Positions 1 to 33,479 of a stretch of 33,479 nucleotides of DNA are shown here, piece after piece. This stretch comes from a virus, in the IMG/VR virus record IMGVR_UViG_3300048065_000269, positions 1 to 33,479 of that record; one strand, written 5' to 3'. Under the pieces are notes generated by a model that was given only the letters and a program-made list of their open reading frames with translations, was not told where the DNA came from and made no database searches. The position numbers and the translations under genes were made by a program. Numbering within the stretch: the stretch's first letter is position 1; each line of letters begins with the position of its first letter.

Positions 1-1673
1 CACAAGCAAACACAATGCAAGCTGCACAGGCGGCTCCTGCAGTAGATGCGGCTATGCAAGCTACACAAGCTGCACAAGCTAACCCACAAGACCCACGTGC
101 GCAAGTAACTGCTGCACAACAGACTGCCTCATCAGTAGGTAATCTACAAGCTGCGCAGGGCAATGCTTCTCTTATTAATAATCCAGTACAACGTCAGATA
201 CAACAGGGTGAGTTAATTAGTGGTGCTGCTGATGCGGCTACTGCCTCTGCCTTTACTGCACAAGTTCAGGCTGCACAGGCTACTCCATCACAACAGGCTA
301 CTGTACAGGGACAGCTTGATGGATTGATGCAGCAGTTCCAAGGGGGTGCTACTCCAACATGGGCTGCTGGGGCAATGAGGGCTGCTACAGCGGCTATGGC
401 TGCTCGTGGCTTGGGTGCTTCATCTCTTGCTGGTCAGGCTATTGTACAGGCTGCTATGGAATCAGCAATACCTATTGCACAGGCAGATGCTGCAACACAG
501 GCACAGTTTGAGGGTCAAAACTTATCTAACCGTCAGCAACGTGCGATGTTAGCAGCACAACAACGTGCGCAGTTTATGGGTCAGGAGTTTGACCAAGAGT
601 TTCAGTCACGTGTACAGAACTCTGCACGTATTGGTGACATAGCCAACATGAACTTCACTGCTGAACAGCAGGTACAGCTAGAGAACTCACGTGCTGTGAA
701 TACAATGAACCTAAATAACCTGTCTAACTCACAGGCAATGGTTATGGCTGAAGCATCTGCATTGGCACAGTTAGACACGCAAAACTTAAATAATAGACAA
801 CAGACTGCCGTACAAAATGCTCAGTCATTCTTGCAAACAGATATGGCTAATCTATCTAATCAGCAACAGACTGAACTGTTTAAATCTCAACAACGTGTGC
901 AGTCTATGTTTACAGACCAAGCTGCTAAAAACGCTGCAGCGCAGTTTAATGCATCAAGTGAGAATCAAGTTGACCAGTTCTTCCAGCAGCTTGGTTCTCA
1001 AGTATCACAGTTCAATGCGACACAAGCTAACGCACAGGCGCAGTATAATGCAGGTCAAATTAACACAGTCAACCGCTTTAATGCTGAACTGAATAACCAG
1101 CGTGACCAGTTTAATGCCAACAATCAAATGGTAATTGCACAAAGTAATGCGCAGTGGCGTAGACAAATTGCTACAGCAGATACTGCAGCAGTTAATCGTG
1201 CTAATGAATTAAATGCTAATGCTATCTTGGATATCAGCAAAACTGCATATAATAATTTGTGGAACTATTACAATGATACAATGGAATGGGCGTGGACTTC
1301 TGCTGAAAATGATAGCGATAGAGTTGTGCAGATGGCATTAGGAGAGTTATCCGCTAAAACAAGTATAGATATGCAAAATTTAAAAACTAACGCAGAAGAA
1401 AGTGGTGCTATTGGTGGTTTCTTTAGTAGTTTATTAACTAGCCCAACAGCAGGAACTATTTTAGGTAGCATTTTTTGTTGGGTAGCCAGAGAGGTGTATG
1501 GTCCTGCAAACTATGATTGGGTTTTATTTAGGGAATGGATGTTAACCAAAGCACCAAAATGGTTATTACAGTTATATAAAACCCATGGTGAACAATTTGC
1601 TAAATTTATTAGTGATAAACCTAGAGTTAAAAAAATAATAAAAATATTGATGGATAAGGCTATAAAAAAATGA
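1..1673 (+). CDS. Gln/Ala-rich virion protein, 5' end outside window (partial)
   Basis: The frame is already open at the first base, and the first ATG (position 15) has no Shine-Dalgarno sequence, so the gene almost certainly begins upstream. The visible ~555 residues are two-part. The first ~420 residues are very rich in Gln, Ala and Asn, with loose heptad-like repeats built on NLSNRQQ / NLNNRQQ / FNA-Q, typical of elongated helical phage structural proteins. The last ~90 residues change character: a Gly/Ser-rich hydrophobic segment (GGFFSSLLTSPTAGTILGS) leads into a Trp/aromatic-rich tail (CWVAREVYG..., FREWML, HGEQFAKFISDKP). I have seen that tail at the C-terminus of other marine phage virion proteins, but I know no named family for it. 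The stop overlaps the next start (ATGA). Likely a virion, ejection or tail-associated protein; exact role unknown. The A+T content rises sharply from about 1200 onward. Confidence 0.75.
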   Translation, partial: QANTMQAAQAAPAVDAAMQATQAAQANPQDPRAQVTAAQQTASSVGNLQAAQGNASLINNPVQRQIQQGELISGAADAATASAFTAQVQAAQATPSQQATVQGQLDGLMQQFQGGATPTWAAGAMRAATAAMAARGLGASSLAGQAIVQAAMESAIPIAQADAATQAQFEGQNLSNRQQRAMLAAQQRAQFMGQEFDQEFQSRVQNSARIGDIANMNFTAEQQVQLENSRAVNTMNLNNLSNSQAMVMAEASALAQLDTQNLNNRQQTAVQNAQSFLQTDMANLSNQQQTELFKSQQRVQSMFTDQAAKNAAAQFNASSENQVDQFFQQLGSQVSQFNATQANAQAQYNAGQINTVNRFNAELNNQRDQFNANNQMVIAQSNAQWRRQIATADTAAVNRANELNANAILDISKTAYNNLWNYYNDTMEWAWTSAENDSDRVVQMALGELSAKTSIDMQNLKTNAEESGAIGGFFSSLLTSPTAGTILGSIFCWVAREVYGPANYDWVLFREWMLTKAPKWLLQLYKTHGEQFAKFISDKPRVKKIIKILMDKAIKK

Positions 1674-1915
1674 GTATAGAGCGTCAACCGGGAAAACTTG
1701 CTACCGCAAATTTACGTAGAGCAGTTTCTGAAATGCAAAAAAATAAAGCAAAAGTAAAACCTCAAACTAGAACAGGTTTACTTTCACGTAATAATATGGT
1801 AGAATCAAGAAATAAAACAGAAGAAAAAACATCATCTGAAAGTAAAAAAGTGCTAGATTATATGATAGCTATTCGTGAAGCTATGTCTGTTGATGATAAT
1901 GAGGAAGTAGTATAA
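1670..1915 (+). CDS. Small virion-operon protein, unknown function
   Basis: An 81-residue, Lys/Glu/Asn-rich protein whose ATG overlaps the preceding stop and whose stop overlaps the next ATG (TAATG), so it is translationally coupled on both sides. The N-terminal half is basic (RQPGKLATANLRRAV, KNKAKVKPQTRTG) and the C-terminus acidic (SVDDNEEVV). No signal peptide, membrane segment or recognised domain is visible. Its position between virion genes suggests a minor structural or assembly role, which is inference only. Confidence 0.7.
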   Translation: MSIERQPGKLATANLRRAVSEMQKNKAKVKPQTRTGLLSRNNMVESRNKTEEKTSSESKKVLDYMIAIREAMSVDDNEEVV

Positions 1916-2418
1916 TGGCGTTTAGAGAAACTGGAAATTTTGATGCACCTATTCCGGGTCAAGGTTTAACATCCGAACCAGGTTCCCGTCCTTGGCAAAG
2001 TCCACCAGAGTTTTCTACAGTAGATCAAGGTGTAGAGTTCTATGTATCTCGTATAGTAGAGCCAAAAATGGCTGCACAACTTTTAGATATTATTGAAATG
2101 GGTATTCCCTTAACTGCCATAGCCGAAACACTAACTCTTGGCGGTGTTATGCAGGGTATGCATACAGTTGATGTTGGTGTACTTATTAATCCTATTTTAG
2201 TGGAATTAATGGAAGGTCTTGCTAAAAATGCGGATGTTAAATATATTGTGGGTGATGTAGATGACGATAATTTACCCGATCAAGGTATTATTAATAAAAC
2301 TATGTCTAGTTTAAATGAAATGGATAAAGACGAACTAGAAAGTGCAATGATGGAAATAGATAATACAGAGACCCTTACGGAACCAAAAGGTTTAATGTCT
2401 CGTAAAGGAGTAATGTAA
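1915..2418 (+). CDS. Virion structural protein, FDAPIPGQ family
   Basis: A 167-residue protein. The N-terminus (FDAPIPGQGLTSEPGSRPW, then SPPEF) matches my memory of a small structural protein family of T4-like cyanophages and other marine phages with a 'PIPGxxxT..PWxxPPE' opening. The middle is hydrophobic and helical (MAAQLLDIIEMGIPLTAIAETLTLGG, then VGVLINPILVELMEGLAKNA) and the C-terminus acidic. It ends two bases before the next gene, within the tightly packed virion operon. Biochemical role not established; assignment as a virion protein rests on the remembered family and the context. Confidence 0.65.
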   Translation: MAFRETGNFDAPIPGQGLTSEPGSRPWQSPPEFSTVDQGVEFYVSRIVEPKMAAQLLDIIEMGIPLTAIAETLTLGGVMQGMHTVDVGVLINPILVELMEGLAKNADVKYIVGDVDDDNLPDQGIINKTMSSLNEMDKDELESAMMEIDNTETLTEPKGLMSRKGVM

Positions 2419-2419
2419 T

Positions 2420-4129
2420 ATGGCTTTTAGATTACAATCTTTTTTAGCAGGTGCTGCAAAAGAAGCAACTAAAAATTTACGGGCTAGAGATGAAGACCTT
2501 TTAGAATCAATTAAAAATAGTGCTTCTAATTTAGCTAAAGAAGCTAAAAATGTACGTAAAGAACGTATGAATGCTATACGCGAGTATGGCAGTAAAGGTA
2601 GGCGGTTACGCAATGAATATGGATTAAATGACGGTCAAATTCAAACTATTTTATCTGATGGTGTAGAAAAATTTGATACTTTTGTTAAAGATGTGCAATC
2701 CGGGGCATTAAGACATGTTCGTAGTGGTGGAACAATGGAAACTTTTAATACACGAGATTTTATTCAAGAAAATCTCTTTAAAAGTATTAATGTTGATAAT
2801 CCTGGCGAAACTCAGTATATGAGCCTAGAAGATCAATCTAAATTGTATGGTAGTTTATCTGTGCCTAGCACCCTAGATGCAGATGCTGAAGCTGCAGGTA
2901 TTTCAGCGCAGTCCCAAACTTTATTTGGTGGAATGAGCGAAGCAGATGCACGAAAACGTCTAGGTACTTTTACAGGAGCAGAACAGTACTCTGGTCCGGG
3001 TTTTGCTTCTTCTGGTTATGCTTATCAAGCACCCGCTGTTGGTTTGGATACTGAACTTGCTATGCAAGCAGCGGATGCGAGTATTCGTAAAACAGAATCT
3101 GGTATAAAAGTAGATCAACAAGCTATTGAACTTTCAAAACAAAAAGTTAAATCCATGATAGCAGACACTAAAATTGCAGTGGATGTAAACAAAAGAACAG
3201 CAGAAAAAGAAAAGTTATTTCAAGGTCCAGAACTTGCAGCATTGAAAGCTAATACAGATCGTATTAATCAAGCTATTAGTAATGACCAATTAAAAGGTGA
3301 CGCATTAGAAGCGGAATTAGCAACTGTATACGCTACTCAAGGAGCCACAATAGAGAAAGCAGAATTACAAAATGATTTAATACGCGCACAGATAATTGAA
3401 ACTGGTACGTATAAAGATGCTGAAGAACTGGCATACTCTAGTATAGCTGTTGCAGATAAAGCGGAAGCAGACCTAGCTGAAATGAAAGCTAGTGGCAATT
3501 TTGATCAGACTGAAATTGCAAAGCAACAAGCTATTGCAACAAGTGCTAGAAACAGCGCAGATGAGAATTTAAAGTTGATGGGCGATCAAGTGAGTGAAGA
3601 CTTATTTAGTAAAATAAATTTAGATAACTCATTTAGTAAAAAATTACAGGCTGCGTCCACCGCATTCAATGTAGGTATGGAATTTTCTAGCATGGGAGAT
3701 GCTATTTCAGGTATGTCAGAAGGTAAAATGCCACAATTTCTTACTGCTCTTGACAGTGTAATTAAAGACCTTAATACCTCTTATGGTAAGTATACAGCAG
3801 GAAAGAATTTTGTTGCGGGTAAAAGGAATACGTTTAACAAGGCTATAGATGCGTATTCAAAAGAAACAACTTTTATAGACGCTAAAAAGCCAGCAACTAG
3901 AACAGACGTATTAAAAAAGAGAGGAGCTGGGGAGGTAGTTGATTTTGGAAGGTTTGAGTTAGTAAGACCCAGCAAAACAGATGATGAGGCTACTAAAAAA
4001 ACATTTATGACTAAATTAACTGCATTAGCTGAAATGGCTAAACCGGGAGATATTACCACTATACCCACAAAGGATGGCACAAACAGAATTTATGTAATGG
4101 GTAGTGCTGGTAAATGGTTACAACAATAA
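2420..4129 (+). CDS. Putative internal virion/ejection protein, coiled-coil rich
   Basis: A 569-residue protein with long stretches of predicted helix and few aromatics. The first ~60 residues are strongly amphipathic and basic (LQSFLAGAAKEATKNLRARDE, NVRKERMNAIREYGSKGRR). Residues ~210-400 are Ala/Gln/Lys/Glu-rich, coiled-coil-like (SIRKTESGIKVDQQAIELSK and onward). A compact C-terminal stretch follows (KKTFMTKLTALAEMAKPGDI...). No enzymatic motif was found. The SD-like AAAGGAG lies within the preceding gene's end. Its place between the 167-aa structural protein and the 1265-aa protein resembles the gp14-gp15-gp16 ejection module of T7-like phages; that analogy is from order and size only. 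Confidence 0.65.
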   Translation: MAFRLQSFLAGAAKEATKNLRARDEDLLESIKNSASNLAKEAKNVRKERMNAIREYGSKGRRLRNEYGLNDGQIQTILSDGVEKFDTFVKDVQSGALRHVRSGGTMETFNTRDFIQENLFKSINVDNPGETQYMSLEDQSKLYGSLSVPSTLDADAEAAGISAQSQTLFGGMSEADARKRLGTFTGAEQYSGPGFASSGYAYQAPAVGLDTELAMQAADASIRKTESGIKVDQQAIELSKQKVKSMIADTKIAVDVNKRTAEKEKLFQGPELAALKANTDRINQAISNDQLKGDALEAELATVYATQGATIEKAELQNDLIRAQIIETGTYKDAEELAYSSIAVADKAEADLAEMKASGNFDQTEIAKQQAIATSARNSADENLKLMGDQVSEDLFSKINLDNSFSKKLQAASTAFNVGMEFSSMGDAISGMSEGKMPQFLTALDSVIKDLNTSYGKYTAGKNFVAGKRNTFNKAIDAYSKETTFIDAKKPATRTDVLKKRGAGEVVDFGRFELVRPSKTDDEATKKTFMTKLTALAEMAKPGDITTIPTKDGTNRIYVMGSAGKWLQQ

Positions 4130-4144
4130 TAGCGAGTTGTTAAA

Positions 4145-7100
4145 ATGAATGAAGATGATTTTATCTTTGATGACGATGATGATGCTATTGTTAATCAAAC
4201 TCCTGTAGAGGAACAGTCTTCAAACGAAGATGATTTTATCTTTGATGACTATAAAGACGATAGTCAAGAAGATATTAGTTCTGATTTATCTCTTGAATCT
4301 CAAGAGCAAGACTTCATATTTGATGACTATGATGATAGCCAAACAGTAGGAGATGTATCTTCTGCTGTTGCACCTGTTTCTGTAGAAGAACCTGAAGCAC
4401 CTGAAGGTTATGAATACAGCATGGAACTGGTCACTGACAGTGAAGGTAATACGTCAGCACAAAGAGTACTAAAAAAAGTAACTGGTAGATTTGAAGGGCC
4501 GGAGTACACTGATCCAGCATTTACTTATGAGGACACTGGTGAGGCATTAAGCAGACTAGGATCATCTGTCTATGATACACTATCTTTAGTAGATACAGCA
4601 CCTAAAAATGTATTCGGGGAAACATTTACGGTAGACTATGTGCCTGAATATCTTAGACCCTTTGTTAGAACTGTAGGTAAAGCAGTTGACGGTACTATTG
4701 TTCAGCCTGTTTTTGGTACAGCAAAAGACTTAACAAACGTAGCTTTAGGAACTTTAGACTTAGGTTTACAATTTGGTAAGGAATCTATACAAGGGATAGG
4801 AACAGCAGTTACTCGCGCTGTACATGAAGGTATTACAAGTGAGAGTGATGCTGTAGATAGTCTCACCTCTCTTCCCGGTTCTAATAGTGCTAAAGATATT
4901 CTTTCTGCTATCAAAGAAGGTGCTAAACTTTTAGATATAGAGGGTACCGATATTATTAAGGCATCCCCCAAAACAGCAGGAAAACAATTAACTCGTGATG
5001 CAGTACTCGCATTAGAAACTGCAGGAATTATATCTAGTCCCGCTATTGGTGCTAGAACTGCCCTTGCTCCCTTACGTGCTGCAAAAAAAGAAATAGCAGA
5101 TGCTACTCGTTCTGCTAATAGACGTATTCGCGTAGACGAAGCAAAAGCAAATGAAGCAAGACTTATAGCCAAAAGACGGGCTAAAGCAGCAAAGGATGTG
5201 CGAGATCGTGCTAACGAAGCTGACAAGGAAGCAAGAGCAACAATAACAGAAATAGAAGAAGAATTGTTAGACGGTCAAAGCATTCACCGTATAACAAAAA
5301 GTGGTAGAATTGCGATTGATTATGACAAAGCTATCGACTTAGGTAAGAAAAAAACAGATGAGTTAATATCTGGTGAATTAGCTGATGATGTAGTATTGCA
5401 GGATGTTGTGGGTACAACTAATCAGTTACTTCATCCTATACTTAATCCCGACAAATTTGAACCCGTATTAGCGGCTCTTATGAAAATGAAAGACCGTTAT
5501 CCTGATGCCTTTAAACCTGCAAAACATTTAGAAGGTCCATATAAAGGCAGAAAAAAAACTTTTGGTCAGCAGTTAAAAGATTTAGTTATTGCTAATACAG
5601 ATGAAGCTAATCAAGAATTATTTGATATTGCTTCAAGATACGGCCTTACTAGGGATGACTTAGCTAATATGATTATGAGTGGTGACAGGATAGCTGCGCA
5701 AACTTTACGAGCAAAAGGTATTGCTTTACAGAAACTCAGACGAGGTGGAAAAGAAACACCTGCAACAAAATTAGATGACGCACAGGTAAAACACGAAAAA
5801 GACTTTGATGATGCTGCAAAAAATATGTCTACGATTTCACAAAATATTAAACGCGGTGAAAATATTGTTTTAGGTTTATTGACAGGTACAATTGGAACAG
5901 CCGCACGTAACCTTGAATCCTTTCTAATTAGGTCTCCTTTAGAGGGTCTAGTAAGAGTTATGGAAGAAGCCACAATACAAGCAAGTAATAAAATAAAGGC
6001 TAGAAAATTTGTAGGTCCACCAGAGCCACCCAAATTATCAAATGACGAATTAATTGTATTGGCTGACCGTAATCCTCATGCTACCGCATTAGAAGGACTA
6101 TCTAATACGTGGGATATAACTCGTGGTAATCCTAAACAGATGCAAGAGTTAGTTGATTACATATCTTCTAGTGCAGGAAAAGAATATGCTCAACTTAACA
6201 AAAGGCTATACTCAAACATCGAAGAACTACAGATGGGTTATGGTAGAGGAGAAGGTAAATTAGGAGATACCACACTAAGTGCAATGGAAGATTTAGTGCA
6301 GGTTCTTAATGCGCCTAACCGTTGGCAAGAATTTCATATTCGTAATGGGCATTACTTTGGTAGTATACAACAACAAATTCAACGTGAATGGGGTCTTAAC
6401 TTTATAGAGACTATGAACAGAAGAGGGATAAAAGACTTCTTAAATGATTCTCCACAACTCAGACCTAAAGGTGCGCGGTCTTTTAAAGACATACTAGCAA
6501 AAGCTACAGAAGATGCACTAGAGATTACGTATGCGGCTGCACCTAAAACACAAACTGGTAAAGCTGTTATAAATTGGTTTCGTAAAACACCCTTTGCCTC
6601 TGTGCTTATGGCTTTCCCTAGATTTTCATTAAAAGCAATGGAATACTTTGGCGCAACTTTTGCTGGCGCACCGTATGTAATGGCTAGAAGGGCATTGTCT
6701 AAAGGTAAACCTAGTCCAAATGATACTAATTTAATTGCTATGAATGTAGCTGGCGGTGTCGGTGTTGCCTCTGCTACCATGTATCGTTTATCGGATGATG
6801 CTCCTGCGGATTACACTAAAATAAAAACACCGGGTGGAAACGAAGTCGATACTACATACTTAATTCCCTTACCTCAAATGCTGTGGTTTGGGGAACTCTT
6901 TGCGCAATGGATCAAAGGCGATGGTGATGTTAGCGACTTTCTTAAAGGTGGGGGAAATAAAAAATTTGTAGAGTTATTTACGGGTACAAATGCTAAAGCA
7001 AATCAACAGCTAGGTACAGTCTTTAATAATTTAGTAGATTCTATGTCAGATAAAGATAGTCTGCGTAGCGATCAAATTGTATCCAAAACCGTTGGTGATT

Positions 7101-7942
7101 TTTTAGGAAGTTTAGCGGGTAGACCCTTTAGACCACTATCTCAAGTAGTAGATGCAGAACGAATGTTAGGTAAGAGACCTTTAGAGTTTAGGTCTTTTTC
7201 CGCTGATCCTGTTATTGACAATATGCCAAAGGCTATTGTTAAACGTATGGGTAAGCAACTACGGAATCAAGGTATACTCAGATCAGCAGAAGAAGAAAAA
7301 ACATTTCCTATTAAATCTTATCCGTTTAATCCTGAAGGAAAGACCAGAGTATTACCAGCGGCTAGACTATTTTTAGGTGCAACTATAACATCTCCACCTA
7401 CAGAAATACAAGAATGGTTAACTGGCAGAAACTACAGACAACAGTATTTATTTGAAGGACGTACAGGCATAGATACTGTAGATGATGTCATCACTGAAAC
7501 TTTTAATAATATAGCCATACCAGCTATAACAGAAATTATGAAAAGTGAAAAATCTAAAATGTCTAAAGCTAAAACTCGTGAAGAAAAGAAAAAAGTGTAC
7601 AAAGAAAGCCGCGAGTTAGTTGATGCTTTTTTAACCAGAGTTAAAAATGTAGCGTCTTCCACGCCTTACAAATTTAGAGAGGGCAAAGTAGATGAAAAGG
7701 GTGTTCGCACTACTGGTACTTTTAATCAAAAGTATGTAATAGAACTTGCCAGAGTCATGCGTTTGAATAGTGATGATTTAAAAAGGGCAATGGAGCAAAC
7801 TAGAAAACTTATGGATATGCCAAAAGATGCACCTTTAGATTTCACTAACACTCTTATGTTAAGGAATATCGCAAACGCAGGGGAATTAAGAAAGAAAAAA
7901 ATAAGGGATGTTGTAAATAAAGCAATACCATCTCTTAACTAA
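4145..7942 (+). CDS. Very large (1265 aa) putative internal virion/ejection protein
   Basis: The largest gene in the window and the last rightward gene before the convergent terminator. The N-terminus is very acidic and carries three copies of a DDFIFDD(D/Y) motif at about residues 4-11, 28-36 and 55-62; two of them are nearly identical at DNA level. A Lys/Arg/Ala-rich helical zone follows (~residues 315-370), then long mixed helical regions. Moderately hydrophobic stretches occur around residues 580-600 (ENIVLGLLTGTIGTAARN) and 860-880 (NLIAMNVAGGVGVASATMY). I see no lytic transglycosylase signature such as T7 gp16 has. Size, position and helical nature suggest an ejected internal-core protein; function inferred. 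Confidence 0.65.
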   Translation: MNEDDFIFDDDDDAIVNQTPVEEQSSNEDDFIFDDYKDDSQEDISSDLSLESQEQDFIFDDYDDSQTVGDVSSAVAPVSVEEPEAPEGYEYSMELVTDSEGNTSAQRVLKKVTGRFEGPEYTDPAFTYEDTGEALSRLGSSVYDTLSLVDTAPKNVFGETFTVDYVPEYLRPFVRTVGKAVDGTIVQPVFGTAKDLTNVALGTLDLGLQFGKESIQGIGTAVTRAVHEGITSESDAVDSLTSLPGSNSAKDILSAIKEGAKLLDIEGTDIIKASPKTAGKQLTRDAVLALETAGIISSPAIGARTALAPLRAAKKEIADATRSANRRIRVDEAKANEARLIAKRRAKAAKDVRDRANEADKEARATITEIEEELLDGQSIHRITKSGRIAIDYDKAIDLGKKKTDELISGELADDVVLQDVVGTTNQLLHPILNPDKFEPVLAALMKMKDRYPDAFKPAKHLEGPYKGRKKTFGQQLKDLVIANTDEANQELFDIASRYGLTRDDLANMIMSGDRIAAQTLRAKGIALQKLRRGGKETPATKLDDAQVKHEKDFDDAAKNMSTISQNIKRGENIVLGLLTGTIGTAARNLESFLIRSPLEGLVRVMEEATIQASNKIKARKFVGPPEPPKLSNDELIVLADRNPHATALEGLSNTWDITRGNPKQMQELVDYISSSAGKEYAQLNKRLYSNIEELQMGYGRGEGKLGDTTLSAMEDLVQVLNAPNRWQEFHIRNGHYFGSIQQQIQREWGLNFIETMNRRGIKDFLNDSPQLRPKGARSFKDILAKATEDALEITYAAAPKTQTGKAVINWFRKTPFASVLMAFPRFSLKAMEYFGATFAGAPYVMARRALSKGKPSPNDTNLIAMNVAGGVGVASATMYRLSDDAPADYTKIKTPGGNEVDTTYLIPLPQMLWFGELFAQWIKGDGDVSDFLKGGGNKKFVELFTGTNAKANQQLGTVFNNLVDSMSDKDSLRSDQIVSKTVGDFLGSLAGRPFRPLSQVVDAERMLGKRPLEFRSFSADPVIDNMPKAIVKRMGKQLRNQGILRSAEEEKTFPIKSYPFNPEGKTRVLPAARLFLGATITSPPTEIQEWLTGRNYRQQYLFEGRTGIDTVDDVITETFNNIAIPAITEIMKSEKSKMSKAKTREEKKKVYKESRELVDAFLTRVKNVASSTPYKFREGKVDEKGVRTTGTFNQKYVIELARVMRLNSDDLKRAMEQTRKLMDMPKDAPLDFTNTLMLRNIANAGELRKKKIRDVVNKAIPSLN

Positions 7943-7970
7943 AAGAGGGGGCAATTAAGCCCCCTTTTCT
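7943..7970. terminator. Bidirectional intrinsic terminator between convergent operons
   Basis: An AGGGGGC / GCCCCCT stem with a 6-nt loop AATTAA is flanked by AAAAG on the left and TTTTCT on the right. It starts right after the stop of the 1265-aa gene and contains the stop codon of the leftward 45-aa gene in its loop. The A-run and T-run on opposite sides let it act in both directions. Confidence 0.85.
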
Positions 7971-8092
7971 ATGCGCCACCATCCGTCATACTGCTTTATA
8001 CAATCACATATGTCATTGGCTAATGCCATACCAAACATATACAGAAACCACAGTGTAACAATAAGAAAGGGCGTAGCCTTAACGATTGTCAC
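7955..8092 (-). CDS. Small single-span membrane protein
   Basis: Reading from a GTG at 8092 that overlaps the end of the MazG-like gene gives 45 residues: a short N-terminus, one hydrophobic segment (about residues 8-26, PFLIVTLWFLYMFGMALA), then a short polar tail with two Cys (DICDCIKQ). A longer frame from an ATG at 8164 exists but would lie mostly inside the MazG-like gene; CAGGG just upstream favours the GTG. It is the last gene of the leftward operon, and its stop lies in the terminator loop. Function unknown. Confidence 0.5.
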   Translation of the reverse strand: MTIVKATPFLIVTLWFLYMFGMALANDICDCIKQYDGWWRIEKGA

Positions 8093-8453
8093 CAGAACCC
8101 TGAAGCTGTCCCCTAGATTTACGGTCAGCCAGTTTCTCAAGATTATCTTCCATGACTTTGCCAAGGTTCGCTCCTAACTCTTTTGATAGCACGGCTATAT
8201 ACCAACATACATCACCTAACTCCTTTGTAATCTCTGCACGTTTAGCAGGGCTATCCCCATCACGTATTAACTTTTTAGCCTTGTTAGCAATCTCACCTGC
8301 CTCACCAGCCAGTCCTAACGTCAAGTACGCTAGGGCTGTTTCTTTTGGGAAGATGGCTGTAGTACAGGCTTTGTTCTGGTAGTCTGATGCGGTTATGCCA
8401 CTCATCTGTTTCTCCTTCATCCACTGTTTAGCTTCCTGCTCTAGCTTTTCCAT
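8079..8453 (-). CDS. mazG: MazG-like nucleoside triphosphate pyrophosphohydrolase
   Basis: A 124-residue protein with the MazG-type helical pattern: LAYLTLGLAGEAGEIANKAKK supplies the first metal-binding EAGE element, and KELGDVCWYIAVLSKELG supplies the second (E..D), as in the all-alpha NTP pyrophosphatase superfamily. Such enzymes hydrolyse NTPs or dNTPs to monophosphates; phage versions are often proposed to alter host nucleotide pools or (p)ppGpp levels. The longer frame from 8654 is a shadow of the upstream gene; I chose the ATG at 8453, which has GAGAGG upstream and yields a normal family length. The start overlaps the end of the RMF-like gene. Family call firm, substrate unknown. Confidence 0.85.
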   Translation of the reverse strand: MEKLEQEAKQWMKEKQMSGITASDYQNKACTTAIFPKETALAYLTLGLAGEAGEIANKAKKLIRDGDSPAKRAEITKELGDVCWYIAVLSKELGANLGKVMEDNLEKLADRKSRGQLQGSGDNR

Positions 8454-8664
8454 TCTGTGTAATCCTCTCAAGGTTATCGTAGAATGCAGTATTCCATCCA
8501 CGTACCCACTCACGATGCTGCATAGTATTCCTATCCATGCCGCTGTCAGCCATGAAGAAACCCTTCTTAGCCTTACCGCACTTACCTTTCTTAAAAGCTT
8601 CGTAGCCCCACTCAAACTGAATCTTGAGTGGAGCATCGTACTTACTGAGGCCATTACGCCGCAT
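8428..8664 (-). CDS. RMF-like small protein (possible ribosome-modulation factor homologue)
   Basis: A 78-residue basic protein starting at the ATG at 8664, six bases after AGGAGA; an in-frame ATG at 8670 touches the SD and is less likely. The pattern F-x-W-G-Y-E-A-F-x-K-G near residue 20 and R-E-W-V-R-G-W-N-T-A-F near residue 55 resembles the two conserved blocks of E. coli ribosome modulation factor (GYQAG... and R.QW..GW). A Lys/Gly-rich insert (KCGKAKKGFFMADSG) separates them. If homologous, it would bind ribosomes and dampen host translation. The similarity is my own motif reading and not a search result; an unrelated phage protein is possible. Confidence 0.5.
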   Translation of the reverse strand: MRRNGLSKYDAPLKIQFEWGYEAFKKGKCGKAKKGFFMADSGMDRNTMQHREWVRGWNTAFYDNLERITQNGKARAGS

Positions 8665-9148
8665 TAACATTCTCCTGTACTTGGTAGTTGAACAACTTAA
8701 TTGCTGTAACCTTATCAATCTTAAACCACTCACCCTTACGGTCTACGGCAAAGTGTTCAAAGATTTTGTGCATCTCACGCTCCTTAACGTGTCTATCTTC
8801 TGCTGCTAATTTAGCAATGATTTTGTAATCCCGAAACGGAGATGAAGTCTGGTAGCCATTCAAGCGATCTTCAGCTATACTAGCTTTACCTACCTTAACC
8901 CACTCAGGCCAAGCAGAGTTAGTAATGATGTACACATCACCCTGTTCTGTACTTTCAATCTTACTATGTGACCACACATCATCCAAAGACTTATACCTGC
9001 CGGGTTTATGTAACGGATGTTTCTTTGAAACTTCTTTACCGTTTACATACATCCTTTGTGCATCACGTTTCTTGACGGCCTCTGGATTATCTTTGTAGTA
9101 CATTGGTTTTCCTGAGTATGGGTTTACCTTAAATCGTTCCATTAACAT
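8654..9148 (-). CDS. T5orf172/MUG113-type GIY-YIG domain protein
   Basis: A 164-residue protein. From about residue 70 it carries VYIITN, then VKVGKA, R-L-x-x-Y-Q-T-S-S-P, a conserved E..MH..F and GEWFKID. This is the T5orf172 (MUG113) subclass of the GIY-YIG nuclease fold, where VYI and VKVGKA stand for GIY and YIG. The ~65-residue N-terminus is polar and looks like a DNA-binding or linker region (FKVNPYSGKPMYYKDNPEAV). It sits between the DUF6447-like small gene and the RMF-like gene, three bases downstream of the former. Could be a homing-type or host-DNA-attacking nuclease; catalytic activity is not shown. Confidence 0.75.
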   Translation of the reverse strand: MLMERFKVNPYSGKPMYYKDNPEAVKKRDAQRMYVNGKEVSKKHPLHKPGRYKSLDDVWSHSKIESTEQGDVYIITNSAWPEWVKVGKASIAEDRLNGYQTSSPFRDYKIIAKLAAEDRHVKEREMHKIFEHFAVDRKGEWFKIDKVTAIKLFNYQVQENVNAA

Positions 9149-9151
9149 TTG

Positions 9152-9376
9152 TTAGTCTCCCTCTGGCTGCGCCTCTGAGGTTTCGTTTACAGAAGCTACT
9201 AGCATCTTGCTAAAGGCATCCTGTGCTACTTGCAATTGGTCTAGGTCAAACCTAGCCTGTGCAATCTTGTTATTCAATGAAGCAACATGATTAACCATAG
9301 CCTTCTGGTTATCTTCTAGTTCTTCAAAGTCGTACTCTTTACCATCAATGGTAATCATTCGGTTATCATCATTCAT
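9152..9376 (-). CDS. Small conserved phage protein, IDGKEY (DUF6447-like)
   Basis: A protein of 74 residues from the ATG at 9376 (seven bases after AGGAG), or 76 from the in-frame ATG at 9382. ITIDGKEYDFEEL is followed by a helical, coiled-coil-like segment (VNHVASLNNKIAQARFDLDQL...). This combination matches a short phage family I recall as DUF6447. Function unknown. It overlaps the end of a 46-aa reading frame upstream and lies three bases before the GIY-YIG gene. Confidence 0.65.
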   Translation of the reverse strand: MNDDNRMITIDGKEYDFEELEDNQKAMVNHVASLNNKIAQARFDLDQLQVAQDAFSKMLVASVNETSEAQPEGD

Positions 9377-9509
9377 TTTCATTCTCCTTTTCTTTCTGTT
9401 TTAGTTTCTGCCACTCTTCATAACTAGGATGGCTACGAGGGGGATTGTACTGTACCCAACCGTCCCCTCGTTTCCATACCAACTTATCACTACGCTGCTT
9501 CGATGTCAA
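9369..9509 (-). CDS. Small 46-aa protein between RNR and the IDGKEY gene
   Basis: An uninterrupted frame from a TTG at 9509 (overlapping the RNR stop) to a TGA at 9369 encodes a polar peptide with KLVWKRGDGWVQYNPP followed by SYEEWQKLKQ and a Lys/Glu tail. It fills the otherwise empty 107-base gap between two genes, overlaps both neighbours like other genes in this operon, and its amino-acid composition looks protein-like. A later TTG at 9482 is also possible. No strong SD is visible, so the start and even the gene are uncertain. Confidence 0.45.
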   Translation of the reverse strand: MTSKQRSDKLVWKRGDGWVQYNPPRSHPSYEEWQKLKQKEKENENE

Positions 9510-11421
9510 CTATTTCACATACCCCTGCAGTACACGCTAACTCACGTCCACCTGAAGTGGTATCCTCTTTCTCAAACTCTTGCAGCAATGACCAGTCTAC
9601 ATTCTTTGGCATCTTTGTCAAGAACTCTTTGTAGTTATCTTCATCTATATCCTGATAAGGTGCTTGCTGATATGTATGCTCACTGAATGGCAGGAAGCTG
9701 ATACCAGATACCTCATCAAAATGCTCATATACCCAAGAGCCTACAGACATCCATTCATTTTCCTTAACTGAAATTGTTACGCTAGGCTTATGTTCGCACC
9801 AGTGACGCTGATAGGTAAGCCACAACTCAAGCTGCTCAATGGCATTCATCTGTGTCCTAGTGATTGCACCAGAGGGTGACTTCATAGGGAAGCTGAACAC
9901 TGTTGTGCTGTCTGGCTTCATTACATCAGGCTCTGCTGGAATACCCTGTGACATAAGGAACTGTGTGAGTGGGTCTTTGTTATCACCACGTACAGTACGA
10001 ATGTAGAATGGGTTATGCCGTGCATGGATACCTGATGCTGCATCAGTAAGCTGAGACACAGTACCACTAGGCTTTACACACGTAACTGCAGTAGACTGTG
10101 GTATTTTAAGCTGCTTCGCCATAGCTGCATTAGTCTGCACTGCAGTATCACGTAGGACTTCCAGCATCACCTCAAGCGTATTGCCTGTTGTAGATGTCAG
10201 TTTGTTGTCCATTATACCTGTTAGTGATACACCAAGCAAGCGTTCTTCCTCTGTGTTCTTTTTCCATACATTACGTAGGTACTTGAAGTTAGTCAACGTA
10301 GCTTGGAACGTACCTAGGATAGTAGCTAGACGTACCTTTTCTTTGAGTGTGTCTACTGTATCACTCTCACGTACAACTACCTCTGACAGATTACAGAACT
10401 GGTATGGACGTAGGATAATCTCACTGCAAGGATTACACCCGAAGTCATGGTCAGTCTCACGTCTGCCATTCTTAGCAGCTTGCTTGATAGCTGACTGCCT
10501 GTTGAAGATACCACGCTCACCTGACTTGCTGTCATACAGAGACAACCACTCACGCATGAATGTACCCATCTCAGGCTTAGTCTTGTATGCCACAGAGTTA
10601 TTAGCCAAGGCACGTTGTCCTTCATTCTCCCACCACTGACCTGACTTGGCATGTGCCATCTGGTCATCATTGAGATTAGACAATGAAATCAATGCACTAC
10701 GGCGTACACCACCAACAACTACAACCTCACCAATCTTACACATGATGTCGTGACACTCAATTGGGTAGAGCCTACGTCCTGCTGCACCCTTAAACTTCTG
10801 TACAACAAACTCAAACAACTCAACTAGAGGCTGTGGGCCTGATGCCCTACCGCCAAATGTCTTGAGGCGTTCACCTGCTGCACGTACTTCAGACACATCC
10901 CACTTAGGAATCTGTCCAGTGTACAGCATAGCAATCAGTTCCTTGAGTGACTTAGCCCAACCCGGACGTGAATCACCTACCTTGATTACTGTGTCTGTGT
11001 GATGGAAGTCTTCATTCACAATAGGTAGTTTCTCAATGCAATGACGCTCCACAGAGAAGCCTACACCTGTGCCACACATGAGGATGTACATTGTCTCATC
11101 AAACGCACGTGGGCTATCCACAGGTACGTATGAGCAGTTGTATCCACCTACGTGGCAGCGGTCTAGTGCTGGCCCTGCAGTCATCAATGCCCTCATGCTA
11201 GGCATGATAGCTTGACTAAGTACAGCTTCTTCTAGTTCACCTCTTAGTGAATTAGAAAGCTTATAACCATGATTGCTAGACAAGTGGCTAGCCATGTAAT
11301 TAAAATATCTTGATACAGTTTCACTCCATGTTTCCCTTCGTTGCTCATCCTCTTTCCATCGTGCATATCGGGAAAGAGCAATAAAGTTTTGGTAGTCTGT
11401 TGGTAATTGATTGCTTTTCAT
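9490..11421 (-). CDS. nrdJ: Class II (adenosylcobalamin-dependent) ribonucleoside-triphosphate reductase
   Basis: A 643-residue protein with every key residue of the monomeric Lactobacillus leichmannii-type enzyme. C96 lies in YNCSY. C332 and E334 lie in NPCSEIIL and C343 in FCNLSE, with the same 11-residue C-C spacing as the leichmannii C408/C419. A C-terminal redox pair C630/C635 lies in CTAGVC with the same spacing as C731/C736. It reduces ribonucleotides to deoxyribonucleotides using coenzyme B12, feeding phage DNA synthesis. It is about 100 residues shorter than the leichmannii protein. SD GGAG lies seven bases before the ATG. It sits downstream of DUF3310 and a 53-aa gene in the replication/nucleotide block. 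Very confident family call. Confidence 0.95.
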   Translation of the reverse strand: MKSNQLPTDYQNFIALSRYARWKEDEQRRETWSETVSRYFNYMASHLSSNHGYKLSNSLRGELEEAVLSQAIMPSMRALMTAGPALDRCHVGGYNCSYVPVDSPRAFDETMYILMCGTGVGFSVERHCIEKLPIVNEDFHHTDTVIKVGDSRPGWAKSLKELIAMLYTGQIPKWDVSEVRAAGERLKTFGGRASGPQPLVELFEFVVQKFKGAAGRRLYPIECHDIMCKIGEVVVVGGVRRSALISLSNLNDDQMAHAKSGQWWENEGQRALANNSVAYKTKPEMGTFMREWLSLYDSKSGERGIFNRQSAIKQAAKNGRRETDHDFGCNPCSEIILRPYQFCNLSEVVVRESDTVDTLKEKVRLATILGTFQATLTNFKYLRNVWKKNTEEERLLGVSLTGIMDNKLTSTTGNTLEVMLEVLRDTAVQTNAAMAKQLKIPQSTAVTCVKPSGTVSQLTDAASGIHARHNPFYIRTVRGDNKDPLTQFLMSQGIPAEPDVMKPDSTTVFSFPMKSPSGAITRTQMNAIEQLELWLTYQRHWCEHKPSVTISVKENEWMSVGSWVYEHFDEVSGISFLPFSEHTYQQAPYQDIDEDNYKEFLTKMPKNVDWSLLQEFEKEDTTSGGRELACTAGVCEIVDIEAA

Positions 11422-11425
11422 TTCA

Positions 11426-11587
11426 TTACTCCATTATAGTTCTAATTGTCTTGATGTCAGCACCGTCTACATCGTAGAAGTATTCACGTATGCCATCTTC
11501 TATCTCTTCTCCAACCTGTCCGTCAGCAGGTATAGGATATTCTTCTTCATCTACGTCTATGGTAATGAATAGTTTAACTCTTGCCAT
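11426..11587 (-). CDS. Small acidic 53-aa conserved phage protein
   Basis: An ATG at 11587 to a TAA at 11426, starting with a beta-strand-like VKLFITIDV, followed by an acidic turn (DEEEYPIPADG), a helix (VGEEIEDGIREYFY) and a second strand (DIKTIRTI). The alternation looks like a compact alpha/beta fold. I recall near-identical short proteins in other marine phages but no function. It overlaps the DUF3310 gene end by 14 bases and ends five bases before the RNR start, so it is translationally coupled. Confidence 0.75.
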   Translation of the reverse strand: MARVKLFITIDVDEEEYPIPADGQVGEEIEDGIREYFYDVDGADIKTIRTIME

Positions 11588-11909
11588 CAGCCATCACCTC
11601 TTCAATCAACTTGTCCAAGTACCACTTGGCTTTTTGCAAATCCTCTAACGGCTTATCTTTGTAATCAAAACGCCAAAGATATTTTAGAATGTTACCTTGT
11701 AGGTAATATTTGAATCCATCACCAGTAGCAGCACAGATAGCATGAATACACTCAATGCCTGTCTGATTGTAATGTGGTGGACTATTAACCATGTCAACAT
11801 AATCTGTTGAAGGCCACATTTGTTTTACATCTGATTGTTTACTTGCTTGTGCCTTCTTTAACTTATCTTGTTCCCCCATTAACTTCATAAACTTTTCATG
11901 TCTACTCAT
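11574..11909 (-). CDS. DUF3310 family protein (T7 gp1.7-like nucleotide kinase candidate)
   Basis: A 111-residue protein. A polar ~40-residue N-terminal region precedes the DUF3310 core: VNSPPHYNQTGIECIHAI, YYLQGNILKYLWRFDYKDKP and LEDLQKAKWYLDKLI. This family includes T7 gp1.7, reported as a nucleotide (thymidylate) kinase, and is common beside phage nucleotide-metabolism genes, as here beside RNR. The start overlaps the upstream stop. Family call is strong; the kinase activity is by analogy only. Confidence 0.85.
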   Translation of the reverse strand: MSRHEKFMKLMGEQDKLKKAQASKQSDVKQMWPSTDYVDMVNSPPHYNQTGIECIHAICAATGDGFKYYLQGNILKYLWRFDYKDKPLEDLQKAKWYLDKLIEEVMADGKS

Positions 11910-12280
11910 GCTGAACCCCCTGTCTTGGTGTTAAAAGAAAGGTGTACTACGTTACCGTCATAGGTTTTCTCTACACCTGCCTCTCTTTCATCCTCAAGTT
12001 GTACCTCAATATCCATCTCGTTGTCAAGGACTTCCATCACATAATCGTGAACAATATCTCGTATTTCTTTTGACTCTTCCATTATAGGTACAGTAGCACA
12101 CATCATCTTACAGAAGTGCATTACCTGTCCATAGTCATCATCATCCATTTTGTTTTCAGGAAAGGCCATGATGGATACGTCAATCTCGCCACTCCACTTA
12201 CCGTCATCGTCAGCGTAAGGACGTAGGCGTATAACAAAGTCTTCATCTTCTATCTGTTTCTTTAGCTGTTCCATATCCAT
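11906..12280 (-). CDS. Acidic conserved hypothetical protein
   Basis: A 124-residue protein rich in Asp and Glu, with SD AAGGAG eight bases before the ATG. Blocks: RLRPYADDDGKWSGEIDVSI (strand-turn-strand), a helix with two Cys and Mets (YGQVMHFCKMMCA), a helix IRDIVHDYVMEVLDNEMDI, and a final strand GNVVHLSFNTKT. This is an alpha/beta pattern without catalytic motifs I can name. It lies between endonuclease I and DUF3310 in the replication operon, overlapping the latter by 4 bases. Its 18-base SD leader is repeated before another small gene at 23153. Confidence 0.65.
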   Translation of the reverse strand: MDMEQLKKQIEDEDFVIRLRPYADDDGKWSGEIDVSIMAFPENKMDDDDYGQVMHFCKMMCATVPIMEESKEIRDIVHDYVMEVLDNEMDIEVQLEDEREAGVEKTYDGNVVHLSFNTKTGGSA

Positions 12281-12283
12281 GTG

Positions 12284-12736
12284 CTATCTCCTTTTTACTT
12301 TAGTGCCGCTAAACTTTATAAACTTTGGATGTTTATTTCTACCCTTTTCTTTCAGCCAATCTTCTGGAATGATGCGATCATAATATCTAAACCCATGCTT
12401 GATGCACCAATCTGCATACGATGACTTAGCCCCTTTACTTAGTTTAGCTTTACTATTTGTGAACACAAACCGAATATCCAGTTTGGGATGTTGTTTCTTT
12501 ATGGCTATATGCTTACGTCTATCTGCTGCCATGAACCTACCCTTTGTTTCAATTATAATACCATTATCTAAAACAAAGTCTGGTGTATAGGTACGGTAGG
12601 CTAGGTCTTCCCATTCAATCTTAATACACTCATAATCGTATTTAATCTTATGCGTGTCAAGATAAATCGAAATGTTATGCTCTAGCCCACTACGATACCC
12701 ATGTTTGATTGCCATACGTCTTGCTTTATGCAGCAA
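12284..12736 (-). CDS. Endonuclease I, T7 gp3-like Holliday junction resolvase
   Basis: A 150-residue protein matching T7 endonuclease I along its length: YRSGLE (E19), YTPDFVLDNG (D53), IIETKGRF (E63, K65), then R-K-H-x-x-I-K-x-Q-H-P-x-L-D-I-R-x-V-F and the KLSKGAKSSYADWC block. T7 counterparts are E20, D55, E65 and K67. It resolves branched DNA before packaging and, in T7, helps degrade host DNA. The start is a TTG at 12736 supported by GGAGA six bases upstream; the first ATG (12715) has no SD and would trim the N-terminus. It overlaps the Cas4-like gene by 11 bases. Confidence 0.93.
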   Translation of the reverse strand: MLHKARRMAIKHGYRSGLEHNISIYLDTHKIKYDYECIKIEWEDLAYRTYTPDFVLDNGIIIETKGRFMAADRRKHIAIKKQHPKLDIRFVFTNSKAKLSKGAKSSYADWCIKHGFRYYDRIIPEDWLKEKGRNKHPKFIKFSGTKVKRR

Positions 12737-13580
12737 TTACATCTCCAATGTATGATGCAGTTGGTGGATTTTTAGCTTGCGACATAACAGCAGGTCTTTC
12801 CGTTAGAGTAGGCCAACAATCAAAACGATAAGCACAAAACTTACACCCGTCATTAAGTATCTTGTTGCCTGTCTCCTTGCCTCTAAACTTCTCTGGTACT
12901 GGTTGAAAACACTTTTCAAATTTATTCTCCTCTACTGTCTTTACTGTATCTTTAATCTTCTGAACCTCTGCTTCAAGGTCAAGACCTGTAGCTGGTACAT
13001 ATTTGAAAGCACCGTTAGCTTTGTTCACTACCCACCAACCACCGACTTTCTTGCCGGATGCTTTTGCGTAGCCAGCTAACTGTCCTATGTATCCGAAACC
13101 GTCGCCACTGGCAAGGGTGTCGTAGGATTCAAATTTGTTTCGATATGACCAGTCGGAAGCTGATTTAATATCATCGACAGCATCGTTAATGACAATATCA
13201 TATGACCCATTAACAACAGTATCCCCGCAGTCAAGGCTAACCTTTTCACTATCTTCATATTTAATCCCTGCTTCTTTTAGAACTCCCTTGAAGACAGCTT
13301 CAACAATGTCTCCAAGCATCATGTTCATTATGAATGTATTTGGGAATGGTAGTGCGACCTCTGGCTTATTCTTTTGATACCAGAGTTGGCAGGTGGGGCG
13401 ACCCACATTAGACATTCTCATCTTGAAATCGCCCCGACCTTTACCACCGCCAAACTGTCTGCGCATTGCATCAGCAACGTCATTAGCGACTTGCTTAATG
13501 GTATCGTCAGAAATGGTGCTGTCACCCTTGACAGCATTTTCCATGTACTGATGCAATGCTAGTTCAGCCGGATGGTTCAT
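12726..13580 (-). CDS. Cas4/RecB-like PD-(D/E)XK exonuclease with Fe-S cysteines
   Basis: A 284-residue protein with the Cas4-type arrangement. C64 is in GRPTCQLWY. The acidic helix LGDIVEAV (D91/E94) stands where the family often has His. D128 is in NGSYDIVI, D137-x-K139 in DDIKSAS, and the QxxxY helix in YIGQLAGYA (Q167). A C-terminal cluster C246/C249/C255 is in GCKFCAYRFDC. The four Cys would hold a 4Fe-4S cluster as in Cas4 and AddB. Expected to be a 5'-3' ssDNA or dsDNA exonuclease used in recombination or host DNA breakdown, analogous to T7 gp6. It starts one base overlapping the ssDNA-binding-like gene and precedes endonuclease I. No cas genes or CRISPR are nearby. Confidence 0.8.
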   Translation of the reverse strand: MNHPAELALHQYMENAVKGDSTISDDTIKQVANDVADAMRRQFGGGKGRGDFKMRMSNVGRPTCQLWYQKNKPEVALPFPNTFIMNMMLGDIVEAVFKGVLKEAGIKYEDSEKVSLDCGDTVVNGSYDIVINDAVDDIKSASDWSYRNKFESYDTLASGDGFGYIGQLAGYAKASGKKVGGWWVVNKANGAFKYVPATGLDLEAEVQKIKDTVKTVEENKFEKCFQPVPEKFRGKETGNKILNDGCKFCAYRFDCWPTLTERPAVMSQAKNPPTASYIGDVIAA

Positions 13581-14485
13581 TATGCTGCAGCCTCATCATC
13601 TAACTCAATGTCAACAAGGCCATCAACTACATCAATGTCATCGTCTTCCATACGTGAGTTAGCTTTCTCTGCCCACTGGTTGATGATGTAGCTGTTGTAG
13701 TTATCAATCCAAGCCATGAAGTCACCAAACAAAACCTGATCTTCTTCAGTCAAGTCAATAGTATTGGATACATCAAGGGATGCCACAGGCACGTAGTAAG
13801 ATGCGCCAGTTGGTATCTTACGCTCTGCTGTATTAGCAGAGATGATGTGTTGAGGTGGCAACCGCTGCATCTTAGCCAATGATGCAAAGCTGTTTCCAAT
13901 CTCCTTGAAAGCATCACGGTTATCAATCTCCCAAATAAATGGGGTAGGCTCCACATCTACTTTCTCTCCTTTATCATCTGTAGGATTAACCAACTCAACA
14001 ATACCCTGTACGACACGTACACGTTTGATCTGCTTAATCAAGTCCTGCATCTTCTCAGGCAATGCCTTGAAGTCTTTGATGTAACCTGCAGGTTTACCAC
14101 AGTTAAAGCCACCATCATTATCTTTCAGATCAGATTCCATCTTGCTGTCATCTGTCATCAAACTCTTGATGAAACGATTAGGTGTCTTAGCATCACCCAT
14201 AACATAACGCTTGTACATGAAGCGTTGTAGGAATGGACGCATCTTAATACCAGAGGCATAGTAAGTCGGGCCATCTGGAATCTCTAGCTTGTATGCTCCA
14301 CCCTCAATTACTTCTACGTTAACATTTTTACCGTTAACTTCTGCAGTACCCATGATAGGCGAGTGATGGATGCGCAGCCTAGCTAACTGGCTAGACTTAG
14401 CTGATCCTGTAGTCTCGTTTGCTGTACCCATAGCCTTTGCCATAGCTGCGTAATTATTAGTGTCGATTGTAGTTAATTGTGTCAT
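13580..14485 (-). CDS. Putative single-stranded DNA-binding protein with acidic C-terminus
   Basis: I place the start at the ATG at 14485 (MTQLTTIDTN), five bases after AGGAGA; a longer frame to 14563 would run into the polymerase gene. The 301-residue protein has a mixed alpha/beta core and ends in an acidic tail (DDDIDVVDGLVDIELDDEAAA without further basic residues), the hallmark of phage ssDNA-binding proteins such as T7 gp2.5 that recruit polymerase and helicase through the tail. A single Cys in GGFNCGKP argues against a zinc-binding T4 gp32-type core. Location between DNA polymerase and nuclease genes supports the role. No sequence motif proves an OB fold, so this remains inference. Confidence 0.55.
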   Translation of the reverse strand: MTQLTTIDTNNYAAMAKAMGTANETTGSAKSSQLARLRIHHSPIMGTAEVNGKNVNVEVIEGGAYKLEIPDGPTYYASGIKMRPFLQRFMYKRYVMGDAKTPNRFIKSLMTDDSKMESDLKDNDGGFNCGKPAGYIKDFKALPEKMQDLIKQIKRVRVVQGIVELVNPTDDKGEKVDVEPTPFIWEIDNRDAFKEIGNSFASLAKMQRLPPQHIISANTAERKIPTGASYYVPVASLDVSNTIDLTEEDQVLFGDFMAWIDNYNSYIINQWAEKANSRMEDDDIDVVDGLVDIELDDEAAA

Positions 14486-14525
14486 ACATTTCTCCTTTGT
14501 TTTCTGCGAATGAGCCATAGTTATA

Positions 14526-16568
14526 TCACGCCACGTCTTTAGTGTCAAGCCAATTCGGACCAATTTTTGACTCTAAAAGTAGAGGAACATTAAAATTTAT
14601 TCCCCATCGTGTCGTTATCAGTTGAGGTAATTCCTTATTAGTGCTGTTTATGATATTGATTACCTGATCTTCTTCGTCAGGATGTACATCAATAACAATA
14701 CTGTCGTGTACCGTATTCACTATGCAAGAATTTTTACCCTGCAAAAGATGTTCTATGTGCAATAAACACAGCGGTACTATATCGCCTGTAGCAAATCCCT
14801 GCACAGGATAATTCTTTATCTGTGTAAAGTGTGACACTCTACCACTAGCACGTCTCTCTACATCAGGAAAAGCATACTCACGTCCTGATGGAGCCACTAT
14901 TTTAGAGGTAGTTAAAGCCTCTTTAGCCAGTCTGGAATGCCAAGCTGCGACACCTTTGTACTTTTCTGTGAAGTGTTCGTAGTAGGCTGCTTCTGCTTTT
15001 GTTCTGCCATATCCCGTTGCGCCGTAGAGTGGAGCAAACGTATGCGCCTTTGCATCCTGTCTACTCGTAGGCTGACCAGCATCACTAATAACTTTAGCGG
15101 TGTATGCGTGTACATCAAATCCAGTAGATACTTCTTCAATTGCAACCTCATCTTGTGATAAATATGCGGCAGCGCGAAACTCTAGCTGCGCAAAGTCAGC
15201 CTCAAGTATCTTACCACCTTCAAATCGTGACACGAATACTTTCTTCACAGGAAACGTGCCGCCACGTGGCATGTTCTGCATATTTGGGTTAGCACCTGAC
15301 AGTCTACCTGTAGCTGTACGATGCTGCAGTAAGCTAACGTGTAGCATACCGTCTTGTTTGGTGTAGGTCTTGATGCCATCAACAAACGATGACAGGTAGG
15401 TATCAATAGCAGACAGTCTTCGTACCTTATACAAGAAGTCTACTGCATCATCCATACCTTTAGACTTAGCACCTGCCTCAAGCAATTCAAGGTTGCCCTT
15501 GCTTGTGGTAAAGCCATTGGCACTAGCCCACTTAGCTGTAGGCGGCTTGAACTTAAAGCCAGCCTGTACGTCAGTAGGATTGAACAAGAAGCCAGCAGTG
15601 TCACAAGTAGGACACTTGCTAGGCTTTGCGAATGGATCACCATTCTTCTTGGTCTTACGTATGTAGCCACTACCGTTACACGTGGAACACTGGACTGCGT
15701 TAGTCCTGTACAGTCTCTGTGTACGTGTGGCAACCATCTGTCGGAACTCAGTGTCAGTCATGTATGGATCAACCATAGATGCCCAATCACTCTTGTCAAT
15801 GACCTTACGACCATAGATAACCCAAGATAATTGCTCTGGACTGTTAAGGTTGATAGGTGTGTCACCCATTACCTTACGTACATGAAGCTGTAAGTCGGTA
15901 GTAAGTTGCTGCTTCTCTTGCTCAAACTCCTCACGCACTTCCTCTAGCTTAGACAGATCAACTGCAAAGCCTCGCTGATATATCTTGGTCAGGCATTTAG
16001 CTACACGATTAGTCAAACGAACAGTAGACAGCAAACCTGTGTCCTGTGCAGTGTTAAGGCGATACCATAGCTTGTCAGCAAGCTGCTGCGTAGCATGAAG
16101 GTCAGCAGATAGATACTCACACAACTCGTTGTATGGTATGTCTCGCGTACTGTAGCCCTTCTTGAAATACTCTTTCAATGTATCTTGCTTCTTTGTATCG
16201 CACTCGTAGCGTTCTGCACAAGCCTGTAGAGATAGCGGTTCCTTAACACCGCGCTGCAATACATACTCAGCAAGCATAGTATCAAAAACTGCACCATCAT
16301 ACTTGAACCCTGACTCCCATAGCCATAGCAAATCGTATGCCACGTTGTGACAGATCAGTACAGTAGCTTGGTCAAGATACCACTGCACACGCTCGTGGTA
16401 GTCAGCTTGACTAGGTACATCAGCGTGGTCAAAAGGGAAGTGATGCTCAACACCTTGATCTGTAAGTACCCCAACCATAGTCAATGAGTTAGTAGGCTCA
16501 AATGGGTCTAGGTGCATCTTACCATCACGATGCGTTACTGTATTCTCTACGTCCAATGTTAGCTTCAT
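14526..16568 (-). CDS. polA: Family A DNA polymerase with 3'-5' exonuclease and DnaJ-type zinc-finger insert
   Basis: A 680-residue replicative polymerase. The exonuclease domain shows DVENT (ExoI), CHNVAYDLLW (ExoII) and YLSADLHATQQL (ExoIII). Polymerase motif A is DFAQLEFR (D458); motif B is RQDAKAHTFAPLYG, with K507 and F511 at the position of E. coli Pol I F762; motif C is VHDSIV (D622). Motif C has Ser where Pol I has Glu (HDE). Between the domains, C294/C297 (CSTCNGSG) and C319/C322 (CPTC) form a DnaJ central-domain-like zinc finger, a feature I know from the HMO-2011 phage group. There is no 5'-3' exonuclease domain. The start overlaps the helicase stop. Confidence 0.95.
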   Translation of the reverse strand: MKLTLDVENTVTHRDGKMHLDPFEPTNSLTMVGVLTDQGVEHHFPFDHADVPSQADYHERVQWYLDQATVLICHNVAYDLLWLWESGFKYDGAVFDTMLAEYVLQRGVKEPLSLQACAERYECDTKKQDTLKEYFKKGYSTRDIPYNELCEYLSADLHATQQLADKLWYRLNTAQDTGLLSTVRLTNRVAKCLTKIYQRGFAVDLSKLEEVREEFEQEKQQLTTDLQLHVRKVMGDTPINLNSPEQLSWVIYGRKVIDKSDWASMVDPYMTDTEFRQMVATRTQRLYRTNAVQCSTCNGSGYIRKTKKNGDPFAKPSKCPTCDTAGFLFNPTDVQAGFKFKPPTAKWASANGFTTSKGNLELLEAGAKSKGMDDAVDFLYKVRRLSAIDTYLSSFVDGIKTYTKQDGMLHVSLLQHRTATGRLSGANPNMQNMPRGGTFPVKKVFVSRFEGGKILEADFAQLEFRAAAYLSQDEVAIEEVSTGFDVHAYTAKVISDAGQPTSRQDAKAHTFAPLYGATGYGRTKAEAAYYEHFTEKYKGVAAWHSRLAKEALTTSKIVAPSGREYAFPDVERRASGRVSHFTQIKNYPVQGFATGDIVPLCLLHIEHLLQGKNSCIVNTVHDSIVIDVHPDEEDQVINIINSTNKELPQLITTRWGINFNVPLLLESKIGPNWLDTKDVA

Positions 16569-17788
16569 GCTGTATACCTCGCTGTCTGATATTCTAATTG
16601 ACAGTGTACACTACCGTGCCAGCCTGTCAACTTATTTTTTACTACGTTAAGATGGCGTTCAATATCTTCTTCATCCTGTCCTTGTACTGGTGGGTTCTTT
16701 GCAATCAATACCATCAAGTCAGCTTCAGCAGCCTTACCTGTACGTGAGCCTTCCATCATTGATTGGTTAAGCACAACCTTACCCTCTGCCTCTGCAGATA
16801 GCTGAGACATATAGAATACTGCACATTCATGCTGCTTGGCAATCATACGTGCGTGAACTGCGTTAGCTTTGAGGGCTTCATCTGCACGAGCAAACCCACC
16901 TGTCTTGGCAAACTTATCTCCCATGTCCAAGAGAACTATGTCAGGCTTGTATGCCTTGCATACACTCTCTACCCAATTCATGTCACGTCCTGTAGCATCC
17001 TTGATCTTGATACGTTCCTTGACAGGCGCATACAAGTCACGTGCCTTACTAGGATTAGCCTTTACCTCTTGCATAGTCATGCCTGTGGCAGCAGTCAGGT
17101 ATCTTGCACCTACACGGTGATAACCTTCCTCGTTACATAAGATAATACAGTTAGCACCCTGATGTGCAAACCCACCCGGACTAGCAATCAAGCTAGCGTG
17201 AAAGGATGTCTTACCAGTGTTAGGCCGCGCACCAATCTCAATCAAGTGACCAGCGTTCACGCCCTCAACCTTACGAACCAAGCTAGATATGTTGAATGTC
17301 CAACGTGCCTCAAGGTCATTACGAGCAAGTAGTGTTTCGATGTCAATGTCATCCCACTCAATACTCAAGTTAGGTGTGAAGTCATCACCGTATTGTTCAA
17401 GCATCTGACGCAACGGCTCAAGACTAGACTTGTCACCATTCACATAATCAAAACCCAAGTTAGCAATGTCTTCACCGATAACCTGTTGAAATAGCTTAGA
17501 TAATACTTCTTGTGCTACGTCACTGCCCATTGGCTGCTCACGTTTAATCTGCCCAAACAAACTACTGTACGATGATTTCTGTGCGGTAGTGAGGGTAGGA
17601 TTGTTAGCCATGAACAATGCCTCAATCTCGTCTGGCGTTACAGTACGCTCGTATCTGTCCATAGCTGCGTCAATTGATTGCTTGATCTTGCGTACATCTG
17701 AACTAAACAATCTGTCAGGGCAGCGAGAACCACGATGATCCTCGTAAAACTGCCTGTCCATCAAACTTCTAATCAGTGATAATTCCAT
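16565..17788 (-). CDS. Replicative DNA helicase, DnaB/gp4-C-like
   Basis: A 407-residue protein. Walker A is GARPNTGKTS (about residues 186-195, K193), Walker B is PDIVLLDMGD (D288), and the later block MEGSRTGKAAEADLMVLI fits the RecA-like helicase core of the DnaB/SF4 family. The N-terminal ~150 residues are helical (LFSSDVRKIKQSIDAAMDRY), as in DnaB-type N-domains. It would unwind the phage fork as a ring. Primase is a separate gene directly upstream overlapping by 20 bases, whereas T7 fuses the two in gp4. Its stop overlaps the polymerase start, so primase, helicase and polymerase are coupled. Confidence 0.9.
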   Translation of the reverse strand: MELSLIRSLMDRQFYEDHRGSRCPDRLFSSDVRKIKQSIDAAMDRYERTVTPDEIEALFMANNPTLTTAQKSSYSSLFGQIKREQPMGSDVAQEVLSKLFQQVIGEDIANLGFDYVNGDKSSLEPLRQMLEQYGDDFTPNLSIEWDDIDIETLLARNDLEARWTFNISSLVRKVEGVNAGHLIEIGARPNTGKTSFHASLIASPGGFAHQGANCIILCNEEGYHRVGARYLTAATGMTMQEVKANPSKARDLYAPVKERIKIKDATGRDMNWVESVCKAYKPDIVLLDMGDKFAKTGGFARADEALKANAVHARMIAKQHECAVFYMSQLSAEAEGKVVLNQSMMEGSRTGKAAEADLMVLIAKNPPVQGQDEEDIERHLNVVKNKLTGWHGSVHCQLEYQTARYTA

Positions 17789-18542
17789 TTAAATTCTCCA
17801 TATCTGTCGGGTCACGATATTTGATGTCATCTTTCAAACGTAGTACACGAACATCGTTCACGTGTCCACGTAATTCTTTTGCCATAGCCAGCGTCTTAGG
17901 TAATGCATCGGGGTCTAACGCTACTACGGCTGTCGAGAACTGTGCAAGATACCTTTTATGCGACTCTTGCAAACTTGTTCCAAGAAGCGCAACCCCGACA
18001 AAGTTACCGTAACCAACAACGGCTGCACTTACACAGTCCTCAACAACAACTGCGACTTTACCACAACCATGCGTGTATGGCAAGCCACTTTTTCCATATC
18101 TTTTCCATTTAGGTAAACGATATCCAGATAGCGATCTACCTGTTGCATCTATCATCTTACCTTCGTGCATGACAGGGAACACCACACGGCTTTCCTTTAC
18201 GTCATACAACAAACCTAATTCATCTATGTCTAAGCCCCACCTATCGCACCACCTGTTCATGTACACGTTGTCACGATGAGGTACGATGTAGGTAGGTAAC
18301 TCAAATGTACCCATAGCAAATTCTTCTGCGCCAGCAAAGCCAGCCTTTATATCTTCCACAGACAGATGCACACGTGTGCCACCTGATACCCTACAAGATA
18401 CCTTGTAGCAATTCCACACAAGACTGCCCATGTTATTGGTAGCTGTAAATGTTTTATATCCCTTACAGTTAGGACAGTTCATTCTTTTAGTCTCACCGTT
18501 ACTAAGACCTAAATCACTTACTATGTTATATATATTATTCAT
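17769..18542 (-). CDS. DNA primase (zinc-binding plus TOPRIM)
   Basis: A 257-residue protein. An N-terminal zinc ribbon has C23/C26 (CPNC) and C45/C50 (NCYKVSC); a linker with ATGRSLSGYRLPKWKRYG resembles the phage primase core; and a TOPRIM domain has E168 in VVVEDCVSA and D210-x-D212 in ALDPDA. It makes RNA primers for lagging-strand synthesis, partnering with the overlapping helicase gene. It corresponds to the N-terminal half of T7 gp4. AAAGGAA lies about 13 bases before the ATG, rather distant. The integrase gene lies 38 bases upstream of its start. Confidence 0.9.
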   Translation of the reverse strand: MNNIYNIVSDLGLSNGETKRMNCPNCKGYKTFTATNNMGSLVWNCYKVSCRVSGGTRVHLSVEDIKAGFAGAEEFAMGTFELPTYIVPHRDNVYMNRWCDRWGLDIDELGLLYDVKESRVVFPVMHEGKMIDATGRSLSGYRLPKWKRYGKSGLPYTHGCGKVAVVVEDCVSAAVVGYGNFVGVALLGTSLQESHKRYLAQFSTAVVALDPDALPKTLAMAKELRGHVNDVRVLRLKDDIKYRDPTDMENLNGIITD

Positions 18543-18580
18543 GTAATATCACTTTCCTTTGCGGCAGTTGAATGCTTATA

Positions 18581-19465
18581 TCACGAGTTCTTACGTGCTG
18601 TCAATGCATTATTTGCAGATACATACGTATTTTTTAGGTATGGCTTTACCGATTGTGGGTTAGCGTGTCCTGTAACCGACATGATTTGTCCTATACCCAC
18701 CTCTGCATCCACCATCTCTGTAACACCTGTGCGTCTTAGATCGGATAGGCGCAATTCTTTTGATAAACCCGCTTCATCCATCAGCTTACGTGCGTACAAT
18801 GGTAGCTTATACATTGTATAAGGATGATACGCACCCTTAAAGGGGTTAGGTTTGGGTGCTACATACTGTTGGAACCCAAATTCTTCCTCTTGTTGTATGA
18901 GCATATCAAGTAAGTCATCGTCAATAGGCAACTCTACCTGTGCATTTCTCTTCGATTGCTGTATCACGACACGTTTAGTCTCAAAATTTAACATATCCCA
19001 CGTCAGTAGTCTCATGTCACCTACTCGTTGACACCATTCATATGCCATGTGAGCAATCAAACCTATGTTACGAGTGCTAAAATCACTGTACGCAGCGTCT
19101 AGCAGTTTCTTGACATCTCCCTTCGTCCATACAACCTTACGCGGCTGTGTGGCTCTCCTGCGTACCGTAGCGAAAGGATTGATGTTACAGTGTTCCATTC
19201 TTACCGCGTAATTAAATACAATTCTAGTTACAGCCATGATATGATTCGCAGTCGAGATACCACGATCACACCACAGGTCATAAGATAACTTAGCTTGCTT
19301 AGTGGACATCTTAGTGACATCCACCTCGCCAATGACTACCCCCTCAACAGAGGTAGCCAATGAATTGTTTAGGCAATATTGATAGTGTGCCTTAGTTTCA
19401 TCACGTAAGTTCTTGAAATCGTGTGATAAATAATATTCATTAGCTACCTGTTTTAGTTTCATCAT
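18581..19465 (-). CDS. int: Tyrosine recombinase / phage integrase
   Basis: A 294-residue protein (293 if the second ATG, five bases after AGGAGA, is used). An N-terminal SAM-like core-binding domain (~1-105) has LSYDLWCDRGISTANHIMAV. The catalytic domain has R147 in CQRVGD, K172 in QQSKRN, R244 in LSDLRRTG, H267 in VTGHANP and the nucleophile Y276 in VKPYL. The usual first His of HxxR is Ser241 here. It would integrate or resolve phage DNA. It sits inside the leftward replication operon, overlapping the 67-aa gene upstream, with no repressor or excisionase recognised beside it, so lysogeny is possible but not shown. Confidence 0.9.
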   Translation of the reverse strand: MMKLKQVANEYYLSHDFKNLRDETKAHYQYCLNNSLATSVEGVVIGEVDVTKMSTKQAKLSYDLWCDRGISTANHIMAVTRIVFNYAVRMEHCNINPFATVRRRATQPRKVVWTKGDVKKLLDAAYSDFSTRNIGLIAHMAYEWCQRVGDMRLLTWDMLNFETKRVVIQQSKRNAQVELPIDDDLLDMLIQQEEEFGFQQYVAPKPNPFKGAYHPYTMYKLPLYARKLMDEAGLSKELRLSDLRRTGVTEMVDAEVGIGQIMSVTGHANPQSVKPYLKNTYVSANNALTARKNS

Positions 19466-19665
19466 ATTCTCCTAAATGTATTTGTTTTTTCATTCAGTTC
19501 TTCAAATACTGAACCCGCGCCAATACACAAGCCTACTGGATGAACTTTACTTTGTACCTTATGCAGAAGAGCATTGATAGCAAGGTTGGAATCAAGGGCT
19601 TGCACTTCACAGCGCAAGTACCCTTCCATACCCCTCATTTTAAATGTTATACGAAACTTCTTCAT
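19462..19665 (-). CDS. Small conserved hypothetical protein upstream of integrase
   Basis: A 67-residue protein; the start is the ATG at 19665, which overlaps the DUF932 stop (ATGA). The frame can be extended to 19701 but only into the DUF932 gene. Contents: KKFRITFKMRG (strand), MEGYLRCEVQALDSNLAINALLHKVQ (strand then helix), then VHPVGLCIGAGSVFEELNE. This is an alpha/beta pattern with no known motif. Its stop overlaps the integrase ATG, so its expression is coupled to integrase; a regulatory role is possible but not supported by any HTH. Confidence 0.6.
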   Translation of the reverse strand: MKKFRITFKMRGMEGYLRCEVQALDSNLAINALLHKVQSKVHPVGLCIGAGSVFEELNEKTNTFRRI

Positions 19666-20489
19666 GCTGCTACCGCCTGAAACTGTGGCGTATTTACCCA
19701 ATTAGCTACCTCAATCTCACGCATGAACAGAGACTTAGATTGTGTGTCGCTGCCAGTGTTACGCAGGGCAAAGCCATTACGCTCATCAGCATAGGTAGCA
19801 TAGTTAGTGAAGGCAGAATACAATGCCCACAGATTACGTCCTCGTGTGGCTACCTCTTGATTGTATAAGCCATACATCTTCTCTGACTTACGGTCAGACT
19901 TCATAATGCCCTCAAGCATAGCCTTGACATCAACGTGCATCAGGCTTGTGTTTGCCCAGCGTTGCATCTGTTCTGCCTGTGCAGTGAAGTCCTGTTGTGA
20001 CTTGTGCAGTTCAGTGATGAACCTGTCGAGGCTAAAGTTGCTGGTGTTCTTACGCATAACTTTATTGTGATCGCCTGTGATCTGCCCATTGAGACAGAAG
20101 AAGTCGATAGCACCAAAGATAGTGGTGTTAGAACAAGTGCCGTTGACACCATGCAGCGCAATAATACGCTTCATCAAGGTAGTCTCGTGCTTGTCAGTGG
20201 CAATCTTGGCAGTCACGTTGGGCAAGGTCATGTCCATCATAGCCCAGCCATCTTTATGTGCGCTGCGCCAATTGATCTGTGCGCCTTCCATGTCATAGTC
20301 AGACAGTGTTTCAGTCGTAGTGTCCATTACGTTGCGGAAGAAGTCACCATGTGATGCACAGGTAAACCCATTGCCTACGATACCAATGTAGTCACCAGTG
20401 TCACCGTTGATGACATACTTCTTATCGTCAACTTTAGTTGGCTCAAACTCAACATTGAAGTCGAGGTGTTCTGGAATATATTCTAGCAT
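19662..20489 (-). CDS. DUF932 family protein
   Basis: A 275-residue protein with the DUF932 layout: YIGIVGNGFTCASHGDFF early, a strand-rich middle (AHKDGWAMMDMTLP, VTAKIATDK), then the family block LHGVNGTCSNTTIFGAIDFFCLNGQI and DHNKVMRKNTSNFSLDRF. Proteins of this family are common in phages and plasmids and are of unknown function; a link to DNA metabolism has been suggested from context only. SD AGGAGA is six bases from the ATG, and a strong sigma70-like promoter lies just upstream (20520-20548), so this gene probably starts the transcription unit that includes integrase, primase, helicase and polymerase. Confidence 0.8.
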   Translation of the reverse strand: MLEYIPEHLDFNVEFEPTKVDDKKYVINGDTGDYIGIVGNGFTCASHGDFFRNVMDTTTETLSDYDMEGAQINWRSAHKDGWAMMDMTLPNVTAKIATDKHETTLMKRIIALHGVNGTCSNTTIFGAIDFFCLNGQITGDHNKVMRKNTSNFSLDRFITELHKSQQDFTAQAEQMQRWANTSLMHVDVKAMLEGIMKSDRKSEKMYGLYNQEVATRGRNLWALYSAFTNYATYADERNGFALRNTGSDTQSKSLFMREIEVANWVNTPQFQAVAA

Positions 20490-20519
20490 ATCTAATCTCC
20501 TATCGTTAAGTGATATTGT

Positions 20520-20548
20520 GTTATATATTATATTCTAGTAAATGTCAA
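20520..20548 (-). promoter_or_regulatory. Sigma70-type promoter, leftward, before DUF932 gene
   Basis: On the minus strand TTGACA (20548-20543), a 17-base spacer and TATAAC (20525-20520): 6/6 and 5/6 matches to consensus with ideal spacing. The predicted start of transcription is about 20513, some 23 bases before the DUF932 ATG. It lies in the only gap (about 60 bases) in this part of the leftward block. Confidence 0.75.
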
Positions 20549-20551
20549 CAC

Positions 20552-20803
20552 CTAGTAGCCCCAAACTTTTACTTCAACATTGTCATCGACAATGAGCCGC
20601 TTCAGTGCGTACCAAGCCTCGTCCATGCTACGTAAATCCTCGTAGCTAATCTCGCACAAGTCAGACACGGCCTGTCTGATAGGCACGAAAGCCTGTAACA
20701 TTTCCAGTACAGCCTGCTGCTGTTTAGGTGTCATGCTTTTCCATGTAGCAGCAGCTTGCTCTTGCCTAATCTCCCATTCTGATTTAACTTTTTTGTTTGG
20801 CAT
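20552..20803 (-). CDS. Conserved hypothetical protein, helical
   Basis: An 83-residue protein with SD AAAGGAG well placed before the ATG. Basic start (NKKVKSEWEIRQEQ), a SMTPKQQQAVLEMLQAF helix, a central helix VPIRQAVSDLCEISYEDLRSM and a C-terminal VDDNVEVKVWGY. The layout resembles a small all-helical DNA- or protein-binding fold, but no family is recognised. It precedes the promoter at 20520-20548 and is coupled to a 22-aa membrane peptide gene upstream. Confidence 0.6.
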   Translation of the reverse strand: MPNKKVKSEWEIRQEQAAATWKSMTPKQQQAVLEMLQAFVPIRQAVSDLCEISYEDLRSMDEAWYALKRLIVDDNVEVKVWGY

Positions 20804-20816
20804 ATCTATTCTCCTT

Positions 20817-20885
20817 TCAGTTTACTATTGCAGCTAAAATGTGAGCAATCAATTCGATAGCTATCCATCCAATTACATACTCCAT
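20817..20885 (-). CDS. 22-residue membrane microprotein
   Basis: An ATG at 20885, overlapping the stop of the preceding gene, runs to a TGA at 20817. The peptide is almost wholly one hydrophobic helix (VIGWIAIELIAHILAAIV) with a short polar N-terminus. It fills exactly the gap between two genes, and the SD of the next gene (AAAGGAGA) begins at its stop codon. Too short for statistical certainty; the alternative is plain intergenic sequence. Confidence 0.4.
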   Translation of the reverse strand: MEYVIGWIAIELIAHILAAIVN

Positions 20886-21403
20886 TGCTGCTTATCTTTC
20901 ATCCATTGTGGCATCTCACGGCCTTTGTTATAACGTGCAAACTTTGATTTGTCAACAACATAAAATGCACGATAGGCCATGATAGGCCAACGCTCATCTG
21001 TCTTGAGGTCATCATGACCACTGAAGCATTGAGGGTGCGGCGTTAATCCAACAGCACCTTCACCTGTCGTGTTTGGTATGTGCTTTGTGCCATGATACAA
21101 CGCAGCCTTATGCTTACCTGCCCCATGATCCTTGCCGTAGCGGTGTGTGTACTCACGCAGCATTGCGTCATACAGGGTGTATGCAAACTGGTAGTTAGCC
21201 TGTGTTTCCATAGCCCACAATGTGCATGGATGCTTCTGGTGTACTGGTTTGTATAGTCCATGCTCCTCTGCGTAGTCAGGTGCATGATGCCACAGGCTAG
21301 TGCATAGCATCTGCGCTTCTTCCAATGGCATCTTGACAATGTGCTGGTCACATAGCTGCTTGGCTATGGCATCGGGGTGGTGATCAATCAGAAATCTATT
21401 CAT
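20873..21403 (-). CDS. Conserved marine phage protein, DxHIVKMxxEExQML family
   Basis: A 176-residue protein from the ATG at 21403 (GGAG 10 bases upstream; a GTG at 21409 is also possible). The N-terminal block FLIDHHPDAIAKQLCDQHIV, then KMPLEEAQML, recalls a family widespread in T4-like cyanophages ('D-x-D-P ... CDKHVVKMILETAQLL'). A second conserved zone has KPVHQKHPCTLW and the last third has TPHPQCFSGHDD and WPIMAYRAFYV. The many His/Cys/Asp residues suggest metal binding. I do not know an established function and do not assign one. Confidence 0.65.
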   Translation of the reverse strand: MNRFLIDHHPDAIAKQLCDQHIVKMPLEEAQMLCTSLWHHAPDYAEEHGLYKPVHQKHPCTLWAMETQANYQFAYTLYDAMLREYTHRYGKDHGAGKHKAALYHGTKHIPNTTGEGAVGLTPHPQCFSGHDDLKTDERWPIMAYRAFYVVDKSKFARYNKGREMPQWMKDKQQWSM

Positions 21404-21602
21404 CTGCACAATTCTCCATGTACCATTTCTTGAAAGTGCGAAACGCCAGCAGCTTGTATGCTTCTAGGTCTAGGTTCTCCCAATCGGACAAGTCAATGCC
21501 AGCAACATCGTGAGTGTTCTCCATCTCACCATCTAGCATTACCATGATAGCGTTGGCTTCATTGCGTGTTAGCTGTAGCCATACTGTGTTTGATTTAGCC
21601 AT
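21396..21602 (-). CDS. Small hypothetical protein
   Basis: A 68-residue protein starting at the ATG at 21602, eight bases after a perfect AAAGGAGG; the longer frame to 21632 lacks an SD. Sequence: AKSNTVWLQLTRNEANAIMV (strand, then helix), acidic middle (DGEMENTHDVAGIDLSDWEN), helix (LEAYKLLAFRTFKKWY). It overlaps the 69-aa acidic gene upstream by 8 bases and the next gene by 8 bases. No family recognised. Confidence 0.6.
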   Translation of the reverse strand: MAKSNTVWLQLTRNEANAIMVMLDGEMENTHDVAGIDLSDWENLDLEAYKLLAFRTFKKWYMENCADE

Positions 21603-21801
21603 CGTAATCGCCTCCTTTATCACGCAACTCAAGTGTGTCTACATCAGCATCGTCACCGATGTATGAATAGTCGTAGTGAGGAAGATTGAATAAGGCAACA
21701 GTGCCATCTTCATTACGCACATAGTCATCCTCATCATGGTCATACACATACATAGGCATATCCCATACACCTATCGTGTATGCTTTATCAGGGTCAAACA
21801 T
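21595..21801 (-). CDS. Acidic small hypothetical protein
   Basis: A 68-residue protein from the ATG at 21801 (seven bases after AGGAG; an ATG at 21807 is too close to the SD). It is very acidic and tyrosine-rich: YVYDHDEDDYVRNEDG, YDYSYIGDDADVDTLEL. It overlaps neighbours on both sides. The charge pattern would fit a DNA-mimic or inhibitor of a basic host protein, but nothing specific is recognised. Confidence 0.55.
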   Translation of the reverse strand: MFDPDKAYTIGVWDMPMYVYDHDEDDYVRNEDGTVALFNLPHYDYSYIGDDADVDTLELRDKGGDYDG

Positions 21802-21964
21802 TGTCATTCTCCTTTCGTGGATAATATACCTCTACCATGCTGTCGCATTTAGGGCAAGCCAGTATTGTTACCATGCTAAACTCATCACCTCGTGCGTCAG
21901 CATACTCATCTAGGTCATGGTCATTGCCCCAGATTAACTTGGTATTACAGTGCCAACAGTTCAT
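21794..21964 (-). CDS. Small zinc-ribbon protein (56 aa)
   Basis: The ATG at 21964 overlaps the preceding TGA (ATGA); the stop at 21794 lies inside the next gene. Two knuckles, NCWHCN at residues 3-6 and ACPKCD at residues 37-40, are separated by an acidic linker (NDHDLDEYADARGDEF), and a beta strand follows (MVEVYYP). This is a treble-clef or zinc-ribbon pattern. Probably nucleic-acid- or protein-binding; role unknown. Confidence 0.65.
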   Translation of the reverse strand: MNCWHCNTKLIWGNDHDLDEYADARGDEFSMVTILACPKCDSMVEVYYPRKENDNV

Positions 21965-22098
21965 ATGTCAATCTCCTCATCCAATTCATCTATAACAGAC
22001 TTGGTGTAGTAACACAAGAAGTTACAGCTAGGGCATTGCTCTTGTACTGTTTCGTGCATCTCTACATGGTTGCAGTTAAGACATTCATGTTGTGTCAT
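21961..22098 (-). CDS. Small zinc-ribbon protein (45 aa)
   Basis: An ATG at 22098 overlapping the previous stop, ending in a TGA at 21961 that overlaps the next zinc-ribbon gene. ECLNCNHVEMHETVQEQCPS followed by CNFLC gives CxxC (residues 6-9) and CxxC (22-25) with 12 residues between, a minimal zinc ribbon, then an acidic C-terminal tail (DELDEEIDI). The two neighbouring zinc-ribbon genes may work together. No named family. Confidence 0.65.
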   Translation of the reverse strand: MTQHECLNCNHVEMHETVQEQCPSCNFLCYYTKSVIDELDEEIDI

Positions 22099-22304
22099 TG
22101 TCTTGCTCCTATCACCCAATCTTCTGCGGTATCCTCTGCATATTGCTGCGAGTGTCCAAGCAGATTAAGTTCATCCACAATAGCACCATCCTGTATAAGC
22201 ACAATGGTATAGCTGCCATCAGGTTCTTTGAATACACACGACTTGCGGTATGATATGTCACCTCGTGAGCAATCTTCATCACTGTAAAACTCATGCAACA
22301 GCAT
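22095..22304 (-). CDS. Small hypothetical protein
   Basis: A 69-residue protein from the ATG at 22304, six bases after AGGAGA; an in-frame ATG at 22310 touches the SD. It contains ISYRKSCVFKEPDGSYTIVL (two beta strands around a turn), then IVDELNLLGHSQQYAEDTAE (helix) and a short end. A small alpha/beta fold is likely. It overlaps the DUF1281-like gene upstream by 14 bases and the zinc-ribbon gene downstream by 4. Confidence 0.55.
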   Translation of the reverse strand: MLLHEFYSDEDCSRGDISYRKSCVFKEPDGSYTIVLIQDGAIVDELNLLGHSQQYAEDTAEDWVIGARQ

Positions 22305-22800
22305 CTTCATTCTCCTCTGCATACTCAGCTATACGCTCACCAATACCAAACTCAAGGTCAAGTTCAGGGTAATCTTCCACTACACTTTCCACATCAGTGG
22401 TACACCAGTCATCACCATCGGTGTATTCACCAATGTATCCCCAGCCTTCATCAAGGTAACGTGCATTGATTTCAAAGCCCATGTCCACCAGCTTGTCAAA
22501 GACAGGGATAGGTGGCGACCATGCAGTGTAGAAGTACAGTTGCATTGTGTTAGCATTAATGCGAGTGCATTGTGTTTCATACACATCCCACTTTGTACCC
22601 CAGTTCTCTAGCCGCCATTCGTACCAGCCTTGCACTTCATAGTTATCTGAAATACCAGAAATCTCTAACAACTTCTCATCCATAGGGATAAGTGTCTGGC
22701 ATAGAGGTGTGTCCTCTGTGTTCATGATATTGTAAATCATGTCAATCTGTTGGCTGTCATCGTGTGACAGGATTACTCTGTTATCTGTGTGATTAGGCAT
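22291..22800 (-). CDS. Api92-like / DUF1281-type ferredoxin-fold protein
   Basis: A 169-residue protein. MPNHTDNRVILS at the start, then WYEWRLENWGTKWDVYE and LYFYTAWSPPIPVFDKLVDM are signatures I associate with the Api92-like (DUF1281) phage family, which has a ferredoxin-like fold. The C-terminal ~45 residues are strongly acidic (TDGDDWCTTDVESVVEDYPE). SD AAGGAGA is ideally placed. The family occurs in many phages and mobile elements without a proven role. It is in the middle of the accessory small-gene cluster. Confidence 0.7.
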   Translation of the reverse strand: MPNHTDNRVILSHDDSQQIDMIYNIMNTEDTPLCQTLIPMDEKLLEISGISDNYEVQGWYEWRLENWGTKWDVYETQCTRINANTMQLYFYTAWSPPIPVFDKLVDMGFEINARYLDEGWGYIGEYTDGDDWCTTDVESVVEDYPELDLEFGIGERIAEYAEENEDAVA

Positions 22801-22801
22801 A

Positions 22802-22942
22802 TCATTTCTCCTTCAATGCATCCATTACTAGGTATATAATTATAGCCAAGCCTACTACCAGATACCCAACAATGAACAGGTCATCCATGCCCACATCAGG
22901 CATCTGGTTTTGTAGGCACAGGATTGTGTTGCAGTTAAGCAT
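22802..22942 (-). CDS. Small single-span membrane protein (46 aa)
   Basis: The ATG at 22942 overlaps the previous gene's end (ATGCTTAA); the stop is at 22802. The N-terminus carries two Cys (NCNTILC), then one clear membrane helix (LFIVGYLVVGLAIIIYLVM), then a short charged tail (DALKEK) whose last codons contain the SD of the next gene. Topology and function unknown. Confidence 0.6.
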   Translation of the reverse strand: MLNCNTILCLQNQMPDVGMDDLFIVGYLVVGLAIIIYLVMDALKEK

Positions 22943-23153
22943 TGCCCTCTACTGTGGTATGACACGTGCTTTTGATTTTCTCCCACTCATCATCGTCTAG
23001 TTTTTGTTCGATGATTTCCCACTGGTCTACAATGGTATGCCACAGTTCCGGTTTTTCTTCGCGCATCTCAGGCTGAGTGTGGAAGATTTCTAGGTAGTCC
23101 TCTTTCATGGTATGAAACGACATGCGTTCCGGCTTGGTTAGTAATTTAGTCAT
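22935..23153 (-). CDS. Small hypothetical protein
   Basis: A 72-residue, Glu/Trp-rich helical protein (PERMSFHTMKEDYLEIFHTQ, PELWHTIVDQWEIIEQKLDD). Its SD leader AAAAGGAGATAGCACATG is identical to that of the 124-aa gene at 12280. It overlaps the 46-aa membrane gene downstream by 8 bases. No family is recognised. Confidence 0.6.
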   Translation of the reverse strand: MTKLLTKPERMSFHTMKEDYLEIFHTQPEMREEKPELWHTIVDQWEIIEQKLDDDEWEKIKSTCHTTVEGNA

Positions 23154-23168
23154 GTGCTATCTCCTTTT

Positions 23169-23777
23169 CTAGTCACCAAATGTCTGATAATACATATCAT
23201 TATACAGTTCTTTACCTAGAGTAATTAGCTTTTTCTGTTCACTCTGAAGCAGATTAAACCATGTATCTGATGAGCAGTCAACAGGCCGAATACAATTTTC
23301 TAACAGTCCCCGCAAATGTTTCTCACATGCAATTATGTAGTGGTCAAAGCTAGGCTTTTGCTTTAGGTAGCCATCACCATCCCAATCAAATTCCTTGCCT
23401 TCACTGTCTACAATTTTATCGTCTTTGTCCACCCACAAATCCCAATTAAAATGATCACTGACTACCTCATCCCAAAACCAATCTAAATTGGCAGGACTGT
23501 TATCGCCATCGTCAGTCACATCCCTAAAAAGAAACGTAGGTTCACCAGACGTAAATTCATCGTACTGATTTTTGTGGTGTTTGTCAAAGAAATCTTCTAT
23601 GACAGGCCTACAAAGCATAGCAACATCCTCATCGTGAAAGGTTGCCCAAACATCTTGCTCGTCATCATCTGCATCATGCATTGCCTCATCCCAACCCAAC
23701 AGATCAGGACAGCCCCTGCTATCAAACTCAGGAACAATCACATTGTAATATTCAATTCCAGCTACAATCTTAGTCAT
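23169..23777 (-). CDS. Highly acidic hypothetical protein (202 aa)
   Basis: Rich in Asp/Glu and Trp over most of its length (WDEAMHDADDDEQDVWATFHDE, DKDDKIVDSEGKEFDWDGDG), with a less acidic C-terminal helix region (SEQKKLITLGKELYNDMYY). No signal peptide or membrane segment. It is the largest protein of the accessory cluster and unrecognised. The acidic, aromatic character would suit DNA mimicry or binding to a basic host factor; inference only. Confidence 0.6.
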   Translation of the reverse strand: MTKIVAGIEYYNVIVPEFDSRGCPDLLGWDEAMHDADDDEQDVWATFHDEDVAMLCRPVIEDFFDKHHKNQYDEFTSGEPTFLFRDVTDDGDNSPANLDWFWDEVVSDHFNWDLWVDKDDKIVDSEGKEFDWDGDGYLKQKPSFDHYIIACEKHLRGLLENCIRPVDCSSDTWFNLLQSEQKKLITLGKELYNDMYYQTFGD

Positions 23778-23962
23778 TATGGATATCTCCTACCTTGGTG
23801 TGAGGCAATAGCTGCCTGTTCTGGTTCATCTAAATCGAATGTGCGGTTGAGGATAGTAACTCGCATTGATTGGTCTTTGATGCGCTGTCGCTTCCATTCA
23901 GGTGCCTTCTTGCTCACCTTCTTGATACGCATTTTTCTCGTGTTTACTCGCATTTTGCTCAT
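23777..23962 (-). CDS. Small very basic protein
   Basis: A 61-residue protein starting MSKMRVNTRKMRIKKVSKKA with further Lys/Arg (EWKRQRIKDQSMRV) and a short C-terminal part (NRTFDLDEPEQAAIASHQG). The start at 23962 or the second ATG at 23953 are both possible (AAAAGG upstream). Its first 65 bases overlap the end of another basic gene in a different frame. Probably nucleic-acid-binding; no family. Confidence 0.5.
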   Translation of the reverse strand: MSKMRVNTRKMRIKKVSKKAPEWKRQRIKDQSMRVTILNRTFDLDEPEQAAIASHQGRRYP

Positions 23963-24068
23963 CCTTTTGTCTATTGTTGGAACCCTTACCCTTGTTGGGC
24001 TTGAAAGTCTGCGGCCTACGATTGTTAGATGCCGCCACTGGATTGTGTACCCTCGTTATCCTACTCAT
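23898..24068 (-). CDS. Small basic Asn/Lys-rich protein
   Basis: A 56-residue protein starting at the ATG at 24068, which overlaps the preceding stop (ATGAGTAG). It begins MSRITRVHNPVAASNNRRPQ and is followed by a disordered-looking Lys/Asn/Glu stretch. I recall similar short 'RV.NP.AA..NNR' proteins in marine phages. It overlaps the 61-aa gene by 65 bases in another frame, an unusually long overlap for this genome. Unknown function. Confidence 0.5.
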   Translation of the reverse strand: MSRITRVHNPVAASNNRRPQTFKPNKGKGSNNRQKDEQNASKHEKNAYQEGEQEGT

Positions 24069-24336
24069 TGTATGCATACCACCTTTCTGCGGCATTTTTT
24101 ATCCTATTATTATATTTGATAGCATAGCCAGTGCCAGCAGTCAAGTCACCTTGTGTGATTAGATGCTTGTGCATATGCTCCACGCTATCCCATTCATCCA
24201 ATAGTCGCTTGGCTAGTGCGTCATATTCATCATCATTCAATACCTGCTTGTCGCAATGGTAGTATAGATAGCTAGACATCAGGTAGTAAGGCACTAGCTG
24301 ATTTTTGTGTAGCATATCTATTCCTAGCGTGTTCAT
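24061..24336 (-). CDS. Stand-alone LigA domain-Ia-like protein
   Basis: A 91-residue protein; GGGGAA precedes the ATG, which overlaps the upstream stop. The stretch YLYYHCDKQVLNDDEYDALA aligns without gaps to the NMN-binding Ia domain of bacterial NAD-dependent DNA ligase (E. coli [20 protein letters not shown]), including the Asp, Tyr and Asp of DxEYD. The His that contacts NMN is Tyr here. No ligase adenylation domain follows. Could be a decoy, an NAD/NMN-binding protein or a ligase fragment kept for another use. The alignment is by eye. Confidence 0.55.
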   Translation of the reverse strand: MNTLGIDMLHKNQLVPYYLMSSYLYYHCDKQVLNDDEYDALAKRLLDEWDSVEHMHKHLITQGDLTAGTGYAIKYNNRIKNAAERWYAYNE

Positions 24337-24524
24337 ATCAATTCCCCAGTTTTTATGTTGATGTTAAACCCGCCCACAGTATTTAATGATTTAACTTGTG
24401 TGGCAGTCAGGCACTTTTGTTGCATCAAATCATTAACAATGCACCTGCTTTTTCTATTGCTTGGGTAGTATCTCGACACCCCATAAACTTCTTTAACTGT
24501 AAATTCTAACATAGCATCAGTCAT
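24333..24524 (-). CDS. Small hypothetical protein
   Basis: A 63-residue protein from the ATG at 24524 (GAGGGG seven bases upstream; the frame to 24539 would overlap the upstream gene). Basic, with LEFTVKEVYGVSRYYPSNRK, SRCIVNDLMQQKCLTATQVK and GGFNINIKTG. The LTATQVKSL segment could be one helix of a helix-turn-helix-like motif but is not enough to call a regulator. Confidence 0.55.
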   Translation of the reverse strand: MTDAMLEFTVKEVYGVSRYYPSNRKSRCIVNDLMQQKCLTATQVKSLNTVGGFNINIKTGELI

Positions 24525-24528
24525 ATCA

Positions 24529-24705
24529 TTACCCCTCATCTGCCATTGTCATTATGAAACCAGTCAGGCCACACGCCGATAGCGCAAGGCACATAATTGA
24601 TGCCACCATGTGTTCAGAGTGTAGCAGTATAAACGACACAAAGAAAAACAGTAGGCACATACCTAAACCAATAGACATCAAAATAAGTTTATCAAACATT
24701 TTCAT
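24529..24705 (-). CDS. Small two-span membrane protein
   Basis: The ATG at 24705 has AGGG five bases upstream; the TTG-started longer frame to 24741 runs into the structured RNA-like hairpin and is unlikely. The 58 residues comprise two hydrophobic helices (LILMSIGLGMCLLFFFVSFI and HMVASIMCLALSACGLTGFI) and a short acidic end. It is the first gene downstream (leftward) of the 514-base non-coding stretch. Confidence 0.6.
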   Translation of the reverse strand: MKMFDKLILMSIGLGMCLLFFFVSFILLHSEHMVASIMCLALSACGLTGFIMTMADEG

Positions 24706-25219
24706 TATTTCCCTGTACTGATAACGATAAGAGATAGGCAAGGGGTGCAGTGCCTTACTGATCGCCTACGATTGCGCCTTCCGACAGCGCACCCCTCTTT
24801 TTTGTAGCTGTATCTGATGCAGATACTACACCACAAAAATATGTAGGCAGTTTAACCACTTGCCTAGGTGTCTTCACACCAAAAGGTGAGGGGGTTGCAC
24901 ACTGACCATTTACGCGAATTATTCTTCCACCCCTAAGTCACGCGACCCTGTATTTATACTGTTAGGCCTTCAGTCGCATAGCTAAAGAACACTCACCTTT
25001 AGGGCGTTGTTGATTAGCTACACTTCCCTAGTGTACCCACCTATTAAGGCAAGACAATAGGACGATGAGAGCCTGTTTTCGTGGGCGTTGGTGCATATTC
25101 TGCACAACCAGCTTGTCACGTTAGGCCAGTTAATTTCTGCGAGGGCTAACCATACCCACCTACATTTAGTTTTGTGTCGATGTAGGCTTAACCGTGTTTA
25201 TACTCACCCGACAATTTTT
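24706..25219 (-). ncRNA. Gene-free, hairpin-dense stretch; candidate structured RNA
   Basis: No plausible ORF. On the likely transcribed (minus) strand I count at least seven perfect stem-loops: CCTACAT/ATGTAGG (25158-25185), GTGCA/TGCAC with GTT/AAC extension (25087-25108), TACACT/AGTGTA (25019-25035), CTAAAG/CTTTAG (24982-25002), GGTGT/ACACC (24867-24880), AGGCA/TGCCT (24844-24865), GTATCTG/CAGATAC with TGTA/TACA extension (24803-24830), and the branched element at 24741-24796. This density is far above that of neighbouring gaps. Could be a leader RNA, a free-standing non-coding RNA or a regulatory DNA region. Not matched to a known RNA family by eye; no tRNA T-arm is seen. Confidence 0.4.
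24741..24806. other. Branched four-stem element with adjoining T-run
   Basis: Outer stem AGGGGTGC/GCACCCCT (24741-24748 with 24789-24796) encloses three small hairpins: CAGT/ACTG, ATCG/CGAT (loop CCTA) and CGC/GCG, the first and last competing slightly with the outer pair. CTCTTTTTT follows on the plus strand, giving a terminator-like look in that direction, although no rightward gene precedes it. At 56 nt it is too short for a tRNA. Confidence 0.4.
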
Positions 25220-25819
25220 TTATGCCATCTGCATGACAGCAGTGACATGATACTTGCTTACTTTTTGTGCCGTGTCAAGTGCTTTGTTTGCACGATTGCC
25301 AGCCACATATGCACACCATGAATCCCACCAGTATTGCGAACCACCAGTGTCAATAGTCAACTGCACATAGTCGGCAATCTTTTTGAGTTTCAATTCGTGC
25401 TTGATGCCCTTGGAAAATTTGAGTGCAGACCTAGACAATCCAAGCCTATCGCAGTTATGGCTATCAATACACGCCACGTTAAAGCCTAGCATCTGAGCCA
25501 CAAACGCAGCTTTGACAATGCCAAGGTTAGGCACGTTAGTCAATACATCTATGGCACCGACTACATCATTAGCTTTTACCGCAGCTTTCATAGCGGCATA
25601 CAATACATCTTTGTGTTCTTGTAAATACAAATAGCCGTCACGCTTGTTGCCCCACAGATATTTACTAGACGCACCATTCACGTCAATGTCTAGCATCTGA
25701 TTATGGGTTGAGTGTAGGCTTGCCTGTATTGTAGTCAAAACAAACGTAGCCATTCGCACCAGATTGTCAGGGTTTTTGAGTGCAAACCTAGCAATCTTTT
25801 TGTTGTCTGTAGCGTACAT
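25220..25819 (-). CDS. Helix-hairpin-helix-like protein (DNA glycosylase-like core)
   Basis: A 199-residue protein; GAGGTG five bases before the ATG. The central block VLTNVPNLGIVKAAFVAQML then GFNVACIDSHNCDRLGL reads as an HhH motif (VPNLGIVKA for LPGVGxxxA) followed by the conserved Asp region of HhH-GPD DNA glycosylases (CIDSHN for xVDTHV). The tail QYWWDSWCAYVAGNRANKAL is typical of a marine phage family I recall. The catalytic Lys of bifunctional glycosylases is not evident. Likely DNA-binding; base excision activity is inference. It stands alone between two non-coding stretches with one other gene. Confidence 0.6.
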   Translation of the reverse strand: MYATDNKKIARFALKNPDNLVRMATFVLTTIQASLHSTHNQMLDIDVNGASSKYLWGNKRDGYLYLQEHKDVLYAAMKAAVKANDVVGAIDVLTNVPNLGIVKAAFVAQMLGFNVACIDSHNCDRLGLSRSALKFSKGIKHELKLKKIADYVQLTIDTGGSQYWWDSWCAYVAGNRANKALDTAQKVSKYHVTAVMQMA

Positions 25820-25867
25820 AAGTCACCTCATTGGTTGGTTGGTGTGGTTATGGGGAGCAATGCCCCT

Positions 25868-25897
25868 AAGATAGAGACATTACCCCCGCGAAGTCAA
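25868..25897 (-). promoter_or_regulatory. Putative leftward promoter before the HhH-like gene
   Basis: TTGACT (25897-25892), overlapping the stop codon of the upstream gene, with an 18-base spacer to TATCTT (25873-25868). The surrounding bases GCTTGACT ... GGGGTAATGTCT recur before the next gene upstream (26334-26339 region), so the two genes share a duplicated leader. Confidence 0.4.
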
Positions 25898-26268
25898 GCA
25901 CGTTTTTTGTGTACTGCTGCACCAGTTGGCGCACAAGCTAGATCAGTAATTTGAGCAACGTCAAACGCACCAAAATCAATGACATGATTTTTGCGGTCTA
26001 GCGTCTTGTCAATACCAGTCATAAGCAATTCAAACGTGGTGATTGAATTAGACAGAATGCGAGTGCCAAACTCAGCTTTTAGCTGACGTGCTGCGACACG
26101 GCTTGCCTTGTAACAGCGCATTTTTGACAGCTTGTTGCCTGTCTTTTTCTTGTACTTGGTAGCAATCCTTGCAAACTTGCGTTGGTTGGCCTCAGACAAA
26201 TTTTGACCTGTCAGACCAGAAGATTGAAACCAATAGCGTACATTCACATTGATAGTTTTTGAAGACAT
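25894..26268 (-). CDS. Hypothetical basic protein (124 aa)
   Basis: AAAGGA seven bases before the ATG. Strongly basic and Ser/Lys/Arg-rich: NVRYWFQSSGLTGQNLSEAN, RKFARIATKYKKKTGNKLSK, RCYKASRVAARQLKAEFGTR, then a mixed segment (NSITTFELLMTGIDKTLDRK, VIDFGAFDVAQITDLA) and a basic end. No domain is recognised. It is the most upstream leftward gene and is therefore probably expressed earliest. The charge suggests nucleic-acid binding, perhaps to the structured RNA or DNA on either side; inference only. Confidence 0.6.
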   Translation of the reverse strand: MSSKTINVNVRYWFQSSGLTGQNLSEANQRKFARIATKYKKKTGNKLSKMRCYKASRVAARQLKAEFGTRILSNSITTFELLMTGIDKTLDRKNHVIDFGAFDVAQITDLACAPTGAAVHKKRA

Positions 26269-26310
26269 AAGATAGTCCTTTCGCGGTAGTTGTTGGTTAT
26301 ATGGGTATAG

Positions 26311-26339
26311 ACATTACACCCCATAACAACACCAGTCAA
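26311..26339 (-). promoter_or_regulatory. Putative leftward early promoter
   Basis: TTGACT (26339-26334), 17-base spacer, TAATGT (26316-26311); 5/6 and weak 3/6 matches. TGTAAT at 15-base spacing is an alternative -10. It shares a GCTTGACT ... GGGGTGTAATGTCT context with the element at 25868-25897 and lies 43 bases before the ATG of the 124-aa gene. Confidence 0.4.
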
Positions 26340-26409
26340 GCGCACAAAGTTATGGGGCAACAATAAATATCTGACACGTTGCCTAGCATACCGTTGCCCC
26401 ATTGTTTTT
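26319..26409. promoter_or_regulatory. Three-segment alternative-pairing element (attenuator-like)
   Basis: Segment A CCCCATAAC (26319-26327), segment B GTTATGGGGCAAC (26349-26361) and segment C GTTGCCCCAT (26393-26402). A pairs with the first 9 bases of B; C pairs with the last 10 bases of B; the two pairings exclude one another. On the plus strand the B-C stem is followed by TGTTTTTG, as in a terminator. On the minus strand the same elements lie in the region just upstream of the 124-aa gene. Confidence 0.45.
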
Positions 26410-27010
26410 GTGTTCTTTCATCTCAATTTTCACCCGCCTTGCTAGGGCAGTTTTTCGCACATAATTGCAGTAGCGGCATATCCAAGGATAGCTAGGGCAT
26501 TTGCGTTTTGTGTAGTTATATTGAGTTTGTATATAGATTTTTTCACCGCCTTAGATGAAGTCCCCGCAGCACCGTGCGGTATGGCTAGACAATATACAAA
26601 ACTAGCCTGTTACATTACGCCCCTTTACAATTGGAGTTGGGATTTCCCTTGCTGCCCTTGTCGATCATACACTATCTGCCTTGGTAGCTAGTGCTGTAAT
26701 CCGACTGGTTGCGTCAAGTTATGACCACCCTTCGCCCGTGTATAGTCCACACATGGTATCGGTTCGCTAGGCTATCGGTAGTTTGACCGGTCTTTGCCCT
26801 CTGTTTTTTACTAGGTGACACCTAGGCGGGTTTTATACAAGCAATGTTTGCCGCGCTTGTTTTCAGTCTCATTAGGCTATTCTAATTCACTTCGTTAGTC
26901 AATCAAAACTTAACCCGCTGGCATCGTATCTGGCTTTGTCTCACCTTGTAGCTACCCCAAGGGCTTGTCGCTAGTGATTAGGCTGTTGTCGTTTCGATGC
27001 TTAGAGATTG
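26410..27010. other. Hairpin-rich non-coding region
   Basis: No ORF of credible quality on either strand. Perfect stems include CCGCA/TGCGG (about 26564-26580), GGCTAG/CTAGCC (26583-26607), CACTA/TAGTG (26668-26693), CGGT/ACCG (26776-26789), CTAGGTG-A-CACCTAG (26811-26825), ACAAGC/GCTTGT (26837-26860) and CTAA/TTAG (26882-26898). GCTAGGGCA occurs twice (26441-26449, 26490-26498), and TTTTCACC(C)GCCTT occurs twice (about 26427 and 26541). Candidate large structured RNA or regulatory/attachment region; no known family identified by eye. Confidence 0.4.
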
Positions 27011-27637
27011 CCTGAATAATTTATTGAAGTCAAATGCTAATGTTTTCAATGTGTTAGCAAAGTAGGGTCATTGATTTTATTAGATAAATTGGCATTTGGT
27101 GGCTTGAATTATTTTCAAAATAAACAGATTTATTTTACATCTCTTTGTTTTCATTGAATAAATTAGAACAATTATTTTTTGTGATGGGGTAGTATTGTTT
27201 TATTTCAATGACTTAGCAATTTTTTGTTTTATATATATTAAAGTATAGGGTTTATTTTGTGCATCGTCCTTTCGTTTTGTGCCAATTTTTGAGACTTTGC
27301 CCTTTTCACTGGCTGTTTCAAAAGGCAATTGATAGGTGATCACTTGCTTTTTTAACATTTATTCTGCAAAAACAATGCTTTACCCTTTATTCTGCTTTAA
27401 TTTTGATAAAAACGTCAATTTTTGAGACTAACTATCGAATTTTGTTGCGGGTAGGCAGGGGCCACGCCCCCCAACGTAGTATATATATACATAGAAATAC
27501 ACAGATTAGGTAAATTGACTGTTAACCACAAGGGCAATAGACAACTACTCATGCTCAAGTATTGTGCAACATGCCTAAAAAATAGGCAACTAGGGTGGGC
27601 ATAGGGACTATTTTATATATATATATGTAAAAGGGGG
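27011..27637. other. AT-rich intergenic region with direct repeats; possible replication origin
   Basis: Between divergent gene blocks. The sequence is markedly A+T-rich from about 27030 to 27430, with long T-tracts. Direct repeats: CAATTTTTGAGACT at 27283-27296 and 27416-27429, and TTTATTCTGC at 27358-27367 and 27386-27395. Alternating TA runs occur near 27480-27490 and 27615-27627, and a TGCCTA-AAAAA-TAGGCA hairpin near 27570-27586. This layout is what phage origins and control regions often show; no direct evidence of initiation. Confidence 0.35.
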
Positions 27638-27666
27638 TTGACAGGCATATAAAATTCTGGTATAAT
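27638..27666 (+). promoter_or_regulatory. Consensus sigma70 promoter, rightward
   Basis: TTGACA (27638-27643), 17-base spacer, TATAAT (27661-27666): a perfect match to consensus at perfect spacing. The predicted transcription start is near 27673, about 170 bases before the first rightward gene. It should be recognised by the unmodified host polymerase and is probably the main promoter of the rightward operon. Confidence 0.85.
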
Positions 27667-27682
27667 TACTTATAACTAGAAC

Positions 27683-27786
27683 ACACTAACAGTGTACACT
27701 AAAGTGTTTATTACTTAAACTATAAATACACTTAAATAAAGCATTTAAATGAAATTATATTTTTATTGCTAATACACTAAAGTGCA
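27683..27786. promoter_or_regulatory. Operator-like inverted repeats ACACT/AGTGT downstream of the rightward promoter
   Basis: ACACT-AAC-AGTGT (27683-27695) abuts ACACT-AA-AGTGT (27696-27707), making a nested AGTGTACACT palindrome. A third, slightly degenerate copy, ACACT-AA-AGTGC, lies at 27775-27786. They sit at about +10 to +35 and +102 relative to the predicted start, a natural place for a repressor. No repressor gene is recognised in the window. Confidence 0.5.
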
Positions 27787-27842
27787 ACACCTAAGTGACT
27801 CCCTCATACATAACTAATATCTGTGCTTATTAAAGAAAGTTC

Positions 27843-28064
27843 TTGACATTGACAAAGAAATCTGTAAAACTATACACAGATAATGTACTTGATGCATTCT
27901 ATGATGCTATCCGTACAAATTCATTAGACCGTCTTCATATCCCTCACAGTGATGTATTCTACGTGCGCACAGCATTGGATGCTAAGTTCTTCCCGCGTAC
28001 CTTTACACTTAAAGAGACTGAGGACTATATGCGATTAGAGGGATGGAAGGAAAGAGATGAGTGA
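27843..28064 (+). CDS. First rightward gene, small hypothetical protein
   Basis: A 73-residue protein from a TTG at 27843 (or TTG at 27849); no ATG occurs until near the end. Sequence: KKSVKLYTDNVLDAFYDAIR, then SLDRLHIPHSDVFYVRTALD, FFPRTFTLKETEDYMRLEGW. It looks like a small folded alpha/beta protein but is unrecognised. The start region TTGACATTGACA also resembles a -35 box, with TATACA 16 bases on, so a second internal promoter may overlap the start. Its stop overlaps the next ATG. Confidence 0.55.
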   Translation: MTLTKKSVKLYTDNVLDAFYDAIRTNSLDRLHIPHSDVFYVRTALDAKFFPRTFTLKETEDYMRLEGWKERDE

Positions 28065-28279
28065 TGGAACTTTATACCTTTTTTGTGTTCTTCTCCGTGA
28101 TCGTAATGCCAGACGGGGAACTAAAGTCTTACGCACGTAATGTAATTGAGTGTCCTACTTTAGAGATTGTACGTGAGATGCATAGACCTAGAATGGCTAG
28201 TGGTGAGATTGTAGACTGGGCAGCTACGTGTTTGACAACAGAACTACCACTTACAATACCAGAAGGACTGAAGACGTAA
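28064..28279 (+). CDS. Small hypothetical protein with hydrophobic N-terminus
   Basis: A 71-residue protein from the ATG at 28064 (overlapping the previous TGA; a GTG at 28061 is an alternative). The first ~15 residues are hydrophobic (ELYTFFVFFSVIVM), then PDGELKSYARNVIECPTLEI and a polar end with two Cys. The N-terminus could be a signal anchor or a beta strand. It reads like the small 'phage parameter' type proteins common in this position; no function known. Confidence 0.55.
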   Translation: MELYTFFVFFSVIVMPDGELKSYARNVIECPTLEIVREMHRPRMASGEIVDWAATCLTTELPLTIPEGLKT

Positions 28280-28280
28280 C

Positions 28281-28574
28281 ATGGCTATACCTGAAAGAGT
28301 AAAAACTAAGATGAAGGAAGAGGGGCTATCTGGCGTTAATAAGCCGAAGCGTACTCCTAATCATAAAACTAAGTCACACTGCGTAATGGCTAAAGAAGGT
28401 GACACATATAAATTTATTCGCTTTGGACAGCAAGGCGTTAGTGGTGCTGGTAAGAACCCTACATCCGCAAAGGATAAGGCACGTAAGAAATCCTACTATG
28501 CACGTCATAATGCACAGGGGAAACCGACCAGCAAGCTGTCAGCGAAGTATTGGTCACATAAAGTTAAATGGTAA
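28281..28574 (+). CDS. Conserved basic phage protein, RFGQQGVSGAG family
   Basis: A 97-residue, Lys/Arg-rich protein: MAIPERVKTKMKEEGLSG, NKPKRTPNHKTKSHCVMAKE, YKFIRFGQQGVSGAGKNPTS, then KARKKSYYARHNAQGK and LSAKYWSHKVKW. I recall near-identical architecture in many marine tailed phages. The RFGQ-G core and the ARxKSF..RH segment are the most conserved. Probable nucleic-acid-binding or virion-associated protein; function not established. It follows the 71-aa gene by one base. Confidence 0.65.
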   Translation: MAIPERVKTKMKEEGLSGVNKPKRTPNHKTKSHCVMAKEGDTYKFIRFGQQGVSGAGKNPTSAKDKARKKSYYARHNAQGKPTSKLSAKYWSHKVKW

Positions 28575-28586
28575 AGGGAAGTTGTT

Positions 28587-29099
28587 ATGGGTAAGTTAAA
28601 TGCTGGCATGAAGCTAGGAGATATTGTGCTACAGGCTACTGGCAGACAGTTAAATCGCTTGGGAAGTAAATTAGGTATGGACAAGGACATTCTTAAAGGC
28701 ATGTCTGAAAATCAAGTTAAAGGTGCTATATTAGATGAATCTCAAAAATATATGCGCAATAAACGTAGAAATACTAATCGCCGTGTTGGTGCTGCCGCCG
28801 TTACTGGTGCTGCCGCCTACGGTGTCGCTGACTTTCTTCACGATATGCTTGGTATTTCTTCCGTTGGTGATGGAACCCTGTCAGCTTCAGAAAGAGCAAA
28901 AACAAACAATAAAAAACCTAAGACACTACCTAAGTCTAAGCCAAAGAAAAAACCTATGCCTTTACCAAAGCCAAAACCTAAAAAATATAACCTAAAGGCA
29001 GGCGGGAAAGGCACAGCAGCACAACGCTTAAAAGAAATAGAAAAGAATAAGGTGTTAGATAAAGTTAAAAAGGCTGCAGCGAAAGGAAAGGGGAAATAG
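28587..29099 (+). CDS. Basic protein with Ala-rich hydrophobic patch and Lys/Pro-rich linker
   Basis: A 170-residue protein. N-terminal helical part (LGDIVLQATGRQLNRLGSKL), a small hydrophobic stretch (VGAAAVTGAAAYGVADFLHD), then a long Lys/Pro linker (repeats of PKSKPKKKPMPLPKPKPKK) and a Lys-rich C-terminus. The linker looks like a flexible spacer or nucleic-acid-binding tail, as in internal or packaged proteins. AAGGGAAG upstream. Family unknown; a virion or DNA-condensing role is a guess. Confidence 0.55.
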   Translation: MGKLNAGMKLGDIVLQATGRQLNRLGSKLGMDKDILKGMSENQVKGAILDESQKYMRNKRRNTNRRVGAAAVTGAAAYGVADFLHDMLGISSVGDGTLSASERAKTNNKKPKTLPKSKPKKKPMPLPKPKPKKYNLKAGGKGTAAQRLKEIEKNKVLDKVKKAAAKGKGK

Positions 29100-29101
29100 T
29101 T

Positions 29102-29518
29102 ATGGCTGATGAATCAACAGGTGAAAAACAAATGACTGCTTCTGAGAGAACAGAATTATATGATGTTCTAAGAGGTATTCAAACAGGTACTATAGACCGT
29201 GCTACTGCTAAAGAAGTACAAAGTAGATTAAAATCTGCGTACCCTAATACCTATGGTACTGTCCGTAGAGAGTTGGGTAATCAGTTAGCTAAGACATCTA
29301 ATAGCAAAGGTAAAGCTATTACTAAAAAAGATATTCCTGTTATCGCTATTTCTGTAGGTGTAGGTAAAATGAAAAAACCTAAAAAGAAAACTAAAATGAT
29401 GCGTGGTGGCATGGCTAATGGTAAAGAGCATATGTATGCAGCCGGTGGCTCAGTCAATGATGGCCTGAAAGCCCTAGCTAAGAAACGCCCGGATGTAGTA
29501 GCAAAGATACTCAAGTAA
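29102..29518 (+). CDS. Hypothetical protein with MMRGGMA motif
   Basis: A 138-residue protein. The first ~60 residues are mostly helical (TELYDVLRGIQTGTIDRATA, KEVQSRLKSAYPNTY), then a basic part containing KKPKKKTKMMRGGMANGKEH and a C-terminal helix (NDGLKALAKKRPDVVAKILK). The MMRGGMA word is the unit that repeats in the 52-aa protein at 30318-30476, so the two are likely related functionally. The stop overlaps the next ATG. Unknown role. Confidence 0.55.
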   Translation: MADESTGEKQMTASERTELYDVLRGIQTGTIDRATAKEVQSRLKSAYPNTYGTVRRELGNQLAKTSNSKGKAITKKDIPVIAISVGVGKMKKPKKKTKMMRGGMANGKEHMYAAGGSVNDGLKALAKKRPDVVAKILK

Positions 29519-29805
29519 TGGTTCTACGTAAGCCCCCTGCTATTAAGAAGAAGAAGCCTCGTAACTACCGTAAGGAGTACGATAACTACCACGGTAAACC
29601 TGAACAGATAAAGCGTAGAGACAGCCGCAATGCTGCACGTAACTCTCTCAAGAAAGCTGGCGTAAAGGTAGCAGGTAAAGACGTAGCACACAAGAATGGT
29701 AATCCTCGTGACAACCGACCTAAAAACTTAGCATTAAAGACACCAGCAAAGAACAGATCATATCCCCGCACAAGGACAGCAGGTAAACGCAATCCCTATG
29801 CATAG
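29518..29805 (+). CDS. Small HNH-like basic protein
   Basis: A 95-residue, very basic protein. The segment GKDVAHKNGNPRDNRPKNLA has the His-x(2)-Gly-Asn and Asn-x(2)-Asn spacing of HNH-type endonuclease folds, and the preceding RRDSRNAARNSLKKAGVKV is typical of the phage versions. No Cys pairs for structural zinc. It may be a genuine small nuclease or a degenerate, DNA-binding-only relative. It overlaps the next gene by 8 bases. Confidence 0.6.
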   Translation: MVLRKPPAIKKKKPRNYRKEYDNYHGKPEQIKRRDSRNAARNSLKKAGVKVAGKDVAHKNGNPRDNRPKNLALKTPAKNRSYPRTRTAGKRNPYA

Positions 29806-30328
29806 TATAGAAGCTGACATACGTAAGTGGTCACATGAGTTCCTAGAAGTACCTAATGAGAAACTTAATGGGCTACCACCATGTCCCTACGCTAAACAAG
29901 CGTGGCTAGACAACAAGGTTGTATTCAGGATAAACACAGGGGTAGATGGACTAGCTAAAGAAGTAGCAGACTTTGAGTCCCACGATTATGATATAGTTGT
30001 ATGGGCTAGTCAGTATTTACCAGACATGGAATACCTAGACGGATGGTGTGATGGCGTAAATGAAGCCATGTCCATTGCAGGTAAAGATATGCACCTTATG
30101 GTGTTTCATCCAGACTATGACGCTGAAAAGGCAGGTCTGGACTTTTTAGTGGTTGAAGATGGTGTAGTAGATGTGAGCCTTGTCTACTGCATGGTATTTG
30201 TACAAAGGCTATCTACCCTAGACGATGCAGCATTGAGTTTGCAGAAGTCTGGGTACTACAAGCACTTCCCAAAGGATGTGTATGAATCATTAGTTATAGA
30301 TAGACGGAGATTAAGAAATGGTAGCTAA
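29798..30328 (+). CDS. Conserved hypothetical protein (176 aa)
   Basis: Begins MHSIEADIRKWSHEFLEVPN, then GLPPCPYAKQAWLDNKVVFR. The PPCPYAK block recalls DUF1415-like or similar 'CPFAK' proteins seen in phages. The middle is alpha/beta (YDIVVWASQYLPDMEYLDGW, MHLMVFHPDYDAEKAGLDFL) and the C-terminus basic. Two conserved Cys lie at about residues 29 and 84. No catalytic assignment. It overlaps both neighbours, the downstream MRGG gene by 11 bases. Confidence 0.6.
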   Translation: MHSIEADIRKWSHEFLEVPNEKLNGLPPCPYAKQAWLDNKVVFRINTGVDGLAKEVADFESHDYDIVVWASQYLPDMEYLDGWCDGVNEAMSIAGKDMHLMVFHPDYDAEKAGLDFLVVEDGVVDVSLVYCMVFVQRLSTLDDAALSLQKSGYYKHFPKDVYESLVIDRRRLRNGS

Positions 30329-30476
30329 GAAAAAGATGCGTGGCGGCGGTATGGCTAAAATGGCAAAGAAGAAAATGATGCGTGGTGGTGTTGCAGCCAA
30401 GAAGATGCGTGGTGGTGGCATGGCTAAGATGGCAGCGAAGAAGATGATGCGTGGCGGGATGGCGAAAAAGAAATGA
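30318..30476 (+). CDS. MRGG-repeat microprotein (52 aa)
   Basis: An ATG at 30318 overlapping the previous stop, ending in a TGA at 30476. It is almost entirely made of K-K-M-(M)-R-G-G-(G)-M-A units: two long repeats (KKKMRGGGMAKMA then KKKMMRGGVAA; KKMRGGGMAKMA then AKKMMRGGMAKKK). No hydrophobic core is possible. It is extremely basic and Met/Gly/Lys-rich. I recall similar MRGG repeats in marine phages with no known function. RGG and Lys content would suit nucleic-acid or acidic-surface binding. The same word is in the 138-aa gene at 29102-29518. Confidence 0.75.
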   Translation: MVAKKKMRGGGMAKMAKKKMMRGGVAAKKMRGGGMAKMAAKKMMRGGMAKKK

Positions 30477-30592
30477 GGAAGAAACTCGTTTATTACTTTG
30501 CAATGGCATTGCTTAACATTGGCAAGCCCTTTACTCGTATTGGCAACTGGTTCTGGAAAAAGCACAGAGATGTGCTAGACTGGAATGAGTAG
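30473..30592 (+). CDS. Small 39-aa protein, ...VLDWNE family
   Basis: The ATG at 30473 overlaps the MRGG gene stop (ATGA); the stop is TAG at 30592. Short amphipathic/hydrophobic N-terminus (KLVYYFAMALLNIGKPF), then RIGNWFWKKHRDVLDWNE. I recall this 'GNxFxxKHxDVLDW' pattern in other marine phages. It lies three bases before the structural gene at 30595. Function unknown. Confidence 0.65.
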   Translation: MRKKLVYYFAMALLNIGKPFTRIGNWFWKKHRDVLDWNE

Positions 30593-30594
30593 CT

Positions 30595-30954
30595 ATGCCT
30601 GTACTTTCTAACGGCTCTAAATTTGTGACACACGCAGTAGCACTAACTACGACTAGTGACACGGATGTGTACACAGTGCCTAATAATTTTTCATCTCACA
30701 TAGAACATTTGTTAATTACAAACAGTGATAGCAGCAATCGTAATTACACTTTAAAGTTTTATCAGGCTGATACAGCAACAACATATACTTTATTTTCTTC
30801 TCATGCCGTAATAGGTAAGGGTTCAGAGTCTGTGTTTACTATTGATAAACCTCTGTATATTCACCAAGGTGATAAACTTATTGTCACAGCAGGTACAGTA
30901 GATACGCTTACTGTAGTCGTTGCTGCTGAAGAATTTTTTGACCCGACCCGATAG
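30595..30954 (+). CDS. Minor virion/structural protein, beta-rich
   Basis: A 119-residue protein, rich in Thr, Ser and Val with alternating beta-strand pattern: THAVALTTTSDTDVYTVPNN, NYTLKFYQADTATTYTLFSS, VFTIDKPLYIHQGDKLIVTA, DTLTVVVAAEEF. This resembles the small beta-sandwich structural proteins often found downstream of terminase/portal genes in marine phages. No enzymatic motif. It has only a weak SD (GAGTAG). Structural role inferred from sequence type and neighbourhood. Confidence 0.55.
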   Translation: MPVLSNGSKFVTHAVALTTTSDTDVYTVPNNFSSHIEHLLITNSDSSNRNYTLKFYQADTATTYTLFSSHAVIGKGSESVFTIDKPLYIHQGDKLIVTAGTVDTLTVVVAAEEFFDPTR

Positions 30955-30964
30955 GAGATAGGAG

Positions 30965-31246
30965 ATGGTACGTGTCCCTAAAAAACCCCCCGTTAAAAAG
31001 AAAGCCACACAAGCTAGAACGAAAAAGAAACCGACTGGAAAGGTTAGCCTTTCGCAAGGGGGTGCGCCACAAAGCAAGTCGAGAGTTAATGAAGCTGGCA
31101 ACTACACTAAGCCCGGAATGAGGAAGCAACAGTTTAATCGTATCAAGGCTGGTGGCAAAGGCGGTAATCCGGGTCAGTGGTCTGCACGTAAGGCGCAGAT
31201 GTTGGCTAAAGCATATAAGGCTGCTGGTGGTGGATATAAAAACTAA
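30965..31246 (+). CDS. Conserved basic phage protein, KSRVNEAGNYTKP family
   Basis: A 93-residue protein. Basic N-terminal tail (VPKKPPVKKKATQARTKKKP), then a conserved block: SLSQGGAPQSKSRVNEAGNY, TKPGMRKQQFNRIKAGGKGG, GQWSARKAQMLAKAYKAAGG. I recall this block in many marine phages. GATAGGAGATAGGAG precedes the ATG (strong SD). A DNA-binding or head-associated role is plausible. The stop overlaps the next ATG. Confidence 0.65.
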   Translation: MVRVPKKPPVKKKATQARTKKKPTGKVSLSQGGAPQSKSRVNEAGNYTKPGMRKQQFNRIKAGGKGGNPGQWSARKAQMLAKAYKAAGGGYKN

Positions 31247-31434
31247 TGGAAAAACAAATCATTACAGGTCTAATGGCTATTATGATTGGCCTTGCCGGTT
31301 GGAATCTAAAAACAACACATGACTTGAGTATTACGGTTAGCAATATGCAAGTTAGCCACGCAGACAAAAATGCTATTCAAGATATGAAGATGGCTATACA
31401 AAGGCTAGAATTACTACTTCTACAAGACCAATGA
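31246..31434 (+). CDS. Small membrane-anchored protein with C-terminal helix
   Basis: A 62-residue protein. One N-terminal hydrophobic helix (ITGLMAIMIGLAGWNL), then an amphipathic helix or coiled coil (DKNAIQDMKMAIQRLELLLL). This layout fits a Rz/i-spanin-like or holin-accessory protein, which is inference. It is coupled to both neighbours (start on the previous stop; stop overlaps the next ATG). Confidence 0.55.
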   Translation: MEKQIITGLMAIMIGLAGWNLKTTHDLSITVSNMQVSHADKNAIQDMKMAIQRLELLLLQDQ

Positions 31435-31610
31435 TTGTATTCGTTTTGTATGTATACTTAGGTGCAAATGTAATAGATAAGACTCAAAAATTTATAGACA
31501 TGGATAGATGCCTCTACTTTGCTGAAAGATTGTCCCGACAACAATCTGTTCCAGCAGGGGATGGTAAAAAAGTAAAAATAACTGCCGTATGTAGACCTGA
31601 ACCCAAGTAG
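31431..31610 (+). CDS. Small 59-aa protein
   Basis: The ATG at 31431 overlaps the previous TGA; the stop is TAG at 31610. Hydrophobic N-terminus (IVFVLYVYLGANVI), then KTQKFIDMDRCLYFAERLSR and VPAGDGKKVKITAVCRPEPK with two Cys. The N-terminus could be a signal anchor, and the Cys pair would then be periplasmic. A pelagiphage-like relative is recalled but not named. Unknown function; in the run-up to the lysis cassette. Confidence 0.6.
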   Translation: MIVFVLYVYLGANVIDKTQKFIDMDRCLYFAERLSRQQSVPAGDGKKVKITAVCRPEPK

Positions 31611-31622
31611 GAACCAACCAAC

Positions 31623-32120
31623 ATGATTGCCGAAACCCTCGCAGGTATAGCACTTGTAAAGAGTGCCGTAGATGGAATTAAAGGTGCTATCACTACCGCT
31701 AATGATATAAGTGATATAGCTGGACATATAGATAATCTATTTGCTGGCGAAAAACAAATTCAGCAAGAACGTGCTAAAAAAGCTGGCGTAGGTATAACAG
31801 ACCAGTTCGGCGTAGATAATGTAGCACGTGATGTTATTGATGCTAAAATAGCAGCGGAAAAGCTACAAGAAGTAGCCACTATGGTAGACATGCGATTTGG
31901 ACATGGCACATGGAAGGGCATACTAGCGGAAAGACAAAAGCGCATACAAGAAGCTAGAGAAGCTGCACTTAAAGCTAGGCGAGAAGCTATAGCAAGGCAA
32001 AATGAAATTATGGAAAATGTAAAGATTGCAGTAGGAATAGCTGTGATTACTGTAATTGCTATAGGATTTTTTATATTTGCTTTGACTGCATCTGCAATGG
32101 CATATTCATTATTTACTTGA
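31623..32120 (+). CDS. Conserved protein with C-terminal membrane anchor
   Basis: A 165-residue protein: IAETLAGIALVKSAVDGIKG at the start, then DISDIAGHIDNLFAGEKQIQ, the central helix region AEKLQEVATMVDMRFGHGTW, a Lys/Arg/Glu-rich helix, and a C-terminal hydrophobic helix (VGIAVITVIAIGFFIFALTA). I recall it as a common marine phage gene near holins. Could be a membrane-associated lysis or assembly protein. The stop codon overlaps the -35 box of the next promoter. Confidence 0.6.
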   Translation: MIAETLAGIALVKSAVDGIKGAITTANDISDIAGHIDNLFAGEKQIQQERAKKAGVGITDQFGVDNVARDVIDAKIAAEKLQEVATMVDMRFGHGTWKGILAERQKRIQEAREAALKARREAIARQNEIMENVKIAVGIAVITVIAIGFFIFALTASAMAYSLFT

Positions 32121-32145
32121 CAATTAGATTTATAAGTGGTATAAC
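32117..32145 (+). promoter_or_regulatory. Sigma70-type promoter before the lysis cassette
   Basis: TTGACA (32117-32122), 17-base spacer, TATAAC (32140-32145): 6/6 and 5/6 consensus. The -35 box overlaps the stop of the upstream gene. The predicted transcription start, seven bases after the -10, falls on or next to the ATG at 32152, so the first gene may be leaderless. Confidence 0.75.
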
Positions 32146-32151
32146 TGTATT

Positions 32152-32394
32152 ATGAAAAAGCCTCAAAAAAGTTTAGCTAACTGGACAAAGCAAGACTGGA
32201 GAACTAAAAGTGGCAAACCCTCCAAGCAAACAGGGGAGCGTTATCTTCCGGCATCAGCGATTAAAGCCTTATCGCCAGCGGAATACGCCGCTACCACCGC
32301 CGCTAAAAGAAAAGGAACTGCTGCTGGTAAGCAATTCGTCAAGCAGCCTAAAGCGATATCAAAGAAAACCGCGCAATTCAGACGGGGAGCCTAA
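32152..32394 (+). CDS. Conserved basic phage protein, GERYLPASAIKALSP family (DUF5872-like)
   Basis: An 80-residue protein: SLANWTKQDWRTKSGKPSKQ, TGERYLPASAIKALSPAEYA, ATTAAKRKGTAAGKQFVKQP and a basic end. It matches a short family I remember as DUF5872, common in marine phages and algal viruses. There is no SD before the ATG, and a promoter ends just upstream, which together suggest leaderless translation. It overlaps the holin gene by one base. Function unknown. Confidence 0.7.
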   Translation: MKKPQKSLANWTKQDWRTKSGKPSKQTGERYLPASAIKALSPAEYAATTAAKRKGTAAGKQFVKQPKAISKKTAQFRRGA

Positions 32395-32777
32395 TGCTTA
32401 ATTTACTTATTGGACCTATTGCAGAAATAGCTGGCACATGGATGTCAGGTCAAGTCGAGCAGACTAAAGCCAAAGCGCAGACTAAGGTAGCTAAAGCGCA
32501 AGCAGAAGCTATCGTTATGCAGAAGAAAGCTACTGGCGAAATTGATTGGGACTTGGAAATGGCTAAAGGGTCAGCTAACTCGTGGAAAGATGAGTGGCTG
32601 ACTATTCTATTTAGTATCCCCCTTATCCTAGCGTTTGTACCCGGCATGGAAGATGTAGTAGCAAATGGATTCGCAAGACTCAACGAAATGCCTGAATGGT
32701 ATCAATATTCACTTGGAGTTATCGTTGCGGCTTCTTTTGGAGTTCGTTCAGCAACTAAATTCTTCGGTAAAAAATGA
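32394..32777 (+). CDS. Holin, 3-TM family
   Basis: A 127-residue protein: an N-terminal amphipathic helix (NLLIGPIAEIAGTWMSGQVE), a charged Ala/Lys helix with GEIDWDLEMAKGSANSWKDE, then hydrophobic segments (WLTILFSIPLILAFVPGMED, WYQYSLGVIVAASFGVRSAT) and KFFGKK. This is the Holin_3TMs pattern seen in many alphaproteobacterial phages and gene transfer agents. It forms inner-membrane lesions that release the endolysin. The lysozyme gene follows after two small genes. Overlaps the next gene by 4 bases. Confidence 0.8.
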   Translation: MLNLLIGPIAEIAGTWMSGQVEQTKAKAQTKVAKAQAEAIVMQKKATGEIDWDLEMAKGSANSWKDEWLTILFSIPLILAFVPGMEDVVANGFARLNEMPEWYQYSLGVIVAASFGVRSATKFFGKK

Positions 32778-33013
32778 TTACGGTAGAGCAATTCCTTGCT
32801 TGGAAGATATTGCCTCGCTGCATGATGCTGGCAAGCACAGTTATGTCTTGGCGATGTGCTGAATGGTTCATGGAACTAGACACGCCTACTGCTGCCCAGA
32901 GTGCGTTTGTATCTGTAGTAATGGGTGTAATGACGGGTGTATTTGGTATTTGGATGGGACATGAACATAAGGGAGATACAGTAGTTGAAAAACGTGTCTC
33001 CCCAAGTAAATAA
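32774..33013 (+). CDS. Small two-span membrane protein of the lysis cassette
   Basis: A 79-residue protein: TVEQFLAWKILPRCMMLAST, VMSWRCAEWFMELDTPTAAQ (first membrane helix, then polar break), SAFVSVVMGVMTGVFGIWMG (second helix), then a charged tail. Sits between holin and lysozyme, overlapping the holin gene by 4 bases and the DUF1289-type gene by 29. It may be a second holin, antiholin or spanin component; the two-helix topology is all that is visible. Confidence 0.65.
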   Translation: MITVEQFLAWKILPRCMMLASTVMSWRCAEWFMELDTPTAAQSAFVSVVMGVMTGVFGIWMGHEHKGDTVVEKRVSPSK

Positions 33014-33128
33014 AAGCCCCTGTGTAGGTATTTGTGTATTAGACAAAGACAGAATTAAATGTATCGGCTGTGGCAGAACTATAGACGAAATAATTAACTG
33101 GGGTAAAAACGCAAGTGAAATACGATAG
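32985..33128 (+). CDS. DUF1289-type small Fe-S/zinc-binding-like protein (47 aa)
   Basis: A TTG at 32985, seven bases after AGGGAGA, to a TAG at 33128 (a GTG at 32994 is an alternative). SPCVGICVLDKDRIKCIGCG then RTIDEIINW is the DUF1289 signature with Cys at CxxxC and CxxC positions and the conserved Trp. DUF1289 proteins are widespread in proteobacteria and their phages and are of unknown biochemical role, thought to bind metal. It overlaps the gene on each side, including the lysozyme start by 14 bases. Confidence 0.8.
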   Translation: MKNVSPQVNKSPCVGICVLDKDRIKCIGCGRTIDEIINWGKNASEIR

Positions 33129-33479
33129 AAACATTCTTATTGAGAAGCTAGTAGTAAGCGAAGGCTTGCGGCTACAAGTATATAAAGATACACTAGGAAT
33201 TGATACTATAGGTATCGGCAGGAACCTAGAAGACCGTGGTATAACTAAAGAAGAACTAGATTGGATGGACATACCTAATATAGATGTCGTCTACGAAATG
33301 GGTATCACAGAAGCTGATGCGGTCTATCTAGCAACGAATGACGTACAGATAGTCGAAGAGGAACTGGTACGTGCGCACCCTTGCGTGGACAGTCTGGACG
33401 CTGTACGTCAGCTTATTGTCATAGACATGGCGTTTAACATGGGTGTACCTAGACTTTGTAAGTTTAAAAATATGTGGGC
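33115..33479 (+). CDS. Endolysin: GH24 lysozyme (3' end outside window)
   Basis: A GTG start at 33115 inside the end of the DUF1289-type gene; the frame stays open to the last base. Residues match T4-type lysozyme: VVSEGLRLQVYKDTLGIDTI with E16 (catalytic Glu, T4 E11), D25 (T4 D20), T31 (T4 T26) and TIGIGR, and later QLIVIDMAFNMGVPRLCKFK. It cleaves peptidoglycan (beta-1,4 MurNAc-GlcNAc). No signal peptide is seen, so it would rely on the holin. Cut off at about residue 121 of an expected 140-180. Confidence 0.9.
   Translation, partial: MKYDRNILIEKLVVSEGLRLQVYKDTLGIDTIGIGRNLEDRGITKEELDWMDIPNIDVVYEMGITEADAVYLATNDVQIVEEELVRAHPCVDSLDAVRQLIVIDMAFNMGVPRLCKFKNMW

Follow-up and report, generated by a model that had tools for sequence, protein, structure and literature searches.

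Structured non-coding RNAs borne by phages include the GOLLD and ROOL families, which are known near tRNAs, extend over hundreds of nucleotides and each form one conserved unit. Phage T4 encodes RNAs C and D among its tRNAs, small stable non-coding RNAs whose function is unknown, while bacterial chromosomes contain REP elements, simple palindromes that are repeated behind stop codons and serve as barriers at 3' ends. Here we describe an intergenic stretch of a marine phage that holds several small elements, among them a double pseudoknot (module A) and a much shorter H-type pseudoknot (module B). Module A resembles GOLLD and ROOL in being structured, non-coding and phage-borne, but it is only ~90 nt long and matches no Rfam model. 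Compared by description only, it shares with T4 RNAs C and D its small size and its location near phage tRNAs (36 of 93 loci); we know of no description of a double-pseudoknot fold such as that of module A for the T4 RNAs. Module B and REP are both repeated structured elements behind stop codons, but module B is a pseudoknot with zero copies in 190 alphaproteobacterial genomes, whereas REP elements are chromosomal palindromes.

Type III antitoxin RNAs form repeat arrays beside a toxin gene (PMC5086642). Those of ToxI and CptI are H-type pseudoknots similar in size to module B, which is itself sometimes found in tandem. In contrast to the antitoxin arrays, however, module B lies behind unrelated phage genes and is mostly single (191 of 221 loci among the matches listed, with up to three copies per locus), and module A is single-copy. 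In the gene 32 mRNA of phages T2 and T4, an H-type pseudoknot upstream of the start codon binds gp32, and NMR shows its two stems to be stacked coaxially (PMC3014915). Coaxial stacking would also be expected for module B, but this element is found behind the stop codons of many genes and not before a start codon. We found no description of module A or B in Rfam or in the literature within reach of our search, which left out most subscription papers.

Genomic context and organization of the stretch

The window, that is, the whole 33,479-base record analyzed, encodes a DNA polymerase that shares 75% identity with the enzyme of Puniceispirillum phage HMO-2011 and 65–67% with those of Roseobacter phages CRP-345 and CRP-1. 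On the basis of these identities, the record is classed as an HMO-2011-type marine phage, and its host is probably an alphaproteobacterium. The stretch 24706–25219 is flanked by two minus-strand ORFs, one at 25220–25819 (199 aa) and one with a likely start ATG at 24705. It had been predicted to be gene-free, and indeed only short, unsupported ORFs cross it; a coding role was rejected for want of a supported ORF. The original prediction of at least eight perfect hairpins was reproduced on the minus strand, where stems of ≥5 Watson–Crick pairs with loops of 3–10 numbered 8 compared with 3.28 ± 1.87 in 300 shuffles, 8 of which reached this count. With stems of ≥6 pairs, there were 4 hairpins compared with 0.85 in shuffles (6/300 as high). 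Folding energy likewise differed from that of shuffled sequence, as had been anticipated (z = −2.19 for the minus strand and −2.53 for the plus strand). This excess of hairpins and energy is real yet modest, and energy by itself is weak evidence. The accompanying statement that gaps elsewhere in the genome span only 0–60 bases was mistaken, as positions 26403–27842 (~1.4 kb) contain no ORF of ≥60 aa. That region lies between divergent gene blocks, is low in GC (0.32 around 27.5 kb) and is a possible origin or promoter region.

An RNA of the GOLLD/ROOL kind had been put forward for the stretch, and a covariance search of Rfam gave no match at the gathering score across the whole record and only noise around 24706–25219 at E values up to 10. 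In relatives, modules A, H, Y and B (Table 1) are found apart from one another, differently ordered and located elsewhere in the genome, which rules out a single unit of the GOLLD/ROOL type. For this reason, the stretch is best read from its relatives as an array of separate small RNA modules and not as one large RNA; the modules would be co-transcribed, independent of one another and shuffled among phages. The first ~95 nt of the stretch are the main part common to several contigs, which carry relatives of the flanking genes. The broader expectation of a useful, structured and conserved RNA read leftward was upheld by the conserved modules in relatives and by minus-strand U-G pairs, while for a recombination site, another of the options raised, no evidence was found.

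Table 1 Features of the stretch 24706–25219
Feature	Coordinates	Strand	Description	Evidence
Module A	25125..25214	-	~90-nt double pseudoknot	Covariance model match, pair counts, tree-null covariation, P3 complementarity
Module A P1	25209-25213 / 25175-25179	-	UGUCG / CGACA	
Module A Pa	25205-25207 / 25194-25196	-	GUG / CAC	
Module A conserved segment	25187-25193	-	GGUUAAG	
Module A P2 (crosses P1)	25182-25186 / 25159-25163	-	CCUAC / GUAGG	
Module A P4	25155-25157 / 25143-25145	-	GGG / CCC	
Module A P3 (crosses P4)	25147-25151 / 25128-25132	-	GGUUA / UAACU	
Module H	24973..25034	-	CTAGGGAAG...ATGCGAC stem-loop element	Recurs in relatives; local fold z -2.65
Module Y	24875..24972	-	Block of ~100 nt, conserved, flanked by H and B	Conservation in L247, L294
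Module B	24844..24870	-	~27-nt H-type pseudoknot; S1 CAC/GUG, S2 UAGGCA/UGCCUA, loop 3 GUUAAAC	Recurrent motif, nearly fixed spacing, covarying S1 and S2
Long hairpin	24799..24839	-	U-run/A-run ends	MFE z -5.1; inverted repeat I1
Module C	24741..24796	-	AGGGGTGC...GCACCCCT stem around small arms	Inverted repeat I3; z -2.6
CTTATCGTTATCAGTACAGGG element	24711..24731	-		Conserved in L001, L052, L093, L111

Structure and covariation of module A

A pattern made from the invariant bases of module A matched at least 119 IMG/VR stretches. The matches listed comprised 99 distinct sequences, nearly all with the full architecture of P1 (NGUCG/CGACN), a small and variable inner hairpin Pa, P2 with an A-rich third loop, and P4 (RGG/CCY) crossing P3. 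With 28 of these 99 sequences as its basis, a covariance model found one match in each of 93 fetched loci, including the window (78.3 bits, E 4.5e-17). Although module A is the most conserved element of the stretch, it gives no minimum free energy signal (z = −0.23) because it is a pseudoknot.

Across the 93-sequence alignment, 99.4% of the cells in the stems pair, and changes on both sides of a stem numbered 145, compared with at most 10 for structures in which the partner strand had been slid by 1–3 columns. Because the model used to fit the alignment pairs Pa and P2 but includes neither P1 nor P4, the signal for the latter two is independent of the fit. Covariation was evaluated against a tree null in which substitutions are re-dealt on the tree, a simplified version of R-scape. 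Column pairs 2-81 (P1) and 71-98 (P2) exceeded every null value, and these two together with 72-97 (P2), 8-61 and 9-60 (both Pa) had E values of ≤0.015. P1, Pa and P2, including the P1–P2 pseudoknot, are supported by covariation, and the compensatory changes in relatives whose absence would have counted against an RNA are present in module A. Covariation is weak for P4, where pair 102-124 shows the expected pair types (GC in 73, AU in 8 and GU in 8 sequences) but a tree-null E of about 8. The position of P3 differs between groups, with a mean longest Watson–Crick run of 4.41 compared with at most 3.23 when partners were shuffled. U-G pairs occur at P2 73-96 in 45 sequences; as these would be A-C on the opposite strand, module A is read leftward in the window. 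Together with the tree-null covariation, they rule out a DNA palindrome or chance as its source.

The stems frame a core of unpaired bases that hardly varies (GGUUAAG, AAA and UCA..AGAAA), with about 25 invariant positions. Columns 7 and 76, which look unpaired, switch between A/A and G/G (77 and 10 of 90 sequences, respectively) and perhaps form a non-canonical pair stacked on P1. The invariant GGUUAAGC is identical to the first 8 bases of Escherichia coli 23S rRNA. The rRNA continues GACU...GGUGG, and so does module A when the P2 strand is skipped. This match may be due to chance, and we treat it as a lead kept apart from the evidence.

Distribution and genomic neighbourhood of module A

The loci carrying module A fell into 13 groups when at least three shared proteins were demanded; grouping by any one shared protein was uninformative, yielding one component of 91. 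Exactly one copy was present in each of 17 whole records of 8.6–153 kb (the largest of 152,719 bases), and three related whole records had none. All 82 tRNAs within 2.5 kb of module A in the 93 loci are on the module A strand, and 36 of the 93 copies have a tRNA no more than 300 nt away, in some cases at a distance of 0–9 nt. Copies behind a tRNA follow its end by 2 to 31 nt, the closest at 2–3 nt (L052, L053, L058, L093 and L111), while others are 0–8 nt before a tRNA (L065, L074, L099, L105, L122, L134 and L149). Ten copies, including that of the window, start 5–7 nt past a stop codon. Some are 9–30 nt before a start codon, and these could act as leaders. A leader of one particular gene, as had been suggested, is not what the relatives point to, since the gene before or after module A varies between phages. 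Its neighbours encode a Cas4-type exonuclease, a primase/helicase, phrog_11903, a kinase-like protein or a tRNA, and the 199-aa family precedes module A in the window and follows it in L017.

Permuted tmRNAs are encoded near module A in L057, L128 and L139 (tags ANDNFAPVAAAA, ANDNFAPEFALAA and ANDNFAPVEYANAA), one of the three being confirmed by the Rfam alphaproteobacterial tmRNA model. Rfam scans of 16 relatives returned tRNA and tmRNA models only, all of them for neighbouring genes and none for module A, ruling out a known RNA family. An origin as a host gene was also rejected: 289 alphaproteobacterial genomes gave no match, in a search run without a positive control, and a single GTDB contig scored. 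The latter is a 38-kb contig of a metagenome-assembled genome (L170), possibly a phage; 20 other pattern matches in GTDB contigs were chance-like. Among the sequences and regions of cultured phages searched, none carried module A: blastn of its variants returned short chance matches only, the early regions of HMO-2011, CRP-345, HTVC033P and CRP-1 gave no match, and the parts of phiM12, phiN3 and HTVC008M that were tried gave nothing above noise.

Three further elements recur behind module A. A structured-looking GCACC..CATTTATA..GGCTCTGC..AAGGGTGATGCCTTAATACATCCGCGTGGGGCCAACGGTTAGCCCCAC element is right behind it in many contigs, among them L096, L107, L108, L110, L112 and L118, a CTGGGAATGGTCCGTTCGTCCAG..AATTAAGGAACGC element follows shortly behind it in L063, L076, L088, L092 and L132, and a ACAGGGGCGGACAGTAGGAAGAGGCGACTAATGTATAAG..GCGGCCTGCAACCCCTCAAACTGC element is located between module A and the next gene in L085, L089, L123, L128 and L161.

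Module B at the ends of phage genes

A pseudoknot scan anchored on AAACT was too loose (98 compared with 74 in the control), and fixed patterns were used instead. The pattern CCTAGGCAN{4,9}AAACTGCCT matched at least 119 IMG/VR stretches; among the matches listed, the gap was 7 in 117 of 128, and the bases outside the pattern form the second stem, the first three S1 pairs being 97–99% Watson–Crick with AT/TA/CG and GC/CG/AT/TA exchanges. An alternative S2 pattern (TGAGCA/TGCTCA) retrieved at least 120 further stretches, with S1 pairs 99–100% Watson–Crick among the matches listed. The two S2 patterns and the S1 exchanges together show that both stems of module B covary.

Among the matches listed, 68 units have a stop codon in reach upstream, and in 62 of these S1 starts 4–13 nt past it, with a peak at 5–6 nt; this placement is also seen ahead of long downstream gaps and of converging genes. 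The genes upstream show little relationship to one another. Module B recurs in hundreds of phage contigs (examples are L199, L212, L223, L354, L345 and L350), with tandem copies in L093 and L111, and in some cases a tRNA begins 5 nt after it. The module B of the window differs from most of its relatives in lying inside an array, with the nearest stop codon some 350 nt upstream. Stop-codon readthrough was ruled out, as the spacings fall in all three frames and the upstream genes are diverse. Module B is also present in IMG/VR record 2518645515, which is related to Lactobacillus prophage Lj965 (88% DNA identity); Lj965 itself has a changed copy with an apparently broken second stem. Given its position behind the stops of unrelated genes and its presence in this relative of Lj965, module B seems to be a marker of gene ends across phages of very different kinds.

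Proposed roles of modules A and B

From what was observed for both modules (structure, strand, distribution, copy number and position), we infer their transcription, excision, binding partner and effect as follows. The account that we consider somewhat more probable than all others together is an array of independent modules in which A is a single-copy, stand-alone gene for a trans-acting non-coding RNA and B is a cis-acting barrier at mRNA 3' ends. Module A would be transcribed within an operon or tRNA cluster and probably released by the same enzymes as process the adjacent tRNAs and mRNAs; once excised, it would fold as a compact double pseudoknot exposing its almost invariant core, whose most likely partner in trans would be the translation machinery or a protein of the host or the phage. 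A stand-alone trans-acting RNA gene is suggested by the one copy per genome, the changing neighbours, the shared strand with tRNAs and the large invariant core. For the small pseudoknot B just past stop codons, repetition and position behind stop codons argue for an action in cis at message ends, most likely as a barrier.

A part of the evidence could also be read as module A acting in cis, as a knot that terminates a gene or tRNA and either keeps exonucleases from the upstream RNA or directs its processing. About 20 loci in which it starts 2–9 nt past a tRNA end or 5–7 nt past a stop are consistent with this, and module B provides a precedent for phage pseudoknots at gene ends. We nevertheless consider it unlikely, because a barrier of general use at RNA ends would be expected in several copies, as B can be, whereas A is found once per record even at 120–150 kb; moreover, about 25 invariant unpaired bases exceed what a barrier needs, and many copies are far from any upstream end. 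The close association with tRNA ends also bears on a small ribozyme that would cleave itself and thereby separate tRNAs or messages, for which a double pseudoknot with a dense invariant unpaired core directly behind tRNA 3' ends (as in the five contigs with the closest spacing) would be suitable. However, no Rfam ribozyme model matched, the variable distance to the tRNA end and the single copy per genome do not fit, and we regard this as improbable.

A special case of trans action, in which module A would bind and block a host defence protein that targets RNA, as a decoy or in the manner of an antitoxin, appears quite unlikely. Type III antitoxins fold as H-type pseudoknots with A-rich loops, module A accompanies tRNAs across unrelated phages, and phage TE escaped ToxIN by means of a pseudo-ToxI (PMC5086642). 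Yet the antitoxins are tandem repeats, such strong sequence conservation would be unusual in an arms-race decoy, and no ToxN family member was found in 25 records, in a search whose control genomes gave no match either. Least credible, and in our view barely plausible, is a riboswitch or structured leader for the downstream gene. The conserved core is aptamer-like, and in one contig group module A is always followed by a ~375-aa gene of one family (phrog_11903), mostly at 3–60 nt, but elsewhere the downstream gene differs as described above, so that a constant association with the genes of one pathway is lacking; there is no constant expression platform, and a tRNA is often directly next.

Extending the preferred account of a trans-acting A and a cis-acting B, we tentatively propose, with somewhat less than even confidence, that phages of aquatic bacteria share two undescribed small RNAs, of which A would act in trans on the translation or RNA machinery of the host and be as portable as a tRNA, and B would label message ends generally, in phages of very different kinds. 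Phage genomes are packed, yet a 90-nt RNA present once per genome is kept across unrelated phages with dozens of invariant bases; it must therefore do something worth its space. If A acts on translation or defence, it would represent a new route for phage control of cells, while B would be a very small and very common RNA element behind phage genes and a candidate stabilizer or terminator part.

Minor elements of the array

Module H has an altered stem with pairing kept in L001, L247 and L294 (GCUAA/UUAGC in the window, CUAGG/CCUAG in these relatives). The block spanning modules Y and B is 92–96% identical in L247 and L294, where it adjoins a different gene. No homologue of the long hairpin was found, and module C has look-alikes in L006 and L160 with no clear homologue otherwise. 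The element nearest the downstream gene, TTATCGTTA(T/C)(C/T)AGTACAG, precedes sigma70-like promoters (TTGACA...TATAAT-like) in L111 and L129. From this arrangement, it is probably a DNA element before the next gene and not an RNA, and possibly an operator of these phages; it is also present in Roseobacter phage CRP-1 (L194:5093).
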